DNA of 64,000 nucleotides from Geodermatophilus bullaregiensis (GTDB lineage: Bacteria > Actinomycetota > Actinomycetes > Mycobacteriales > Geodermatophilaceae). The stretch covers positions 3,658,001 to 3,722,000 of the forward strand of contig NZ_JAFBCJ010000001.1 in NCBI RefSeq assembly GCF_016907675.1, read 5' to 3'. A program made the position numbers and the translations under genes. Positions 1 to 64,000 of this stretch are shown one piece after another; position 1 is the stretch's first letter, and each line of letters opens with the position of its first letter. The notes below the pieces were generated by a model, which was given only the letters and a program-made list of their open reading frames with translations, was not told the DNA's origin and made no database searches.

Positions 1-1
1 C

Positions 2-208
2 ATGGCCAAGCTGCTGGCCAGCGAGTACTGCGCCGAGGTGACCACCCAGTCCTTCCGCATCCACGGCGGCTACGGCTACTCCAAGGAGTACGAGATCGAG
101 CGGCTCATGCGCGAGGCGCCGTTCCTGCTCATCGGCGAGGGCACTAGCGAGATCCAGAAGACGATCATCAGCCGCGGCCTGCTCAAGGAGTACGGCCTCC
201 GGCGCTGA
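2..208 (+). CDS. Acyl-CoA dehydrogenase, C-terminal part (gene starts upstream of window)
   Basis: Only the last 68 residues are visible. They match the C-terminal helical domain of acyl-CoA dehydrogenases: a THS-like stretch leads into FRIHGGYGY, then YEIERLMREA and the IGEGTSEIQ segment that contacts flavin and substrate across the dimer interface. The family oxidises acyl-CoA thioesters at the alpha-beta bond using FAD. The frame is open to the window edge, so the true start lies outside. The TGA at 206-208 ends it, and the next gene converges on it with 15 nt between stops. The exact acyl substrate cannot be told from this piece. Confidence 0.9.
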   Translation: MAKLLASEYCAEVTTQSFRIHGGYGYSKEYEIERLMREAPFLLIGEGTSEIQKTIISRGLLKEYGLRR

Positions 209-223
209 GATCCGCCGTACGGA

Positions 224-2242
224 TCAACTCGCCGGCCGGCTCAGGTCGTAGAGGGTGACGCCGTCCACGGTCCGCCCCTCGAAGTGCTCCGCCACCCAGG
301 CCGCGGTGCTCCCGTCGTCGCCGCCCGTGGTGCTGTCCGCCCCCGGCCCTTCACCGATGAACCAGTGGACCCGGCCCTCGGCGACGTACCGCTGGAACTG
401 CTCGAGCGTGGGGGAGGGGTCGCTGCCGCTGAAGCCGCCGATCGCCATGACCGGCAGGCCCGTCGCCAGCTGGTGGACGGCGGCGCGGTAGGAGCCCACC
501 GTGGCCGCCGCCCAGGTGTGGGAGTCCGCGTCCTCGGCGAGGAGGTCGGCCACCTCGTCGCTGACCTCGCCGGCGTCGAGCGGACGTCCCCGGTCGCCCT
601 GTCCGCCGTCCCCGCCGCCGGGCGGGACGACCGTGGTCGCGTCACCCCCACCGGGCGTCTCCGCCGGACCGGGCAGCTCGTCCCCGGCCGCGCCGGACGG
701 CGGACCCCCGGTACCCGGCTGGACGACGACACCCGGGCCGAAGCCGGTGTCACCGGACACCGCCGGCCCCGCGGTCGGGATGGCGCCGGTGTGGGGTGTC
801 GTGGCCGTATGTGCCGCGTAGACGGCCGGACCACCGAGCCCGGCGAGGACGCCGGCGGCCAGCACCGTCGCCGCGACGGCGCGGCCGAGCCGGTGGACGG
901 CGAGCAGTACGACCGCGGCGGCCAGGCCGAGGGCCGGCACCGCCCAGCGCAGCCAGGGCAGGAACTCCGCAGAGCGGCCCAGCAGGACCCAGGCCCACAG
1001 CGCGGTGCCGGCCAGCGCGACCGCCAGGACCAGCCGCGCGCGTGCCCACCCCCGCCGCTGCCACAGGAGCGTGCCGCCGATCGCGACCAGCGCGGCGATC
1101 GCCGGGGCGAGGGCCACCGTGTAGTACTCGTGGAAGATGCCGGCCATCAGGCCGAAGGTCAGCGCGGTGACGCCCAGCCAGGTCCCCCAGGTCAGCAGCG
1201 CGGCCCGGGTCGGGTCGGTGCGCGGCGCCCGGCTGATGGTGAGGCCCGTGACGAGCAGCAGCAGTGCGGCCGGCAGCAGCCAGGCCACCTGGCCGCCGAC
1301 CGCGGGGCCGAACAGCCGGCCGAGACCGGCGTCCCCCCAGCCCGGCGCGGCGCCGACGCCGCCGATCTCCTCGCCGGTCAGCCGGCCCAGGCCGTTGTAG
1401 CCCCAGATCAGCTCCCACACGGAGTTCGTCTGCGAGCCCCCGACGTACGGCCGCGCCGACTCCGGCACCAGCCCGACGACCGCCACCCACCACCCGGCGG
1501 TCGCGACGAGCGCCAGTCCGGCGCCGAGCAGGTGCCGGATGCGCCGGCCCACGGTCGTCGGGGCGGCGACCAGGTAGGCCAGCGCGAACGCCGGCACGAC
1601 CAGCAGCGCCTGCAGCATCTTGGTGAGGAAGGCCAGGCCGACCAGCACCCCGACGAGTGCCAGGGCCCTCCCGCTGGCCCGCTCGACCGCACGCGTCAGC
1701 GCGTACGCCGCCGCGGTCAGCAGGAGCACGAGCAGGGCGTCGGGGTTGTTGAAGCGGGACACCAGCACGGCGACCGGGGTCACCGCCATCGCGGTCCCGG
1801 CCAGCAGCCCGGCACCGGGGCCGGCCACCCGCCGCACGGCCAGGTACAGCAGTCCCACGGTGCCCACGCCCATGAGCGCCTGCGGCACCAGGAGCGACCA
1901 GGACGACAGACCGAACAGCCGCACCGACAGCGCCATGACCCACAGCGAGGCCGGCGGCTTGTCCACGGTGATCGAGTTGGCCGCGTCCGAGGAGCCGTAG
2001 AAGAAGGCCTTCCAGCTCTCCGAGCCGGCCTGGGCGGCGGCCGAGTAGTAGGCGTTGGCCCAGCCGGAGGCCGACAGGTCCCACAGGTACAGGACGCCGG
2101 TGGCCGCCAGCAGGCCGAGCAGGGCCGGCCGGACCCAGCGGGGGTCGGTGTCGCGGCCTCGCAGCAGGCGGGGGAGCCACCTCGCCCGCGACGCTGCCGG
2201 GGGCGGGGTGGGCGCGGCGGGTGGCGGCACGGTGGCGGTCAT
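224..2242 (-). CDS. GT39/ArnT-like membrane glycosyltransferase (YkcB type)
   Basis: A 672-residue polytopic protein. After a Pro-rich N-terminus it has a first membrane segment, then a loop with WANAYYSAAAQA and DKPP typical of the PMT/ArnT family, followed by many hydrophobic helices to about residue 520. A soluble C-terminal domain contains GLPVMAIGGFSG. Family members transfer a sugar from a polyprenyl-phosphate donor on the outer face of the membrane. The start ATG at 2240-2242 overlaps the stop of the upstream GT2-GtrA gene by 4 nt (ATGA), so the two are translationally coupled. The neighbour would make and flip the donor that this enzyme uses. Sugar and acceptor are unknown. Confidence 0.85.
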   Translation of the reverse strand: MTATVPPPAAPTPPPAASRARWLPRLLRGRDTDPRWVRPALLGLLAATGVLYLWDLSASGWANAYYSAAAQAGSESWKAFFYGSSDAANSITVDKPPASLWVMALSVRLFGLSSWSLLVPQALMGVGTVGLLYLAVRRVAGPGAGLLAGTAMAVTPVAVLVSRFNNPDALLVLLLTAAAYALTRAVERASGRALALVGVLVGLAFLTKMLQALLVVPAFALAYLVAAPTTVGRRIRHLLGAGLALVATAGWWVAVVGLVPESARPYVGGSQTNSVWELIWGYNGLGRLTGEEIGGVGAAPGWGDAGLGRLFGPAVGGQVAWLLPAALLLLVTGLTISRAPRTDPTRAALLTWGTWLGVTALTFGLMAGIFHEYYTVALAPAIAALVAIGGTLLWQRRGWARARLVLAVALAGTALWAWVLLGRSAEFLPWLRWAVPALGLAAAVVLLAVHRLGRAVAATVLAAGVLAGLGGPAVYAAHTATTPHTGAIPTAGPAVSGDTGFGPGVVVQPGTGGPPSGAAGDELPGPAETPGGGDATTVVPPGGGDGGQGDRGRPLDAGEVSDEVADLLAEDADSHTWAAATVGSYRAAVHQLATGLPVMAIGGFSGSDPSPTLEQFQRYVAEGRVHWFIGEGPGADSTTGGDDGSTAAWVAEHFEGRTVDGVTLYDLSRPAS

Positions 2243-3537
2243 CGGGCGTCCTCCGGTCCGGGTCGGGTGGGAGGTCGTGGAGGGCCGGTCGGGTCGCCGG
2301 CGGGTGCCGGGCGGTGCCGGCGGAACACCCAGCCGCGCAGCAGGAGGAAGCGCAGCAGCACGGCGGCGGCGTTGGCGGCCACGAGGAGCGTCAGCTCGGC
2401 AGCGCGCGACGGTGCGGCGACCACGGCGTGGAGCAGGCCCAGCGAGCCACTGGTCAGGGTCAGCGTGAGCGCGAGGACGGCCAGGCCCCGCAGGTGGTCC
2501 CGGCCGGCGCCGTCCGTCCCGCGGATGCCGAAGGTCACCCGTCGGTTGGCCGCGGTGTTGGCCACCGCCGTCACCAGCAGTGCCACCAGGTTGGCCACCT
2601 GGGCGGCCGCGACCCCGCGCAGCAGCACGAAGAGCACCAGGTGGGCGACGGTCGAGACGACCCCGATCGCGGCGAACCGCAGCAGCTGGCCGACCAGGGA
2701 GCCCGGGACACCCGGCGGCGGGTCCGGCAGCGGCCCACGTCCGATGGTGGCCCGCAGCCGGTCCAGCGGGAGCCGGCCGGTCGACAGCGCGCGGAGCACC
2801 CGGACGATGCCCGCGACGTCGGCCCTCGCCGTCCGCACCAGGTCGACACGGCTGTCGGGGTCGTCGACCCAGTCGACGGGCACCTCGTGGATGCGCAGTC
2901 CTGCCCGCTCGGCGAGCACCAGCAGCTCGGTGTCGAAGAACCAGCCGGTGTCCTCGACCAGCGGCAGCAACTCGGCGGCGACGTCGGCGCGGATGGCCTT
3001 GAAGCCGCACTGCGCGTCCGACAGCGAGGTCGCGAGCGTGCGCCGCAGCAGCAGGTTGTAGCAGCGGGAGACCACCTCGCGCCCGAGTCCGCGGGCGACC
3101 CGTGACGAGGGCGCGAGCCGGGTACCGACCGCCAGGTCGGAGTGACCGCTGATCAGCGGGGCCACCAGCGGCAGGAGAGCGGCGAGGTCGGTGGACAGGT
3201 CGACGTCGGTGTAGGCCAGGACCGGCGCGTCCGAGCGCAACCAGGCGGTGCGCAGCGCCCGCCCCCGGCCCGGTCGGGTCAGGGTGAGCACCTCGGTGCC
3301 GGGCAGCTCGGCGGCCACCCGGCGCGCCACCTCCAGGGTGCGGTCGGTGCTGCCGTTCTCCGCGACGGTGATCCGGAAGGGGTAGGGCAGCGACTCGGTC
3401 AGGTGGGCGTGCAGACGGCGCAGGCACGGCTCGAGGTCGGTCTCCTCGTCGTGCACCGGGACGACGACGTCGAGGAGGGGGCGTCCACGGCCGGTGACAG
3501 CGGCGCGGTGGTCGCTGCCGAACGGGAGCGGTGGCAT
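2239..3537 (-). CDS. Fused polyprenyl-phosphate glycosyltransferase (GT2) and GtrA-like flippase
   Basis: With the ATG at 3535-3537 the protein has 432 residues. The first ~260 are a DPMS-like GT2 domain with VVVPVHDEE, the DVDLSTD metal/nucleotide motif and AQCGFKAIR. From about residue 285 comes a four-helix GtrA domain (LLRFAAIGVVSTVAH; ANRRVTF). GT2 would load a sugar onto polyprenyl phosphate and GtrA would flip it outward for the GT39 partner downstream. An upstream in-frame GTG (3607-3609) would add 24 residues, but it lies inside the CRP-type box, so I prefer the ATG. A weak -10 (CAGGGT, 3560-3565, minus strand) fits this start. Confidence 0.85.
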   Translation of the reverse strand: MPPLPFGSDHRAAVTGRGRPLLDVVVPVHDEETDLEPCLRRLHAHLTESLPYPFRITVAENGSTDRTLEVARRVAAELPGTEVLTLTRPGRGRALRTAWLRSDAPVLAYTDVDLSTDLAALLPLVAPLISGHSDLAVGTRLAPSSRVARGLGREVVSRCYNLLLRRTLATSLSDAQCGFKAIRADVAAELLPLVEDTGWFFDTELLVLAERAGLRIHEVPVDWVDDPDSRVDLVRTARADVAGIVRVLRALSTGRLPLDRLRATIGRGPLPDPPPGVPGSLVGQLLRFAAIGVVSTVAHLVLFVLLRGVAAAQVANLVALLVTAVANTAANRRVTFGIRGTDGAGRDHLRGLAVLALTLTLTSGSLGLLHAVVAAPSRAAELTLLVAANAAAVLLRFLLLRGWVFRRHRPAPAGDPTGPPRPPTRPGPEDAR

Positions 3538-3594
3538 GACCGGGACGGTGACGGCCGACCCTGGAGTCACCCCGTGCGCTCGCTGGCACTCGGC

Positions 3595-3610
3595 TGTGAT
3601 CGGGATCACA
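3595..3610. promoter_or_regulatory. Perfect CRP/GlxR-type operator in divergent promoter region
   Basis: The sequence TGTGATCGGGATCACA is a perfect dyad and an exact match to the TGTGA-N6-TCACA consensus of CRP-family regulators, including actinobacterial Crp and GlxR. It lies between the divergent GT2-GtrA gene and the MDR reductase gene. Its centre is about 33 nt before the GTG of the reductase, whose -10 (TAGGGT, 3624-3629) points to a leaderless transcript. Whether it activates or represses cannot be read from sequence. Confidence 0.8.
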
Positions 3611-3635
3611 CCGGGTCTCGGCCTAGGGTCGAGGC

Positions 3636-4571
3636 GTGCGAGCCGTGGGAGTGATCGAGTTCGGCGGGCCCGAGGCCCTCACCGTCGTCGACGTGCCCGA
3701 CGAGCCCCTGGGGCCCGGGCGGGTGCGGGTCCGGGTGCGGGCCGCGGCGGTCAACCCGACCGACACCCACCTGCGCAGCGGCGCCTACGCCGGCCGGGAC
3801 CCCGTGACGACGCCGCCGTGGGTGCCCGGTATGGACGCCGCCGGTGAGGTGGTCGAGGTGGGCGAGGGCGTCGACCGGGTCGCGGTCGGGGACGCGGTCA
3901 TGGGGATCGTCGTCCCCACCGGCGCGCACGGCGGCTACCGGGAGGACCTCGTGCTGCCGGCCGCCTCGGTCGCCCGGGTGCCGGCCGGGGCCGACGCCGT
4001 CGCCGCGTCGACCCTGCCGATGAACGGCCTCACCGCCCGCCTCGCGCTCGACCGGATGGCCCTGCCCCCTGGCTCGGTGCTCGCGGTGACCGGCGCGGCC
4101 GGGGCGTTCGGCGGCTACGTCGTACAACTGGCGAAGGCCGACGGGCTCACCGTCGTCGCCGACGCGGCGGAGGCCGACGAGCAGCTGGTGCGCGACCTCG
4201 GTGCCGACGTCGTCGTGCGGCGGGGCGACGACGTGGCCGAGCGGATCCGCGCCGAGTACCCCGACGGCGTCGACGGGCTGGCCGACGGGTCGGTGCAGGA
4301 CGCGCTCGTGCTGCCCGCGGTGCGCGACGGCGGGAAGGTGACCACCGTGCGCGGCTACCGCGGCGACGGCTCCGGCCGGGTCGAGGTCCTGCCCACGCTG
4401 GTGCGCCGGTACGCGGAGAACGCCGCGGCGCTCGACCGGTTGCGCGAGCAGGTCGAGCAGGGTGCGGTGACGCTCCGCGTGGCGCGCACGTTCGCGCCGG
4501 AGGAGGCGCCCGAGGCCCACCGCGTGCTCGCCGCCGGCGGCGTCCGCGGCCGCCTGGTCGTCACCTTCTGA
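3636..4571 (+). CDS. Zinc-less MDR NAD(P)H:quinone oxidoreductase-like protein
   Basis: A 311-residue medium-chain reductase. The N-terminal GroES-like fold shows AAAVNPTDTHLRSG and VPGMDAAGEVVEVG, and the nucleotide-binding domain has TGAAGAFGGYVVQLAK. No zinc-binding Cys set is present, which is typical of the quinone reductase subgroup. The start is GTG at 3636: a -10-like TAGGGT lies 6 nt before it with no Shine-Dalgarno sequence, the pattern of a leaderless mRNA. A perfect CRP-type box sits just upstream. It is one of three MDR paralogues in the window (also 40099-41001 and 45951-46877). Substrate unknown. Confidence 0.85.
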   Translation: MRAVGVIEFGGPEALTVVDVPDEPLGPGRVRVRVRAAAVNPTDTHLRSGAYAGRDPVTTPPWVPGMDAAGEVVEVGEGVDRVAVGDAVMGIVVPTGAHGGYREDLVLPAASVARVPAGADAVAASTLPMNGLTARLALDRMALPPGSVLAVTGAAGAFGGYVVQLAKADGLTVVADAAEADEQLVRDLGADVVVRRGDDVAERIRAEYPDGVDGLADGSVQDALVLPAVRDGGKVTTVRGYRGDGSGRVEVLPTLVRRYAENAAALDRLREQVEQGAVTLRVARTFAPEEAPEAHRVLAAGGVRGRLVVTF

Positions 4572-4657
4572 GGTGCGGTCGCGCACGGCCCGGCCCGCCT
4601 GACAGGGTGGGGGCGGTGCCGGGCAGCGGGGCCCGGCGTGCGATGGAGGTGCGGCAG

Positions 4658-4978
4658 ATGGTGCACAGGCTCGTCGTCAGCTACGGGCAGCCGGCGGACC
4701 CGGGGGCGTTCGACGCGTACTACCGCGACACGCACACCCCGCTGGCGACGAGGATGCCCGGGCTGGTCCGGCTGACCACCGGTCACCCGCAGGCCATGGA
4801 CCCCTCCCAGCCCGCGCCCTACCTGGTCGCCGAGCTCGACTTCGACTCCGAGCAGGCCATGGGCGCGGCGTTCGCGTCCGAGGAGGGGAAGGCCGCGGCC
4901 GGGGACGTCGCGAACTTCGCCACCGGCGGGGCGACCATGACGCACCACGAGGTCACCGAGGTCCACGTCTCCCGGTGA
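4658..4978 (+). CDS. EthD-family small protein
   Basis: 106 residues with the EthD/dimeric alpha-beta barrel pattern: LVVSYGQPADPGAFDAYYRDTH near the start, then PYLVAELDFDS and a C-terminal strand. EthD was first linked to ethyl tert-butyl ether degradation, but family members act in many oxidative pathways and as small monooxygenase or decarboxylase folds. The ATG at 4658 is chosen because GGAGGTG (4645-4651) sits 6 nt before it; upstream in-frame starts lack this. It overlaps the TPP-enzyme gene by 4 nt, so the pair is probably co-translated and works on the same pathway. Confidence 0.75.
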   Translation: MVHRLVVSYGQPADPGAFDAYYRDTHTPLATRMPGLVRLTTGHPQAMDPSQPAPYLVAELDFDSEQAMGAAFASEEGKAAAGDVANFATGGATMTHHEVTEVHVSR

Positions 4979-6525
4979 ACGGCGCCCAGGCACTCATCCG
5001 CACGCTCGTCGACGCCGGGGTCGACGTCTGCTTCGCCAACCCCGGCACGTCGGAGATGCACTTCGTCGCCGCGCTGGACGACGTCCCGGGGATGCGCGGG
5101 GTGCTGACCCTCTTCGAGGGCGTGGCGACCGGCGCCGCCGACGGCTGGGCGCGCATGACCGGCCGGCCAGCCGCGACGCTGCTGCACCTGGGGCCGGGCC
5201 TGGGCAACGGCCTGGCCAACCTGCACAACGCCCGCCGCGGGCGCGCGCCGATGGTCAACGTGGTCGGTGACCACGCCCGCTCGCACAAGCGGCTCGACGC
5301 GCCGCTGGAGAGCGACATCGACGCCCTCGCCGGCACGGTCTCGGGCTGGGTGCGCCGGTCGCTGTCGCCGGCCGACGTCGCCGCCGACGCCGCGGACGCC
5401 GTCGCCGCGGCCACCCGGGGGCAGATCGCCACGCTGGTGCTCCCGGCCGACGTCTCCTGGGAGGACGGCGCCGCGGTGGCCGACCCGCCCCCGGTGCGGC
5501 CCCGGCCGCGCGTGGCCCCGCCGGTCGTCGACGACGTCGCCGCCGTGGTGGGCGCGGGCGAGCCGACCGTGCTGTTCGTCGGCGGGGACGTCGTGGCCTC
5601 GGAGGCCGGGCTGCTCGCCGCCGCGCGGGTGGCCGCCGGCACCGGCGCCCGGCTGCTGGCCGAGACCTTCCCCGCGCGGATGGTGCGCGGCGCCGGGCTG
5701 CCCGACGTCGGCAAGCTGCCCTATCCGCCGGAGGTGGCGATCAAGGCCCTGGCCGGCACCCGGCACCTGGTGCTCGCGGGGGCGACCTCGCCGGTGCACT
5801 TCTTCGGCTACCCGGGCGTCCCCGGCACCCCGGTGCCCGAGGACTGCGCGGTGCACGTGCTCTCCCGCCCGGGCGAGGACGGCGTCGCGGCGCTCGAGGC
5901 GCTCGCCACCGCGGTGGCCGCCGACGCCGAGCCGCAGCTGCTGGAGGCCTCCCGCCCCGAGCTGCCCACCGGGCGCCTGACCCCGCGGGCAGTCTCGGCG
6001 GTGGTCGGCGCCCTGCTGCCCGAGCGGGCGGTCGTCGTCGACGAGGCGATCACCTCCGGCGTCGGGATCGCCGAGCTGACCTCGGGCGCGCCGCGGCACG
6101 ACTGGCTGGCGCTCACCGGCGGGGCGATCGGCGACGGCCTGCCCATGGCGGTCGGCGCGGCGGTGGCCTGCCCCGACCGGCCGGTGCTGGTCCTCCAGGC
6201 CGACGGCAGCGCGATGTACACGGTGCAGGCGCTGTGGACGATGGCCCGCGAGCAGCTCGACGTCACCGTCGTCCTCTACGACAACGGCTCGTACGCGATC
6301 CTGCAGGGGGAGCTGTCGCGGGTCGGCGCCACCCGCGGCGGGGAGCGCGCGGGCCAGTTGCTCGAGCTCGGCGGGCCGGCGCTGGACTTCGTGTCCCTGG
6401 CCACCGGCATGGGCGTGCCGGCCACCCGGGCCGAGACCGCCGAAGAGCTGGCCGACCAGGTCCGCACCGCGCTGGCCGAGCCGGGTCCGCACCTGGTGCA
6501 GGCGGTGCTGCGCCCGGCCGGCTGA
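4975..6525 (+). CDS. Acetolactate synthase-like thiamine diphosphate enzyme
   Basis: 516 residues with the three-domain ThDP enzyme layout. The N-terminal PYR domain has ANPGTSEMHF and the catalytic glutamate in LFEGVATGAADG. The C-terminal PP domain has ADGSAMYT...DNGSYAI, a variant of the GDG-N cofactor motif with Ala in place of the first Gly. It begins with GTG in a GTGA overlap with the EthD gene. Many actinobacterial proteins of this type are labelled acetolactate synthase large subunit, but the length is short (IlvB is about 550-600), no small subunit is adjacent, and the EthD neighbour suggests a catabolic decarboxylase or lyase instead. Confidence 0.75.
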   Translation: MNGAQALIRTLVDAGVDVCFANPGTSEMHFVAALDDVPGMRGVLTLFEGVATGAADGWARMTGRPAATLLHLGPGLGNGLANLHNARRGRAPMVNVVGDHARSHKRLDAPLESDIDALAGTVSGWVRRSLSPADVAADAADAVAAATRGQIATLVLPADVSWEDGAAVADPPPVRPRPRVAPPVVDDVAAVVGAGEPTVLFVGGDVVASEAGLLAAARVAAGTGARLLAETFPARMVRGAGLPDVGKLPYPPEVAIKALAGTRHLVLAGATSPVHFFGYPGVPGTPVPEDCAVHVLSRPGEDGVAALEALATAVAADAEPQLLEASRPELPTGRLTPRAVSAVVGALLPERAVVVDEAITSGVGIAELTSGAPRHDWLALTGGAIGDGLPMAVGAAVACPDRPVLVLQADGSAMYTVQALWTMAREQLDVTVVLYDNGSYAILQGELSRVGATRGGERAGQLLELGGPALDFVSLATGMGVPATRAETAEELADQVRTALAEPGPHLVQAVLRPAG

Positions 6526-6607
6526 CCGCCTCACCCCCCAGGGGGAACGCCGGACGGATCCGTTCCAGTGTCCGGCGCCGGGGGCCGATGTGGTCGGTGT
6601 GTCCCCG

Positions 6608-9334
6608 ATGACGACAGGAGACGGCTCCCGCACGCCCGTGCGGGGGCCGCTCTCCGGTGCCCCCTGGACCGTGTTGTCGGTGCTGCCCGTGCTGGCGATG
6701 GTCGTGGCCCAGGGGATGCTCCCCGGCACGGAGGCCGGCACGGCCCTGTACTTCGCCGTCGTCGCGGTCGCCGTGGCCGGCGCCTGGGCCGGCGCCCTGG
6801 CCTCGTCCCGCGGTGCGGCGCCGTACTGCCTCGCCGTGGGCGTCACGCTGTCGGGCCTGGGCGACGCGCTGTGGCAGGCGCAGGCGCTCATCGCCGGCAC
6901 GGCGGCCGACGTCTCCGCCGTCGACGTGCTGTACGTGGGCTCCTACGCGGCCGTCGGCACCGGGGTGTGGCTGATGGCCGGTGCCGGCGAGCGCTCGCGC
7001 CGGCAGCGGGTGGCCGGGGCGATCGACGCGCTGTGCGTGACGGTGGCCGCGCTCCTGGTCGTGTGGGAGCTGTCGATCCAGGCCACGGTGTCCGACCGGT
7101 CGCTCCCGCTGGTCGCCCAGGCCGTCCTGGTCACCTACCCGGTCGCGGACGCCGTGCTGCTGGGGCTGGTCTGCCGCCTGCTCACCAGCCGGCGGCGGGG
7201 CGAGTGGGCGGGTCTGGCCGTGGCCGCCGCGTGCGCCTGCTGGCTGGTCTCGGACGTCGCCTTCCTGGTGCAGGACCGGATCGAGGGCTTCGGCTCCTGG
7301 CTGGACTCCGGCTGGCTGCTGGGCAGCCTCCTGCTGACCGCGGCGACCTCGCGGCGGCTGGCCGCCCCGGCCCGCCCGGCGCGCGACGGGGTGGCCACCG
7401 CCTCCGGCCTGGGCCGCCTCGCCGTCTGCCTCGGCGCGCTCATGGTCCCGCCGAGCGTCGAGCTCGTCACCGACGCCACCGGCCACGGGGACGCCGTCAG
7501 CACCGTCTTCGCCAGCACGCTGGTGCTCACCCTGCTGGTCTTCCTGCGCGCCTCGCTGCTGCTGAAGGGCGAGGCCGCGGCCCGGGCGCGGCTGCGCTCG
7601 CAGGAGCGGTACGCCACCAAGCTGGCCGCCTGGTCCGCCGACGCGGTGATGGTGGTCGGCCGCGACCACCGGCTGCTCAGCGACCCGGCGCCGCTGGCCG
7701 GGCTGCTGGGTACCGCGCCGGCCGAGCTCGGGAGCACGCAGGACGTCGTCCGGGCGGCGGGGATCGACCCCGACGTCGCCCTGGACGTCTTCGGGCAGGG
7801 CGTGGCCGCCGGCGGGCAGGTCGTGGACGTCGAGGTGCCGGCCCGGCGCATGGGCGAGGACCGCTGGTACGGCGTCCGGCTGGTCGACCTCGGCGACGAC
7901 CCGGACATCGGCGGCGTCGTCGTCCACCTGACCGACGTGACCAGCCGGCGCCGCGCCGACCGCGCGCTGGCCCACGTGACCCTGCACGACGGGCTCACCG
8001 GCCTGGCCAACCGCACGCTGTTCACCGACCGCGTCGGCCAGGCGCTGCTGCGCACCGTGCGCGGCGGCGGCTCGGCCGCGGTGGTCACGATCGACCTCGA
8101 CGGCTTCAAGGCGGTCAACGACACCCTCGGGCACGACGCCGGCGACGCGCTGCTGTTCGAGGTGGCGGGCCGGCTGAGCGCCGCCGTCCGCGCCGACGAC
8201 ACCGTGGCCCGGCTGGGTGGCGACGAGTTCGCCGTGCTGGTCGAGCAGGCCGGTGACGGCGACGACGCGGCGCTGGCGACGGCGACCCGCGTGCTCGAGG
8301 TGCTCGCCCGCCCGGTCGAGCTCGAGGGCCGGCCGGTGACCGTGACCGCCGCCGTCGGCGTCGCCGTGGGCCGCGGGAACGTGACCAGCGGGTCGCTCAT
8401 CGCCGACGCCGACCTGGCGCTGCAGGCGGCCCGGACGGGCGGCCGCAACCGGGTGGAGGTCTACGACCCCGGGATGCGCGCGGCGGTGCAGGCCGCCCGC
8501 GAGCTGGAGCACGAGCTGCGCGGCGCGCTGGCCGCGGGGGAGTTCCGGCTGGTGTACCAGCCGGTCGTCACCCTGGCCGACCGCCGGGTGACCGGCTTCG
8601 AGGCGCTGCTGCGGTGGACCTCGCCGCGGCTGGGCCCGGTGGGCCCGGACCGGTTCGTGCCGGCCGCGGAGGCCGCGGGCCTGATCGACGAGATCGGCGC
8701 GTGGGTGCTGCAGGAGGCGTGCGCGACCGCGGCCGCGTGGCGGCGCGACCACCCGGGCGCCGGCGACATGACGATGGCGGTCAACGTGTCGGCCGCTCAG
8801 CTGGCCTCCCCGGACCTGGTCGGCTCCATCGCCGCCGCGCTGGCCGAGAGCGGCCTGCCCGCGGGATCGCTGGTGGTGGAGGTGACCGAGACCGCGCTCG
8901 TCGGCGACCCGGAGCACGCGGCGGCCTGCCTGGCGGCGCTGCGGGCGCTCGGCGTCCGGCTGGCGCTGGACGACTTCGGCACCGGCTACTCCTCGCTGGC
9001 GCACCTGCAGCAGTTCACCGTGGACGTGCTCAAGATCGACCGCTCGTTCGTCAGCACGATGGCCGAGGGCGAGCCGATGCCGGCGATCGTGCGCGGCACC
9101 ATCGACCTGGGCCGCACGCTGGGCCTGGAGGTGCTCGCCGAGGGCGTGGAGCACGAGCAGCAGGCGCGGCTGCTGGCAGAGGGCAACTGCGACTCGGCGC
9201 AGGGCTACCTGTTCGCCCGGCCGCTGGAGCGCACCGACGCCGAGGCGGTGCTGCTCGAGCAGGTGGCGCGGGACGCCGCCGCGGCGGCCGTGCCGGTGCC
9301 GCGGGCGCCGCGGGTGCTGACCCGCCCGGTCTGA
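6608..9334 (+). CDS. Membrane-bound GGDEF-EAL protein (cyclic-di-GMP turnover)
   Basis: About 908 residues. An N-terminal region of roughly 330 residues holds eight or nine hydrophobic helices. A PAS-like segment follows (residues ~335-425), then a diguanylate cyclase domain and a phosphodiesterase domain. The GGDEF motif (537-541) is intact and an RADD inhibitory site lies five residues before it. The EAL motif (665-667) is intact, with DDFGTGYSSL and LKIDRSFV downstream. Both activities therefore look possible. The ATG at 6608 is chosen; a GTG at 6590 would add six residues. It stands alone between the TPP enzyme and an unknown membrane protein. Tad pilus and flagellin genes are in the same window, a plausible but unproven output. 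Confidence 0.9.
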   Translation: MTTGDGSRTPVRGPLSGAPWTVLSVLPVLAMVVAQGMLPGTEAGTALYFAVVAVAVAGAWAGALASSRGAAPYCLAVGVTLSGLGDALWQAQALIAGTAADVSAVDVLYVGSYAAVGTGVWLMAGAGERSRRQRVAGAIDALCVTVAALLVVWELSIQATVSDRSLPLVAQAVLVTYPVADAVLLGLVCRLLTSRRRGEWAGLAVAAACACWLVSDVAFLVQDRIEGFGSWLDSGWLLGSLLLTAATSRRLAAPARPARDGVATASGLGRLAVCLGALMVPPSVELVTDATGHGDAVSTVFASTLVLTLLVFLRASLLLKGEAAARARLRSQERYATKLAAWSADAVMVVGRDHRLLSDPAPLAGLLGTAPAELGSTQDVVRAAGIDPDVALDVFGQGVAAGGQVVDVEVPARRMGEDRWYGVRLVDLGDDPDIGGVVVHLTDVTSRRRADRALAHVTLHDGLTGLANRTLFTDRVGQALLRTVRGGGSAAVVTIDLDGFKAVNDTLGHDAGDALLFEVAGRLSAAVRADDTVARLGGDEFAVLVEQAGDGDDAALATATRVLEVLARPVELEGRPVTVTAAVGVAVGRGNVTSGSLIADADLALQAARTGGRNRVEVYDPGMRAAVQAARELEHELRGALAAGEFRLVYQPVVTLADRRVTGFEALLRWTSPRLGPVGPDRFVPAAEAAGLIDEIGAWVLQEACATAAAWRRDHPGAGDMTMAVNVSAAQLASPDLVGSIAAALAESGLPAGSLVVEVTETALVGDPEHAAACLAALRALGVRLALDDFGTGYSSLAHLQQFTVDVLKIDRSFVSTMAEGEPMPAIVRGTIDLGRTLGLEVLAEGVEHEQQARLLAEGNCDSAQGYLFARPLERTDAEAVLLEQVARDAAAAAVPVPRAPRVLTRPV

Positions 9335-9444
9335 GGGGCGCCGCCGTCGTGCCGGGGCCGTGCGCGCCGTCGCCTCCGGTGACGGTGACGCCACCGTGAC
9401 GTTGCGGCTCCTAGCGTCGGCCCCCGCTGAGCAGGAGGTGGACG

Positions 9445-10539
9445 GTGAGACGCACGGAGGACGCCGGCGGGCCGGTGCGGCGGGTGTGGGTCCCGCAGGT
9501 GGCGGTCGACGTCGAGGCGCTGCGGGTCCGCGCGGACGTGGCCGAGGCCCGCGGCGGGCTCGACGACGCGGGGCGGGCGCTGCTCGCGGGCGTGCGCAGG
9601 CACCTGGACAAGGCCGGGAACGCCGCCTACCGCCGCGATCCGCTGCCGCGGCGGCTGACCAACTGGTGGCGCGGGACGCTGGTGGAGACGGCGTACCGGC
9701 ACATGCACGCGGCCGAGGTCCAGCTGGTGGAGGTCGCCGGCCTGGAGGAGCTGCGGGCGGAGATCCGCCCCGCGGTCGCGCGGGCGAACGCGGCCCTCAA
9801 CCGGGAGGACCTCCGGCAGCGCACGGTGGACGACTTCCGCCAGTACGCGACCGTGGCCCAGCTCCGGCCGCGGCTGAGCGCCACCATGCGCGACAGCTTC
9901 GCCGTGCTCGACGGCCGGCACGCCCAGCTGCGCAGCTTCCGCAACATCCTGCTGATGTCGGCGCTGCTCGTCTCCGTGCTCATGGCCGTCACCGTCGCCG
10001 TCGTCGCCATGTACCCGTCCGTGCTGCCGCTGTGCTTCCCGCGCGAGGTGGTGGACACGAGCACCGGCGCGGCGGTGGCCAGGGAGGCCGGCGTCAACTG
10101 CCCGACGCGGTCGGCGGTCACGGGTCCGCAGAACGCGGACGTCCTCGTCGTCGCCTTCCTGGGGCTGCTCGGCGGGGCGCTGGCCGCCGCCGCGTCGATC
10201 CGCAACCTCAAGGGGACGACGTCGCCCTACGACGTGCCGGTGGCGGTGGCGACGCTCAAGGTCCCGCTGGGCGCCCTCACCGCGGTCCTCGGGCTGATCG
10301 CGATCCGTGGCGACTTCGTCCCGGGCCTGTCCGCGCTCGACTCCCAGGTGCAGATCCTCGCCTACGCGCTGGTCTTCGGCTTCGCACAGCAGCTGCTCAC
10401 CCGGTTGCTCGACCAGCGCGCCCAGACCCTGCTCGACGGCCTGCCCAGCAAGGACGTGGCCGACGGGATGCCGGTGCCCCTGCCGGCCCGGCCGACCCCG
10501 TTCCTGCCCGACGCGGCCCGGGAGGCCGCCCCGTCCTGA
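9445..10539 (+). CDS. Unknown membrane protein with four C-terminal helices
   Basis: 364 residues, not assigned to a family. The first ~160 residues are charged and helical, with repeated Arg/Glu and WWRGTLVETAYRHMHAAE. Hydrophobic helices follow at about 168-195, 232-254, 268-290 and 305-325, with a loop holding two Cys (LCFPREV and VNCPTRS) between the first two. The C-terminal tail is Pro-rich. The GTG start has AGGAGGTG (9433-9440) in good spacing, and a possible -10 (TAGCGT) lies at about 9412. It ends just before the degenerate tad-like repeat at 10542. Confidence 0.6.
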   Translation: MRRTEDAGGPVRRVWVPQVAVDVEALRVRADVAEARGGLDDAGRALLAGVRRHLDKAGNAAYRRDPLPRRLTNWWRGTLVETAYRHMHAAEVQLVEVAGLEELRAEIRPAVARANAALNREDLRQRTVDDFRQYATVAQLRPRLSATMRDSFAVLDGRHAQLRSFRNILLMSALLVSVLMAVTVAVVAMYPSVLPLCFPREVVDTSTGAAVAREAGVNCPTRSAVTGPQNADVLVVAFLGLLGGALAAAASIRNLKGTTSPYDVPVAVATLKVPLGALTAVLGLIAIRGDFVPGLSALDSQVQILAYALVFGFAQQLLTRLLDQRAQTLLDGLPSKDVADGMPVPLPARPTPFLPDAAREAAPS

Positions 10540-10541
10540 GC

Positions 10542-10621
10542 CACCCTCGCGGGTCACCCGGTCAGGTCGACGGCGCGCGAGGTGGTGGCCGCGCCGTCCG
10601 GAGACCGGCTGACGGCGGTCC
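10542..10621 (+). repeat. Degenerate copy of the region upstream of tadA
   Basis: Aligned without gaps, about 67 of 80 bases match 18611-18690, the stretch just before the tadA promoter. The core GGTCACCCGGTCAGGT is shared almost unchanged. Most differences are transitions, so the copies look like decayed duplicates rather than an active repeat. Confidence 0.75.
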
Positions 10622-10660
10622 CGCACGCCACCGAGGTCTGACTCGGGTCGACCCGCCCTC

Positions 10661-10714
10661 ACCGCCACCGGCCAGTTCGTCGTCGGGACCGACCGCTGCG
10701 TCGACCCCTGACGC
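10661..10714 (+). pseudogene. Remnant of a tadE-like gene 3' end
   Basis: These 54 nt match 32411-32464, the last codons and stop of the second TadE-like gene, with five mismatches. Read in frame they give TATGQFVV-like coding (here ending ...QFVVGTDRCVDP, then TGA). No upstream part of the gene is present. Together with the tadA-upstream repeat 40 nt to its left, this looks like the closed-up scar of a lost tad locus. Confidence 0.7.
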
Positions 10715-10968
10715 CGACCGCGGCCTCGACGTCCCGCGGGCACGGCGGGGACGGGTTCCGCCACGAGCCTTCGACCCTGGTGGGCGTCCACCGGCCGCGA
10801 CATGGTGCACCCGGGGGCGGCTGCGGGGACGAGGAGGTGCGGATCGGCCCGGTGCGGCACGACGGGACACCGCCGGGCGAGAGCCGTATCAGCTCCGGCT
10901 CCGTCCGCCTCCTGGAGGAGTGGCCCGATGCGGGTCACGGCTCGCCGACCACGGAGGGGACGACGCCG

Positions 10969-13722
10969 GTGGGACACCAGGAGTACGAGACGTACGAGGG
11001 CGGCAGCGAGCAGGCCGAACTGCTCGTCTTCGAGGAGCTCGCCCGGGAGCTCATGCTCGTCCAGGAGCGCAACCGCGCGGCGAGCGGCGCGGCGGCCGTG
11101 GACCGCGCCTTCCACGCGAAGACCGTGCTGGCCGTGGAGGACGCCTGCCTGCGGGTGCGGCAGGACCTGCCGGAGGACCTGCGCCAGGGGTGCTTCCGGC
11201 CCGGCGCCGAGCTCCCCGTCACCGTCCGCTTCTCCAACGCGAACGGCACGCCCCACGCCGACACCGCCAAGGACATGCGCGGTGTCGCCCTGCGGGTCCA
11301 CGCCGGCGGGGACACCGTGCACGACCTGCTGATGACCAACTACCCGGTGTCCCCGGCGGCCGATGCCCGGGAGTTCGTCGCGATGGCCTCGGCTGTGGCG
11401 GGACGGACGTCGACGCCGTCGAAGCTGCTGTCCCTGGCACTGCGGCTGCCCCGCAGGGTCGGGCCGCGGGCGGCCGTCCGGATCATCCTCAACCTCGTCC
11501 GGTCCACCCGTCGGTCCGCCAGCCTCGCCCGTGAGAGCTACTACAGCCGCGGGGCGATCCTGTGGGGGCAGGCCGGCCCGGTCCGCTACCGCCTGCACCC
11601 GGTGTCCGCACCGGACGTCCCGCCGAGCACCGGTCCGGACGGGCTGCGCGCCGACCTCGCGCGCCGGCTGGCGGCCGGCGACGTCGAGTTCGACCTCCAG
11701 GTGCAGCGCTACGTCTCGGAGCGGCGGACGCCGGTCGAGAACACGTCCCGGAAGTGGCGCGGCGGCTCCGTGTCCGTGGCCCGCCTGGTGCTGCCCCGCC
11801 AGGACCTGGACACCGCACGGGCCCGTCTCGCCGAGCACCGCGTCGACCGGCTGGCCTTCAACCCCTGGAACACCACCGACGAGTTCCGGCCGCTCGGCAA
11901 CCTGAACCGGGCGCGGCGGGCGGCCTACGAGGCCAGCAGCGCCCACCGCCTGCACCAGCGCTTCGTGACCGAGGAGCCCCGGCGGACGGTCCTGCTCAAC
12001 GGGCTGGTCGGCCGGGTGTTCGCCCGCGTCAACCGGCGGTGGCCGTGGCACCGCCTGCCGTCCCGGCTGGCCCTGCTGAACCTGGCCGTCCTGCGCCGGC
12101 AGCTGCGCCGCCACAACCTGGTCGACCCCGACCGGCCGGAGCGGGTGGAGGTGCGGCGCCCCGGGCCCACGCCCCCTCCGGAGGCGGTGGCGCACCGGAC
12201 CGCCGACGGCTCCTGGAACGACCTGTCGTCCCCCCGCATGGGTGCCGTCGACGCCCGGTTCGGCCGCAACATGCCGGTCGACACCTGCCCGTCGGACCTC
12301 CCCGACCCGGTCCGGGTCGCCGACGAGCTGCTGGCGCGGAAGGAGTTCATCCCCGCCCCGTCGCTCAACGTCCTCGCCGCGGCCTGGATCCAGTTCCAGG
12401 TGCACGACTGGGTGCAGCACGACCGCCACCCGGTGAGGGAGCGCAGCATCGACCTCCCGCTGCCCGACGGACGCGAGTGGCGCAGCACGAGCGACGGCCG
12501 CCCCGAGCAGGTCATGCGCATCGCCGAGGACCGCGACGACCGCAACCTGGTCTCGCACTGGTGGGACGGCTCGGAGGTCTACGGCAGCGACGCGAAGACG
12601 GCGCGCTCGCTGCGCGAGGACGGCGGGCGCGGCGCGCGGCTCCGCCTCGAGGACGGCCACCTGCCCTTCGCGGACGGGGTGGCGATGACCGGGTTCTCCG
12701 ACAGCTGGTGGCTGGGCCTCAGCGCGCTGCAGACCCTGTTCGCCCGGGAGCACAACGCGGTGTGCGACGCACTCCAGGGCGAGTACCCGGACCTCGGCGA
12801 CGAGCGGACGTACCAGACCGCGCGGCTGGTCGTGTCCGCGCTGATCGCGAAGATCCACACGGTGGAGTGGACGCCGGCGATCCTCGGCACGAAGACCCTC
12901 GACACAGCGATGTCGGTCAACTGGCGGGGTGCGCCGGACCAGTGGCTCACCCGCCTCGGCCTCCGGCTGCTGGACCCGCACGCCGTCCGCGGCATCCCGC
13001 GCACCCGGCCCGACCACGCCGGCGTCCCGTTCTCCCTCACCGAGGAGTTCGTGACGGTGTACCGGATGCACCCCCTCATCCCCGACGACTACGTCCTCGT
13101 CGACCTCGCCACGGGCGAGGCGGAGAAGGTCGACTTCGACGAGATCTCGGGGGAGAGGACCGAGCCGAGGTTCCGCGACGTCGGGCTGGCCAACTCGCTG
13201 TACTCGCTGGGCATCGCCCACCCGGGCGCGATCACGCTGCACAACTTCCCGGACGCACTGCGGCACTTCGAGCGGGACGGCGAGATCGTCGACCTCGCGG
13301 TCGTCGACGTCGTGCGCACCCGCAGGCGGGGCGTGCCGCGCTACAACGACTTCCGGGCCGGGCTGCACATGCCCCGGGTCGGCCGCTTCGAGGACCTCAC
13401 GACCGACCCCGACAGCCTCGCCGCGCTGAAGCGGCTGTACCGGTCGGTCGACGAGGTCGACACCGTGGTCGGCCTGCTCGCCGAGGAGCCGCCCGCCGGC
13501 TTCGGGTTCAGCGACACCGCGTTCCGCGTCTTCCTGCTGATGGCCTCCCGCCGGCTGCAGAGCGACCGGTTCCTCACCGTGGACTTCCGGCCCGAGGTGT
13601 ACACCCCACTCGGGATGGACTGGGTCGAGCGCGGGAGCATGGCCGCGGTGGTGCGCAGGCACTGCCCGCAGCTGGCCGGGGTCGTCGGGACCGGCAAGGC
13701 CGCGTTCGCCCCGTGGGGTTGA
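10969..13722 (+). CDS. Catalase-like/cyclooxygenase-like haem fusion protein (candidate oxylipin synthase)
   Basis: 917 residues with two haem enzymes in one chain. Residues ~1-380 are a catalase-related domain: distal His49 in FHAK, distal Asn124 in MTNYPV, and the proximal R316-x-x-x-Y320 haem ligand motif, the set kept in coral allene oxide synthase. Residues ~430-917 are an animal-type haem peroxidase: distal His479 in WIQFQVHDW and YRMH with Tyr698 and His701, spaced like the radical Tyr385 and proximal His388 of cyclooxygenase. The likely job is to oxygenate a fatty acid in the second domain and rearrange the hydroperoxide in the first. Start GTG 10969 follows GGAGGGG; upstream in-frame GTGs exist. 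No signal peptide is seen. Confidence 0.8.
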   Translation: MGHQEYETYEGGSEQAELLVFEELARELMLVQERNRAASGAAAVDRAFHAKTVLAVEDACLRVRQDLPEDLRQGCFRPGAELPVTVRFSNANGTPHADTAKDMRGVALRVHAGGDTVHDLLMTNYPVSPAADAREFVAMASAVAGRTSTPSKLLSLALRLPRRVGPRAAVRIILNLVRSTRRSASLARESYYSRGAILWGQAGPVRYRLHPVSAPDVPPSTGPDGLRADLARRLAAGDVEFDLQVQRYVSERRTPVENTSRKWRGGSVSVARLVLPRQDLDTARARLAEHRVDRLAFNPWNTTDEFRPLGNLNRARRAAYEASSAHRLHQRFVTEEPRRTVLLNGLVGRVFARVNRRWPWHRLPSRLALLNLAVLRRQLRRHNLVDPDRPERVEVRRPGPTPPPEAVAHRTADGSWNDLSSPRMGAVDARFGRNMPVDTCPSDLPDPVRVADELLARKEFIPAPSLNVLAAAWIQFQVHDWVQHDRHPVRERSIDLPLPDGREWRSTSDGRPEQVMRIAEDRDDRNLVSHWWDGSEVYGSDAKTARSLREDGGRGARLRLEDGHLPFADGVAMTGFSDSWWLGLSALQTLFAREHNAVCDALQGEYPDLGDERTYQTARLVVSALIAKIHTVEWTPAILGTKTLDTAMSVNWRGAPDQWLTRLGLRLLDPHAVRGIPRTRPDHAGVPFSLTEEFVTVYRMHPLIPDDYVLVDLATGEAEKVDFDEISGERTEPRFRDVGLANSLYSLGIAHPGAITLHNFPDALRHFERDGEIVDLAVVDVVRTRRRGVPRYNDFRAGLHMPRVGRFEDLTTDPDSLAALKRLYRSVDEVDTVVGLLAEEPPAGFGFSDTAFRVFLLMASRRLQSDRFLTVDFRPEVYTPLGMDWVERGSMAAVVRRHCPQLAGVVGTGKAAFAPWG

Positions 13723-13741
13723 CCTGCCGATCCCGCACGCC

Positions 13742-14431
13742 TCACGCCGCACACGTCCGACGGGCGGTCCTGCGCCGGCCCGACCCCAGGTACCGGCTCA
13801 CGGCCGGCGTCGCGCCCAGGCGGGCCAGGGTGCGGGCCCGGGTCGGGCCGATGCTGCCGATCGGCATCCCCAGCCTCGTGCTGATCTCGCGGTAGCTGAG
13901 CGGGGGGTCGGCCGCGAGCAGGAGCAGCAGGTCGCGCTGCGCCGGGGGCAGCGCGGCGAGGCCCTCGCGCACGGCCTCGACCTCCTCGGCGTGCAGCAGG
14001 TCGGCGTCGACCTCGGGGTCGGTGCCCGTGAACTCGGGAGCCGAGCCGTCCAGCGGGTCGACCGGGAGGGTCCGGCCGTGGGCCCGGGCCAGACGCAGGC
14101 TCTCGTGGCGCGCCGTCGTCGCGATCCAGCCGGGCAGGGCCAGCGGCTCGCGGAGACGGGAGAGGTGCTCCACCAGACGCAGCCAGGTCACCTGGCCGAC
14201 GTCCTCGGCGTCGTGCTCGCTGAGCCGGTACCTGCCGGTGATCGTGCGCACGAGCGGGGCGAACCGCTGCACGAGCCCCTGCCAGGCGGCGGGCTCGCCG
14301 CGCCGGGCGGCGTCGACGAGCGTCGCCAGATCGGGCTGGCTGCACGTGTCCGGGCCGGGGGTGCACGGGCGTGCGCCGGGGGCGGCGTCGTCCGGGTGGA
14401 GCGCGTCGCGGCTGGCGTCGAGCGCGGTCAT
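13742..14431 (-). CDS. ECF-like sigma-70 family RNA polymerase sigma factor
   Basis: 229 residues. Region 2 runs through WQGLVQRFAPLVRTITGRY and HDAEDVGQVTWLRL, which bind the -10 element and core polymerase. Region 4 is LPPAQRDLLLLLAADPPLSYREISTRLGMPIGSIGPTR, a clear helix-turn-helix. The ATG at 14431 has GGAGGA four bases before it. The N-terminus carries an extra ~40 residues with three Cys (PCTPGPDTC). No anti-sigma gene is adjacent. It converges on the haem fusion gene with 19 nt between them, so a role in controlling its neighbours is possible but unproven. Confidence 0.85.
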   Translation of the reverse strand: MTALDASRDALHPDDAAPGARPCTPGPDTCSQPDLATLVDAARRGEPAAWQGLVQRFAPLVRTITGRYRLSEHDAEDVGQVTWLRLVEHLSRLREPLALPGWIATTARHESLRLARAHGRTLPVDPLDGSAPEFTGTDPEVDADLLHAEEVEAVREGLAALPPAQRDLLLLLAADPPLSYREISTRLGMPIGSIGPTRARTLARLGATPAVSRYLGSGRRRTARRTCAA

Positions 14432-14568
14432 GTGGTCCTCCGTGGCGGCCGTTCGCTGGTGGGACGACTGTCGAGCGGACCGGCACGGCAGGTCCAAGCC
14501 CATCAGTGACCGCGGACACACCCCCAGCCGCCGGACCGGGCACGCACCTCCCGGGGTACGGCCGCGAC

Positions 14569-14602
14569 ACCTCCAGCGCTGGAGGTCCTACGCTGGAGGT
14601 CC
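14569..14602. promoter_or_regulatory. Palindromic operator overlapping the -10 of the TetR-like gene
   Basis: ACCTCCAGCGCTGGAGGT (14569-14586) is a perfect 18-bp palindrome. Its half-site CGCTGGAGGTCC occurs twice in direct repeat, at 14577-14588 and 14591-14602, 14 bp apart. The second copy overlaps a -10-like TACGCT (14589-14594) ahead of the TetR-like gene at 14630. This geometry suits autorepression by that regulator. Confidence 0.7.
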
Positions 14603-14629
14603 AGCTCACGTGGCACCCGGGGGAAGCCG

Positions 14630-15436
14630 ATGCCCGAGGACGACCTGTCGGTGGTGTTGACGAACGTCGCGGCCGACGCCCGCCCGGCGACCCGGGCGAA
14701 GATCGCGAACAGCACGGAGACCCGCGCCTTCCTCGACGTCGGGCTGCTGCTGCTCTGCGACGACCTGCTCGACCACCGGGGTCCCGACCTGATGGACGAC
14801 CACGACGCCGGGACCCGCCTGTTCGCCGGGCTGTCCCAGGCCCGGTTGATCGAGCGCGCGGAGCACGAGGACGCCCACCGGGACCACCCTCGGATGCTGA
14901 CCGTCGGGATGTTCCGGGACCGCTGGCGGTACAAGAGCCGCTACACCGAGGACCTCATCGCCTACCTGATGCGACCGGCCCTGGTGGAGCACGCCATCCA
15001 CGACGTGACCGAGGCGGCGAGGGGACTCCCCGAGGACCTGCCCTTCGGGGAGCTCGTCCGGCGGCTGGTCGACCGGGTGATGACCGTGACCCTGAACGAC
15101 CAGCTGTGGAGCCTCCGGACGGTCGTATGGGTCGCCCTGCCGAACCACCCGCTGGTGCAGACCTTCCTCAAGGCCCAGCACGAGCAGTGGATCGCCTACT
15201 GGACCGCCACCTACGAGCGGCTCGCCTGCCGGTTCGGCCTGCAGCTGCGCCCGGAGTACACCTGGCACGACGTCGCGGAGGTCTTCCACGCCGCCGCGGA
15301 GGGAGCCCGGCTGCGCGCTCGGGTGACGGGGTCGGCCGCGGCGCTGTCGTCCGGGGACAACGTCCTGGTCGGCGCGGTCCACATGCTGGTACCCGGCCTG
15401 TTCCTCAACCCGGAGGTCGCGACCCGCAGGCCCTAG
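14630..15436 (+). CDS. Atypical TetR-like transcriptional regulator
   Basis: 268 residues. The segment LTVGMFRDRWRYKSRYTEDLIAYLM resembles the second half of a TetR helix-turn-helix (vs-gtfY-rF-sKe-Ll), but about 90 residues precede it where TetR proteins usually have about 30. The remaining helical part would be the ligand domain. GGGGGAAG precedes the ATG by 3 nt. A perfect palindromic operator covers its promoter, which supports an autoregulated repressor. Its TAG shares the CTAG at 15433-15436 with the stop of the converging patatin gene. Family assignment is moderate; it could also be an unrelated helical protein. Confidence 0.55.
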   Translation: MPEDDLSVVLTNVAADARPATRAKIANSTETRAFLDVGLLLLCDDLLDHRGPDLMDDHDAGTRLFAGLSQARLIERAEHEDAHRDHPRMLTVGMFRDRWRYKSRYTEDLIAYLMRPALVEHAIHDVTEAARGLPEDLPFGELVRRLVDRVMTVTLNDQLWSLRTVVWVALPNHPLVQTFLKAQHEQWIAYWTATYERLACRFGLQLRPEYTWHDVAEVFHAAAEGARLRARVTGSAAALSSGDNVLVGAVHMLVPGLFLNPEVATRRP

Positions 15437-18400
15437 CGCGACCGCCCGTTCGACCGGCCGGCGTGCCGTCTCCCGTTCCCGCGCCGGCCGACGCCGGCGG
15501 GATCCGCGTGCGGCGCCGGCCGGCCCCGGACAGCGACGGACGGGGCCACGACGGACACCGCGGACGCCGCGGCCCCTCCGTCCCCGTGCGGCGGCAGCGG
15601 AGGAGTCGGCTCCCGCACCGCGGCGCCGTCCGTGCCATCGGGCCGTTCGCGGACGTCCTCGGCGGGGGAGAGGCAGCGCTGACCGAGCTCGTACCCCAGC
15701 CGCTTGTACGAGGAGAACTTCCCCTCGTCGAACCACTGGTCGGCGGTGCTGTCGTGCGGGAACACGGGGTTGGCCGCGGCGTACGCGAGGACCTCGTAGG
15801 GCAGCTCCGGCCACAGCACCGCCTTGGCGAGCACGAGCACGCCGGTGCGCTGGTCCAGGGGGAGCCCGCTCTCCTCCGGGTAGGTGATCCGCGCCCTGAC
15901 GACGCCCCGCTCGCACAGCCGGGCGTTGAGCGCCGCCAACGGGTCCTTCGGCTCGAACGGCTTCCCGCTGCCCGGGACCAGGTCGAACAGGTCGAACCCC
16001 TTCTCCGGCTCGATCCGTACCCCGAGCTCGTCGTGCGCCAGGCGCAGGGCCGCACCGAACGTGCCGGCGGTCGGGGGCGCGTCGCCGCTGGCGTCGATGA
16101 CGTAGATCCTGCGGCAGCCGCGCCGCAGCGCCTCGACCAGGCCCAGGTTCTCGTAGTGGCCGCCGTCGGAGACGTGCAGCAGTCGCTGGGAGTACGGGTG
16201 GACGCCCAGGACCTCCCGCAGCAGGTAGGGGAAGCGGCGCACGCGCGGCAGTCCCGGCAGGGTCCAGTGGTCCCGCGCCGCGAGGTCCTGGCGCAGCAGC
16301 AGGAAGTCCGGGTGCGGCAGCCACGACCCGAGCCGGGCGCCCGAGACGGCCAGCAGGCTCCCGTACCAGGACGAGGCCCGGCCCATCGCCGAGGCGAAGG
16401 CCGCACCGCTGATGGCCACGGCCGCCTGGACGGTCAGGTCCCTCCCCAGCTGCCTCGGGCAGGCGTCGACCGCCACGGACGTCGGGACCCAGCCGACGTC
16501 CGGTCCGCCGATGTGGTCGCTGCTCATCACGTAGGAGACGGCCCGGAGCCCGGGCGCGGTCCGGTCGTCGTCGACGAGGTTGGCGGCGGCGGCGAAGAGG
16601 AACCGGGGTGCCGGCGATCCCCAGTCGTCGTCCTCCACGCGGCCGTGGCTGCTCAGGGTGGTCGCCTCCGTCGGCTCGTAGGGCACCGCCACGCCCCTCT
16701 TCGCGCGGACGGCGAAGGCCTCCGCGAGTCGGGCACGGTAGAAGGGGTGCAGGCTCAGGGCCGTCTCGTCGACGAGGCCCCCGACGAGCAGCCAGAGCAC
16801 GCCGACGACCAGGGCGGTCCACAGCGCCGTCGGTTCCGCCCGGGTGGAGACGGCGGCGCCGAGGACCAGCAGCCAGACGGCGCCCAGCAGGACGAGCACG
16901 ACCGCGACGAGCAGCAGCCGCAGCACCGAGGCGGGCGTCGACGTCGCCGCGGGCCTGGCCCGCTTGAGGAGAGCCGGGATGCGGCCGGGCTTCTTCGCGC
17001 AGGTGGCCGCGACTGCGGCGAGGTAGCTGAGCAGGACGGTGACGAGCGGGCCGCCGACGGTGACGGCGCCGCTCCGCCCGGTCTGCGCGTAGAGCCAGCA
17101 GCTGGCGAAGGTGACCGCAGGGATCACCAGGACGAACGTGGCCACGACCGCGGCGAGGGCACCGGCCGCCTGCGTGATGAGCCGGAGCCCCCGGCAGACG
17201 AGCGCGTCCCACTCCCACCAGCTGGCGAGGACCATGCCGGCCGTCCAGGACAGGAACGCCGCCCCTGCGAGGACCCCCAGGCCCCAGAGGGCAGCGACGT
17301 GCGGTGCCGGGTACTCGACCGACGAGCCGTTCTGCGGGACCGCGACCTGGCCGAGTTCCGTGAGCGGGACGGCGGCGTAGAAGACGCCGACCAGCACACC
17401 GACGACGACGGCCCCGCTGAACAGGATGAACAGGCTCCCGATCAGCCCGCGGGCGAGCAGCGCCAGGGCCAGGACCAGCTTGCCCGCCGTGCTGGCCAGG
17501 TAGCTAGAGTGCCGCCGGAGGTGGTCCTCGACGACACCGCCCGGTGCCAGGGCGTTGTCCGGGTCCCGGTCGACGCCGTCGTGTCCGTCCGAGCCGCCAC
17601 GGGTCAGGGCCTGCACCAGCGCGCCGGCGGTGTAGCCGCCGCCGGACACGGAGACGACGTAGTCGGCCTCCCGGACCACCGGCCGCAGCGCCTGCAGGGC
17701 GCCGAGCGCGACGCTGGCCGAGCGCACGCCCCCGCCGGAGAGGCAGATCGCCACCGGTCCGCCGTCCGCGGCCGGGCTCGCGATCGGCCGCGGGTCCGGA
17801 GGCACATGGTAGGCGTTCCGCCACCGGGTGGAGTCGAGCATCTCAGGGGACGTCGCGCAGGGGACGTTGCCCGCCGGAGGCGGTTCCCGCGGGGGCGGAG
17901 GCGTCATGCCGCGGTTGCCGGTCCGGGCGATCCTCGCCAGCCGGTGCCGGTTGTTGCCGATCGCCCGGGCGAACGTCAGCACGAGACCGACGAGCGCGGT
18001 GACCGCGGCCGGGACCGCGGCCGACCACTTCACCGTCGCGGCCGCCCCGGCGGCGGTGTAGAGCCACTCGGCGCGCTCGGCGGAGTGGAGGAAGACGTTC
18101 TCCGCGACGTCGGCGACCAAAGTGGCGGCGGCGCAGAGGAGTCCGAGACCGGCGACCCGCCGGGACGTCCTGCTCCAGGTCATCATCCGGGCGAGCCAGC
18201 CCAGGACGACGAGGGCGCACCCGTAGCCCACGACCAGCGAGGCGTCCGGCCCGAGCGTGTCGCGCAGGAGCGCCGCGTCGTCGGGCCGCTCGAGTCCCAG
18301 CTCGATGCGCACGAGGCCGGGGAGCGGCGGAGCGAGGTGCTGGTAGGTCGCCCACCCGGCTCCCGCGACGGCGACCGCGACGACGGCGAGGAGGACGGCG

Positions 18401-18516
18401 GCCGTACGCGGGATCCGTCCTCCCTCCTGAGCGGTCGGCAGCATCGTCGAGGCGCGTGGCGGGGTGCACTCCGCCGTCGTGCCGGGAGGGGTCGACTGGG
18501 TGTCTCGATCGGCCAC
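15433..18516 (-). CDS. Large membrane patatin-like phospholipase
   Basis: About 1,027 residues. The patatin oxyanion-hole motif LSGGGVRSAS comes first, and the nucleophile segment VSVSGGGYTAG follows (Ser replaces the first Gly of GxSxG). A block of about eight membrane helices is then inserted, and the catalytic Asp appears far downstream in SDGGHYENLGL. The N-terminus has further membrane helices, so the catalytic halves are tethered at the membrane. Patatins cleave acyl groups from lipids. The C-terminal ~70 residues are disordered and basic. The start is taken as GTG 18516, behind GGAGG; a GTG at 18561 is possible. A nearby lipid-oxidising fusion gene makes release of fatty acids as its substrate an attractive idea, but this is inference. 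Confidence 0.8.
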   Translation of the reverse strand: MADRDTQSTPPGTTAECTPPRASTMLPTAQEGGRIPRTAAVLLAVVAVAVAGAGWATYQHLAPPLPGLVRIELGLERPDDAALLRDTLGPDASLVVGYGCALVVLGWLARMMTWSRTSRRVAGLGLLCAAATLVADVAENVFLHSAERAEWLYTAAGAAATVKWSAAVPAAVTALVGLVLTFARAIGNNRHRLARIARTGNRGMTPPPPREPPPAGNVPCATSPEMLDSTRWRNAYHVPPDPRPIASPAADGGPVAICLSGGGVRSASVALGALQALRPVVREADYVVSVSGGGYTAGALVQALTRGGSDGHDGVDRDPDNALAPGGVVEDHLRRHSSYLASTAGKLVLALALLARGLIGSLFILFSGAVVVGVLVGVFYAAVPLTELGQVAVPQNGSSVEYPAPHVAALWGLGVLAGAAFLSWTAGMVLASWWEWDALVCRGLRLITQAAGALAAVVATFVLVIPAVTFASCWLYAQTGRSGAVTVGGPLVTVLLSYLAAVAATCAKKPGRIPALLKRARPAATSTPASVLRLLLVAVVLVLLGAVWLLVLGAAVSTRAEPTALWTALVVGVLWLLVGGLVDETALSLHPFYRARLAEAFAVRAKRGVAVPYEPTEATTLSSHGRVEDDDWGSPAPRFLFAAAANLVDDDRTAPGLRAVSYVMSSDHIGGPDVGWVPTSVAVDACPRQLGRDLTVQAAVAISGAAFASAMGRASSWYGSLLAVSGARLGSWLPHPDFLLLRQDLAARDHWTLPGLPRVRRFPYLLREVLGVHPYSQRLLHVSDGGHYENLGLVEALRRGCRRIYVIDASGDAPPTAGTFGAALRLAHDELGVRIEPEKGFDLFDLVPGSGKPFEPKDPLAALNARLCERGVVRARITYPEESGLPLDQRTGVLVLAKAVLWPELPYEVLAYAAANPVFPHDSTADQWFDEGKFSSYKRLGYELGQRCLSPAEDVRERPDGTDGAAVREPTPPLPPHGDGGAAASAVSVVAPSVAVRGRPAPHADPAGVGRRGNGRRHAGRSNGRSR

Positions 18517-18610
18517 CGTGTCCTCCGCCTGGGTGCGGTTCGAGAGGTGGCAGCCGTCCACGAGGAGTCGTGCTGCCGTCAGGGAGAGGGCGGAGCGGCC
18601 CCGCTGATAC

Positions 18611-18690
18611 CACCCTCGCCGGTCACCCGGTCAGGTGGACGGCGTGCGAGGTGGGGTGCGTGCTGTCCACAGATCGGCTGACGGTGGCCC
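18611..18690 (+). repeat. Intact copy of the tad-upstream repeat
   Basis: This is the partner of 10542-10621 (about 67/80 identical). Here it lies immediately before the tadA promoter, so it probably is the original upstream region of the tad locus. Confidence 0.75.
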
Positions 18691-18711
18691 CGTGGGCTGC
18701 CGGGGCGCACC

Positions 18712-18717
18712 TACAGT
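18712..18717 (+). promoter_or_regulatory. Probable -10 of the tad operon
   Basis: TACAGT fits TANNNT and lies 48 nt before the GTG of tadA, giving a 5' leader of about 36 nt. No clear -35 is seen. It would drive tadA, and the downstream tad genes only when tadA is intact. Confidence 0.45.
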
Positions 18718-18759
18718 CCCGTCGTCCTGGATCCGGAACGGCTGGTCGACGGGGGTGCG

Positions 18760-19407
18760 GTGCCGACTGCGACGAGCGCGCTCGACGTCGTCGACGGCGA
18801 GGTGCGCGAGCTGATCCGGCGCCGCGGGCTCGATCCGTTCACCGACCCGGCGCCGGTGCGGGTGCTGGTCCGTGACGTGGTCGCCGACTACGCCGAGCGA
18901 TCGCTGACCTCGGCGCTGCCGCCGATTCCCGATGCCGACTCGGTGGTGCGCGACGTGCTCGACCGGGTGGCCGGCTTCGGGCCGCTGCAGCGGCACCTGG
19001 ACGACCCCGAGGTCGAGGAGATCTGGGTCAACGAGCCCGGCCGGGTGTTCGTCGCCCGCCGTGGGCGCAGCGAGCTGACCACGACGATCCTGGGTGCCGG
19101 GCAGCTGGCCGACCTGGTCGAGCGGATGCTGCGCACGTCGGGGCGGCGGATCGACATGAGCCAGCCCTTCGTCGACGCGGTGCTGCCCGACGGGTCGCGG
19201 CTGCACGTGGTGATCCCCGACATCACCCGGCGGCACATGGCGGTCAACATCCGCAAGTTCGTGCTGCAGGCGCACGGCCTCGACGAGCTGGTGGCCACCG
19301 GCACGCTGACCGTGCAGGCCGCGCGGTTCCTGGAGGCCGCTGTCGCCTCCGGGCTCAACGTGCTGGTCTCCGGCGGCACCCGGGCAGGGGTGGAACCGGT
19401 ACGTTAG
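18760..19407 (+). pseudogene. tadA: tadA (pilus assembly ATPase), 5' half, interrupted by integrated element
   Basis: Residues 1-207 are the N-terminal half of a TadA/CpaF secretion ATPase: helical N-terminus, then DVLDRVAGFGPLQRHLDDPEVEEIWVN, GRRIDMSQPFVDAVLPDGSRLH and LNVLVSGGT, the strand leading into the Walker A loop. At 19381 the element begins and adds nine foreign codons before a stop. The missing half is at 28907-29530 in the same codon phase. Joining them gives SGGTQAGKTT, a normal P-loop, and a 414-residue protein of usual length. As it stands this fragment lacks the nucleotide-binding core and cannot power pilus assembly. Confidence 0.9.
19370..19400 (+). other. attL of the integrated element
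   Basis: The chromosome side (GGCGGCACC, tadA codons) meets element DNA (CGGGCAGGGG) at the core ACCC, 19378-19381. The same ACCC occurs at 28904-28907. The serine integrase gene starts 33 nt further in, the usual position next to its attachment site. Confidence 0.8.
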
Positions 19408-19413
19408 AGATCC

Positions 19414-20886
19414 ATGCCCACCCGCCGTGCAGCCATCTATGCCCGTATCAGCGTCGCTCAAGAGGCGTCGGTCAGCATCGACCGCCAGGTAGAGGCGGCG
19501 CAGCAGTACGCCTCTGCCCGGGGGTGGCAGGTGGTCGGCACCTTCAAGGACGACGGCGTGTCCGCCAGCGAGAAGAGGCCGGAGGATCGGGCCGGGTGGC
19601 GAGAGCTGCTGGAAGCTCCCCAGAAGTACGACGCCGTCATCATCTGGAAGATCGACCGGCTGTCGCGCAAGCTGCTGGACTTCCTCCACGCCGACGAGTC
19701 GTTGCAGGCGCGGAAGGCGGGCCTGGTCGGCGTCGAAGACCCGATCGACATGACGACTCCCCAGGGCCGCGCCTTCGCGCAAATCCTGGCGGTGTTCGGG
19801 CAGATGGAGGCGGACTCGATCCGTGCACGAGTGGCGGACGCTCGCGTCAAGCTCCTGAAGGACAGGCGCGTGGTCGGCGGCAAGGTGCCTTTCGGCTGGC
19901 GCAGCGTCCCCAACCCCGACGGCCCAGGGCTGGTGCTCGCCCACGACCCGGACCGCATCGACTACGTGCGGGGCATGGCCGAGCGGGTGCTGCGCGGCAA
20001 CTCGATCTACAGCGTCGTCCAGTGGCTGGACGAGGTCGGCGCACCGACGCCGACCGGGCGCGGCTCGTGGGTCTACGGCACCGTGGAGCGTATCCTGCGG
20101 CACCCGATCCTCGCCGGCATGACTCCCTTCAACCCCGGCAGCACGACCAAGGAGCGCGGCAGCAACGTCCTGCGCGACGGCGACGGCCTGCCTGTGGTCG
20201 ACGAGTCGGTGGCGATCCTGCCGGTGGCCGACTGGCGCGCGCTCGTGGCGAAGTTGGACGACAACGACAGCGCGCAGTCCAGGCCCCGCGCGCTCCGGTC
20301 CAAGACTTCCGCGCTCCTGTCGGGCCTGCTGTGGTGCGGCGAGCATGGCGGCGATGGAATCCGGATGCACCGGTGCACGGTGAACGGTCGCCACGGGTAC
20401 ACCTGCCCCGAGTGCTCGCAGGTGATCTCGAACTTCGAGCACCTCGTGGTGGCGGAGTTCCTGCGGCAGAAGGGTGAGCGGGTGCGCTGGACGCGCGTCG
20501 AGGAAGTGCACGAGGGCGGCGCGGCGCTTCTCCCCGAGATCGAGCACCGGCTCGACGAGCTCGACCAGCTTATCCGGCAGGCCACCGACCGCGAGGTGCG
20601 GCGCGAGCTTCAACAGCAGCAGGCCGACCTCCTGGACCTGCGGGACGCCAAGCGCGAGGAAGCCCCGAACGTATCGCTCCGCTACGAGGACGCCGGGTGG
20701 TTCGAGGACGCCTGGGCGAGCGCGGGGGAGGACGTCGAGGCCCAGCGAGCGGTGCTCGACGACGCCATGGAGCGCATCTGGGTCCGGCGTGGCGGCACGG
20801 GCCGACGCACACCCGCGCAGGTGCTCGCCCGGTTGACGATCGACTGGAAGGTGCCCGAGGATCTCGGCCCGGTCGATGGGGTATAA
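19414..20886 (+). CDS. int: Large serine integrase
   Basis: 490 residues. The resolvase catalytic domain has the nucleophile Ser13 in YARIS, KIDRLSRK and the helix with FGQMEADSIRARV. The recombinase domain follows (VPFGWR; ILRHPILAG), then a zinc ribbon with LLWCGEHGG and YTCPECS, and a C-terminal coiled-coil (LDELDQLIRQATDREVRRELQQQQADL). These parts define unidirectional phage integrases that join attP and attB across a 2-bp core. It begins 33 nt inside attL. There is no Shine-Dalgarno; TTAGAGAT close to the ATG hints at a leaderless start. Excision would need a directionality factor, probably one of the next three small genes. Confidence 0.95.
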   Translation: MPTRRAAIYARISVAQEASVSIDRQVEAAQQYASARGWQVVGTFKDDGVSASEKRPEDRAGWRELLEAPQKYDAVIIWKIDRLSRKLLDFLHADESLQARKAGLVGVEDPIDMTTPQGRAFAQILAVFGQMEADSIRARVADARVKLLKDRRVVGGKVPFGWRSVPNPDGPGLVLAHDPDRIDYVRGMAERVLRGNSIYSVVQWLDEVGAPTPTGRGSWVYGTVERILRHPILAGMTPFNPGSTTKERGSNVLRDGDGLPVVDESVAILPVADWRALVAKLDDNDSAQSRPRALRSKTSALLSGLLWCGEHGGDGIRMHRCTVNGRHGYTCPECSQVISNFEHLVVAEFLRQKGERVRWTRVEEVHEGGAALLPEIEHRLDELDQLIRQATDREVRRELQQQQADLLDLRDAKREEAPNVSLRYEDAGWFEDAWASAGEDVEAQRAVLDDAMERIWVRRGGTGRRTPAQVLARLTIDWKVPEDLGPVDGV

Positions 20887-20922
20887 CGGCTGGTCAGAAG
20901 CGGGATTCAGACACACGTAGCG

Positions 20923-21043
20923 TATGCTCGTAGTTGGCTAAAGCGCTGAGCGGCTTACGCGTGAGGCTTGGGGGCAGACGCCCGAGGGAAACCAAGACGA
21001 GGCCGGGCTAGTTGCCTGGCCGGTGCACTTGGGAGTACCCCCA
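20923..21043 (+). promoter_or_regulatory. Promoter and structured leader of the satellite early operon
   Basis: TATGCT (20923-20928) is a good -10 just after the integrase gene. The ~110 nt before the first small gene can form two hairpins: CTTGG...CCAAG around GGGC...GCCC, and GGCCGGGC-tagtt-GCCTGGCC. They may be regulatory or simply GC-rich folding. Confidence 0.4.
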
Positions 21044-21256
21044 GTGGCCGATCCTGTCCTGTCCGCTCGTGGCCGCCTCGCCGGTCTGATGAGCCGCCCC
21101 GGCGCCACCCCTGCTGCCATCCTCGAGGCCAAGCGCGAGCTGAACTGCGCAAACGCCGAGCGAGCCATCCAGAAGGCGCTCGACGTCGCCCCGCCCCTCA
21201 CCGCCGAGCAGCGGGCCCGCCTCGCGGTGCTGATCGTGGGCGGTGGATCGAAGTGA
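21044..21256 (+). CDS. Small satellite protein, unknown
   Basis: 70 residues, helical and charged: VLSARGRLAGLMSR, then EAKRELNCANAERAIQKAL and PPLTAEQRARLAVLIVGG. The pattern is like small conserved proteins of actinophages, but I cannot assign a function. The GTG at 21044 follows GGGAG by 8 nt; an earlier GTG at 21023 would add seven residues. It overlaps the next gene by 4 nt. In phiRv1 the excisionase lies between integrase and primase, so this and the next two genes are candidates for that role. Confidence 0.6.
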   Translation: MADPVLSARGRLAGLMSRPGATPAAILEAKRELNCANAERAIQKALDVAPPLTAEQRARLAVLIVGGGSK

Positions 21257-21567
21257 CCGCCGCGTGCAGCAAGGTCCCCGTCGTCACGCCGACGCTCGAC
21301 CTGCCGCTGGAGCTGCGGGAGCGCTGCTGCCTCATGGCGGCGCAGATGGCCCTGCACAACAACAGCATGGTCGTGCTGGTCGGCCAGACCGCGCAGGACG
21401 AGATGCTGATCTGCGCCGACGGCTGCTGCGCCTCCCGGCCACGCTCAATCGCCGTGGTGGCTGACACCGAGGCGATCTCGCGGTGGGGCACGGCTCCCAA
21501 GGGCGCCATGTCCATGTCGCGGGCCGACGGCCGGACTGCGTACGTGTTCCAGGGCGGTGCCCGGTGA
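21253..21567 (+). CDS. Small satellite protein with Cys pairs, unknown
   Basis: 104 residues starting at GTG in a GTGA overlap. It has RERCCLMAAQMAL and ADGCCAS Cys pairs around a hydrophobic strand (SMVVLVG), and ends with a short beta-rich segment (GRTAYVFQGG). No family recognised. The tight overlaps on both sides show it belongs to one translationally coupled early operon. Confidence 0.6.
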   Translation: MTAACSKVPVVTPTLDLPLELRERCCLMAAQMALHNNSMVVLVGQTAQDEMLICADGCCASRPRSIAVVADTEAISRWGTAPKGAMSMSRADGRTAYVFQGGAR

Positions 21568-21809
21568 ACGCCGTCCTGACGCGCACCTGGAACGACCTCG
21601 CCCGCGACGTCTGGCCCGGCGCGAGCTGGGTCCTCGGTGAGGGTCGATTCGCCACCGTGCGGAACTGCGGCGCCACCACCGTCCTGCTGCACCCGACCGA
21701 GGAGCAGGCGCGGGCAGCCCTGCGGACGATGCACGCTCAGGGCGCGGGCGGCCGGTGCCAGCTCCGTCACGCCCTGGTCGAGCTGCATCGGGGCCGGGCC
21801 CATGAGTGA
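21564..21809 (+). CDS. Small satellite protein, unknown
   Basis: 81 residues, GTG start overlapping the previous stop. It contains WNDLARDVWPGASWVLGEGRFATVRNCG and TVLLHPTEEQARAALRTMH. It is basic at the C-terminus. I do not recognise it; by position it could be a regulator or recombination directionality factor. It overlaps the primase gene by 8 nt. Confidence 0.55.
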   Translation: MNAVLTRTWNDLARDVWPGASWVLGEGRFATVRNCGATTVLLHPTEEQARAALRTMHAQGAGGRCQLRHALVELHRGRAHE

Positions 21810-23946
21810 CACGGAAACGGGCCCCCACAAGGAGAGCCCGTCCGAGGTCCGTGCTGCTGCCAGGCGAGCGGAGACCAAGATCAACGATACCCCCAGCGTC
21901 CCTGACGTCGCTGGGATGAGCGTGCTCGATGCGGCGCTCGCCTACGCCGAGGCGGGCCTGTACGTCGGCCCGCTGAAGCACCGGAGCAAGCACCCCGGGT
22001 CGATCCTGGGCGACGGCTGGCCCACGCTGACGAGCCGCGCCCCGGCCGTCATCCGCAGGTGGTTCCCCGAGGGCACGGACCGGGGGGTCTTCCTCCACTG
22101 CGGTCGGTCGGGTCTGGTCGTGCTCGACGTGGACAAGCCGGAGAACCTGCACGAGCTGCTGGATCTCGCGGTGACGGAGTGCAGCCCTCCCTGGCAGAAC
22201 ACGCGGCCCGCTCAGGCTGACCGCAGGCACTACCTGTTCCGGATGCCCGGGGGTCGTGTGCTCGGCAACAGCACCGGCTCCCTCGGCGGCACCTGGGGCG
22301 AGGTGCGAGGCCGCAACGGCGTCATTGTCGTGGCCCCGTCGGAGCATGCGGACCCGGACGGCCTGTACGCCTGGGGCCACGTCGGCCCAGTGCCGGAGCT
22401 GCCCGACTACGTCGCCCAGGAGCTGCCCGACTACCTAGACAGTGCCGAGGCCGCGACGAGCGCCGACGTGGAGGCGTTCATCGCCGAACACGACAGCGGC
22501 GACCGCCTTGGTCTGCTCGACCGGCTGGTGGCCGGCTGGCTCGCCAAGGTCGAGGCGGGGGAGTCCAGGCACGACACCATGTCGGGCCACCTGACCGGCG
22601 CGATGAAGGAGGCTGCGGCCGGGCTGTACCCCGCGCACGAGGCGGTGCGAGCCCTCGGAGACGCCTTCTCCAAGGCGGTCGCCGTCGATGGTGACGGTCC
22701 CAGCCAGGGGGCGGCTCGCAGCTCCGAGAAGGCAGCCCAGGAGTGGGAAGGGCTGCTGTCGTGGGCGGTCGCTCAGGCCAAGGCGGCTGACCCCGCCGCC
22801 ACCCTGGCTCGGGCGGAGGAGTACGGCGCCAGCGACCCTGCCGACGACTTCGACGTGGTGGCCCGGGTGGAGCCGGTGGACACCTTCGCGGAGGAGGTCG
22901 CCAGGCACGCGCACGCCATGCGTGTCCGGAAGGCCGCGCAGGAGCTCCTCGCCCGGGAGGAGCGGGAGGAGGTCGAGCTCCCGGAGCTCACCAGCCTGGC
23001 CGAACTCCTGGAGGAGCCGGACGAGGAAGCCCGCTACCGGGTGGACGGCCTGATGCCCACTGGCGGTCGGGTGGTGCTCGCCGCGCCTCACAAGGCCGGC
23101 AAGACCACCATGATCGCCAACCTCGTGCGCTGCCTGGTGGACGGGGGCGACTTCCTGGGCCGGTTCAAGGTGGAGCCCGCCCAGCGCGTGGTGCTGCTGG
23201 ACAACGAGCTGGACCGCCGCATGATCCGGTCCTGGATGCGCGACCAGTCCATCGAGAGCACCAAGGCTGTCGAGGTGCTGGCGCTGCGGGGCAAGCTGTC
23301 CGGCTTCAACATCCTCGATCCGGTGGTGCGGGCCGAGTGGGCAGCCCGTATCGGCCCGGCCGACTTCATGGTGTTCGACTGCCTGCGCCCTGCCCTCGAC
23401 GCCCTTGGGCTCAGCGAGGACAAGGACGCCGGACGGTTCCTGGTGGCCCTCGACGCGCTGGTGGCCGAGGCCGGGATCGGCGAGCTCTTCGTCGTTCACC
23501 ACATGGGGCACAGCAACGAGCGGTCCCGGGGCGACAGCCGCATCCTCGACTGGCCGGACGCCATCTGGAAGGTGGTCAAGGCCGACGCCGAGGACCACAG
23601 CTCTGCCCGGTTCTTCAGCGCCTACGGGCGTGACGTGAACCAGCCGGAGTCGCAGCTGGCCTACGACGCCGACACCAGGCGGCTGTCGCTGTGCGGAGGC
23701 TCCCGCCGCGAGTCGCGAGGTAGTGCGGTCGAGGCGGCGGTGTTCGCCTTCGTGCAGGACAACCCGGGGTGCTCCGGCGGGGACATCGAGCGGGGCGTCC
23801 AGGGCGACAACAACGCCATCCGGCAGGCGCGCACCAACCTCATCGCGGCGCGGCTCCTGCGGGCGGTGGACGGCGGTCCAGGCAGGGCCAAGAAGCACTA
23901 CCTGGGCGACAACGGAGCCTCCGACTTCGCCGAGGAGGCCGCGTAG
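21802..23946 (+). CDS. Bifunctional primase-polymerase/RepA-like helicase of the satellite
   Basis: 714 residues. The N-terminal half is a prim-pol domain: ALAYAEAGLYVGPL, then HCGRSGLVVLDVD with the acidic metal ligands, and RRHYLFRMPGG. The C-terminal half is an AAA/RecA-type motor with Walker A APHKAGKTT and Walker B FMVFDCLRP, and VVHHMGHSNERSRGDSRI. A winged-helix-like end (AFVQDNPGCSGGDIE) completes it. Such proteins start replication of phages and satellites by binding and opening an origin, then priming. A repeat-rich candidate origin follows immediately. The ATG overlaps the upstream gene. Confidence 0.85.
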   Translation: MSDTETGPHKESPSEVRAAARRAETKINDTPSVPDVAGMSVLDAALAYAEAGLYVGPLKHRSKHPGSILGDGWPTLTSRAPAVIRRWFPEGTDRGVFLHCGRSGLVVLDVDKPENLHELLDLAVTECSPPWQNTRPAQADRRHYLFRMPGGRVLGNSTGSLGGTWGEVRGRNGVIVVAPSEHADPDGLYAWGHVGPVPELPDYVAQELPDYLDSAEAATSADVEAFIAEHDSGDRLGLLDRLVAGWLAKVEAGESRHDTMSGHLTGAMKEAAAGLYPAHEAVRALGDAFSKAVAVDGDGPSQGAARSSEKAAQEWEGLLSWAVAQAKAADPAATLARAEEYGASDPADDFDVVARVEPVDTFAEEVARHAHAMRVRKAAQELLAREEREEVELPELTSLAELLEEPDEEARYRVDGLMPTGGRVVLAAPHKAGKTTMIANLVRCLVDGGDFLGRFKVEPAQRVVLLDNELDRRMIRSWMRDQSIESTKAVEVLALRGKLSGFNILDPVVRAEWAARIGPADFMVFDCLRPALDALGLSEDKDAGRFLVALDALVAEAGIGELFVVHHMGHSNERSRGDSRILDWPDAIWKVVKADAEDHSSARFFSAYGRDVNQPESQLAYDADTRRLSLCGGSRRESRGSAVEAAVFAFVQDNPGCSGGDIERGVQGDNNAIRQARTNLIAARLLRAVDGGPGRAKKHYLGDNGASDFAEEAA

Positions 23947-23952
23947 ATGGCT

Positions 23953-24096
23953 ACCCCGCTGACCCCGCTGGACCCCCGCTGGCAGCTGGGTCAGCGGGGT
24001 TCACCCCACCCACCCCGCTGCCCCGCTTCAGAAGCGGGGCGGGTGGTGGTGGTGGCCCCAGAGCGGGGCCGAGCGGCCCTTCCATTCGCAGCGGGG
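23953..24096. repeat. CCCCGCT iteron-like cluster, candidate replication origin
   Basis: In the 340-nt gap after the primase gene the heptamer CCCCGCT or its complement occurs about nine times in 145 bp. Two larger dyads are built from it: ACCCCGCTGACCC (23953-23965) with its exact complement at 23988-24000, and CCCCGCTTC-A-GAAGCGGGG (24021-24039). Position next to the initiator gene suggests an origin; a transcription terminator is the alternative. The rest of the gap to 24286 is C-rich and shows no gene. Confidence 0.55.
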
Positions 24097-24286
24097 TGGT
24101 GGTGACCCCCTGCCTGGTGGCCGACTCACGAGCGTCCCCCCTCCCGGTCGCGGATGGGGCCCCCACCCCGTTACAGCCACAGCCGGCCCCGGGGCTGGGA
24201 GAGGGCCCCTCCCAGGCTCACGGCCCACCCCCGCTGCCACCCCACCCCCACAGACCGCCCCACCCGCGGACCCCCAAGGAGCTCCC

Positions 24287-24766
24287 ATGCCTGACGACCT
24301 GACCGTGGCCTTCACCGACGCGGCCGACGCGACGCAGCAGCAGCCGGCAACGCGCGCAGCCATTTGCCCGGAGTGCGGCGGGGCGCAGTTGCTCAACCAT
24401 CCGGCAGGGCTGCTGGTGTTCGCGCACTGCACCGTGCGCGGCTGCTCGCTGCAGGACGCCGAGGACTCGCGAGTCATCGCGGACCAGTCGCTGGCAGGCG
24501 TTCGCGGCTGGCCGTTCGCGCGCCCGACGACGAACACGGAGCGGACGCTGCTCGCGGCTGCGGGCTACGAGCTGCCTGCTGACGCGGTGACGGTCGTGGA
24601 CTGGCTGACCACCGCCGTGCGCCGTCGCCGGTGGCCCGCCGCAACGGTGGTGGTGGCCTCGCCCGAGCCGACGGAGCCCGTCACGACGACGGAGCCCGTC
24701 ACGACGACGGAGCCGACGCCCGAGTCGACGACGACGGACGCCACCGTGTCGCCCGACGCGGCGTGA
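24287..24766 (+). CDS. Small zinc-ribbon-like satellite protein
   Basis: 159 residues. A CPECGG...HCTVRGC arrangement near residues 26-50 suggests a zinc ribbon. A helix with ERTLLAAAGYELP follows, then a low-complexity Thr/Glu/Pro tail including two copies of TEPVTT. AAGGAG lies a few bases before the ATG. Similar small Zn proteins occur in phage replication or late-control regions, but I cannot assign a role. Confidence 0.6.
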   Translation: MPDDLTVAFTDAADATQQQPATRAAICPECGGAQLLNHPAGLLVFAHCTVRGCSLQDAEDSRVIADQSLAGVRGWPFARPTTNTERTLLAAAGYELPADAVTVVDWLTTAVRRRRWPAATVVVASPEPTEPVTTTEPVTTTEPTPESTTTDATVSPDAA

Positions 24767-24923
24767 CCGGACGCGCCGTGGTTTCCGTGGAGACCTCCGC
24801 ACCGGCAGGAGGGGTGGGGGGCCATCCCTCCCCGGGGGCTGTGTCTCTGGCGGGCCGGTCTGGTCTTTCCAAGACGCGACCCCTGAACCGCTTCGACCCT
24901 CAACCCCCTGGAAGGACCCCGAA

Positions 24924-25268
24924 ATGACCACGAACCCCACGAATCTCAGGGCCGCCGGCAAGCGGCTCTGGGCGTCCGTCGCCGACGAGTACGACCTCGA
25001 CGAGCACGAGTCGGCCATCCTCCTGGAGGCCGCGCGCACCGTCGACCTCCTGACCCAGCTCGACGCGGCGGTGAGGCGGGACGGCCCGCTGGTGTCCACC
25101 GACCAGGGGCCCAAGGTCCACCCGGCGGCGGTGGAGGCCCGTCAGCAGCGCATCACGCTGGCCCGCCTGATCGCGGCACTCCGCCTGCCCAACGAGGAGA
25201 CCGGGGCCCGGCCGCAGCGGCGGGGTGGGGCTCGCGGCTCCTACGGCATCCGCGGAGCCGTCAAGTGA
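24924..25268 (+). CDS. P27-type phage terminase small subunit
   Basis: 114 residues with the P27 TerS pattern: LRAAGKRLWASVADEYDLDEHESAILLEAARTVDLL, then QGPKVHPAAVEARQQRITLARLIAALRLP. Small terminases recognise the packaging site and guide the large terminase. No large subunit is present, so this one may redirect a helper phage motor to satellite DNA, as known for SaPI-type islands. An AAGGA-like site precedes the ATG. It overlaps the next gene by 4 nt. Confidence 0.8.
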   Translation: MTTNPTNLRAAGKRLWASVADEYDLDEHESAILLEAARTVDLLTQLDAAVRRDGPLVSTDQGPKVHPAAVEARQQRITLARLIAALRLPNEETGARPQRRGGARGSYGIRGAVK

Positions 25269-25537
25269 AGCGCAAGGAGGTCGCCGTCGAGACGGCCCTG
25301 GCCTCGATCCCCGACTGGGTGCTCCGGCTCGCCCCTCCGCCGGAGGAGCTCATGCCGCCCATCCCGCCCATGGACCCTGCCTTCTGCTTCCCCGAGGAGT
25401 GGTGGGTCCGCATCAGCAACGACGGCGCAGCGGCCGACCTGCGCCGCCGCTGGCTCGCCAAGCACGCCCCCGACCTGACTTCCCGACAGGTCTGGGCCGA
25501 GGCCCAGCGCCGCCGCACCGAGAGGACCGCACTGTGA
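25265..25537 (+). CDS. Small satellite morphogenesis-region protein, unknown
   Basis: 90 residues starting at GTG in a GTGA overlap. It has a Pro-rich middle (PPPEELMPPIPPMDP), WWVRISN and a basic helical end (LRRRWLAKHAPDLTSRQVWAEAQRRR). It lies between small terminase and scaffold-like genes, so a packaging or head-assembly role is likely by position only. Confidence 0.5.
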   Translation: MKRKEVAVETALASIPDWVLRLAPPPEELMPPIPPMDPAFCFPEEWWVRISNDGAAADLRRRWLAKHAPDLTSRQVWAEAQRRRTERTAL

Positions 25538-26043
25538 CCGCCCCGACCACCACCAGCACCAACCCGAAGGAGACCACCGTGACCAACCCCGCCCCGAACA
25601 CCACCGTCGAGCCGGCTCAGACGGCCGAGACGGACCCGAAGGGCACCCACGCGCCCGAGGGCACCGACCCGCCGGTCGAGACGGGAGAGGGGAACCGAGA
25701 GGCCGCTGCCTACCGGCGGAAGCTCCGTGACGCCGAGGCCGAGCGCGACCGGCTGGCCTCGGCGGTGACCACCTACCAGCGGCGCGACGCCGAGGCCCTG
25801 GTCGGCTCCCGCCTGCTGTCGCCCGCCGACCTGTGGGTGGCTGGCGCCAAGCTGGAGGACCTGCTGGCCGACGACGGCACGGTGGACCCGGCGAAGGTCG
25901 ACGCCGCCGTGGACACGGTCCTGGAGGCCCGGCCTCACTGGAAGCCCCAGGGCCCCCGCGTGCCCCGCGACATGGGCCAGGGGCAGCGCGGTGGGACGGT
26001 CGGCGGAGGCACCAGCTGGGCTGACGTCATCGGTGGTCGCTGA
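25534..26043 (+). CDS. Scaffold-like protein
   Basis: 169 residues. A disordered Thr/Pro/Glu N-terminus leads to a helix with AAAYRRKLRDAEAERDRLASAVTTYQRR, a predicted coiled coil, and a Gly-rich C-terminus (GQGQRGGTVGGGTSWADVIG). This layout directly before a capsid gene is typical of phage scaffolding proteins that guide head assembly and are then removed. The GTG start overlaps the previous gene by 4 nt. No head protease gene is visible. Confidence 0.65.
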   Translation: MTAPTTTSTNPKETTVTNPAPNTTVEPAQTAETDPKGTHAPEGTDPPVETGEGNREAAAYRRKLRDAEAERDRLASAVTTYQRRDAEALVGSRLLSPADLWVAGAKLEDLLADDGTVDPAKVDAAVDTVLEARPHWKPQGPRVPRDMGQGQRGGTVGGGTSWADVIGGR

Positions 26044-26188
26044 GGTCCGAGGTAACCTTGTCGCCGGACCGGTCGGCTCGCCCAGGTGGCAGCCCCGGTC
26101 CGGCGACTGCCCCAGGAGGGCACCGAGGAAGCGCCCGTGGCGCTGACCTCCACCACATCCCCTCGCCCTCCTGAAGGAGCACATCACC

Positions 26189-27022
26189 ATGACCATGACC
26201 CGCGCCAACGGCGCCGTCATCCTCACCCCTGCCCAGGTCGCCGAGCTGCTGGTGCAGCCGGTCGGCGCCGAGTCGGTCGCGATGCAGGTGGCCACCGTCG
26301 TGAACACCGGCAGCAGCGTCTACCGGATCCCCCTCGTGACCGCAGATCCGCAGGCGGCGTGGGTGTCCGAGGGGGATGAAATTGCCCCGAGCGACGCCGT
26401 CCTGTCCGAGGAGGACGTGCACCCGAGCAAGGTGGCCGGGTTGACGATCGTGACGAGGGAGCTGGCCGAGGACTCCTCGCCGGAGGCCGCTGCCACCGTC
26501 GGCGCTGGCCTGGCCCGCGACATCGCCCGCAAGGTCGACGCCGCGTTCTTCGGCAATCTGGCCTCCCCGGCCCCGGCCGGTCTGGGCAGCCTCGCCGTCG
26601 GTGCAGGCAACGTGCAGGCCGTGGACGCCGGTGCCGCCTTCGCCTCCCTCGACCCCTTCGCCGAGGCGCAGTCGCTCGCGGAGGGTGTCGGCGCGCTGCT
26701 GACCTCCTTCGTGGCGAACCCCGTGGACGCGCTGGCCCTCACCACCCTGAAGGTCAGCACCGGCTCGAACCAGACCCTGCTGGGCGGCCAGCGCTCCATC
26801 AACGGCGTGCCCCTGCTCACGTCGCCCTCCGTCCCGGCGGGGACCATCTACGGCATCCCGCAGGACCGGGCGGTCGTGGTGGTCCGCGAGGACGCCACCG
26901 TCGAGACGGACTCGTCGGTCTTCTTCACCTCGGACCGCGTGGCCGTCAAGGCCGTCATGCGGGTCGGCTTCGGGTTCAACCACCTGGCCGCCCTGGTCAA
27001 GATCACGACCGGGCCTGACTGA
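26189..27022 (+). CDS. HK97-fold-type major capsid protein
   Basis: 277 residues matching the capsid pattern of actinophages: SVAMQVATVVNTGSSVYRIPLVTADPQAAWVSEG, TIVTRELAEDS, ARDIARKVDAAFF, and near the end YGIPQDRAVVVVRED and SDRVAVKAVMRVGFGF. It is compact (HK97 gp5 is 385) and has no long delta domain, in line with a separate scaffold. AAGGAG precedes the ATG by 9 nt. Coding for its own capsid but no portal, tail or motor makes this a capsid-bearing satellite. Confidence 0.8.
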   Translation: MTMTRANGAVILTPAQVAELLVQPVGAESVAMQVATVVNTGSSVYRIPLVTADPQAAWVSEGDEIAPSDAVLSEEDVHPSKVAGLTIVTRELAEDSSPEAAATVGAGLARDIARKVDAAFFGNLASPAPAGLGSLAVGAGNVQAVDAGAAFASLDPFAEAQSLAEGVGALLTSFVANPVDALALTTLKVSTGSNQTLLGGQRSINGVPLLTSPSVPAGTIYGIPQDRAVVVVREDATVETDSSVFFTSDRVAVKAVMRVGFGFNHLAALVKITTGPD

Positions 27023-27068
27023 GCTGGGTTCGACTCGCTCCGGCCGGGGTGAACACAACTCCGCCCCC

Positions 27069-27240
27069 CACCTGACGGAACCAGGTGAGGGGCGAAGGCA
27101 CCGCCCCCGTGGACTTGGCACCGGGGGCGGGCGCGAGGGCCCTGCCCCCTAGACCGTTCCTCCTTCCAATCCAGGGGGCGGTGGCCCGCCTCGACGCACA
27201 CCGCCCCCACCGACTGTTGCTCGACAGGGGCGGTTGTGTG
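27069..27240 (+). terminator. Tandem terminator-like hairpins after the capsid gene
   Basis: Three dyads follow each other: CACCTG/CAGGTG (27069-27074/27082-27087) inside a C/G-rich stem; CCGCCCCCG/CGGGGGCGG (27101-27109/27122-27130); and ACCGCCCC/GGGGCGGT (27200-27207/27227-27234), the last followed by a T-rich run (TGTGTGTGTTT). They would end the capsid transcript ahead of the opposing cargo gene. Confidence 0.6.
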
Positions 27241-27302
27241 TGTTTGGGGGCTCAGCCCTCGATGGCCGCCCAGGCGGCGTCGCGCCAGTTAGCGTTTGGC
27301 AC

Positions 27303-28223
27303 TCAAACTCTTCTGCTCCACCACTGAAGTCCCCATCCGTCGGGTGCGCAGGTGTCCCCCAAGTACGGCCACCACTTGACCCCGTCCGTCCCCCTTGATA
27401 GGGCGTTCATGCAGTTGTTGTAGTAGTCGTTCATGAGCCGGGCACGAACGCCTGGCTCCCGGAGATCAAGACCGGCACCAAGGTCATGCCAAAGTTGGCG
27501 CTCCCCACCGTTGCATGGGTGGGTGTAGACGTCCTCAGTCGTATTCCAATCACGATCACGGGCGTCTAGGCAGAGGCCTGTCTGTACATTTTGAATAACC
27601 ATCGGGTCCTCGCCCCCGACGCCCACGCGCTTGTACATGATCCACTTCTGGTAGTTCCCGCCGTTGCAGTCGATCATGTACACCTCGCCGGTGTAATCGC
27701 TGTCCAGGCACTTCCCTTCCCCCGCCCATTCCTGATGCAGAGTTCGAACCACCGGAGGGTATGGCCCAGGGTGCGCTGGTGGCTCCCCCGTCGACTGTGC
27801 GCGGTGGGAAGCATTGTTGTTCTTCAACTGGCTACTTAAATTGCCCTTGAATCCCGGTGCGACTGCCTGAGAGGCGACTGATGCATCGTAATTCGAGTTG
27901 TAGTAGACGATGACCGTCTCGCTGGTGCGGTTCCAGACGGACGCAGCGCTATTTTTGATGCACTGGTTGTACCCGCTGCGGCCCTTGGTCATGAAGACAT
28001 AGCATGTGGCTGGGTCAGTACCGTAGTTCGCGAGGGACAGAAGTTCGGCCGGGAAGTCCGAGATTGAGCCGGCATTGTTGCTATTGTAGTAGTAGCAAAA
28101 CTCGCCAGAGTCGCACGCACCATTGCGCGAGGCTGCATGCGCTGGTGGCATTGGAATGACCATTGAGACTGCGAGAACAAGGGCTAGGCCAATCAGAATG
28201 CGAGTAATCTGTGCCGTCTTCAT
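27303..28223 (-). CDS. Secreted I36-inhibitor-like plus ricin-B-lectin-like protein (satellite cargo)
   Basis: 306 residues. A Sec signal peptide (MKTAQITRIL, hydrophobic core, PPAHA-A) is followed by a peptidase-inhibitor I36-like domain: CDSGEFCYYYNSNN, later CYVFMTK and a third Cys pair. From about residue 155 a ricin-type beta-trefoil appears with CLDSDYTGEVYMIDCNGGNYQKWIM and repeated QxW-like ends. The gene is clearly lower in GC than all neighbours and uses a TTA leucine codon (129; 27837-27839), so it was probably acquired recently. A GAGG lies 3 nt before the ATG. It faces the phage genes, as lysogenic-conversion cargo often does. Target unknown. Confidence 0.75.
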   Translation of the reverse strand: MKTAQITRILIGLALVLAVSMVIPMPPAHAASRNGACDSGEFCYYYNSNNAGSISDFPAELLSLANYGTDPATCYVFMTKGRSGYNQCIKNSAASVWNRTSETVIVYYNSNYDASVASQAVAPGFKGNLSSQLKNNNASHRAQSTGEPPAHPGPYPPVVRTLHQEWAGEGKCLDSDYTGEVYMIDCNGGNYQKWIMYKRVGVGGEDPMVIQNVQTGLCLDARDRDWNTTEDVYTHPCNGGERQLWHDLGAGLDLREPGVRARLMNDYYNNCMNALSRGTDGVKWWPYLGDTCAPDGWGLQWWSRRV

Positions 28224-28512
28224 GGTCCTCGCCTCGGAGATCGAAGGAGTCCGGCGGTCGTCGCCCCCTGGGAGTGTAGAGGTTCCGCCCGTCTGCAGCG
28301 CCTTGTCAAGCCTTAATCTGCCTCAATGCCGATGGGTGATCCGGGGAAGAACCTCCTTGTGTACGGCGGGCCCTGTAACTTAGCGTAGTTAGAGAGTAGC
28401 CACGGTCACGGAGGGGGCTAGGGGGTAGGCACCACGCTGCGACAAGAGCGGATCAAGTGGAGCACTGCGGCAGAGCGGGCGCTAGGACAGGGCTTCTGCC
28501 AGGCTCGCCGCT
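28224..28512. other. Lower-GC intergenic stretch in satellite cargo region
   Basis: No gene found. Composition is less GC-rich than the chromosome, as in the cargo gene next to it. It should contain the promoter of the cargo gene on the minus strand and of the small gene at 28513, but no clear element stands out. Confidence 0.4.
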
Positions 28513-28857
28513 GTGACTGAAGCCGAAGGAACAGTGCCGCCGGACGTAGCCGAGGCGCTGCTCGCACTTCAGGGCCTGGTCAACGAGCTCGTGGCGAAGA
28601 CGCTCGGCGCGGCGTCGGCGATTGGCGAGGTCCACACCACTGCTGGCACTGCTACTGCGATTGCTACTGCATCTGGGACGTGGAGCTTCACGGGCACGGC
28701 CATTGGCCAGGCACCGCCACTGACACCAGAGCACGTGACGGCGCTCCGGCGTTACGCCAAGAAGCTCGCTGCCGGAACCGTTGTGGCTGTCGCGGTTATC
28801 GGGGAGCTGGACGCACTGGCGAGCTTCGCCGAGCGCATCCTTGACCTCATGCAGTAG
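28513..28857 (+). CDS. Small satellite cargo protein, unknown
   Basis: 114 residues. A helical start (PDVAEALLALQGLVNELVAKTLG) is followed by a Thr/Ala-rich stretch (TTAGTATAIATASGTW) and a helical end with LRRYAKKLAAGTVVAVAVIGELDALASFAERIL. No family recognised and no signal peptide. The GTG start has no strong ribosome site. It is the last gene before attR and lies 46 nt from the crossover core. Confidence 0.5.
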   Translation: MTEAEGTVPPDVAEALLALQGLVNELVAKTLGAASAIGEVHTTAGTATAIATASGTWSFTGTAIGQAPPLTPEHVTALRRYAKKLAAGTVVAVAVIGELDALASFAERILDLMQ

Positions 28858-28880
28858 GGAGGGCCTGGCCGGGAGCGAAC

Positions 28881-28920
28881 GTTTCCGGTAACTACCGGGT
28901 CGTACCCAGGCGGGCAAGAC
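28881..28920 (+). other. attR of the integrated element
   Basis: Element DNA (ACTACCGGGTCGT) joins tadA DNA (AGGCGGGCAAGACG) at the core ACCC, 28904-28907. Combined with attL it predicts an attB of GGCGGCACCCAGGCGGGCAA in tadA, with no base gained or lost. Confidence 0.8.
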
Positions 28921-29530
28921 GACCCTGCTGAACTGCCTGTGCGCGGCGATCCCGGCGCGGGAGCGGGTGGTCACCTGCGAGGAGGTCTTCGAGCTGCGGG
29001 TGCCGCTCCCCGACGTCGTCGCGATGCAGACCCGCCAGCCCAACCTCGAGGGCGCCGGTGAGATCCCGCTGCGCCGGCTGGTCAAGGAGGCGCTGCGGAT
29101 GCGGCCCTCGCGGATCGTCGTCGGCGAGGTGCGCCAGGAGGAGTGCCTCGACCTGCTCATCGCGCTCAACAGCGGCCTGCCCGGCATGTGCACGCTGCAC
29201 GCCAACAGCGCCCGCGAGGCCGTGGTGAAGATGTGCACGCTGCCGCTGCTGGCCGGTGACAACATCGGCCACGCCTTCGTCGTCCCGACGGTGGCGGCAA
29301 GCGTCGACCTGGTCGTGCACGTAGCCACCGAGCCCTCGGGGCAGCGGCGGGTGCGCGAGGTCGTGGCCGTGCCGGGCCGCGCCGAGGACGGCGTCGTGGA
29401 GCTGGCCGACGTCTTCACCACCCGGGACGGGCGACTGGTCCGCGCGGAGGGCTTCCCGCCGCACCCGGAGCGCTTCGCCGCGGCCGGGTTCGACCTGGCC
29501 GCGCTGCTCGAGGTGCCGACGTGGAGCTGA
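28907..29530 (+). pseudogene. tadA: tadA (pilus assembly ATPase), 3' half
   Basis: The reading frame resumes at codon CAG (28907-28909): QAGKTTLLNCLCAAIPARERVV completes the P-loop, then VTCEEVFELR (Asp-box region), RLVKEALRMRPSRIVVGEVR with the Walker B/arginine region, and LHANSA with the His box typical of TadA/VirB11 ATPases. It has no start of its own beyond internal codons (for example GTG 28967). It overlaps tadB by 10 nt, so tadB-tadE are probably co-transcribed with tadA and lose their promoter while the satellite is present, unless a promoter inside the element reads out. Confidence 0.9.
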
Positions 29531-30384
29531 CCGGGGCGCTGCTCGGGCTGCTGCTCGGGACGGGACTGCTGCTGGTGTGGCGCAGCGGTCCGCGGGCGCC
29601 GCGGCGCAGGACCGGTCCGCGCCCACCGGGACGCCGCGCGCAGCTGCTCGCCGCGGCCGGCCTGACCGGTACCAACCCGGCCCAGCTCGCCGCGCTGCAG
29701 ATCGGGCTCGGGGCGCTGGCGCTGGTCGTCGTCCTGCTGACCACCGGCACGGTCACCGTGAGCCTGGCCTTCGGCGTCTTCGGGTTCGTGCTGCCGCACG
29801 TGCAGGTGCGCCGGCTGGCCACCCGCCGCCGCGCCGACCTGCGCGAGGTGTGGCCGGAGGTGGTCGACAACCTCGCCTCCGCCGTCCGGGCCGGGCTGTC
29901 GCTGCCCGAGGCGCTGTCGGCGCTGGGCACCCGCGGTCCCGAGGTGTTGCGGCCCCCCTTCCTGCGCTTCGCCGCCGACCACCGCTCCAGCGGCCGGTTC
30001 GGCGAGAGCCTCGACCGGCTCAAGACCGACCTCGCCGACCCGGTGGGCGACCGGATCGTCGAGACGCTGCGGGTGGCCCGGGAGGTCGGCGGCAGCGACC
30101 TCGGCCGGGTGCTGCGGACGCTGGCCGGCTTCCTGCGCGAGGACGCCCGCGCCCGCGCGGAGCTCGAGACCCGCCAGGGCTGGGTGGTGCAGGCCGCGCG
30201 GCTGGCCGTCGGGGCACCGTGGGTCGTCCTGCTGCTGCTGGCCACCCAGTCGACCACGCTGGTCGCCTACGACTCCCCGCTCGGGACGGCGCTGCTGCTC
30301 GGCGGCGGCGCGGTCTGCCTGGTCGCGTACCGGCTGATGCTGCGCATCGGGCGGCTGCCGCAGGACGTCCGGGTGCTCCAGTGA
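29521..30384 (+). CDS. tadB: Tad pilus inner-membrane platform protein TadB
   Basis: 287 residues of the T2SSF fold. Two membrane helices sit near the N-terminus and two near the C-terminus, with a cytoplasmic helical bundle between: PEVVDNLASAVRAGLSLPEALSALGTRGP and LRVAREVGGSDLGRVLRTLAGFLREDARARAELETRQGW. It anchors the TadA motor and, with TadC, drives pilin polymerisation. GTG at 29521 lies inside the end of tadA, and its TGA overlaps the tadC start (GTGA), so translation is coupled along the operon. Confidence 0.85.
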   Translation: MELTGALLGLLLGTGLLLVWRSGPRAPRRRTGPRPPGRRAQLLAAAGLTGTNPAQLAALQIGLGALALVVVLLTTGTVTVSLAFGVFGFVLPHVQVRRLATRRRADLREVWPEVVDNLASAVRAGLSLPEALSALGTRGPEVLRPPFLRFAADHRSSGRFGESLDRLKTDLADPVGDRIVETLRVAREVGGSDLGRVLRTLAGFLREDARARAELETRQGWVVQAARLAVGAPWVVLLLLATQSTTLVAYDSPLGTALLLGGGAVCLVAYRLMLRIGRLPQDVRVLQ

Positions 30385-31322
30385 GTGCCGCGCTGGCCGG
30401 CGTGCTGCTGGGGCTGGCCGCGGCGGCCGGGCTGCTGCTCGTGGTCGCGTTCGCGCCGCCGTTCCGCGCGGTGCGGCTGGTCGACCGGCTGGCGCCCTAC
30501 GTGCACGACACCCCGCCGCCGTCCCGGCTGCTCGGGACGGCGACCGAGCCCGGGCTGCTCACCGCCGCCCGGCGGGTGTTCGGCCCGGTGGTGGCCGACG
30601 GCGCCCGCCTCGTCGACCGGGTGCTCGGCGGCCGCTCCGCCGTCCGCCGGCGGCTCGACGCCCTCGGATCCGACCAGACGGTGGAGGACGTGCGCGTCGA
30701 GCAGGTCGTGTGGGGCGGCCTCGGCCTGCTCGGCGCCGCGCTGCTCGCGACGGCCGGGTCGCTGCTGGCCGGGAGCGTCAACGTGCTGTCGGTGGTGCTG
30801 CTGTGCGTGGCCGGCCTGCTCGGCGGTGTGCTCGGCCGCGACTGGTGGTTGACCCGGCAGGTGCACCGCCGGGAGGAGCTGCTGCTCGCGGAGTTCCCGG
30901 TGGTGGCCGAGCTGCTGGCGCTGGCCGTGACGGCGGGGGAGAGCCCGACCGCGGCGATCGCCCGGGTGACCCGTCTGTCCGGCGGTGAGCTGGCCCGCGA
31001 GCTGGGGAGCGCGCTGGGTCGGGCGCGGGCCGGGGTGCCGTTGACGGAGGCACTGCAGCAGGTGGCCGACCGCACGTCGGTCGACGCGCTGGCCCGCTTC
31101 GTCGACGGCCTGCTCGTGGCGATCGAGCGCGGCACGCCGCTGGCCGAGGTGCTGCGGGCGCAGGCCGCCGACGTCCGGGAGGCCGGCAAGCGCCGGCTGC
31201 TGGAGGCCGGCGGCCGCAAGGAGATCCAGATGATGGTGCCGGTCGTGTTCCTGGTGCTGCCGGTCACCGTCCTGTTCGCCCTGTTCCCGGGGCTGATCAG
31301 CATCGTCTCGCTGGCGCGGTGA
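30381..31322 (+). CDS. tadC: Tad pilus inner-membrane platform protein TadC
   Basis: 313 residues, also a T2SSF protein: EFPVVAELLALAVTAGESPTAAIARVTRLSGGELARELGSALGRARAGVPLTEALQQVADRT and the C-terminal helix MMVPVVFLVLPVTVLFALFPG. It pairs with TadB in the membrane. An N-terminal extension (FAPPFRAVRLVDRLAPYVHD) is common in actinobacterial members. It starts in a GTGA overlap with tadB. Confidence 0.85.
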   Translation: MSAALAGVLLGLAAAAGLLLVVAFAPPFRAVRLVDRLAPYVHDTPPPSRLLGTATEPGLLTAARRVFGPVVADGARLVDRVLGGRSAVRRRLDALGSDQTVEDVRVEQVVWGGLGLLGAALLATAGSLLAGSVNVLSVVLLCVAGLLGGVLGRDWWLTRQVHRREELLLAEFPVVAELLALAVTAGESPTAAIARVTRLSGGELARELGSALGRARAGVPLTEALQQVADRTSVDALARFVDGLLVAIERGTPLAEVLRAQAADVREAGKRRLLEAGGRKEIQMMVPVVFLVLPVTVLFALFPGLISIVSLAR

Positions 31323-31351
31323 GCGCCGTGGACCACGGAGGAGGACGACGG

Positions 31352-31558
31352 ATGCGGGCCTGGGCCTGGCTGGTGGCGATCGGAGCGGTGCTCGCCGCGC
31401 GGCTGCGGAGCAGCGATCCCGAGCGGGGCGACGTGCCCGGCTGGGTGATGATCACGGTGATGACGGCGGCGCTGGTGCTGGCCATCCTCATCCCGTTCCG
31501 CGAGGCGATCGTCGCCGCGGTGACGAATGCGCTGGCCTCCGTCACCACCGGTGGGTGA
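31352..31558 (+). CDS. Flp-like minor/major pilin of actinobacterial Tad locus
   Basis: 68 residues. After a short N-terminus comes ERGDVPGWVMITVMTAALVLAILIPF, a Glu/Asp-rich site before one hydrophobic helix, which is the shape of Flp-type pilins cleaved by a prepilin peptidase. The ATG at 31352 has GGAGGAGG just before it; the frame is also open from GTG 31319. It sits between tadC and the tadE genes, where the pilin is expected. It differs from the classic Flp sequence, so the pilin call is by position and shape. Confidence 0.65.
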   Translation: MRAWAWLVAIGAVLAARLRSSDPERGDVPGWVMITVMTAALVLAILIPFREAIVAAVTNALASVTTGG

Positions 31559-32003
31559 AGGACCTCGCCGCCCCCCACGCTCGGCGCGGGCCCGTGCGGC
31601 GAGGCCGTTCCACCGGGTCGCCAGTGAGCGGGGGAGTGCCGTCGTGGACTTCGTGCTGGTGTCGGTGCTGATCGTGGTGCTGCTGCTGGCGGTGCTGCAG
31701 GTGGCCGTCTACGTGCACCTGCGCAACGTGGTGACCGCCGGCGCGCAGGCCGGCGCGCGGTACGCGGCCAACGCCGACGTGCCCACGAGCGCGGCCGCCG
31801 GGCGGACGCTGGCCGTGGTCGCCCGGGCGACGTCGGTGGACACGGCGCAGGGGCTGGTGTGCACGGCGGGCGAGGAGGTCGACGGCACCGGGTTGACGCT
31901 GGTGACGGTGCGCTGCTCGGGGGCGGTGCCCACGCTGCTGGCCGGGCTGGGGGACCTGCTGCCGCTGGCGGTCACCGGCCGGGCGGTGGAGGAGGCGCCG
32001 TGA
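31551..32003 (+). CDS. tadE: TadE-like pseudopilin
   Basis: About 150 residues. ERGSAVVDFVLVSVLIVVLLLAVLQVAVYVHLRNVVTAGAQAGARYAA is the TadE signature: a positively charged N-terminus, Glu/Asp five residues into a long hydrophobic helix, then a small periplasmic domain with two Cys. The GTG at 31551 overlaps the previous stop; ATG 31527 is an alternative. TadE-type proteins are processed like pilins and support pilus assembly. Confidence 0.8.
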   Translation: MGEGPRRPPRSARARAARPFHRVASERGSAVVDFVLVSVLIVVLLLAVLQVAVYVHLRNVVTAGAQAGARYAANADVPTSAAAGRTLAVVARATSVDTAQGLVCTAGEEVDGTGLTLVTVRCSGAVPTLLAGLGDLLPLAVTGRAVEEAP

Positions 32004-32461
32004 GCTGGCTGCGGCAGCGCCTGGGCAGCGGTGAGCGGGGGTCGGCGATGGTGGAGTTCGTGTTCGTGGCGCTGGTGGTGTTCGTGCCGCTGGTCTACGT
32101 GGTGGCCGGGTTCTCCGCGGTGCAGCGCGGGGTGTTCGCCTCGACCGCGGCCGCACGGGAGGCCGGCCGGGCGCTGGCCACCGCACCCGACGTCGGCACC
32201 GGCCTGGCGCGGGCGGAGCGGGCCGCGCAGCTGGCCGTGGCCGACCAGTCGGTGGACGCGACCGACGTGCGGGTGGCCTACGCGCCGGCCGGTGCCGGGT
32301 GCGACACCGCCGGCGGCTACACCCCGGCCCTGCTGCCGGGCGAGGAGTTCTCCGTGTGCGCCACCGTCACCGTGCGGGTCCCGCTGCTGCCGGAGTTCGT
32401 CGACACCAACACCGCCACCGGCCAGTTCGTCGTCGAGACCGACCGCTACGTCGGCGGCTGA
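32000..32461 (+). CDS. Second TadE-like pseudopilin
   Basis: 153 residues with RGSAMVEFVFVALVVFVPLVYVVAGFSAVQRGVFASTAAAREAGRALA, the canonical GxxxxE-plus-helix start of TadE/TadF proteins, and a periplasmic domain with two Cys (AGAGCDTAGG, FSVCATV). GAGGAGG precedes the GTG, which overlaps the previous gene (GTGA). Its last 54 nt have a decayed copy at 10661-10714. It closes the Tad locus. Confidence 0.8.
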   Translation: MSWLRQRLGSGERGSAMVEFVFVALVVFVPLVYVVAGFSAVQRGVFASTAAAREAGRALATAPDVGTGLARAERAAQLAVADQSVDATDVRVAYAPAGAGCDTAGGYTPALLPGEEFSVCATVTVRVPLLPEFVDTNTATGQFVVETDRYVGG

Positions 32462-32567
32462 CGCGGGGCCCGGCCGGTGTGACCCGCCCACGTCCCGGCC
32501 CCGCCCGGTCGCGCAGTGGGCACGCCGGTCGTGACCATGGGGGTGTCGCGACGACCAGGAGGCCGGG

Positions 32568-33074
32568 ATGGACGCCGTCCAGCTGCGTGGACTGCAGGCA
32601 CCGCTCAAGCAGCGCTACCGCGAGGAGCCGGCGTCGGCCTGCGCGCAGATGTCGGCCGAGGCGGACTTCTCCGACCCCGGCATCACCGCGACCGTGCAGA
32701 CCTGGGCGGGGCCGGTCCGCGCCGGGCTGCACCCCTCCACCGGCGGTGACGGCAGCGACGCCTGCTCCGGCGACATGCTGCTGCAGGCACTGCTGGCCTG
32801 CGCCGGCGTGCCCATGCGCAGCGTGGCGACGGCGATGGGGATCGACATCCGCTCGGCCCGGCTGACCGCCCGCGGGGACCTGGATGCCCGCGGCACGCTC
32901 GGCGTCTCCAAGGAGACGCCGGTCGGGCTCGGGACCGTCACCGTGGACGCCGAGCTGGACACCGACGCCGACGACGACACCCTGGCCAGGCTCGGGCAGC
33001 TGACCGAGCGGTACTGCGTGGTGGCCCAGACGCTGGCCCGGCCACCGCACCTCACCGTCCGCCGCGCCGGGTGA
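32568..33074 (+). CDS. OsmC-family protein
   Basis: 168 residues with the OsmC/Ohr fold: a strand-rich start, then SDACSGDMLLQALLACAGVPMRSVA carrying the two conserved Cys (ACSGD and LACAG) that reduce organic hydroperoxides in this family, and a C-terminal LTERYCVVAQTL. AGGAGG lies just before the ATG. A peroxide-reducing role in the cytoplasm is expected; the extra N-terminal segment is typical of the YhfA-like branch. Confidence 0.8.
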   Translation: MDAVQLRGLQAPLKQRYREEPASACAQMSAEADFSDPGITATVQTWAGPVRAGLHPSTGGDGSDACSGDMLLQALLACAGVPMRSVATAMGIDIRSARLTARGDLDARGTLGVSKETPVGLGTVTVDAELDTDADDDTLARLGQLTERYCVVAQTLARPPHLTVRRAG

Positions 33075-33243
33075 CGTGCGTCCGCGGCGCGTTCCCCGCT
33101 CGGAGGAGGCCGTGAGCGCACACCGCTGACGGCGGCCGGCGCGCCCCTGCACCAGCCGTCGTGCTGCCGAGCCGGCCCGCACGTCCGGCGCGTACGCCCG
33201 CCACGTGGGGTTGCGGGGACGCCTGCGGCGAGGTGCGTCGTGG

Positions 33244-34437
33244 TCACCGCAGCAGGGTGAGGACGAGCTCCGGAGCACGGGTGGCCTGGGCCAGCATCGC
33301 CGTCCCGGCCTGGCCGAGGATCTGGCTGCGGGTCAGCACGACCGTCTCCGCGGCCACGTCGGCGTCGCGGATCCGCGACTCCGACGCCGCGGTGTTCTCG
33401 ATCGACGTGGTGAGCCGGTCGACGGTGTGCGCGAAGCGGTTCTCGACGGCGCCCAGGTACGCCCGCGCCGACGACACGAGGCCGATGGCCTCGTCGAGGA
33501 GGCGGATCGCGTCGGCGCTCCCGCTCCGCCCGCTGTAGGTGGGGGTCATCGCAGCCGCGTCGGCGGCGGTCGAGCCGGGACCCGGGGTCTGCCCGGTGAA
33601 GACGAGCTCGGTGGCGGTGGCGACGAACGGGATGAAGGTGGTCTGCAGTGCGGCCAGGGCCGCGGAGTCGAGCCGGTCGATGTGGTCCTGCGCCGTGACG
33701 GCGCCGGTGTAGTCGACCGACGCGAGGTCGAAGGACCGCCCGCCGTAGGACACCGTGCCGGTCAGCGCCCGGTAGCTGGCGGCGACCGTCCCCGCGGAGA
33801 CGTAGTCACCGGCCAACGAGAGGCGACCCGGAGACGGCGTGCCCTCTGCGGCGGAGACGGCCGGCACCACCGTGGCCGGGACGCTGCCCCCGCTGCCGAC
33901 GCCGACCGCGGCGAGCCCGAGGCCGGCGGTGTCCAGGCCGCGACCGGTCGGGGGGATGACCACGCGGACGGTCTCGGCGACGTTCGCCCCCACCTGGAAG
34001 AGACGGTCGTAGCTGCCGTCCAGCAGGGGGATGCCGTTGAAGGCGGTGGTGTGCGCGATGCGGTCGAGCTCCCGCTTGAGCTGCTCGATCTCCGTGCCGA
34101 CGGCCTCCGTCGCGCGCGCGTCCACCACTCCGGTGCCGGCTGCCTGGACCGACAGGTCGCGCATCCGCTGGAGGACGGCCGAGACCTCACCGAGCGCACC
34201 GTCGGCGGTCCGGACGACGCCGATGCCGTCCTGGGTGTTGCGGACGGCCACGGTCATCCCACGGACCTGCGCGCGCAGGCCCTCGGAGATCGCCAACCCA
34301 GCCGCGTCGTCGGCCGCGCTGGTGATGCGCAGTCCCGACGACAGGCGCCGCAGCGACGCGGTCGTGGCCTGGTCGGTCCTCGCCAGCACGCGGTGGGTGT
34401 TCAGTGCCGCCACGTTCGTGGTGACCCTCAGTCCCAT
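33244..34437 (-). CDS. Flagellin
   Basis: 397 residues. The conserved N-terminus (MGLRVTTNVAALN, RLSSGLRITSAADDAAGLAISEGLRAQ) and C-terminus (NRFAHTVDRLTTSIENTAASESRIRDADVAAETVVLTRSQILGQAGTAMLAQA, ending LLR) form the filament core of flagellin. A variable domain of about 190 residues lies between. GGAGG precedes the ATG by 6 nt. No other flagellar gene is in the window, so this copy is separated from the motor and hook genes. It could be the main flagellin or a second one. Tad pilus genes lie just upstream on the other strand. Confidence 0.9.
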   Translation of the reverse strand: MGLRVTTNVAALNTHRVLARTDQATTASLRRLSSGLRITSAADDAAGLAISEGLRAQVRGMTVAVRNTQDGIGVVRTADGALGEVSAVLQRMRDLSVQAAGTGVVDARATEAVGTEIEQLKRELDRIAHTTAFNGIPLLDGSYDRLFQVGANVAETVRVVIPPTGRGLDTAGLGLAAVGVGSGGSVPATVVPAVSAAEGTPSPGRLSLAGDYVSAGTVAASYRALTGTVSYGGRSFDLASVDYTGAVTAQDHIDRLDSAALAALQTTFIPFVATATELVFTGQTPGPGSTAADAAAMTPTYSGRSGSADAIRLLDEAIGLVSSARAYLGAVENRFAHTVDRLTTSIENTAASESRIRDADVAAETVVLTRSQILGQAGTAMLAQATRAPELVLTLLR

Positions 34438-34697
34438 CCGGTGCCTCCGCGGTGTGCGACCCCGCCGCGTCCGTGCGGCAGAGCTGTCCCCTGGACAACG
34501 GCACCAGCGGCCGGTACTCGATCGGAACGCGCGTCGAATCGGTGGTCTGCTGCGTGGGGCGTGGCCGACGACCGCGGTGCAGGACGCCCCGGAGACCTCG
34601 CCGCGGACCGGTCCCGCTCGACGTGTGGACGACCTCCGGCAGACCGAGCTGACGGCGGCACGCTGGACCTGGCTCCGCGACGGGAGCGCCGGACCCG

Positions 34698-34928
34698 TCA
34701 GGGCTCGTAGGAGAAGCCGCCACCGAGGGCGGTCAGCACGACCATGCCGGTGAAGGCCAGGACGATGAAGGCCACCACGACCGCGAACAGCAGCCAGCCG
34801 CGCTCCTCGAGGCCGCGCTTCGGGGGCTCGGCTGCGTCGGGCGTGAGGGCGGCGGGGGAGTCCGGCACCTCGAGGGCCGGCGCGGAGTCCTCGGCGGCAC
34901 GGGGCGGTCGGTCGACGGGCACGCTCAT
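34698..34928 (-). CDS. Small single-pass membrane protein, unknown
   Basis: 76 residues: an acidic Pro/Ala-rich N-terminus, then EERGWLLFAVVVAFIVLAFTGMVVLTALGGG, one membrane helix, and a short end. GGGAG precedes the ATG. The promoter -10 (TAGCGT, 34998-35003 on the minus strand) is followed at once by a 13-bp hairpin in the leader. No family recognised. Confidence 0.65.
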   Translation of the reverse strand: MSVPVDRPPRAAEDSAPALEVPDSPAALTPDAAEPPKRGLEERGWLLFAVVVAFIVLAFTGMVVLTALGGGFSYEP

Positions 34929-35301
34929 GACGACTCCCTGGGGAAGCCGGCCGTGGGGACCGGCGACCGGGCGCCGGCGGCTCGGCGCCCGGTCGCCACG
35001 CTAGGGCGACGGGGCGCCCGCCGGAGGGGTCGGAAGTCCCTCTCACCCCCGCTCCCGGCGCAGGAGCGGGGCACCCGGTGCGGACCCGCCCACGGCCGCC
35101 CGGTCACGGAGCGCGTCGGAGACGGCGAGCACGGTCACGCCGCGCAGGGACGGCAGCCCGGCAGGACCCGGGCAGGACGACCGACCCCGGCCGGGTCGCG
35201 GGGCCGAACTACGGTGCCGCCGCACGGGGCCGCCTCCCCGAGCGGGGACGCCGGCGGCCGGGACAGGCAGCATCGGGGACAGGCAGCATCGGGGAGCGGG
35301 G
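34929..35301. other. 373-nt divergent intergenic region
   Basis: It holds the leader hairpin of the small membrane gene (GCGACCGGGCGCC, 34963-34975, with its exact complement at 34984-34996), a -10-like TACGGT near 35212 for the kinase gene, and a 16-bp unit, GGGACAGGCAGCATCG, repeated twice in tandem at 35260-35291 just before the kinase ribosome site. No gene seen. Confidence 0.5.
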
Positions 35302-37527
35302 ATGGAGCTCACGGCCGGAGCCGTCTTCGCGGGTTACCGCGTGGTGCGGCAGCTCGGGACCGGAGGCATGGGGTCGGTCTACCTCGTGCAGCACCCGCGC
35401 CTGCCACGGCAGGACGCGATGAAGATCATCCACCCGCACCTGTCCTCCGACGCCGCCTTCGCCAAGCGCTTCGAGCGCGAGGCCGAGCTGGCCTGCACGC
35501 TCGACCACCCGGCGCTCGTGCGGGTCCACGACCGCGGCTGCGACGAGGGCCGGCTGTGGCTGACCATGCAGTTCATCGACGGTTCCGACGCCGACCAGGT
35601 GCTCCGCCGGGACGGTCCCATGGCGCCTCCCCGCGTGGTGCGCATCCTCGAGGCGGTCGCCGACGGGCTCGACCACGCGCACGAGACGGGCCTGGTGCAC
35701 CGCGACGTCAAGCCCGCCAACATCCTGCTGTCGAAGGACGGCACGAACGAGGAACGGGCCTTCCTCGGCGACTTCGGCATCGCCCACACCAGCGGGTCGA
35801 CGCGGCGGCTGACCGACACCGGCGCCCTGCTCGCCAGCCTCCCGTACGCGGCCCCCGAGCAGCTGCTCGACCGCCCCATCACCGGGGCCGTCGACGTCTA
35901 CGCGCTGGGCTGCGTGGTGTTCGAGCTGCTCACCGGGCGCCGGGTGTTCGGCCAGGACTCGCCGCTGGTCCTGATGGGCGCCGTCCTCGCCGGGCCGCGG
36001 CCGGAGACGTGGGAGGCGCTGCCGCCCGGCCGCACGGCCCTGCGCGAGGTGCTCCAGCGCGCCCTGGCGGCGGACCCGGCCGACCGCCACCCCACCTGCA
36101 ACGCCCTCGCCGCCGCCGTCCGGGACACGCTCGCGCCGGTGCCCGCCACCAGCGTCGCACCGGTCCCCGCCCGGGCCGCGGCCTTCTCGGAGCCGTCCGC
36201 TCCCGGCTCCTGGCCGGCCCCGCCCGCGGGACCCTCCTCGTGGCCGCCGCAGACCGTCATCCAGCCCCCGGCCGCTCCCGCTGGGCAGTGGGCGGCGCCC
36301 GAGGCGCCGTACGCCGGTGCGCCGTACCCCGGTGCGCCGGCCGGGCCGGGGGGCGGGTCCGGCGGGACGTACCCCGGCGGTCCGCCCACCGGCGGGACGT
36401 ACCCCGGCGGTCCGCCCACCGGCGGGACGTACCCCGGCGGTCCGCCCACCGGCGGGACCTACCCGGGTGGTCCGTACCCCGGTGGGTCACCTCCCGGCGG
36501 GTCGCACGCCGTCGGGACCGGCTCGCGGCCACGCCGTCGCTGGCCGTGGCTGCTCGCCGTCCTGCTGCTGCTCGCCGCGGCGGCGACCGGCGTCGTGCTC
36601 TGGCGTCCGTGGGCGCTGCAGGGCCCGGCCGCGGTGCAGGTGGACGCGCAGGCCGAGGGCGTCGAGGTCCGCTGGGAGCCGGTGGAGGGTGCCTCGGAGT
36701 ACCAGGTGCACCGCGACGGCGTCCTCGTCGGCCGCTCGGACTCGACGACGTACCTCGACGCCGAGGTGGGCAGCGGTGTCCGCGCGACGTACTCGGTGGC
36801 CGCCGTCGCCGGGGACGGCGAGCGCTCGGACCTGACGACGGCGGAGACGGTGGTCAGCGCCCTGCGCCCCCCGGGCGACCTCACCGCCGAGGTCCTCGTG
36901 TCCGGCGTGTCCCTGTCCTGGACCCCGGTCGACAACGCCGAGCACTACGAGGTCCGCCGTGGCGAGGAGGTGCTGGAGACGCGGACCGCCGGCTCGTCCC
37001 TGCTCGACGAGGCCCCGCCCGCGGGCACCCACGACTACTCGGTCACGGCCGTCGACGAGGACGGCGGGGCTCCCTCGTCCACCGCGTCGTTCGTCCTGGA
37101 GGTCAGCCCGTGGCTGGCGGCCGCCGACCTCGCGGCGGCCTTCGACGACCTGCTGCCCGACGTGCCGGGTCCCGGCGGGTGGGGGGACTCCACGTGCACC
37201 GCCTTCGACCCGGTGCGCACGTCCCCGGCCGTCGCGGGGATCGGCTGCACCCTCCCGTCGGGGATCTACGTCGAGTACATCCAGTACCCGGACCAGGCCG
37301 CCGTCGACCAGCGGATCGCCCAGCTCGACACCATCGCCGACCCCGCGGGGCCGCAGGGCACGGAGCAGGGCGGGTGGTACCGGCAGAGCCCGCCCGGTGA
37401 GGGGCTGGCGTGGGAGGCGTGGGGCCTGACCGAGCCCGACCGGCGGCTGATGGAGATCTACGTCGAGTGGTCCGGTCACACCATCGCCGACCTCGACGCG
37501 GCCTGGTACTACGCCGCTCCCTGGTGA
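35302..37527 (+). CDS. Receptor-type Ser/Thr protein kinase with two FN3-like extracellular domains
   Basis: 741 residues. The kinase domain (about 12-270) shows the Gly loop GTGGMGSVYLV, catalytic Lys in DAMKII, HRDVKPANILL and DFGIA. A Pro-rich linker holds a 10-residue repeat GGTYPGGPPT. A membrane helix (WPWLLAVLLLLAAAATGVVLW) leads to two fibronectin-III-like repeats (VEVRWEPVEGASEYQVHRDG; VSLSWTPVDNAEHYEVRRG) and a C-terminal ~130-residue domain with two Cys that may sense a ligand. The ATG follows a GGGGAG site. A strong terminator follows it. A second kinase lies downstream, possibly in the same signalling system. Confidence 0.85.
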   Translation: MELTAGAVFAGYRVVRQLGTGGMGSVYLVQHPRLPRQDAMKIIHPHLSSDAAFAKRFEREAELACTLDHPALVRVHDRGCDEGRLWLTMQFIDGSDADQVLRRDGPMAPPRVVRILEAVADGLDHAHETGLVHRDVKPANILLSKDGTNEERAFLGDFGIAHTSGSTRRLTDTGALLASLPYAAPEQLLDRPITGAVDVYALGCVVFELLTGRRVFGQDSPLVLMGAVLAGPRPETWEALPPGRTALREVLQRALAADPADRHPTCNALAAAVRDTLAPVPATSVAPVPARAAAFSEPSAPGSWPAPPAGPSSWPPQTVIQPPAAPAGQWAAPEAPYAGAPYPGAPAGPGGGSGGTYPGGPPTGGTYPGGPPTGGTYPGGPPTGGTYPGGPYPGGSPPGGSHAVGTGSRPRRRWPWLLAVLLLLAAAATGVVLWRPWALQGPAAVQVDAQAEGVEVRWEPVEGASEYQVHRDGVLVGRSDSTTYLDAEVGSGVRATYSVAAVAGDGERSDLTTAETVVSALRPPGDLTAEVLVSGVSLSWTPVDNAEHYEVRRGEEVLETRTAGSSLLDEAPPAGTHDYSVTAVDEDGGAPSSTASFVLEVSPWLAAADLAAAFDDLLPDVPGPGGWGDSTCTAFDPVRTSPAVAGIGCTLPSGIYVEYIQYPDQAAVDQRIAQLDTIADPAGPQGTEQGGWYRQSPPGEGLAWEAWGLTEPDRRLMEIYVEWSGHTIADLDAAWYYAAPW
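36361..36480 (+). repeat. 30-bp tandem repeat inside the kinase linker
   Basis: Three identical 30-bp units (36361-36390, 36391-36420, 36421-36450) and one diverged copy (36451-36480) encode GGTYPGGPPT. Exact identity suggests recent expansion by slippage, so linker length may vary between strains. Confidence 0.85.
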
Positions 37528-37531
37528 CCCC

Positions 37532-37570
37532 GGCGGTCCCCGGACCCGACCGCGGGTCCTGGGGACCGCC
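37532..37570 (+). terminator. Strong hairpin after the first kinase gene
   Basis: GGCGGTCCCCGGACCCG (37532-37548) pairs with CGGGTCC-T-GGGGACCGCC (37553-37570), a 17-bp stem with one bulge and a 4-nt loop, 5 nt after the stop codon. There is no U-tract, as is usual in GC-rich actinobacteria. Confidence 0.7.
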
Positions 37571-37782
37571 GCCCGCGGCCGGACGGGGCTACCTTCGCCT
37601 CCTCGCGCCGCACCGTCCGGGGGGCACCGTGCACCTGACCCGAGCCACCGCCCCTCCGTGGCCGCGCCGTGCGCCCGTGCCGGCGCGCCGGGGGAGCGGT
37701 GCGGGGACCGGCCCGGGCGGGATCGGCACCGTGCGGGCGCTGGACCCGGCGCGGTCATGACCAGCGGGCGGAGGAGGCGGCC

Positions 37783-38850
37783 GTGCTGAGGCCGGGCGAC
37801 GTCTTCGCCGGCTACCGCATCCAGGGCGTCATCGGGGAGGGCGGCTCCGGCGCGGTCTACCTCGCCGCCCACCCGCGGCTGCCGCGCCAGGACGCGCTCA
37901 AGGTGCTGCACCGGGCCCTGAGCCGGCACCCGGCCTACGTCACCCGCTTCCAGCGCGAGGCCGACGTCGCCTGCCGGCTGGACCACCCCTCGGTCGTCGC
38001 CGTGCACGACCGCGGGATGGAGGACGGCCAGCTGTGGATCGCCATGCAGTACGTGCAGGGCACCGACCTCGGCGCCGTGCTGCGCAGCACCGGGCCGCTG
38101 TCGCCGCGGCGCGCCCTCGCGGTCGTCGGCGCCGTCGGCGACGCCCTCGACCACGCGCACACCCACGGCCTGGTGCACCGCGACGTCAAGCCCGACAACA
38201 TCCTGCTCTCGCGCACGTCCACCGGCCCCGAGCGCGTCATGCTCACCGACTTCGGCATCGCCGCGGTGACCGGCGGCCCGACGCTGACCGTGGCCGGCTC
38301 CTTCGTCGCCACGATGGCCTACGCGCCGCTCGAGCAGCTGGAGAGCCGCGGGGTCGACGGGCGCACCGACCTGTACGCGCTCGGCGCCGTCCTCCACGAG
38401 CTGCTCACCGGTGTGCGCCCGTACGCCGGCCTGTCGCTCGAGGCCGTCTACGCGGCGAAGGTCCGCGGCGAGGTGCCCGACCTGCGTGCCCGCCGCCCCG
38501 ACCTGCCGCCCGGCCTGGCCGAGGTCGTCCGGCGGGCCATGGCCCCCGACCCGGCCGACCGGTTCCGCACCTGCGGGGAGCTGGCCGCGGCCGCGAAGCG
38601 CGCGCTGGACCCGCCGCCACCACCGTGGCAGCCGAGGGGGACGGTGGTCCTGCCGCAGGTCCCGCCGTCCCGGCGGCCGCCGCCGGCGACGCCCCGGCCG
38701 CTGGACCCGCCGACCCTGCCGCCCGGTGCGTCGGCGTGGTCCCCCGGTGCGACCGGGACGACGCCGCCGCGGCGGACGTGGCCGTGGGCCGTGGCGGCCG
38801 TCGTCCTCGCCGTGGCCGTCGTGCTCCTCGTCGTGTTCGCCCTGCTCTGA
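37783..38850 (+). CDS. Ser/Thr protein kinase with C-terminal membrane anchor
   Basis: 355 residues. The kinase domain has GEGGSGAVYLA, catalytic Lys in DALKVLH, HRDVKPDNILLS and DFGIAAV. It shares RLPRQDA before the Lys with the upstream kinase, so the two are probably paralogues. A Pro-rich linker ends in one membrane helix (WPWAVAAVVLAVAVVLLVVFALL) with no outer domain. The GTG at 37783 has GGAGGAGG before it. It may act with the larger receptor kinase. Confidence 0.85.
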   Translation: MLRPGDVFAGYRIQGVIGEGGSGAVYLAAHPRLPRQDALKVLHRALSRHPAYVTRFQREADVACRLDHPSVVAVHDRGMEDGQLWIAMQYVQGTDLGAVLRSTGPLSPRRALAVVGAVGDALDHAHTHGLVHRDVKPDNILLSRTSTGPERVMLTDFGIAAVTGGPTLTVAGSFVATMAYAPLEQLESRGVDGRTDLYALGAVLHELLTGVRPYAGLSLEAVYAAKVRGEVPDLRARRPDLPPGLAEVVRRAMAPDPADRFRTCGELAAAAKRALDPPPPPWQPRGTVVLPQVPPSRRPPPATPRPLDPPTLPPGASAWSPGATGTTPPRRTWPWAVAAVVLAVAVVLLVVFALL

Positions 38851-38856
38851 GGGCGC

Positions 38857-39450
38857 TCAGCCGACCCGCAGCCCCAGCAGCTGGGCCAGCACGACGGCCT
38901 GCTCGGCGCGGATGCGGGCGCCGTCCAGCGGGGTGGCGCGCGGGTCGAAGGCGGTCAGGTCGCTGCCGCGCAGGTCGGCCCCTGCCCAGCGGCTGCCCTC
39001 CAGCGCCGCGGCCGACAGGTCGGCGTCGGTGACCGTGGCGCCGGTGAGGTCGGCGCCGCGCAGGTCCACCTCGCGCAGCCGCACGCCGGTGAAGACGGCG
39101 CCGCGCAGGTCGGCGTCGACCAGGGTGGTGAACGACCAGTCCCCGCCGGTCACCCGCAGCGGCCGCAGCGAGCAGTCGGCGAAGGCGCTGCCCAGGAACG
39201 TGCAGTCGGTGAACTCGGCGGTGGTGAACGAGCAGGCGGTGAAGCGGCAGCTCCGGAACGCCGAGGCCTCGTGCCGGCCGGCGGACAGGCGGCAGTCGGT
39301 GAAGGTGCAGTCCTCGAACGTGGCGCCCACCGACTCGGTCTCGCTGAGGTCCACGTCGACGAACGTGCAGCGCAGGAACGACCGGCCGGACAGGTCCTCG
39401 GCGTACCGGTCCTCGCCGCGCAGGGTCTCGTCCTCCCGGGCCTCGGCCAC
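38857..39450 (-). CDS. Pentapeptide-repeat protein
   Basis: 197 residues, nearly all made of A(D/N)Lxx-type pentapeptides (CTFVDVDLSET, VDADLRGAVFTGVRLREVDLRGADLTGATV), which form a right-handed square beta-helix. The first half uses Cys/Phe-rich units, as in McbG/Qnr-like proteins. Function is not clear from sequence; DNA mimicry and gyrase protection are known for some members. The GTG start is preceded by CAGGGT at 6 nt, a near match to the leaderless -10 pattern. Its stop lies just after the kinase stop on the other strand. Confidence 0.8.
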   Translation of the reverse strand: MAEAREDETLRGEDRYAEDLSGRSFLRCTFVDVDLSETESVGATFEDCTFTDCRLSAGRHEASAFRSCRFTACSFTTAEFTDCTFLGSAFADCSLRPLRVTGGDWSFTTLVDADLRGAVFTGVRLREVDLRGADLTGATVTDADLSAAALEGSRWAGADLRGSDLTAFDPRATPLDGARIRAEQAVVLAQLLGLRVG

Positions 39451-39482
39451 GGCGCGACCCTGGAGACCGGGAGACGTCGGGG

Positions 39483-39719
39483 TCAGCCGCCGCGCTTCAC
39501 CTCGGCCTGGACGATGCCGCCGACCGCCAGCCGCAGCGCCTCGCTGGAGCCGTCGCCCTCGGCGAGCGCGGCGCGCGCGTCCTCGGGCAGCAGCGCGGGG
39601 TCGACCTCGTCGAGCCAGGCCACGTCCTCGCCGTTGCGGCGGCCCACCCGCAGGCCGGCGTCGCCCTTGCGGATGACGTAGTGCTCACCGTCGATGTCGA
39701 GTGTCAGGTCGTCGCTCAT
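39483..39719 (-). CDS. Small acidic protein, unknown
   Basis: 78 residues: LTLDIDGEHYVIRKGDAGLRVGRRNGEDVAWLDEVDPALLPEDARAAL, a likely small beta sheet followed by a helix. No family recognised. The ATG has TAGGGC six nt before it and no Shine-Dalgarno sequence, so it is probably leaderless. It may be co-transcribed with the pentapeptide gene 32 nt downstream. Confidence 0.6.
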   Translation of the reverse strand: MSDDLTLDIDGEHYVIRKGDAGLRVGRRNGEDVAWLDEVDPALLPEDARAALAEGDGSSEALRLAVGGIVQAEVKRGG

Positions 39720-39763
39720 GGGCAGGCCCTACCCCGCGCGGACCGCGGCACGCGCCGCGCAGG

Positions 39764-40102
39764 ATGGCCGGCGTGGACAGCGAGGACGTCGTCGAGGTGG
39801 TCGTCACCGGTCCGGACGCCGAGTGGCTGGCCGGGTACACGCGGACGCTGGTCGGGGAGCGGCTGGCCGCCTGCGGTCACCAGCTCGCCGCGATCCGGTC
39901 GGTGTACCGGTGGGAGGGGCGGGTGCACGACGACCCCGAGGCCCGCGTCGCCCTGCACACCCGCCGCTCGCTGGTGCCGGCGGTCGTGGCCCGCACCGCC
40001 GAGCTGCACCCCTACGACGTCCCCTGCGTCATCGCGCTGCCGCTGGCCGGTGGCAGCCCCGACTACCTGCGCTGGGTGGTCGCCGAGACCCGCGCTCCCT
40101 AG
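39764..40102 (+). CDS. cutA: CutA-type divalent cation tolerance protein
   Basis: About 112 residues with the CutA1 ferredoxin-like fold: VVVTGPDAEWLAGYTRTLVGERLAACGHQ, SVYRWEGRVHDDPEARVALHTRR and the closing ELHPYDVPCVIALPLAGGSPDYLRWV. CutA forms stable trimers; its link to copper tolerance is old and indirect. ATG 39764 or GTG 39773 could be the start; the latter has CAGGAT 7 nt before it. Its TAG shares CTAG (40099-40102) with the stop of the converging reductase gene. Confidence 0.85.
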   Translation: MAGVDSEDVVEVVVTGPDAEWLAGYTRTLVGERLAACGHQLAAIRSVYRWEGRVHDDPEARVALHTRRSLVPAVVARTAELHPYDVPCVIALPLAGGSPDYLRWVVAETRAP

Positions 40103-41001
40103 GGGGTGAGCACGAGCTTGCCGCGCACGTGCCCCTCCCGGCTGACCCGGTACGCCTCGGCCGCCTGCTCGAACGGGTACGTGCCGGCGACCGGGAGCTC
40201 GAGGCGGCCCTGCGTGACCAGGGCGGCCACCTCCGCCAGCCGCGGGGCGGCGCCGGCGTTGCTCGTGGTCACCTGCACGCCGAGCTCGGCGGCACCGAAG
40301 TCGGCGATGGTCACGACCTTCCCCGGGTCCCCGGTGAGTGCGACCAGGTCGCGCACCGAGCCCTTGCCGGCGGTGTCGATCCCGCCGTGCACGCCGTCGG
40401 GTGCGATCTCCCGCACCCGGTCGACCAGCCCCTCGCCGTAGGTGGTCGGCAGCGCGCCGAGCGAGCGGACGAAGTCGGCGTTGGCCGGGCTCGAGGTCCC
40501 GATGACGCCGAGACCCCGGCTGACCGCGACCTGCACGGTGACGGTCCCCACCCCGCCGCTGGCCCCGTCGACGACGACGGTCCGCCCCGGCGCCAGCCCC
40601 AGCAGGTCGAGCACGCGGACGGCGGTCTCGCCGGTCACGCCCAGCCCGGCGGCCACCTCGAAGGAGACGTTCGGCGGCTTGGGCGCCCAGGCGGTGAGCA
40701 CGGCGTACTCGGCGGCCGCGGCACCCGAGGTGAGCCCGAAGACCGGGTCCCCGACCTGCACGCCGGTCGTGCCGTCCCCGACCTCGTCGACGACCCCCGC
40801 GGCGTCGTAGCCGGGCACGGTCGGCCCGTCCGGCGCCCGGCCGCCGGCCATCATCCCGCTGACCTGCTTCCAGTCCAGCGGGTTGACGCTGGCCGCCCGG
40901 ACGGCGATCCGGACCTGCCCCCGCCCGGCGTGCGGCTCCTCGACCTCCCCGACGGACAGGACGTCGGGCTCCCCGTACTGCGTGTAGACGACGGCGCGCA
41001 C
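40099..41001 (-). CDS. Zinc-less MDR reductase (quinone oxidoreductase-like)
   Basis: 300 residues. N-terminal [14 protein letters not shown] and [14 protein letters not shown], nucleotide-binding [17 protein letters not shown], and a C-terminal VRGKLVLTP. No catalytic zinc Cys. GTG 41001 with AGGAG upstream is chosen over an earlier in-frame start at 41049. The family reduces quinones or enones with NADPH; the substrate here is unknown. It ends tail to tail with cutA in a shared CTAG. Confidence 0.85.
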
Positions 41002-41106
41002 CTGCGGCTCCTCTGCGACGGCGGGACGACGGGACGACGGTCGCTGCAACCGCGGTCACCGTCCGCGCGTTCCCGCCGTCAGCCGGGCCCGCTCCGCGTC
41101 GCCCCG

Positions 41107-41394
41107 TCAGCCCGGCTCACCGCGGAGCTTGCGCCTGGCCACCACGACCAGGTCGACCAGCGCGACCGCGCCGAAGACGAACAGCAGCACCGCCGGCCAG
41201 GTGGGCAGCTCGGTGCGCAGCCACAGGACCCCGAAGACGACGCAGACGACGAGGCCGAAGCCGGCCAGCACCAGCCGCAGCGTCAGCGCCGACTGCGCCG
41301 GGGGCGCGCCGAGGAGACCCGCCGTCGGGTCGTGGTGGTCGGGCAGACCCCTGGCGTACTCGTCACGGGTCGGCCTGCGCCGGGGTTCGCTCAT
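41107..41394 (-). CDS. Small two-helix membrane protein (DUF6343-like)
   Basis: 95 residues: a basic N-terminus ([19 protein letters not shown]), then [24 protein letters not shown] and [21 protein letters not shown], two membrane helices, and a basic end. It resembles short actinobacterial DUF6343 proteins, from memory. The ATG at 41394 is preferred over an upstream frame extension that lacks ribosome-site support. Function unknown. Confidence 0.6.
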
Positions 41395-41504
41395 GCCCGC
41401 CCGGTACCCGGCCGGGGCCGCGGTCACCCGGCCCGGCGGTCCACGGGAACGGCCGCCGACCGCGCCGCCCGGCGCCGGGCCGCAGCGCACTACCCTGGAT
41501 CGAC

Positions 41505-42620
41505 GTGGCCGCAGACTTCGCCGTCGTCCTGGACGAGCTCGACACGACCCTGAAGTCCATCGAGGCCGTCCTCGACGTGGACCGCCTCCGCCGCGAGGTG
41601 GCCGACCTCGAGCAGCAGGCCGCCGCGCCCGACCTCTGGAACGACGTCGAGGCCGCCCAGGCCCTGACCTCCAAGCTGTCCTACCTGCAGGGGGACCTGC
41701 GCCGGGTCGAGGAGCTGCGCAGCCGGCTCGACGACGTCGGGCTGCTGCACGAGATGGCCGCCGAGGAGGACGACGCCGCGGTCACCGCCGAGGCGGAGCG
41801 GGAGCTGGAGAGCCTGCGCAAGGCGATCGACGAGCTCGAGGTCCGCACCCTCCTCAACGGCGAGTACGACTCCCGCGAGGCGCTGGTGACCATCCGGTCG
41901 GAGGCCGGCGGGGTCGACGCCGCCGACTTCGCCGAGATGCTCATGCGGATGTACCTGCGCTACGCCGAGCGGCACCGCTACCCGGTCGAGGTCTACGACA
42001 TCTCCTACGCGGAGGAGGCCGGCATCAAGTCGGCCACCTTCGCGGTCAAGCAGCCCTACGCCTACGGCACGCTCTCGGTCGAGCAGGGCACCCACCGGCT
42101 GGTGCGCATCTCGCCGTTCGACAACCAGGGCCGCCGGCAGACCTCCTTCGCCGGGGTCGAGGTGCTGCCGGTCGTCGAGCAGACCGACCACGTCGACATC
42201 CCGGAGAACGAGATCCGCATCGACGTCTTCCGGTCCAGCGGCCCGGGCGGGCAGAGCGTGAACACCACCGACTCCGCCGTCCGGATCACCCACCTGCCCA
42301 CCGGCATCGTCGTCTCCTGCCAGAACGAGAAGAGCCAGATCCAGAACCGGGCGGCCGCCATGCGCGTGCTCCAGGCCCGGCTGCTGGCCAAGCGGCAGGA
42401 GGAGCAGCGCGCGGAGATGGACGCGCTGAAGGGCGAGGGCGGCAGCAGCTGGGGCAACCAGATGCGCTCCTACGTCCTGCACCCGTACCAGATGGTCAAG
42501 GACCTGCGGACCGAGCAGGAGACCGGCAACACCGGCGCGGTCCTCGACGGTGACATCGACGGCTTCATCGAGGCCGGCATCCGCTGGCGCCGTCAGCAGG
42601 AGTCGGTCGCCGCGAGCTGA
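41505..42620 (+). CDS. prfB: Peptide chain release factor 2
   Basis: 371 residues, full RF2 length. The SPF anticodon-like tripeptide lies in [15 protein letters not shown] and the catalytic GGQ in [12 protein letters not shown]2 ends translation at UGA and UAA. The frame is continuous, with no programmed frameshift as found in E. coli prfB. GTG start with TACCCT (41491-41496) 8 nt upstream and no Shine-Dalgarno, so probably leaderless. A hairpin follows the stop. The prfB-ftsE-ftsX-smpB order is common in actinobacteria. Confidence 0.97.
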
Positions 42621-42621
42621 G

Positions 42622-42659
42622 GGAGGACGGCGCCGGGCGGCGTCGGCCGGCCGTCCTCC
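42622..42659 (+). terminator. Hairpin after prfB
   Basis: GGAGGACGGC (42622-42631) pairs exactly with GCCGTCCTCC (42650-42659), just after the prfB stop. No U-tract. Confidence 0.6.
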
Positions 42660-42760
42660 TGGGGTGGGAGTGGCTGCCGGTCACTCCCCGCGGGAACCGG
42701 CCCGCGCGTTCCGGGCCGAACCGGTCATCCTGGCGCCCGGGGCAGGTACCGTGGCCACTC

Positions 42761-43450
42761 GTGATCGAACTGCAACACGTCACCAAGCTCTACCCGGCCA
42801 GCAACCGGCCGGCCCTCGATGACGTGTCGACCGAGATCGACAAGGGCGAGTTCGTCTTCCTCATCGGCTCCTCCGGCTCGGGCAAGTCGACCTTCCTGCG
42901 GCTGCTGCTCAAGGAGGACGACCCCACGCGCGGCACGGTCACCGTCAACGGCAAGACCCTCAACGGCATGAGCAAGTGGCAGGTGCCCAAGCTCCGCCGC
43001 ACGATGGGCTGCGTCTTCCAGGACTTCCGGCTGCTGCGCAACCGGACCGTGGCCGAGAACGTCGCCTTCGCCCTCGAGGTCATCAACAAGCCGCACCGCA
43101 CCATCAAGCGGGTCGTCCCCGAGGTGCTGGAGATGGTCGGCCTCGACGGCAAGGCCAACCGCCTGCCGCACGAGCTCTCCGGTGGTGAGCAGCAGCGGGT
43201 CGCGATCGCCCGCGCGTTCGTCAACCGGCCGCTGGTCCTGCTCGCCGACGAGCCCACCGGCAACCTCGACCCGGAGACCAGCGAGGGGATCATGCTGCTG
43301 CTGGAGCGGATCAACCGCACCGGCACCACGGTGATCATGGCGACGCACGACTACCACATCGTCGACTCCATGCGCCGCCGCGTGATCGAGCTCAACGGCG
43401 GCCAGATCACCCGCGACCAGTCGCGCGGCGTCTACGGCGTCGGCCGCTAG
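42761..43450 (+). CDS. ftsE: Cell division ATP-binding protein FtsE
   Basis: 229 residues, an ABC ATPase: Walker [11 protein letters not shown]-loop VFQDFRLL, signature [14 protein letters not shown], Walker [13 protein letters not shown] and switch His in MATHDYHIV. With FtsX it controls peptidoglycan hydrolases (RipC in mycobacteria) at division. GTG start, TACCGT (42747-42752) 8 nt before it and no ribosome site, so probably leaderless. ftsX follows 44 nt later. Confidence 0.97.
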
Positions 43451-43494
43451 ACCCGGCCACCCCTCCCCGACCTGCGCCTCACGACAGGGAACCC

Positions 43495-44379
43495 ATGCGC
43501 GTCAACTTCGTCCTCTCCGAGGTGGCCACCGGGCTGCGTCGCAACCTGACCATGACGGTCGCGATGATCCTGACCACGGCCATCTCGCTCGGCCTCATGG
43601 GCACCGGCCTGCTCATCGCCGGGATGATCTCCGACATGAAGGAGATCTACTACGACAAGGTGCAGGTCTCCATCTTCCTGGCCGACGGCGTCACCGACGA
43701 GCAGCGGTCGGCGATCGAGACCCAGCTGGCCGACTCGCCCGAGGTCGCCAACTACATCTACGAGTCCAAGGAGGAGGCCTACGAGCGCTTCCGGCAGCAG
43801 TTCTCCCAGCAGCCCGAGCTGGTCGAGAACACCCCGCCGGACGCGCTGCCGGAGAGCTTCCGGGTCGAGCTGGTCAACCCCGAGCGCTACGCGGTCGTCG
43901 CGGCGGAGTTCCCCAACGGGCAGAACGGCGTCGACCAGGTGCGCGACGAGGGCGACTTCCTCGACCGCCTGTTCAGCCTGCTCAACGGCGCCCGCAACGC
44001 GACGATCGCCGTCGCGGTGGTGCAGGCGCTGGCGGCCCTGCTGCTGATCTCCAACACCATCCAGCTGGCGGCGTTCAACCGGCGCAACGAGACCAACATC
44101 ATGCGGCTGGTCGGCGCCTCCCGCTGGTACACCCAGCTGCCGTTCATCCTGGAGGCGGCGCTCGCCGGCCTGATCGGCGCGCTGCTGGCCGTCGGCGGGC
44201 TGGTGCTGACCAAGGTGCTGTTCGTGGACAAGACGCTGGCCGGGCCGATCAAGGCCGGGATCATCCCGCCGGTCGACTGGGGCGCGATCGCCACGATCAG
44301 CCCGATCATCACCGCGGCCGGCGTGGGCCTGGCCGCCGTCGCCGCCTACGTGACGCTGCGCCTCTACGTCCGGCTCTGA
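43495..44379 (+). CDS. ftsX: Cell division membrane protein FtsX
   Basis: 294 residues. A first membrane helix (MTVAMILTTAISLGLMGTGLLIAG) is followed by a large extracellular loop (about 50-165) that in relatives binds a cell-wall hydrolase, then three C-terminal helices with AFNRRNETNIMRLVGASRWY between them, the FtsX-type permease motif. It forms the complex with FtsE. ACAGGGA lies before the ATG. Confidence 0.96.
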   Translation: MRVNFVLSEVATGLRRNLTMTVAMILTTAISLGLMGTGLLIAGMISDMKEIYYDKVQVSIFLADGVTDEQRSAIETQLADSPEVANYIYESKEEAYERFRQQFSQQPELVENTPPDALPESFRVELVNPERYAVVAAEFPNGQNGVDQVRDEGDFLDRLFSLLNGARNATIAVAVVQALAALLLISNTIQLAAFNRRNETNIMRLVGASRWYTQLPFILEAALAGLIGALLAVGGLVLTKVLFVDKTLAGPIKAGIIPPVDWGAIATISPIITAAGVGLAAVAAYVTLRLYVRL

Positions 44380-44428
44380 CCGCACGCGATCCCGCGCGTC
44401 AGGGGCCGGGAGCGGGTAAGTGTCGGGC

Positions 44429-45454
44429 ATGAGCGCGGTGGACGTCAGCGGGGTGCAGGAGCACGCGGCGGCCGGTGCGGAGGACGTGGACGTCGGGCGC
44501 GCCGACGTCCGGCCGGCCCTGCGCCGGCTCGGCGCCGTCGGGGCCCTCGGCGCCGAGGGCGACGACCCGACCAGGGCGCTGGTGTCCTCGGTGCGGCTGG
44601 TCCGCCAGGTGGCGGCGGTCTCCCTGGCCACGGCCTTCTCCATCTGGTCGCAGCGGATGGTGCTGGAGTACCTGCGCTTCTGCCCGCCGCCGGAGTCGGC
44701 GGCCGCCCTGGTGCGGCAGCTGCGGGCCGGGGAGGTGACCGGGGCGACCGCGCTCGCCCCGGCGGTGGCCGACCCCACCGGCCGCGGCGAGCTGCCCGTG
44801 TCCGCGCGGCCGGACGGCGACGGCTGGCGGCTGTCCGGGACGGTCGGCTGGGCGTCCAACCTCTTCGACGACGCGGTCGTCGTCGTCCCCGCGCGGGCGC
44901 CCGACGAGGGCCGGCTGGTGGTCCGGTTCCGGCGCACCGACGACGGCGTCACGCCCACCGAGCCGCACCGGCTGTTCGGGCTCAACGGCACCGGCACCGC
45001 CGGGCTGCACCTCGACGACGTCCGCGTGTCGCCCGAGCAGGTGCTCAGCGAGGACCTCACGTCGTTCATCGCGATGTGCCGGCCGACCAAGCTGCTCCTG
45101 CAGACCTCGCTCGCGGTGGGGCTGGCCGACGCCGCCCTGGCCGCCGCCGCGCGGCACGTCGGCGGCGTCCTGCGCACCGAGTACGACGACGTGGCCGCCG
45201 CCCGCGACGACGTCGGCCGCCGGATGGACGACCTCGCCGCCGACCGGGTGGGGGTCGGCCCCGGGGGCCTGGCCCGGCTGCGGCTGGCCGGCCTGGAGGT
45301 CGCCGCGGACGCCGTCCGGCTGGAGACGGCGGTCACCGGTGCGGGCGGGTACCGCGCCGGCACCGCCACCGCCCGCCGGGTCCGCGAGGCGGCGTTCCTC
45401 CCCGTGCAGGCGCCCACCTACGCCCAGCTCCGGCGCGAGGTCGCGTCGTCCTGA
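44429..45454 (+). CDS. Acyl-CoA dehydrogenase-like protein (short form)
   Basis: 341 residues. The middle beta domain is recognisable (GEVTGATALAPAVADPTGRG, WRLSGTVGWASNLFDDAVVVVPA, LFGLNGTGTAGLHLDDVRV). The N-terminal helical domain and the C-terminus are shorter than in typical enzymes (about 380), and I do not see the usual catalytic Glu context. It may be a divergent flavin dehydrogenase or hydroxylase. TAAGTG sits 6 nt before the ATG, a leaderless pattern. It lies between ftsX and smpB but is not part of that conserved set. Confidence 0.7.
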   Translation: MSAVDVSGVQEHAAAGAEDVDVGRADVRPALRRLGAVGALGAEGDDPTRALVSSVRLVRQVAAVSLATAFSIWSQRMVLEYLRFCPPPESAAALVRQLRAGEVTGATALAPAVADPTGRGELPVSARPDGDGWRLSGTVGWASNLFDDAVVVVPARAPDEGRLVVRFRRTDDGVTPTEPHRLFGLNGTGTAGLHLDDVRVSPEQVLSEDLTSFIAMCRPTKLLLQTSLAVGLADAALAAAARHVGGVLRTEYDDVAAARDDVGRRMDDLAADRVGVGPGGLARLRLAGLEVAADAVRLETAVTGAGGYRAGTATARRVREAAFLPVQAPTYAQLRREVASS

Positions 45455-45474
45455 CCCGGCAGTAACCTGGCGGC

Positions 45475-45951
45475 ATGCCGCGAGAGACCGGGCGCAAGCT
45501 CATCGCCCAGAACAAGAAGGCGCGGCACGACTACTCGATCCTCGACACCTACGAGGTCGGCCTGGTGCTCACCGGCACCGAGGTGAAGAGCCTGCGCGCC
45601 GGGCGCGCCTCGCTGGTCGACGGCTTCGCCACCGTCGACGACGGCGAGGTGTGGCTGCAGCACGTGCACATCCCGGAGTACACGCAGGGCACCTGGACCA
45701 ACCACGCCCCGCGCCGCAAGCGCAAGGTGCTCATGCACCGCGAGGAGATCGACAAGCTGATCGGCAAGACCCGCGAGGGCGGCCTGACGCTCGTGCCGCT
45801 CGACATGTACTTCAAGGACGGCAAGGTCAAGGCCACGCTCGCGCTGGCCAAGGGCAAGAAGTCCTACGACAAGCGGCACGACCTCGCCGAGCGGGACTCG
45901 CGCCGGGAGATCCAGAAGGCCTTCGGCCGCTACGTGAAGGGACGGCGGTAG
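45475..45951 (+). CDS. smpB: SsrA-binding protein SmpB
   Basis: 158 residues: [37 protein letters not shown] and the C-terminal [21 protein letters not shown], both diagnostic. SmpB binds tmRNA and brings it to stalled ribosomes. TAACCT (45463-45468) lies 6 nt before the ATG with no ribosome site, so the gene is probably leaderless. The partner tmRNA gene is about 9 kb downstream at 54525. Confidence 0.97.
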
Positions 45952-46877
45952 TGCGCGCAGTCGCCTACGACGAGTTCGGCGGCCCCGAGGTCCTGACCCT
46001 GCGCGACGACCTGCCCGACCCACCGGTCGGTCCCGACACCGTGCTGGTGCGGGTGCACGCCAGCGCGGTCAACCCGGTCGACCTGCTGATCCGGCAGGGC
46101 GGGCTGGCCGGCGCCTTCCCGCACCACTTCCCGATCGTCCCGGGCTGGGACGTCTCCGGGGTGGTCGAGGCGGCCGGCCCGGCGGTCGCCGGCTTCGCCG
46201 CCGGGGACGAGGTGTACGGCTACGTCCGCCGCGACGACGTCCAGTGGGGTACGGCGGCCGAGCTCGTGCCCGCGCCCCAGCGCTGCCTGGCGCACAAACC
46301 CTCGTCGCTGTCGTTCGCCGAGGCCGCCGGGGTGCCGCTGGCCGGGCTCACCGCCTACCAGGCGCTGACCGAGGCGCTCGAGGTCGGCGAGGGCGACCGG
46401 GTGCTGGTGCACCGCGCGGCCGGTGGCGTCGGGTTCTTCGCCGTCCAGATCGCCGTCGCGCTCGGCGCGCACGTCGTCGGCACCGCCGGTCCGCGCAACC
46501 ACGGCTTCCTCACCGACGCCGGGGTCGCCGAGGTGCTCGACTACTCCGCCGGCCCGATCAGCGGGCAGCTGTCCGAGCCGGTCGACGCCGTCCTCGACCT
46601 CGTCGGCGGCGACACCCTGGCCGACGCGCCGAAGCAGGTGCGCGACCCCGCCCGCGTCGCCAGCGTCGTCGACCCGTCGGTGAGGGAGACGGGCGGGCGC
46701 TACGTGTTCGTCCGGCCCGAGCACGAGCACCTCGAGGAGCTCGCCCGCATGGCCGACGCCGGGCAGCTGCGGGTGCCGGTGGCCCGGGCGTTCCCGCTGG
46801 AGCGGATCGCCGAGGCACAGGACCTGGTCGGCGGGGGCCACGTCCGCGGCAAGGTCGTCGTCACGCTGCGCTCGTGA
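45951..46877 (+). CDS. Zinc-less MDR reductase (quinone oxidoreductase-like)
   Basis: 308 residues: MRAVAYDEFGGPEVL, ASAVNPVDLLIRQGG, VPGWDVSGVVEAAG, HRAAGGVGFFAVQIAVALGA and C-terminal VRGKVVVTL. No zinc ligands. The GTG start shares its G with the TAG stop of smpB, so it is probably translated from the same mRNA. Substrate unknown. Confidence 0.85.
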   Translation: MRAVAYDEFGGPEVLTLRDDLPDPPVGPDTVLVRVHASAVNPVDLLIRQGGLAGAFPHHFPIVPGWDVSGVVEAAGPAVAGFAAGDEVYGYVRRDDVQWGTAAELVPAPQRCLAHKPSSLSFAEAAGVPLAGLTAYQALTEALEVGEGDRVLVHRAAGGVGFFAVQIAVALGAHVVGTAGPRNHGFLTDAGVAEVLDYSAGPISGQLSEPVDAVLDLVGGDTLADAPKQVRDPARVASVVDPSVRETGGRYVFVRPEHEHLEELARMADAGQLRVPVARAFPLERIAEAQDLVGGGHVRGKVVVTLRS

Positions 46878-46899
46878 CCGGGGGCAGGGTCACGGTCCG

Positions 46900-47793
46900 G
46901 TGAGCACGCCCCCGCCGGTCGACGACGACGACGTCCCGCGGTTCTGGCGGGAGCTGGGTCTGCCGGGCCTGGTCGACGTGCACGTGCACTTCCTGCCCGA
47001 GCGGGTGCAGGCCAAGGTGTGGGCCTACTTCGAGGCGGCGCAGACGCACTACGGCGCGGCCTGGCCGGTGCACTACCCGCTGCCGGAGGAGGAGCGGCTG
47101 GCCGTCCTGGAGCGGCTCGGCGTCCGCGCGTTCCCCACGCTGCCGTACCCGCACAAGGCCGGGATGGCCGGCTGGCTCAACGACTGGTCGGCCGGCTTCG
47201 CCGCCGCGCACCCGCAGGTGCTGCCCTCGGCGACGTTCTTCCCCGAGCCGGAGGCGCCGCACTACGTCGCCGAGGCGCTCGACCGCGGCGTGCGGGTGTT
47301 CAAGGTGCACGTGCAGGTGGGCGCCTTCGACCCGCGCGACCGGCTGCTCGAGCCGGTGTGGGCGCGGCTGGAGGAGACCGGCACGCCGGTGGTCATCCAC
47401 TGCGGGTCGGGCCCGCTGCGCGGTGAGCACACCGGCCCCGCCCCGATGACCGGCCTGCTCGAGCGCCACCCGCGGCTGCAGCTGGTCATCGCCCACCTCG
47501 GCATGCCGGAGTACCGGGCCTTCCTCGACCTGGCCGGGCGGTACGAGCGGGTGCACCTGGACACCACGATGTTCGCCACCGACTTCACCGAGCGGCTCAT
47601 GCCCTTCGACCCCGCCGACCGGCCGCGGCTGGCCGCGCTGCGCGAGAAGGTGCTGCTCGGCAGCGACTTCCCGTCGATCCCGTACCCCTACGCCGAGCAG
47701 CTGGCCGCGCTGGCCCGGCTCGACCTCGGCGACGAGTGGCTGCGGTCGGTGCTGTGGGCCAACGGCGCCCGCCTGTTCGGGATCGAGGGCTGA
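46900..47793 (+). CDS. Amidohydrolase-2 family metal-dependent hydrolase
   Basis: 297 residues, TIM barrel of the ACMSD-like family: metal-binding DVHVHF at the N-terminus, VIHCGSG, LVIAHLGMPEY and the terminal Asp in LLGSDFPSIPY. Family members hydrolyse or decarboxylate small cyclic or aromatic acids. GTG start 23 nt after the MDR gene; probably one operon. Confidence 0.8.
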   Translation: MSTPPPVDDDDVPRFWRELGLPGLVDVHVHFLPERVQAKVWAYFEAAQTHYGAAWPVHYPLPEEERLAVLERLGVRAFPTLPYPHKAGMAGWLNDWSAGFAAAHPQVLPSATFFPEPEAPHYVAEALDRGVRVFKVHVQVGAFDPRDRLLEPVWARLEETGTPVVIHCGSGPLRGEHTGPAPMTGLLERHPRLQLVIAHLGMPEYRAFLDLAGRYERVHLDTTMFATDFTERLMPFDPADRPRLAALREKVLLGSDFPSIPYPYAEQLAALARLDLGDEWLRSVLWANGARLFGIEG

Positions 47794-47941
47794 TGCCGCA
47801 CGGCACGCTCACCGCCGCCGTCCCGGGTACGCCCGACCCACCTGCAGCCAGGCCGCCGCAGGGGCACTAGGTCCCTGGTCCTGCGGCCCGTCCCGGTGTG
47901 GGCTCCGAGCCGACCCGCTGCCCCGCCGGGGAGGACCGGAC

Positions 47942-48847
47942 ATGACCGACACACCCGCCGACACCCGGCCCGACCGGCTCGTCGCCGTCGAGGAGGGCGA
48001 GGTCACCGTCGCCGGCGTCCGCTCGCCGTACCTGCACGCCGGCCCGGCCGACGCCGACGAGGCCGTCGTGTTCGTGCACGGCAACCCGGGCCCGGCCGAG
48101 GACTGGCGGCGCCTCCTCGCCCGCACCGGCGCCTTCGCGCGGGCCGTCGCCCCGGACATGCCCGGCTTCGGCGGCGCGGACAAGCCCGACTCGTTCGTCT
48201 ACACGGTCGACGGCTACGCCCGGCACCTCGCCGGCGTCCTCGACGGGCTCGGCATCCGCCGCGCGCACCTGGTGCTGCACGACTTCGGTGGGGCCTGGGG
48301 ACTGTGGTGGGCGGCCGACCACCCCGACCGGTTCGCCAGCGCCACCCTCGTGGGCATCGGCGTGCTGCGCGGTTACCGCTGGCACTCCCTGGCGCGGATC
48401 TGGCGCACCTCGGGCGTCGGCGAGGCGTTCTTCCGCGCCAGTTCCCTGCCGGCGCCGCGGTGGCTGGCGCGGCGCGGCAGCCCGCCCGGCCTGCCGGACG
48501 ACGCGGTCGAGCGGCTGGGCCGGGGCTTCCGGGACCCCGGCACGCAGCGCGCCGTCCTCCGGCTGTACCGGGCCACCGACATGGCCGCGGTCGCCGAGGA
48601 CCTGCACAAGCGGCTGCAGGGCAGCGACCGGCCGGTGCTCGCGGTGTGGGGACGGCGCGACCCCTACCTGCCGGTGGCCTACGCCGAACGGCAGCGCGAG
48701 ACGTTCCCGCGGGCGGAGGTGGTCGTGCTCGACGGCAGCGGGCACTGGCCGATGCTCGACGACCCCGTCGGCCTGGAGGCGACCGTCCTCCCGTTCCTCG
48801 AGCGGGTGACCAGCACGAGCCGCACCCCGGTCGCCGGGCCCGGCTGA
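47942..48847 (+). CDS. Alpha/beta hydrolase with Asp nucleophile (epoxide hydrolase/haloalkane dehalogenase-like)
   Basis: 301 residues. HGNPGP forms the oxyanion hole, the nucleophile elbow is LHDFGG with Asp instead of Ser, the acid is in WGRRDPYLP and the base in SGHWPMLD. An Asp nucleophile points to epoxide hydrolase or haloalkane dehalogenase activity rather than esterase. Without the cap residues checked the two cannot be separated. GGGGAGG precedes the ATG. Confidence 0.8.
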   Translation: MTDTPADTRPDRLVAVEEGEVTVAGVRSPYLHAGPADADEAVVFVHGNPGPAEDWRRLLARTGAFARAVAPDMPGFGGADKPDSFVYTVDGYARHLAGVLDGLGIRRAHLVLHDFGGAWGLWWAADHPDRFASATLVGIGVLRGYRWHSLARIWRTSGVGEAFFRASSLPAPRWLARRGSPPGLPDDAVERLGRGFRDPGTQRAVLRLYRATDMAAVAEDLHKRLQGSDRPVLAVWGRRDPYLPVAYAERQRETFPRAEVVVLDGSGHWPMLDDPVGLEATVLPFLERVTSTSRTPVAGPG

Positions 48848-48910
48848 CGACGCGGGCCCGGTCCCGGAACCCGGTCGCCCTGCGGGTCCGGCGTCCCTAC
48901 CCTGCGGTCC

Positions 48911-49912
48911 GTGCTCGCTCTCGACGTCCCCGGTCTCCCCGACGGGCTAATCGCCCGCCGGCTCACCCTCGCCGACGCGGACGCCGCCGCCGCGCTGCTC
49001 GCGGCCGCCGAGGCCGTCGACGACACCGGCGAGCACGAGGACGCCGCCGACCTGACCGAGTGGTGGGGTCGCGAGCTGGTCGACCTGCCCCGCGACGGCG
49101 TGGCGGTGCTGGCCGGCGAGGGCCGGCTCGTGGCCTGGGCGACGTCGATCGCCCCGCGCGGCGGCCGCGACGCCCTGCGCATCTGGTCGGAGGGTCGGGT
49201 GCACCCGGAGGCGCGCGGCCGCGGGATCGGCCGGGCGCTGGTTGCCTGGCAGGTGCGCCGCGGCACCGAGCAGCACGCCGAGCACGCCCCGCCCGGGTTG
49301 CCCGGCCGGCTCGTCGCGTCGGCGTACCCGGCGATGGCCTCGGCCGCGCGGGTGTTCGAGCGTGCGGGGTTCACCGCCGAGCGCTGGTACCACACGATGG
49401 AGCGCGACCTGGCCGACGTGCCGGAGGGGCGCCCGGCGCCCGGCGTGGAGCTGGTGCCGTTCACCTGGGACCGCGACGACGAGGTCCGGCGCGCGCACAA
49501 CGCCTCGTTCACCGCCCACCACGGCTCCACCGAGCGCGACGAGGTGGCCTGGCGCAGCTGGTTCACCGGCCAGCGGTCGTTCCGGCCCGAGCTGTCGGTG
49601 CTCGCCCTCGTCGACGGCGCCGTCGCCGGTTACGTGCTGGCCTACGTCTACGAGGCCGACACCCGCGCCACCGGCGTCGCCACCACGCACCTCGGCCAGA
49701 TCGGCGTGCTGCCGCCGGCCCGGGGGAGGGGCGTGGCGACGGCGGCCATCGCGGCAGCGCTGTCCGCCGCGGCGGAGGCCGGCTGCGGGCGGGCCGCCCT
49801 CGACGTCGACACGGGCAACACCACCGGGGCCCTCGGGCTCTACGAGCGGGTCGGCTTCCGGCCCGTGCGCACCCGGACGGCGTGGGCGTACCCGCTGGCG
49901 CCGCTCGGCTGA
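48911..49912 (+). CDS. Tandem GNAT acetyltransferase (MshD-like layout)
   Basis: 333 residues with two GNAT domains. The acetyl-CoA loop appears in each: HPEARGRGIGRALV and LPPARGRGVATAAI. Mycothiol synthase MshD has the same double layout, but many actinobacterial tandem GNATs have other roles, so I leave the symbol blank. TACCCT (48898-48903) lies 7 nt before the GTG; leaderless. Confidence 0.8.
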   Translation: MLALDVPGLPDGLIARRLTLADADAAAALLAAAEAVDDTGEHEDAADLTEWWGRELVDLPRDGVAVLAGEGRLVAWATSIAPRGGRDALRIWSEGRVHPEARGRGIGRALVAWQVRRGTEQHAEHAPPGLPGRLVASAYPAMASAARVFERAGFTAERWYHTMERDLADVPEGRPAPGVELVPFTWDRDDEVRRAHNASFTAHHGSTERDEVAWRSWFTGQRSFRPELSVLALVDGAVAGYVLAYVYEADTRATGVATTHLGQIGVLPPARGRGVATAAIAAALSAAAEAGCGRAALDVDTGNTTGALGLYERVGFRPVRTRTAWAYPLAPLG

Positions 49913-49938
49913 CGCGGCCGCTGGCTAGGGTGCGGGGC

Positions 49939-50820
49939 ATGGTCAGCGTCGATCAGCCCGCGTCCCCGGACCCCGCCGCCGTCGGCCGCGCGCACCGCGC
50001 CGTCGAGCCGCTGCACAACCACGTGTACTTCGTGCCGGAGACCGAGCAGCACCTCACGGCGGCCGGGCTGCGGCCGGGTCGGATGGTCTACTTCGCCGGC
50101 CGGTCGGCCGCGATGGGCGCGGTCGGCCCGGGCGTGGTGACGGCGACGTTCGCCAACTTCTCGCCGGCGGTCGTGGCCCGGCACGTCCCGCGGGCGTGGA
50201 CCCTGGCCTCGCCCGAGCAGGTGGTGACCGCGCGCCTCGCGGCCGCGCGCGCGTCGCTCACCCGGCTGCTCGGCGGCGAGGAGGCCGCGGCCGCGCCGGA
50301 GGTCGCCGAGCTGGGCGGCCTGCTCGCCGAGGCGTGCACGGTGCTGACCGCCGAGGGCCGCCCGCTCTACGCCGGGCACGCCGACCTGCCCTGGCCCGAG
50401 GACCCGGTCGGCCGGCTGTGGCACGGCGCCACCCTGCTGCGGGAGTGGCGCGGTGACGCGCACGTCGCCGTCCTGGTCCGGCACGGGCTGTCGGGGATGG
50501 AGGCGCTGCAGACCCACGTCGCCACCGGCCGGGCCTTTCTCGAGCCGGTCGCGCAGACGCTGCGCGGGTGGACCGACGAGGAGTGGGCCGCCGGCTGGGC
50601 GCGGCTGGCCGAGCGCGGCCTGGTCGCCGAACGCACCCTCACCGAGGCGGGGCAGACGCTGCGGGCCGACCTCGAGGCGGAGACCGACGCGCTGTCCACC
50701 GCGCCCTGGGTGCACCTCGGGCCCGAGCGGACGGCGCGCGTGGTCGAGCTCGGCAAGCAGCTGTCGGGCACGGTCGTCGCGGCCGGCGCCTACCCCGCCG
50801 GGGTCTTCGCCGGCCGGTGA
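49939..50820 (+). CDS. SCO6745-like helix-turn-helix-type protein
   Basis: 293 residues. The sequence VEPLHNHVYFVPETEQHLTAAGLRPGRMVYFAGRSAAMGAVGPGVVTATFANFSPAVVARHVPRAW is a hallmark of actinobacterial SCO6745-type proteins. The C-terminal part resembles a winged helix (DEEWAAGWARLAERGLVAERTLTEAGQTLRADLEAETD). Biochemical role unknown. TAGGGT (49926-49931) lies 7 nt before the ATG; leaderless. Its stop overlaps the next gene. Confidence 0.75.
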   Translation: MVSVDQPASPDPAAVGRAHRAVEPLHNHVYFVPETEQHLTAAGLRPGRMVYFAGRSAAMGAVGPGVVTATFANFSPAVVARHVPRAWTLASPEQVVTARLAAARASLTRLLGGEEAAAAPEVAELGGLLAEACTVLTAEGRPLYAGHADLPWPEDPVGRLWHGATLLREWRGDAHVAVLVRHGLSGMEALQTHVATGRAFLEPVAQTLRGWTDEEWAAGWARLAERGLVAERTLTEAGQTLRADLEAETDALSTAPWVHLGPERTARVVELGKQLSGTVVAAGAYPAGVFAGR

Positions 50821-51350
50821 GCGCCCGCCTGCCCGAGGCCCCCGACGACGGGCCGGCCGCCGACCTGCTGCGCGCCCGCCGGGGCGGCGTCCTGACCACG
50901 CTCGACCGGCTGCTGCTGCACAGCCCGCCGGTGGCCGAGGGCTGGAACGCGCTGCTCGGCGCCCTGCGCGGCGCCACGACGCTGCCGGCCGACCTGCGCG
51001 AGCTGGTGGTGCTGCGGATCGCCGTCCTCAACCGGGCCGAGTTCGAGTGGACCTCGCACGCGCCGATCGCCCGCCGCGCCGGGCTCACCGACCTGCACCT
51101 GCGGGTGCTCCGGAGCGACGACGCCCTCGCCGAGCCGGTCTGGTCGCCGGTGCGGGCCGCCGTCCTCGCCTTCACCGACGCCTCGACCCGCAGCGTCGCC
51201 GTCCCCGACGCGGTGTTCGCCGCGCTGCGCCCGCACCTCGACGAGCGGCAGGTCGTGGAGCTCGCCGTGCTGGTCGGCGGCTACGCGATGGTGTCCCGGT
51301 TCCTCGTCGCCCTCGACGTCCCGCCGTCGGACGGGGAGGTTCCCGGCTGA
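50817..51350 (+). CDS. Carboxymuconolactone decarboxylase-like protein
   Basis: 177 residues in the CMD/AhpD fold: LLHSPPVAEGWNALLGALRGATTLPADLRELVVLRIAVLNRAEFEWTSHAPIARRAGL. It lacks the CxxC pair of AhpD peroxidases, so a decarboxylase or other role is more likely than peroxide reduction. GTGA overlap with the SCO6745-like gene. Confidence 0.8.
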   Translation: MSARLPEAPDDGPAADLLRARRGGVLTTLDRLLLHSPPVAEGWNALLGALRGATTLPADLRELVVLRIAVLNRAEFEWTSHAPIARRAGLTDLHLRVLRSDDALAEPVWSPVRAAVLAFTDASTRSVAVPDAVFAALRPHLDERQVVELAVLVGGYAMVSRFLVALDVPPSDGEVPG

Positions 51351-51362
51351 CCCGTTCCTCCT

Positions 51363-51394
51363 TATGGTCTGGATCACAGTCCAGGGGAGGCGAC
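51363..51394 (+). promoter_or_regulatory. Promoter and possible operator of the SLC13 gene
   Basis: TATGGT (51363-51368) is a good -10. A dyad, CTGGA-N6-TCCAG (51369-51384), follows directly and would cover the transcription start. GGGGAGG then forms the ribosome site. The dyad could bind a repressor; the family is not clear. Confidence 0.45.
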
Positions 51395-53008
51395 ATGACC
51401 ACGACCGACCGCCGGCCCGGATCCGGGCAGCGCACCGACGTCGACGCCGCGTTCCGCGGCTCGGCCACCTACCGCAGCCTCGGCGAGCAGCAGCTCAGCC
51501 CCGCGGAGGAGCGCTTCGAGAAGGGACGCCGCACGGTCGGGCTGTTCCTCGCGCCCGTCGTGACGATCGTCTTCGCCCTGCTGCCGCTGGACCTGCCGCG
51601 CGACCAGCACCTGCTGGCCGCGGTCCTGCTGGGCGTCATCGTCCTGTGGATCACCGAGCCGGTGCCGATCCCGATCGGCGGGCTGATCGGCGTCGGCGCC
51701 ATCGCCGTGCTCGGCGTCGTGCCGGCCGACGACGCGGTCGGCCCGCTCGGCTCGACGACGGTGTTCACCTTCATCGGCGCCTTCATCCTGGCCGCGGCCA
51801 TGCTCAAGCACGGCGTGGCCCGGCGCTTCGCCATGGCGATCCTGTCGCTGCGCTGGGTCGGCGGCTCGACCGCGCGGGTGGTCATCGCGTTCGGGCTGAT
51901 CACCTGCCTGCTCTCGGCGTTCGTCTCCAACACCGCCACCGTCGCGATGCTGCTGCCCACCGCGATCGGCATCCTGTCGGTGATCGCCAAGCTGCTGCAG
52001 GACAAGGAGCTGGTCGCGCCGGACTTCGACCCGCTGCGGCTGCGGGTGGGCGTCGCGCTGATGCTGATGCTGGCCTACGGCGCGAGCGTGGGCGGGCTGA
52101 TCACCCCGGTGGGCACGCCGCCCAACCTCATCGGCCGCGGGCTGATCGAGGAGGCGACCGGGGAGCGGATCGGGTTCCTCCAGTGGATGCTGATGGCGCT
52201 GCCGATCTGCGCGCTGATGTTCGTGGCGCTGGCCGCCGTCCTCCTGCTGCTCAACCGGCCGGAGATCAAGCGCATCGAGGGCGTGCACGAGTACGTGCGG
52301 GCCGAGCGCGCCGAGTTGGGCCCCGTCTCGCGGGCGGAGAAGAACACCCTGGTCGCCTTCGGCGTCACCGTGGCGCTGTGGATCTTCCCCGGCGTCATCG
52401 CGCTGACCGCCGGGACCGAGTCCGACCTCTACACGACGATCAGCGACCGGATCGACGAGGGCATCGTCGCCGTCCTCGGGGCCTCGCTGCTGTTCCTGCT
52501 GCCCACCGACTGGAAGCGCCGGGAGTTCACCCTCAACTGGTCGGACGCCGCGAAGATCGACTGGGGCACGATCCTGCTGTTCGGCACCGGGATCATCTTC
52601 GGCTCGCTGCTGGCCGACACCGGCCTGGCCGAGACCATCGGCAACGCCTCGGCCGACACCCTCGGGCTGACGAGCACCTTCGCGATCACGATCTTCGCGG
52701 TGATCCTCGCGATCATCATCTCCGAGACCACGAGCAACACCGCCTCGGCCGCCGTCGTGGTGCCGATCGTCATCCCGGTGGCGGTGGCCGCGGGGATCAA
52801 CCCGTTCGTGCCGGCACTCGCGGCGACCTTCGCGGCCTCCTTCGGGTTCATGCTGCCGGTGTCGACGCCGCAGAACGCGATCGTCTACGGCTCCGGCGTC
52901 GTGCCGATCACCAAGATGATCCGCTCGGGCATCTCCTTCGACGTCCTCGGCGCGCTGCTGATCGTCGTGCTGCTCCCGGCGATGGTCGGCCTCGTCCTCG
53001 ACGTCTGA
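51395..53008 (+). CDS. SLC13/DASS-family divalent anion:sodium symporter
   Basis: 537 residues with about 11-12 membrane helices. Both substrate-site SNT motifs are present, VSNTATVAMLLP and TSNTASAAVVVP, as are VGTPPNLIG and LPVSTPQNAIVYGSG. Relatives such as VcINDY import C4-dicarboxylates, citrate or sulfate with sodium. A ~60-residue charged N-terminus is extra. Substrate not determined. Confidence 0.88.
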   Translation: MTTTDRRPGSGQRTDVDAAFRGSATYRSLGEQQLSPAEERFEKGRRTVGLFLAPVVTIVFALLPLDLPRDQHLLAAVLLGVIVLWITEPVPIPIGGLIGVGAIAVLGVVPADDAVGPLGSTTVFTFIGAFILAAAMLKHGVARRFAMAILSLRWVGGSTARVVIAFGLITCLLSAFVSNTATVAMLLPTAIGILSVIAKLLQDKELVAPDFDPLRLRVGVALMLMLAYGASVGGLITPVGTPPNLIGRGLIEEATGERIGFLQWMLMALPICALMFVALAAVLLLLNRPEIKRIEGVHEYVRAERAELGPVSRAEKNTLVAFGVTVALWIFPGVIALTAGTESDLYTTISDRIDEGIVAVLGASLLFLLPTDWKRREFTLNWSDAAKIDWGTILLFGTGIIFGSLLADTGLAETIGNASADTLGLTSTFAITIFAVILAIIISETTSNTASAAVVVPIVIPVAVAAGINPFVPALAATFAASFGFMLPVSTPQNAIVYGSGVVPITKMIRSGISFDVLGALLIVVLLPAMVGLVLDV

Positions 53009-53154
53009 CCGGGGGGTGAACGGAGAGGGAAGTCATCCCTCCGGACCGGCCGGGTCGGCGCGCGCGTGTCACGATGGACGACGGCCCGCGGGACGACGCC
53101 GGCCACCGCTGACGGGAGGGAGGGCGAGCGCCGTGCGCAGCGAACCTCCCAGTC

Positions 53155-53260
53155 CCAGTCCGAAGGACCTCTCCGCCTAGCCCCGACCGTGGTGGCCTCC
53201 CTGCAGGGCCCCGGCGCGAGCCTGCGAGTGGCGGGGGGCGGGAGGTCCTTCGACTCCGCT
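53155..53260 (+). promoter_or_regulatory. Structured 5' leader of corA
   Basis: The 287-nt gap before corA contains an 11-bp long-range stem: CGAAGGACCTC (53161-53171) with GAGGTCCTTCG (53242-53252). CCGCC...GGCGG pairing is possible inside it. A magnesium-responsive leader is plausible before a Mg transporter, but I do not see the M-box consensus. Confidence 0.35.
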
Positions 53261-53295
53261 GTGTCCTCGCCGTCCAGCGTCCCCGGGAGCCCGTC

Positions 53296-54441
53296 ATGGC
53301 CGACCGTCGCCTCGCGCCCCTCACTGCCCTGTCCACCCTCGGGCTCCGTTCCCGTCCGGCGGCGCCCCGCCGGGTCGTCGTCCCCGCGCCGCCGGCCGAA
53401 CCGGCTCCGGAGCGGTCGCAGATGGTGGTCGACAACGCCGTCTACGCCGGGGGCCGGCGCATCGCCACCCCGGCGTCGACCGCCGAGAGCCACGACTGGC
53501 TGACCGAGGGCTTCGACGACCGGATGGTCTGGCTCGGACTCTACCGGCCCGAGCCGGCCGAGCTGGGGGAGCTGGCCGAGCAGTACGAGCTGCCCGAGCT
53601 GGCCGTCGAGGACGCCATCCAGGCCCACCAGCGGCCGAAGTTCGAGCGCTACGGCGACACCCTGTTCGTCGTCCTCAAGGCCGCGCGGTACCTCGACGCC
53701 GCCGAGCAGGTGGAGTTCGGCGAGCTGCACCTGTTCCTCGGCCGGCAGTTCGCGATCACCGTGCGGCACAGCGAGTCGCCCGACCTGGCCCGCGTGCGGC
53801 GGCGGCTGGAGAGCGAGCCGGCGCTGCTGGCCAAGGGCAGCGAGGCGGTGCTGTACGCGATCCTCGACGCCGTCGTCGACGGGTACACGCCGGTGGTCCT
53901 CGGGCTGGCCAACGACATCGAGCAGATCGAGACCCAGGTCTTCCGCGGCGACCCCGGCGTCTCGCGGCGCATCTACGAGCTCTCGCAGGAGGTGCTGGAG
54001 TTCCAGCGGGCCGCGCGGCCGCTGACCGGCATCCTCGCCGCGATCACCGCCGGGTTCGACAAGTACGGCGTCGACGAGGAGCTGCGCAGCTACCTGCGTG
54101 ACGTCGCCGACCACGTCGTCCAGGTCAACGAGCGGGTGGAGGGCTTCCGGCAGCAGCTGCGCGACATCCTCACCGTCAACGCCACGCTGGTGGCGCAGCG
54201 GCAGAACGAGGAGATCCGCGAGCTGACCGAGGCCTCGATCGCGCAGGGCGAGGAGGTCAAGAAGATCTCCGCGTGGGCGGCCATCCTCTTCGCGCCGACG
54301 CTGGTGGGCACGGTCTACGGGATGAACTTCGAGGACATGCCCGAGCTGTCGTGGCACCTCGGCTACCCGTTCGCGCTGGTGCTGATGCTGGGCGTGAGCC
54401 TGACGCTGTACGCCGTCTTCAAGCGCCGCGACTGGATCTGA
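53296..54441 (+). CDS. corA: CorA-type magnesium/cobalt transporter
   Basis: 381 residues. A cytoplasmic alpha/beta funnel and long helix (VNERVEGFRQQLRDILTVNATLVAQRQNEEIRELT) precede two C-terminal membrane helices. The selectivity motif YGMNF (GMN at 342-344) is intact, followed by DMPEL and a basic tail. It forms a pentameric Mg2+ channel. The N-terminus has about 40 extra Pro/Ala/Arg-rich residues. A structured leader lies upstream. Confidence 0.92.
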   Translation: MADRRLAPLTALSTLGLRSRPAAPRRVVVPAPPAEPAPERSQMVVDNAVYAGGRRIATPASTAESHDWLTEGFDDRMVWLGLYRPEPAELGELAEQYELPELAVEDAIQAHQRPKFERYGDTLFVVLKAARYLDAAEQVEFGELHLFLGRQFAITVRHSESPDLARVRRRLESEPALLAKGSEAVLYAILDAVVDGYTPVVLGLANDIEQIETQVFRGDPGVSRRIYELSQEVLEFQRAARPLTGILAAITAGFDKYGVDEELRSYLRDVADHVVQVNERVEGFRQQLRDILTVNATLVAQRQNEEIRELTEASIAQGEEVKKISAWAAILFAPTLVGTVYGMNFEDMPELSWHLGYPFALVLMLGVSLTLYAVFKRRDWI

Positions 54442-54524
54442 TGGAGGACCCCCTCGCAGGGTGCCGGGGCGCCGCCGGAACAACCCCCTGGTGGTCCCGG
54501 TTAGGATGGGTGCACAACTGCACA

Positions 54525-54897
54525 GGGGGTGAACGGTCTCGACTGCGGTCGGGTGACCAGGGGAAGCGAGCCGAGGAAGCCGACGATGAGCTCGTTAACC
54601 ACGCGTCGGAAACAACACAAGCGCCGACTCCAGTCAGCGCGAGTTCGCCCTCGCTGCCTAAGTAGCGAGGCGACTCTGTCAGCCCGGGTTCGTCATCGGC
54701 CCGGATCCTGGCATCAGCTAGATGACTGACCGTGTGCGCCGGTCGCGGGCGCACGCGGGACACCAAACAGTGACTGGGCCCGTCACATCGACTCGTTCGT
54801 GAGATCGATGGGGCCGAGCAGAGACGCAGCGGACTGCGCTCGGAGAAGCCCTGGTGATGCGTCGCAGGACGCGGGTTCGATTCCCGCCACCTCCACC
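54525..54897 (+). ncRNA. ssrA: Transfer-messenger RNA (tmRNA)
   Basis: The 5' end GGGGGTG pairs with CACCTCC (54888-54894) as the acceptor stem, and the T-arm GCGGG-TTCGATT-CCCGC is at 54871-54887. Inside, GCCGACTCCAGT...GCTGCCTAA encodes the tag ADSSQREFALAA, close to the actinobacterial ADSNQRDYALAA. Length is about 373 nt. A -10-like TAGGAT lies at 54502. The encoded end is ACC, so the full CCA is probably added. It rescues stalled ribosomes with SmpB (45475). Confidence 0.95.
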
Positions 54898-54903
54898 CCT
54901 GGG

Positions 54904-54951
54904 GTCCTCCCCGACCTGGGATCTCCTCCCGAGACCCAAGTCGGGGAGGAC
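54904..54951. terminator. Hairpin just after tmRNA
   Basis: GTCCTCCCCGACCTGGG (54904-54920) pairs with CCCAAGTCGGGGAGGAC (54935-54951), 17 bp with one mismatch and a 14-nt loop. It starts about 7 nt after the tmRNA end and should release the tmRNA precursor. Confidence 0.7.
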
Positions 54952-54963
54952 CTGCAGCTCGGT

Positions 54964-54999
54964 CACGTGGGGCCCGGTCGGACGACCGGGCCCCACGTG
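54964..54999. terminator. Perfect 16-bp hairpin between tmRNA and the converging synthetase gene
   Basis: CACGTGGGGCCCGGTC (54964-54979), loop GGAC, then the exact complement (54984-54999). It lies 15 nt beyond the stop of the synthetase gene on the other strand, so it probably works as a two-way terminator. Confidence 0.75.
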
Positions 55000-55013
55000 C
55001 GTCCCGGGATCCC

Positions 55014-56306
55014 TCACGGTCGGCCCGCCGGGTGGTGGTCCCCGTCGGGAGCGGGCCAGTCGACCCGGCGAGCGCGGCTGCCGTGGGCGTCGCGGACGGT
55101 CGCCACGAAGCCGGTCCGCGCGACCGGCCCGCTGAAGTCGCCGGCCGGGTCGGTGACGTGGACCAGCTCGGCGCCGGCCTCGGCGGGTCCGGTGACCGCG
55201 ATGACGGCGTCCCGGCGCCGCCGGCTGGCCCGGATGCGCGCGCCCAGGGAGCCGTCGGTGTCCAGGCGCGCTCGCAGCCCGGCGGCGCACAGGTCGTCCA
55301 CCAGCGCGCGGGCGTAGTCGTCCTGGGCCGCACTGATCGGCAGGACGCAGACCTGGACGGGCGCCAGCCACAGCGGCAGCCGGCCCGCGTAGCGCTCGAG
55401 GAGCGCGGCGACGACGCGCTCCATCGCGCCGACGGTGCCCCGGTGGATCATCACGACGCGGTGGCGGGTCCCGTCCGCGGCGTCGTAGGTCAGGTCGAAC
55501 CGTTCGGGCTGGTTGAAGTCCAGCTGGACGGTGGCGATGGTCTCCTCGTGACCGCGCTGGTCCCGCATCTGCAGGTCCAGCTTGGGACCGTAGAAGGCGG
55601 CCTCGCCGACGGCTTCCACCAGCGGGGGTCCGTCCGCGTCGAGCACCTCCGCGGCTGCCCCGCGCAGCGCCTGCTCCGCGTCCTGCCACTGGTCGGCCGA
55701 CCCCAGGTAGCCGTCGCCGGCGTCGCGGCGGGACAGCCGGACGTGGTCGACCGGGAGGCCGAGCAGCTCCTGGGCCCGCAGCGCCGAGCGCAGCGCCGAG
55801 GCGACCTCTGCGGTGGTCTGGTCGGGGCGGCAGAACACGTGGGTGTCGTCCAGCGAGATCTGCCGGACCCGGCTCAGGCCGCTCACGACCCCGGACCGTT
55901 CGGCCCGGAACATGGACGCCAGCTCGTTGAGCCGGACGGGCAGCTGCCGGTAGGAGCGCGGTTCCGCGGCGTAGACCATCGCGTGGTGCGGACAGTTGGC
56001 CGGGCGCAGCACCAGTTGGTCCCCGCCGAGGCGCACGGGCGGGAACATGTCCTCGCTGAACTTGTCCCAGTGCCCGGACCGCTCGTAGAGGGCGCGCTTG
56101 CCCAGCACCGGGGAGTAGACCGGCAGGCAGCCGTCGTGCCGGGCGATCTCCCGCGCGAGCTGCTCGAGTTCCTGCCGGATGACGGCGCCCGCGGGCAGCC
56201 ACAGCGGCAGCCCGGCGCCGATCATCGGATCGGTCGCGAAGACGGACATGTCGGCGTTGAGGTCCCGGTGGTCGGACGCCGGGCGTCCCTGCACGTGCCT
56301 GGTCAC
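55014..56306 (-). CDS. Short threonyl-tRNA synthetase lacking the editing domain
   Basis: 430 residues, against about 640-690 for full ThrRS. The class II catalytic core is complete: motif 2 NELASMFRAERSG, motif 3 MIHRGTVGAMERVV, and the zinc ligands that recognise threonine (ANCPHH, DDTHVFC, MIHRG). The anticodon-binding domain follows. The N-terminal TGS and editing domains are absent, so it cannot clear Ser-tRNA(Thr) in cis. GTG 56306 has GGAGGA 6 nt before it, partly enclosed by a GGTGGC/GCCACC stem. A Thr attenuator lies upstream. It is probably a second, starvation-induced or antibiotic-insensitive ThrRS. Confidence 0.85.
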   Translation of the reverse strand: MTRHVQGRPASDHRDLNADMSVFATDPMIGAGLPLWLPAGAVIRQELEQLAREIARHDGCLPVYSPVLGKRALYERSGHWDKFSEDMFPPVRLGGDQLVLRPANCPHHAMVYAAEPRSYRQLPVRLNELASMFRAERSGVVSGLSRVRQISLDDTHVFCRPDQTTAEVASALRSALRAQELLGLPVDHVRLSRRDAGDGYLGSADQWQDAEQALRGAAAEVLDADGPPLVEAVGEAAFYGPKLDLQMRDQRGHEETIATVQLDFNQPERFDLTYDAADGTRHRVVMIHRGTVGAMERVVAALLERYAGRLPLWLAPVQVCVLPISAAQDDYARALVDDLCAAGLRARLDTDGSLGARIRASRRRRDAVIAVTGPAEAGAELVHVTDPAGDFSGPVARTGFVATVRDAHGSRARRVDWPAPDGDHHPAGRP

Positions 56307-56351
56307 GGTGGCTCCTCCGTGGTCGTGCCACCGGAGCCCGGACCCGGGACG

Positions 56352-56384
56352 ACCCAGCCCCGGAGCGGTGCTCCGGGGCTGGGT
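56352..56384 (-). terminator. Attenuator hairpin before the short ThrRS gene
   Basis: On the transcript, ACCCAGCCCCGGAGC and GCTCCGGGGCTGGGT form a 15-bp stem with an ACC loop, 46 nt before the synthetase start. CCGGAG in its 5' arm can instead pair with CTCCGG in the leader hairpin (56409-56427), which would prevent termination. No U-tract. Confidence 0.75.
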
Positions 56385-56404
56385 GGTTGCTCGTGGTGCA
56401 GCAG

Positions 56405-56452
56405 CTAGCGCCGGAGACGATCCGGCGTCGTGGTGAGCCGCTGACGGGACAT
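56405..56452 (-). CDS. Threonine leader peptide of the ThrRS attenuator
   Basis: A 15-codon frame, MSRQRLTTTPDRLRR, with three threonine codons in a row (ACC ACG ACG). TATGGT (56459-56464 on the minus strand) lies 6 nt before the ATG, the leaderless promoter pattern, so the peptide would be translated from the 5' end of the mRNA. Codons 10-15 overlap a hairpin, CGCCGGA-tcgtc-TCCGGCG. Ribosomes stalled at the Thr codons would open it and favour the antiterminator, raising ThrRS expression when charged tRNA(Thr) is low. Too short for ordinary gene finders. Confidence 0.75.
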   Translation of the reverse strand: MSRQRLTTTPDRLRR

Positions 56453-56562
56453 GGCCAGACCATAGGGCACGGCCGGCCGGCCGAACAGAGGCCGTGGTGG
56501 ACGGCTCGGGTCGTCGCCGCCGGTTGCTCGAGACCGGGACGGCCGGCTCTCCTCGCCTCCGC

Positions 56563-56973
56563 TCAGGTGCTCGACCAGCCGCTCCAGCGTTCCACGCGGA
56601 CGACGACCAGCGGCCCGGTCGGCGGCTGGGCGCGGTACTGGGGATGCCGTTCGACGAGTGCGGCCAGACCGGGGTGACCGGCGCCCGGATCGGCGACGAC
56701 GACGCCGACGCCGTCGGCACGCACCCACCACAGCCGGCTCCAGTCCTCCTCGTAGTGGTCGACCAGCAGGGCGCACCGGGGCTCGTGGCGCAGGTTGGTC
56801 AACCGCTGCAGCCGCGTCGTCCGCTTGGGTTTGGTGTCGACGGCCAGCCAGACGGTGTCGCCGGACGCCGCGAACACGACGGGGACGAGGTGGGCAGCGC
56901 CGTCCGGGCGGACGGTCGACAGCCGGGCGACGGGGGAGGAGAGGAAACGCCCGCGCAACTCAGCGGTGCGCAC
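56563..56973 (-). CDS. PPOX-class F420-dependent enzyme
   Basis: 136 residues, split-barrel flavin/F420 fold: RTAELRGRFLSSPVARLSTVRPDGAAHLVPVVFA, TVWLAVDTKPKRTTRLQRLTNLRHEPRCALLVDHYEEDWSRLWWVRADG. This matches the TIGR03668-type PPOX F420 family. GTG 56973 is chosen because it follows the upstream F420 oxidoreductase by 52 nt; GTG 57006 is an alternative. The two genes likely form an operon, both using F420. Confidence 0.8.
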   Translation of the reverse strand: MRTAELRGRFLSSPVARLSTVRPDGAAHLVPVVFAASGDTVWLAVDTKPKRTTRLQRLTNLRHEPRCALLVDHYEEDWSRLWWVRADGVGVVVADPGAGHPGLAALVERHPQYRAQPPTGPLVVVRVERWSGWSST

Positions 56974-57025
56974 CGGGACGTCCGGGGCCGGCGGTCGGTG
57001 GTGCACCGGCCGCCACACCGGCCGG

Positions 57026-58036
57026 TCAGCTCCCGGTGGCGGTCGTCGTGCTGCCGGCGGCCTCGAGGAACCTCTCGAGCTCCCGGCGGACGTCGGGTCC
57101 ACACGGCTGGTAGACGATCTCGGTGACGCCGGCGTCCGCCAGTTCCCCGAGCTTGTCGCGGACCTGTTCCGACGTCCCGCTGAGCGTGGTCGACCCGAGC
57201 AACGTGGCGCCCCCCGCGTCCCACGCCGCCTGGTCGGCCTCGTTGAGCTCGACGCAGTGACCCGTGTGCACGGCGATGTGCCGGAGTTCCTCCGGTGTCC
57301 GGTTCACCACCTCGTTCCAGGCCTCCCCGCCCGCCAGCCCGGCCACGGCGGCCTGACCACCGAACTCGTACGCGCCGTGCCACGCGAGTGCGGTGCCGGG
57401 ACCGCCCGCCAGGCGGGCCCGTTCGGAGGTCGGGTCCTCCCCGTCGTCGAGGACGGTGCCCCAGGCCAGGTACGAGACCGTCGGGAACTCCCGGGCGAAG
57501 TCGGGGAGCTGCAGGGTCGCGTACAGGCCGTCGGCCAGCTCCCGGGCGACCTCGGCGCCCTTCGGCCCGAGGGCGCTGACCAGGACGGGTACGTCGATCG
57601 GTCGGCGGGGGGCGTGGCCGGCCGGGTGGAGCATCTGCATCCTGGCGCCCTCCCACTCGACGACCTCGCCGCGCAGCAGCCCGCGGTAGGCCCGGATGTA
57701 CTCGGCCATGAACGACCACCTGATGGCCCCGTAGCCCATGGCCCGGCGACCGGAGAACCCCGTCCCGAAGGCCACCTGCACCCGGCCGGGCGCCAAGGCC
57801 ACCAGCGCGGCCGTCGCGGCTGCGTTCACCATGGGGTGCCGCAGCGACGGGACCAGGACGCCGGGCCCGAGGCCGATGCGCGTGGTGCGTTGGGCGGCGA
57901 GAGCCAGCGCCATCCACACGTCGGGACTGTTCTGCGGGGTGTCGTACAGCCATGCGCGGGCGTAGCCGAGTTCCTCCGCGAGCGCGACGGCCTCGTGCGA
58001 GTCCAGCGCGGTCGGGAAGGCGACCGAGACCTCCAT
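57026..58036 (-). CDS. LLM-class F420-dependent oxidoreductase
   Basis: 336 residues, luciferase-like TIM barrel: VSVAFPTALDSHEAVALAEELGYARAWLYDTPQ, RIGLGPGVLVPSLRHP, GRVQVAFGTGFSGRRAMGY and C-terminal SGTSEQVRDKLGELADAGVTEIVYQPCG. The deazaflavin F420 is the expected hydride carrier. ATG 58036 with AGGGAG upstream is preferred to an ATG at 58054. Substrate unknown. A PPOX F420 gene follows on the same strand. Confidence 0.85.
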   Translation of the reverse strand: MEVSVAFPTALDSHEAVALAEELGYARAWLYDTPQNSPDVWMALALAAQRTTRIGLGPGVLVPSLRHPMVNAAATAALVALAPGRVQVAFGTGFSGRRAMGYGAIRWSFMAEYIRAYRGLLRGEVVEWEGARMQMLHPAGHAPRRPIDVPVLVSALGPKGAEVARELADGLYATLQLPDFAREFPTVSYLAWGTVLDDGEDPTSERARLAGGPGTALAWHGAYEFGGQAAVAGLAGGEAWNEVVNRTPEELRHIAVHTGHCVELNEADQAAWDAGGATLLGSTTLSGTSEQVRDKLGELADAGVTEIVYQPCGPDVRRELERFLEAAGSTTTATGS

Positions 58037-58099
58037 GCCCTGACTCCCTCTCATGACGGCGGTGTCGCGGACGTGCCGGGGGTGGGAGAGGCCTGCCGG

Positions 58100-58990
58100 C
58101 TAGGGGCGCCCGGCGTGGGGCACGTCGACCCGGCAGGAGCGCAGCTGCGCCTCGCGCGCGGCGCTCCGGGCGGTGCGGTCGAAGTCCGGCGCGGTGCAGA
58201 GGAACAGCGTGCGGCCGTCGGAACCGCCGAGCACGCAGGCGAACACGCCGGTGCCGACGGGCAGTTCCTCCAGGACCTCGCCGCCCTGCCGGATGCGGAG
58301 CACCCGACCGGCGAGCGCGTCGGCGACCCACAGCGCGCCCTCGGCGTCCATGCCGCAACCGTCCGGGGCGACTGCCAGCTGCCCCAGTGCCGCCTGCACG
58401 TCGCGGTCGGTCGGCAGCCCACCGAACGACGCCCACACCCGCCGGTTCCCCAACGCGCCGTCGGCACCGATGTCGAACGCGGTGATCCGGTTGCCGAACG
58501 TCTCGTCCACCAGCAGGACGCCGTCGTCGGTGATCACGCTGCCGTTCGGGAACCACATGTCGTCGGCCACCTGGGTGACCACCCCGTCGGGGTCGACGCG
58601 CAGCAGGACGGTCGGTGCGACCGGGGCGCCGGCCATGAGGTCGAAGCCGAAGTTGCCGACGAAGGCCCGGCCCAGCTCGTCGACCACCATGTCGTTGGGC
58701 TCGCCGGTGACCTGCGCCGACAGGTCCGCGTGCGTCGCCAGCGACCCGTCGGGCTCGCGGCGCAGCAGCCGGCTGTCGTGCTGGGAGACGACCAGCAGGC
58801 GGCCGTCGGGCAGCCACCCGAGTCCGGACGGCTGGCCCGGCACCTCCGCCTCGACCCGCAGGTCGCTGCCGTCCTCCCGGGCCGAGAGCACCTGGTGGGT
58901 GTAGAAGTCCGAGACCCAGATCCGGTCCTCGTGCCAGCGAGGGCACTCCAGGTAGGACAGACCGTCCAGTACGGTGCTGATCTCCCGCAT
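58100..58990 (-). CDS. SMP-30/gluconolactonase-like beta-propeller protein
   Basis: 296 residues. Metal and active-site motifs of the family are visible: a Glu in LSYLECPRWH, GEPNDMVVDELGRAFVGNFGF, and PDGCGMDAEGALWVADAL. Members hydrolyse sugar lactones or related esters. GAGGTG lies 4 nt before the ATG, and TATGCT about 33 nt upstream may be the -10. It precedes the F420 genes on the same strand with 63 nt between. Confidence 0.82.
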   Translation of the reverse strand: MREISTVLDGLSYLECPRWHEDRIWVSDFYTHQVLSAREDGSDLRVEAEVPGQPSGLGWLPDGRLLVVSQHDSRLLRREPDGSLATHADLSAQVTGEPNDMVVDELGRAFVGNFGFDLMAGAPVAPTVLLRVDPDGVVTQVADDMWFPNGSVITDDGVLLVDETFGNRITAFDIGADGALGNRRVWASFGGLPTDRDVQAALGQLAVAPDGCGMDAEGALWVADALAGRVLRIRQGGEVLEELPVGTGVFACVLGGSDGRTLFLCTAPDFDRTARSAAREAQLRSCRVDVPHAGRP

Positions 58991-59140
58991 GGCCCACCTC
59001 GCCGCCGCCGGTGCGTCGGCAGCATAGCCCGGGTCCCCACCCCTCCGTCCGACAGCCGGGCAGGTCGTGGGCCTCCTGCTCCGCCACCGGGCGGGCCGGC
59101 AGGCGGTGACACGGCGCCGCGCGGGGCGTATGACGTGGAG

Positions 59141-61909
59141 GTGCACGCGGCGCCCCTGGTCGGTCGGGCGGAGGCCGTGGCCGCCGTGCGGTCCGCCGTC
59201 ACCCGCGCCGGGGAGGGCAGCGGCGGGGTCCTGCTCGTCGTCGGCGAGGCCGGGGTCGGGAAGTCCCGGCTGCTCACCGAGGCGGTCCGGCTGGCCCGCG
59301 GCCACGGGCAGCCGGTCCTGTGCGGCCGGGCCACGGAGTCCGGCGGGGCCTACCGGCCCCTGACCGAGGCGCTGCTGCGCGGCGGCGCGGACGAGCTCGA
59401 CCCGGGGACGGTCCCGGCACCGTACGGGGCCGCGCTGGGTCGCCTGCTGCCCGGCTGGAGCACCGGCGCGGTCAGCGCACCGGAACCCAGCACCGACCCG
59501 GTGCTCGTCCTGGGCGAGGCCGTCGTCCGCGTGCTGGACGCACTCGTCGGCGGGCCGTGCCTCCTCGTCCTGGAGGACCTGCACTGGGCCGACGCCGACA
59601 CGCTCGCGGTGCTGGAGTACCTCGCCGACCGCCTGAGTGGTCGACCGGTGCTCGTGGCGGCGTCCGCGCGCGACGACGAGCCGGGGTCCGCGGCGGTGGA
59701 CCGGCTCGCCGCCGGCCCCGGCGTGCACACCCTGACCCTGTCCCGGCTGGGTCCGGCGGAGCTCACGGCCCTCGCCGGTGCGCGGGCCGCGGGTCGCCTG
59801 CGTGCGGACGAGCTCGCCGCCCTCGTCGCGCGGGCCGACGGGCTGCCCCTGCTGGCCGAGGAGCTGGTCGACGAGGCGGTGCGCACGGCCACCACCTCGA
59901 CGTCGAGCCCCGTCCCCCGGACGACGGCCGCGCTGGTGCGCCGCCGGCTCTCCTCCCTCGACCCGCTCGCGCAGCGGTGCCTGCGCGCCGCCGCCGTGGC
60001 GGGGACGGACCCGGACTGGGAGCTGCTCCCGGCGGTGGTCGGGCAGCCGGAGGACGTCGTGCTCGCCGCCGCCCGGGCCGCGGCGGACGCCCACCTGCTG
60101 CGCGAGGACGACGGCCGGCTGCGCTGGCGGCACGCGCTGATGCGCGAGGCCGTCGTCACGGGCCTCCTCCCGCCGGAGCGCGCCGCCCTGGCGAGGAGGG
60201 CCGCCGAGGCGCTGCTGGCCCGCGGCCGGCACGACGACGCCGCCCGCGCCGCCGAGCTGCTCGCCGCGGGCGGCGAGCGGGAGCGGGCCGCGACCCTCTT
60301 CCTGGAGCTCGCGCGGCAGGACCGCGGCACCGGTGCGCTCCGGCGCGCCGAGCAGCTGCTCGACCAGGCGGCACGCACCGGCGCCCTGCCCGCGGCGGTC
60401 GCGGTCGAGCGGGTCACCGTGCTGACGGCCACCGGTCGCGTCGACGACGCGCTGAGCGCCGGCGTGCAGGCGCTGCCCTCCGCCACGGGCGACCTGCACG
60501 CGGAGCTGTGCCTCCGGATGGCCCGCACGGCGGTGGCCGCCCGGCGCTGGAGCGACGCCGAGGCCCACGTCGAGCGGGCCGGGCGCCCCGACGACCCGCG
60601 CTCGTTGCTGCTGACCGCCGACGCCGCGTTCGGCGCCGGCGACGTGGCGCGCGCGGGCCCGCTGGCCGCCGCGGCCGTGACCCGCGCGGAGCGGGCGGCG
60701 GTGCCGGCCGTGCTGTGCGAGGCGCTGGACGTCGCCGGCCGGGTGGCACGGTTGCGCAGCCCCCCGGCGGCGCGGGCCGCCTTCGCCCGGGCGGCGCAGG
60801 TGGCCGCCGAGCACCGGCTGGTCCCGCAGCAGGTCACGGCCCTGATCGGGCTGGGGACCGTGGAGCTGCTCGAGCGCGAGACCTCCGAGGCCCTGCCGCA
60901 GGCCAGGGAGCTGGCCGCGGCGGCGGGACTGCTCGGCCAGGCCAGCGCGGCCGAGGTGATCCTCTTCGACGCGACCGTCGTGCAGCAGGGTCCGCGCGCC
61001 GTGGAGGCGCCGGCGCGGGTGCTCCTCGACCGGGGGGCGTGGCTGCACCTGCCGGAGGTGCAGGCCGCCAGCGCGTTCGGCGTCGCGCTCGCCCGGGCCG
61101 CGTCAGGAGACCCCGCCGGCACGGAGGCGGCCCTGGCCCGGATCCCGGTGTCCGCCGCCTGGCCGGATGCCGGACCCCTCGCGGCCGCCGTCCGCACCCT
61201 GCCGCTGCTGCTGGCGCACGACCTCCCCGGCGCCAACGCGACGCTCGACGCGGGCGTGAGCGGGCTCGTGGCGCACCGGGTGGCCGCCCCGCTGCACCAG
61301 TTCGGGCTGTGGGCGCTGCTGCGCACGGTGGTCGACGACCGGGGCGCCGCGGCGCGCGACGTCCTGCGGGGACTGCCGGCGGCGCTGCGCCCGGCCAACC
61401 GCGGAGCGCTGCACTACGCCGACGCCGTCGCCGCGGGGCGCGGCGGCCGGCCCGACGACGCCCTGGCCCTGTTCGCACGGGGGGAGGCCGAGCTCGCTCC
61501 GGTGCCCTGGCTGCACCGGCTGCTCCGCCTCCTCGTCCTCGAGGCCGCGGTCGCCGACGGCTGGGGCGACCCGGTGCCGCTGCTGCGCCGCGACCTCGCG
61601 GAGCACGAGCGCGCCGGCGACCCCCGGCTGGCCCGCACCTGCCGCGACCTGCTGGCGCGGGCCGGCGCCCCGACGAGGCGCGGTCGCGGTACGACGCCCG
61701 TGCCGGGCGCCCTCCGCGCCGCGGGCGTCACCAGCCGCGAGATGGACGTCCTCACCCTCGTGTGCACCGGATCGACCAACGCGGAGATCGCCGGCCGGCT
61801 CTTCCTCTCGCCGCGCACGGTGGAGACCCACGTGGCCAGCCTGTTGGCCAAGCTCGGCGCCTCCCACCGCGGTCAGCTCCGGAGCCGGGTCGCGGCGCTA
61901 ACTCCGTAG
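59141..61909 (+). CDS. Large ATP-binding LuxR-family regulator (LAL type)
   Basis: About 922 residues. The N-terminal AAA ATPase domain has LVGRAEAVAAV, Walker A GEAGVGKS and Walker B LLVLEDLHWAD. A long helical TPR-like middle follows, and a LuxR helix-turn-helix closes it (VTSREMDVLTLVCTGSTNAEIAGRLFLSPRTVETHVASLLAKLGA). LAL proteins switch on pathways when a ligand binds. GTG 59141 is chosen; TATGAC 6 nt before it is a near-leaderless -10, and GTG 59135 is in frame too. It lies next to a flavin monooxygenase gene, its likely target. Confidence 0.87.
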   Translation: MHAAPLVGRAEAVAAVRSAVTRAGEGSGGVLLVVGEAGVGKSRLLTEAVRLARGHGQPVLCGRATESGGAYRPLTEALLRGGADELDPGTVPAPYGAALGRLLPGWSTGAVSAPEPSTDPVLVLGEAVVRVLDALVGGPCLLVLEDLHWADADTLAVLEYLADRLSGRPVLVAASARDDEPGSAAVDRLAAGPGVHTLTLSRLGPAELTALAGARAAGRLRADELAALVARADGLPLLAEELVDEAVRTATTSTSSPVPRTTAALVRRRLSSLDPLAQRCLRAAAVAGTDPDWELLPAVVGQPEDVVLAAARAAADAHLLREDDGRLRWRHALMREAVVTGLLPPERAALARRAAEALLARGRHDDAARAAELLAAGGERERAATLFLELARQDRGTGALRRAEQLLDQAARTGALPAAVAVERVTVLTATGRVDDALSAGVQALPSATGDLHAELCLRMARTAVAARRWSDAEAHVERAGRPDDPRSLLLTADAAFGAGDVARAGPLAAAAVTRAERAAVPAVLCEALDVAGRVARLRSPPAARAAFARAAQVAAEHRLVPQQVTALIGLGTVELLERETSEALPQARELAAAAGLLGQASAAEVILFDATVVQQGPRAVEAPARVLLDRGAWLHLPEVQAASAFGVALARAASGDPAGTEAALARIPVSAAWPDAGPLAAAVRTLPLLLAHDLPGANATLDAGVSGLVAHRVAAPLHQFGLWALLRTVVDDRGAAARDVLRGLPAALRPANRGALHYADAVAAGRGGRPDDALALFARGEAELAPVPWLHRLLRLLVLEAAVADGWGDPVPLLRRDLAEHERAGDPRLARTCRDLLARAGAPTRRGRGTTPVPGALRAAGVTSREMDVLTLVCTGSTNAEIAGRLFLSPRTVETHVASLLAKLGASHRGQLRSRVAALTP

Positions 61910-61986
61910 GCGGTACGGATCCCCCGCCCGGCCGCGGGCGCGACCGTGGGGGCGGACACCCGTTCCCGGACCGAGGAAGCCCCGTC

Positions 61987-63561
61987 ATGACGCCACAACC
62001 CGAGACGTACGACGTCCTCGTCGTCGGTGCCGGCCCCGCCGGCCTCACCACGGCTGCCGGCCTGGCCCGTGCCGGCACCCGGGTCCTGGTCGCCGAGCGG
62101 CACCCGGGCACGTCGATCTTCCCGAAGGCGGCCGGCGTCCGGCCGCGGACCATGGAGATCCTCCGGTCCTGGGGCCTGGACGAGCGCGTCTCCGCGGCCG
62201 GGCAGGACGTCCGGCTGGACCTGGGGATCTCCCCGGTGCTGGCCGCTCCGGTGGTGGCGGTGGAGTCGCTGGGCGCGCCCGCCGCCCAGTACGTCTCCAC
62301 CATGAGCCCCTCGCCGTTCGCGTTCGTCCCGCAGGACCACCTCGAGCCGGTGCTCCTCGAGCACGTGAGGGACCGGGGAGGGCAGGTGCGGTTCGGCACG
62401 GAGCTGGTGGGCTTCGAGGTCGACGGCGACGGCGTGCGCGCGAGGCTGCGCCGGCGGTCCGGACCCGCGCCGGAGTACGACGTCCGTGCCCGGTACCTCG
62501 TCGGCGCGGACGGTCCGCGCAGCACCGTCCGCGGCGCCCTCGGCATCGAGGTGGAGCACCTGGGTTCGGAGGGGCGCCAGCTGACGTACCTGTTCGCCGC
62601 CGACCTCGACGGGGTGGTCCCCGATCCGCCGTTCGCCCTGCACTGGGTCACGACCCCTGGGGCGGAGGGGCTGTTCGTGGCGTCGGGCCGGCACCGGTGG
62701 GGCTACGGCTGGGAACCCGGGGACGACGACCCCGCCGACCCCACGGCCGAGCAGGTGGTCGCCCGCATCCGCGCCTCCGCCGGCATCCCGGACCTCGACG
62801 TCGAGCTGCAGGGTGCGTTCGAGTGGACCTTCGGTGCCGAGATCGCCACCCGGTTCCGCAGCGGCCCGGTCTTCCTCGTGGGTGATGCGGCCACCCGCAC
62901 GTCACCGCGGCGGGCCACCGGCATGAACACGGGCATCGCGGCGGCGCACGGCCTGGCGTGGAAGCTCGCCTGGGTGCTGCGCGGATGGGCCGACGAGGCA
63001 CTGCTCGACACGTACGAGCAGGAGCGGCGCCCGGTGGGTCTGGCCAACGCGCTGCGGTCGCTGCAGCCGCGCGAGGGAGCCCACGAGGCGTCGGGTCTCG
63101 AGGACTTCGGCGTCACCTACGTCTCCGCGGCCATCGCGCCCACCGAGCACGCAGAGCCGCCGGCGACCGCCGGCGAGCGTGCCGCTCCCGGGCGCCGGGC
63201 GCCGCACGCCTGGCTGGACAGGACCGGTCGACGGGTCTCGACCCTCGACCTGTTCGACGGCCGGCTGACGCTGCTCACCGGCCCCGGGGGCGGCGACTGG
63301 TGCGCGGCCGCGGACCGGCTGGGGTCGGGTGACCTGCCGCTCGCGGTGCTCCGCCTCGGGCCGGACCTGCCCGATCCCGACGGCTCGCTGGCCCTCCGGT
63401 ACGGCGTCGGGGTGCGGGGGGCGGTCCTCGTCCGCCCTGACGGGTTCGTGGCGTGGCAGGCCCCGTCCCCGTCCGCGGACCGGGTCGCGCTGCTCCGCTC
63501 CGCGGTCCACCTGGCCACGGGGCGCTCGGCTGCGGCCGACGTCGCCGACCTGTCGGCCTGA
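61987..63561 (+). CDS. FAD-dependent aromatic-ring monooxygenase
   Basis: 524 residues of the PheA/TfdB class: the FAD dinucleotide motif VVGAGPAGLTTAAGLARAG, DG motif YLVGADGPRSTVR, and GD motif VFLVGDAATRTSPRRATGMNTGIAAAHGLAWKLA, in which the usual GDAAH-PPxGG has changed to GDAAT-SPRRATG. A C-terminal thioredoxin-like domain is present. It would hydroxylate an aromatic or polyketide substrate with NAD(P)H and O2. GAGGAAG precedes the ATG. The LuxR regulator ends 77 nt upstream. Confidence 0.85.
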   Translation: MTPQPETYDVLVVGAGPAGLTTAAGLARAGTRVLVAERHPGTSIFPKAAGVRPRTMEILRSWGLDERVSAAGQDVRLDLGISPVLAAPVVAVESLGAPAAQYVSTMSPSPFAFVPQDHLEPVLLEHVRDRGGQVRFGTELVGFEVDGDGVRARLRRRSGPAPEYDVRARYLVGADGPRSTVRGALGIEVEHLGSEGRQLTYLFAADLDGVVPDPPFALHWVTTPGAEGLFVASGRHRWGYGWEPGDDDPADPTAEQVVARIRASAGIPDLDVELQGAFEWTFGAEIATRFRSGPVFLVGDAATRTSPRRATGMNTGIAAAHGLAWKLAWVLRGWADEALLDTYEQERRPVGLANALRSLQPREGAHEASGLEDFGVTYVSAAIAPTEHAEPPATAGERAAPGRRAPHAWLDRTGRRVSTLDLFDGRLTLLTGPGGGDWCAAADRLGSGDLPLAVLRLGPDLPDPDGSLALRYGVGVRGAVLVRPDGFVAWQAPSPSADRVALLRSAVHLATGRSAAADVADLSA

Positions 63562-63577
63562 GTCCGGGTCCCGGGTG

Positions 63578-64000
63578 TCAGAGGTCGGCGGCGAAGCCGT
63601 GGATGTCGCGCACCACCGCCTTGTAGGCCTCGACGACGGCCTGGCGGAAGCTCATGTCCGCCGCGTGGGTCAGGCCGAGGTTCACGCGTCCGACGACCGG
63701 GACGCCGGCCCGCTGGAGCGTGCGGAAGTAGGCGATGCCCTCGTCCCGGAGCGGGTCGAGCTCGTTGACCGTGACGACGTGCGGCGGCATGCCCTCGACG
63801 TCGGCCTCGGTGGCGAAGTAGGGCCAGCACAGCGGGTTCTCGGCGTTCTCGCCGGTCGGGTCGTAGACCGCGACGAGCACGTCCATCATCCCGCAGTCGA
63901 GGTAGTGCCCGTCGTTCTCCACCAGCGACGGCAGCTCCCGCAGCTTGCGGTCGCGGTCCCACCCGTAGCCGCCGCTGATGTAGGGGACCATCGCGTAGAC
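63578..64000 (-). CDS. Alpha/beta hydrolase (HSL/acetyl esterase-like), C-terminal part
   Basis: The frame runs off the window end, so the N-terminus and nucleophile are missing. The visible part has MPPHVVTVNELDPLRDEG with the catalytic Asp and GLTHAAD with the catalytic His, both typical of the hormone-sensitive-lipase esterase family. It ends 16 nt from the monooxygenase stop, tail to tail. Confidence 0.8.
   Translation of the reverse strand, partial: VYAMVPYISGGYGWDRDRKLRELPSLVENDGHYLDCGMMDVLVAVYDPTGENAENPLCWPYFATEADVEGMPPHVVTVNELDPLRDEGIAYFRTLQRAGVPVVGRVNLGLTHAADMSFRQAVVEAYKAVVRDIHGFAADL

Follow-up and report, generated by a model that had tools for sequence, protein, structure and literature searches.

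The tadA gene of a Tad (Flp) pilus cluster is split by an inserted element of 9,526 bp in Geodermatophilus bullaregiensis, whose 5.2-Mb genome is assembled as a single contig. The locus lies in the window, that is, the whole stretch of 64,000 nucleotides that was analysed. The insertion point is in the Walker A codons of tadA, and ACCC is present at 19378 (attL) and at 28904 (attR). The features of the locus are as follows (window positions; E-values after the family).

18760..19377, plus strand: 5' part of tadA, 206 codons (PF00437)
19378..19381, plus strand: ACCC, attL core in the Walker A codons
19414..20886, plus strand: large serine integrase, 490 aa (PF00239, PF07508; phrog_95, 2.5e-84)
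21023..21256, plus strand: small ORF, 77 aa (55% in the Blastococcus element described below)
21802..23946, plus strand: primase-polymerase with AAA_25 ATPase, likely replication protein (PF09250, 1.9e-26; PF13481, 2.4e-24); start codon chosen by us inside the longer ORF 21637-23946
24287..24766, plus strand: 159-aa ORF without assigned function (59% in the Blastococcus element)
24924..25268, plus strand: small terminase subunit, TerS (phrog_1496, 2.4e-20)
25534..26043, plus strand: head scaffolding protein (phrog_4708, 6.6e-6); start chosen by us inside ORF 25225-26043
26189..27022, plus strand: HK97-type major capsid protein, 277 aa (PF05065, 7.5e-28)
27303..28223, minus strand: cargo gene for a protein predicted to be secreted, with inhibitor-I36 and ricin-B-lectin-like domains
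28513..28857, plus strand: 114-aa ORF that matches no family in Pfam or PHROGs
28904..28907, plus strand: ACCC, attR core, from the joined-flank script
28908..29530, plus strand: 3' part of tadA, starting with the codons for Q-A-G-K-T-T
29521..30384, plus strand: tadB, open frame (PF00482)
30381..31322, plus strand: tadC, open frame in this genome (PF00482, 7.8e-15)
31527..32003, plus strand: TadE-like pilin (PF07811)

When the flanks of the element were joined by a script, they gave SGGTQAGKTT and a single 415-aa frame without a stop, which bears out the exact ACCC ends, the length and the intact frame reported in an earlier note on this DNA. The ATPase of normal length that the note expected after removal is also found, since the intact TadA of a same-genus relative has 412 aa. 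In the integrated state, the 5' frame of tadA continues for 9 codons inside the element and stops at 19407. As far as the DNA can tell, the locus yields no full TadA with the element in place; TadA of this cluster would not be made, and the split likely silences the Tad pilus of this cluster. The earlier claim that the motor is disabled thus holds for this locus but not genome-wide, because two further uninterrupted TadA-type genes are present in the host genome.

The crossover bases are most likely AC, judging from the att sequences, because AC is common to attL and attR of both elements found at this site and leaves the sequence of the relatives as attB. Two further dinucleotides, GG and GC, lie five to seven bases past AC; they are likewise common to attL and attR and are alternative candidates. 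The serine integrase would recombine attP with an attB having AC as crossover bases, placing the element at ACCC, and an excision factor would be supplied from elsewhere.

The capsid (PF05065), serine integrase, primase-polymerase, TerS and scaffold genes agree with the earlier description of a capsid-encoding, satellite-like element. Eight ORFs of the element were scanned against Pfam and PHROGs, a set without several of the short ORFs (up to about 110 aa), and no portal, head protease, connector, large terminase or tail gene was found among them. The gene content suggests that the element is likely a phage satellite that encodes its capsid itself, and for which a helper phage would supply large terminase, portal and tail. 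No helper prophage of the PF05065 type was found in the host genome, where the capsid of the element is the only PF05065 capsid (this capsid type alone was sought).

Relatives of the element and known satellites

A twin of about 9.67 kb lies between the same tadA codons in Blastococcus sp. CT_GayMR19. Its integrase and scaffold are 83% and 57% identical to those of the element (tblastn), and its capsid is 61% (tblastn) or 64% (genome search) identical. The twin has different cargo, including a DUF3644 protein. Another element at this codon had been proposed as something to look for, and because a second element, with an 83%-identical integrase, is inserted between these codons of tadA in a different genus, insertion there is more than chance. 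The search of genome contigs for the element gave two loci, namely the twin and a weak match in a Mycobacterium MAG. Against viral contigs, the integrase had no match and the capsid had one (40%). By capsid, the nearest phage records are 11-kb Mycolicibacterium aichiense phages (36% identity over 98%). These phages (e.g. Alyssa1, OR387110) resemble the element in having a serine integrase, a capsid and a small size. However, they are deposited as phages and have an annotated head-tail adaptor, stopper and tape measure.

Candidate PICIs of Mycobacterium, as presented in excerpts of PMC10654092, have a serine or tyrosine integrase and a capsid, and some have a helicase, terminase or scaffold. 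Like the present element, they are small chromosomal elements with an integrase and a capsid gene, and the loose definition in these excerpts, an integration gene and a major capsid gene in a phage-like region, describes what is found here. According to the same excerpts, tRNA genes are the sites of those with tyrosine integrases, and serine integrases go with other sites; neither tad nor pilus is mentioned in the main text of PMC10654092. The element also shares with the capsid-forming PICIs, as excerpts of PMC10690885 describe them, an own capsid gene and TerS, and the Blastococcus twin resembles them further in having an HNH protein. In contrast, portal, protease, connector and large terminase, which are among the criteria in those excerpts, were not found in the 8 ORFs.

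Insertions in tadA and tadC

A TadA match was found in all 112 genomes of the family when an intact TadA was used as query and paralogs were counted. The tadA gene of the present type is uninterrupted, in the sense of one full-length frame of this type, in 66 of the 112, so that the uninterrupted relatives that the earlier note asked for exist. It is split in 28 and not judgeable in 18 because of contig ends, low completeness or the lack of a close full-length tadA; the split fraction among judgeable genomes is therefore 28/94. Each split gene has at least one junction to non-tadA sequence inside a contig (G000, G010, G016, G019, G021, G022, G024, G029, G031, G033, G039, G040, G041, G044, G047, G050, G051, G053, G055, G056, G062, G076, G079, G084, G101, G104, G107 and G108; G029 is the Blastococcus genome). 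The tadA pieces are on separate contigs in G019, G024, G033 and G039, and one junction alone is visible in several genomes, among them G016, G022, G040, G041, G079, G084 and G104. Seven of the 66 uninterrupted genes have one TGA within the match; in the four examined it is codon 410, the natural end.

Within the 1,239 nt of the gene, the junctions form six or seven clusters.

nt 256-280: 4 genomes
nt 450-466: 11 genomes
nt 617-629: 2 genomes (the host of this element and the Blastococcus twin)
nt 632-650: 8 genomes
nt 701-720: 7 genomes
nt 869-870: 3 genomes (G021, G033, G041)
nt 887-902: 2 genomes

G033 has nt 701-870 twice, so the boundary at nt 869-870 may belong with 701, which would leave six positions. 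G031 and G101 have right-hand ends (nt 621 and nt 646, respectively) that fall outside the cluster ranges given. Two or more insertions are present in 7 of the 28 split genes (G021, G022, G024, G031, G039, G056, G084).

The inserts are diverse. Capsid-encoding elements are found at nt 617-629 and also at nt 701-720 in G056 and G040. The element of G056 has a 538-aa capsid. That of G040 (capsid 56%) is followed by a mere 24-codon piece of tadA and looks like a remnant. A 7.7-kb element in G107 carries TerS. Inserts with tyrosine integrases are about 17 to 35 kb and are probably conjugative or mobilisable, as we infer. The 60-kb insert of G047 has CHAT-SIR2, WD40, TPR, transposase and other domains, and no phage family was found among the 8 ORFs scanned.

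The tadC gene of the operon is split as well, at codon 289-292 and by an integrase in five genomes (these codons correspond to 31246-31254 here, and the integrases of the five to 31246-31278), which is a lower bound because these cases were met by chance. The integrases at the tadC site in G054, G002 and G036 are 45-53% identical to that of the present element (for G054 and G036 the downstream side alone was seen). Those of G008 and G088 are closer to the nt 632-650 clade (38%), and the upstream tadA is intact in both. Thus, two serine lineages share one place in tadC. The tadC locus of G088 also has 315 nt that are 70% alike to the TerS gene of the element. The hotspot is the whole tadA gene, not the P-loop alone, plus tadC.

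The paralogous tadA, whose product has the P-loop GGTGTGKT in the present genome, served as a control. Among the matches listed, 87 genomes have it as one complete frame and 1 has it split (1/88); G094 gave a contig-end fragment, and 23 other genomes had no close paralog among these matches. The lone split is in G104, at the paralog's own P-loop and beside a serine integrase of the nt 632-650 clade. The difference between 28/94 and 1/88 (Fisher p=1.8e-8) is only indicative because the genomes are related and the paralog count is that of the matches listed. Splits of the paralog could be rare for another reason than less targeting, namely that this gene is needed more.

These counts bear on the main and serious rival to our interpretation, namely that tadA is a safe site, dispensable and conserved enough for integrases, whose loss neither aids the element nor matters to the host. 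The two other intact TadA-type genes and the 7/28 genes with two or more insertions speak for it. On the other hand, it would not predict that tadA has six or seven junction positions and that tadC of the same operon is used as well, nor that only one of 88 paralogs (matches listed) is split. We regard it as the lesser possibility, but one of real weight.

Integrase lineages, selection and site conservation

The set of 23 serine integrases consisted of 26 profile matches, minus 4 short or second pieces, plus the one at locus L128. The tree was built from the 20 full-length sequences; 3 partial ones were left out, and those of G008 and G088 are absent. The integrase clade of the present element (100/100) has as its sister group the integrases at tadC in G054 and G002 (100/99 for the pair). 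The nt 632-650 and nt 701-720 clades are separate, and the integrase at the paralog site of G104 falls inside the former. The nine site labels require 8 changes on the tree, and none of 200 shuffles was as low. Serine integrase clade matches insertion site.

At nt 450-466, eight genomes have tyrosine integrases with 92-98% identity, a ninth has one with about 87%, and G055 has a serine integrase. At nt 256-280, the integrases of G024 and G084 are of the tyrosine type, and that of G062 is of the serine type. That serine and tyrosine integrases both use these two tadA positions, and that two serine lineages have one tadC position in common, argues further against the idea that tadA is merely a safe site.

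The nt 632-650 clade is not restricted to the family. Its integrase gave 56 matches in 50 of 397 genomes of the order, and 30 loci were fetched. A tad gene adjoins the integrase at 12 of the 30, of which 7 are outside Geodermatophilaceae: at the tadA P-loop in G123 and G248, at the P-loop of another TadA type in G226 and G244, and at tadC in G171, whereas in G195 and G114 the tad gene is indicated by no more than short matches. The other 18 showed no tad gene up to a distance of roughly 1.5 kb from the integrase. The integrase of the present element was found in 5 of the 397 genomes, 2 of them outside the family (G265, G347), where its loci had no tad match. Four further loci, L027 to L030, with integrases 29-33% alike, likewise had no tad match.

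The earlier note had explained the choice of the P-loop by a highly conserved attB. When the 40-nt windows of tadA were ranked by conservation in 25 intact genes, the one around this site came at the 28th percentile, so this explanation was rejected at the DNA level. The other tadA insertion positions are at the 48th to 85th percentile; conservation alone therefore does not explain the choice of site.

The median omega was 0.120 for split tadA (n=27) and 0.106 for intact tadA (n=25), p=0.20. The split set consisted of 26 of the 28 split genes and G096, which was not judgeable in the main count; G041 (no usable codon) and G062 (under 100 codons) were left out, indel-bearing pieces were dropped, and some genes were partial (150 codons in G055). 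The intact set consisted of the 25 gapless full-length genes among 30 loci (L032-L060 and L024) out of the 66. Decay as proof of permanent loss was thus rejected, and the slightly, not significantly, higher omega of split genes is in line with a dispensable gene. The lack of significant relaxation means that the insertions are young, reversible, or both.

Reversibility may therefore be compatible with these values, and it is central to the proposal of the earlier note that the element is a pilus switch. By such active lysogeny, the satellite would excise conditionally and restore tadA, piliation would be turned on, and the host would gain. The open frames of tadB and tadC and the exact frame after removal fit this proposal as the omega values do, but an exact frame is expected of any site-specific integration. 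The site DNA is not unusually conserved, and the genome has two further TadA that are intact. A single excision would leave the 7/28 genes that have two or more insertions still split, and the G040 element, with its remnant-like appearance and 24-codon tadA piece, does not look like a working switch. In addition, the element is known from one assembled state, which contains no excised form. The pilus switch is the least supported reading, and we consider it very improbable.

Possible benefit of silencing the Tad pilus

We think the chances about evenly balanced that the following explanation is right as a whole: a satellite has inserted into the Walker A codons, insertions split tadA in 28/94 genomes and likely silence the pilus, and unrelated elements have converged on tadA and tadC because silencing of the Tad pilus benefits them. 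The last step is the one of which we are least sure. The phenomenon is of a known kind in a new form, a convergence of integrases on a pilus operon, of which the present satellite is one case. The literature searched by title and abstract opening, in which few subscription papers are covered, included no report on elements in actinomycete tadA.

The known kind is that of competence genes. According to excerpts of PMC4774983, elements disrupt comYC, comFA, comM and comK, which is read there as defence against removal by transformation, and divergent integrases converge on two sites of comFA. The tad insertions are similar in that divergent integrases converge on one gene. They differ from the com elements of those excerpts in affecting Tad (Flp) pilus genes, in occurring in Actinomycetota and in having six or seven junction positions in tadA alone. 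By this comparison, the benefit would most likely be to stop a DNA uptake whose recombination could erase the element. It is conceivable, with a probability that we put somewhat short of even, that Geodermatophilaceae and other actinomycetes use Tad pili as their machine for DNA uptake, and that satellites, islands and other elements, whose integrases are unrelated, have each evolved to cut the motor gene tadA or the platform gene tadC against curing by transformation. By analogy, this would be an actinobacterial, Tad-based counterpart of the disruption of comM, comYC and comK. ComEC is present in the host genome; it is also present in 10 of 14 control genomes and is thus widespread. Micrococcus luteus has two tad clusters, both of which are required for transformation and pilin display, as stated in PMC4322843; deletion of its tad genes abolishes transformation, to which polar effects may contribute. 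Since M. luteus needs both clusters together, intact paralogs need not rescue a split tadA.

A different benefit would arise if the Tad pilus were the receptor of rival phages, which a split tadA would exclude while the element is resident. The convergence of unrelated elements on the pilus operon fits this, and the DUF3644 cargo of the twin would fit competition between elements. But it is not evident why islands with tyrosine integrases should need to keep phages out, and we know of no pilus-dependent phage of Geodermatophilaceae, which counts against the idea. We consider receptor removal improbable, if not quite as improbable as the switch.

In practical terms, a tadA that is 'missing' or 'truncated' in such genomes may be an insertion. 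Several serine integrase clades now have mapped target codons in one gene, which may be of use in genome engineering. If selection for silencing of the pilus drives the pattern, natural transformation through Tad pili is predicted in these actinomycetes, of which, to our knowledge, there is no demonstration. The conflict between transformation and mobile elements would then become testable in Actinomycetota.

Other breaks in tadA and tadC

The tadC gene, which encodes the platform protein of the same operon, is split by a serine integrase in two further genomes, G008 and G088:

L169 2602-4848: tadC split by serine integrase, G008
L170 8337-6090: tadC split by serine integrase, G088

Both genes are broken at the codons (289-292) that are also used in G054, G002 and G036, and the integrases of G008 and G088 belong to a different lineage from those of the other three genomes. 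In G104, the P-loop is split in the paralogous tadA (L127, L128). The serine integrase adjoining this split shares 78% identity with that found in the other tadA of the same genome. In G047, whose genome is one contig of 5,322,497 bp, the tadA P-loop is interrupted by a 60-kb insert containing CHAT-SIR2 and WD40 genes among its contents (L061, L117, L118, L062).

Repeated and extra pieces of tadA are also found. Both flanks of the tadA break in G033 (L075, L100) contain nt 701-870 of the gene, that is, a 170-nt repeat, and one element may carry a stretch of tadA. In G051, codons 1-89 occur as a lone extra copy (L088 240-506) about 2.6 kb ahead of the main 5' piece.

Related capsids and cargo genes

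Capsids like that of the window element are encoded elsewhere in the chromosome in G022 (L115, 80% identical), G006 (L116, 66%) and G014 (L119, 40%). The capsid also retrieved OR387110 and 11 other records of ~11-kb Mycolicibacterium aichiense 'phages'; in one of them, capsid, tape measure and serine integrase genes are annotated. These records resemble satellites, or else phages of very small size; a literature search on them found no paper.

The following cargo genes were identified:

Window 27303-28223, minus strand: occupies the cargo slot that separates the capsid gene from attR; its product is predicted to be secreted and has inhibitor-I36 and ricin-B-lectin-like domains
L022 4731-5870: DUF3644 protein, carried as cargo by the satellite that occupies the tadA P-loop in Blastococcus
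L087 12195-13325: DUF3644 protein, carried as cargo by a G108 element that has a tyrosine integrase and sits at tadA nt 450-466

Since the DUF3644 proteins of the P-loop satellite and the tyrosine-integrase element are 96% identical, cargo genes pass from one kind of element to another.
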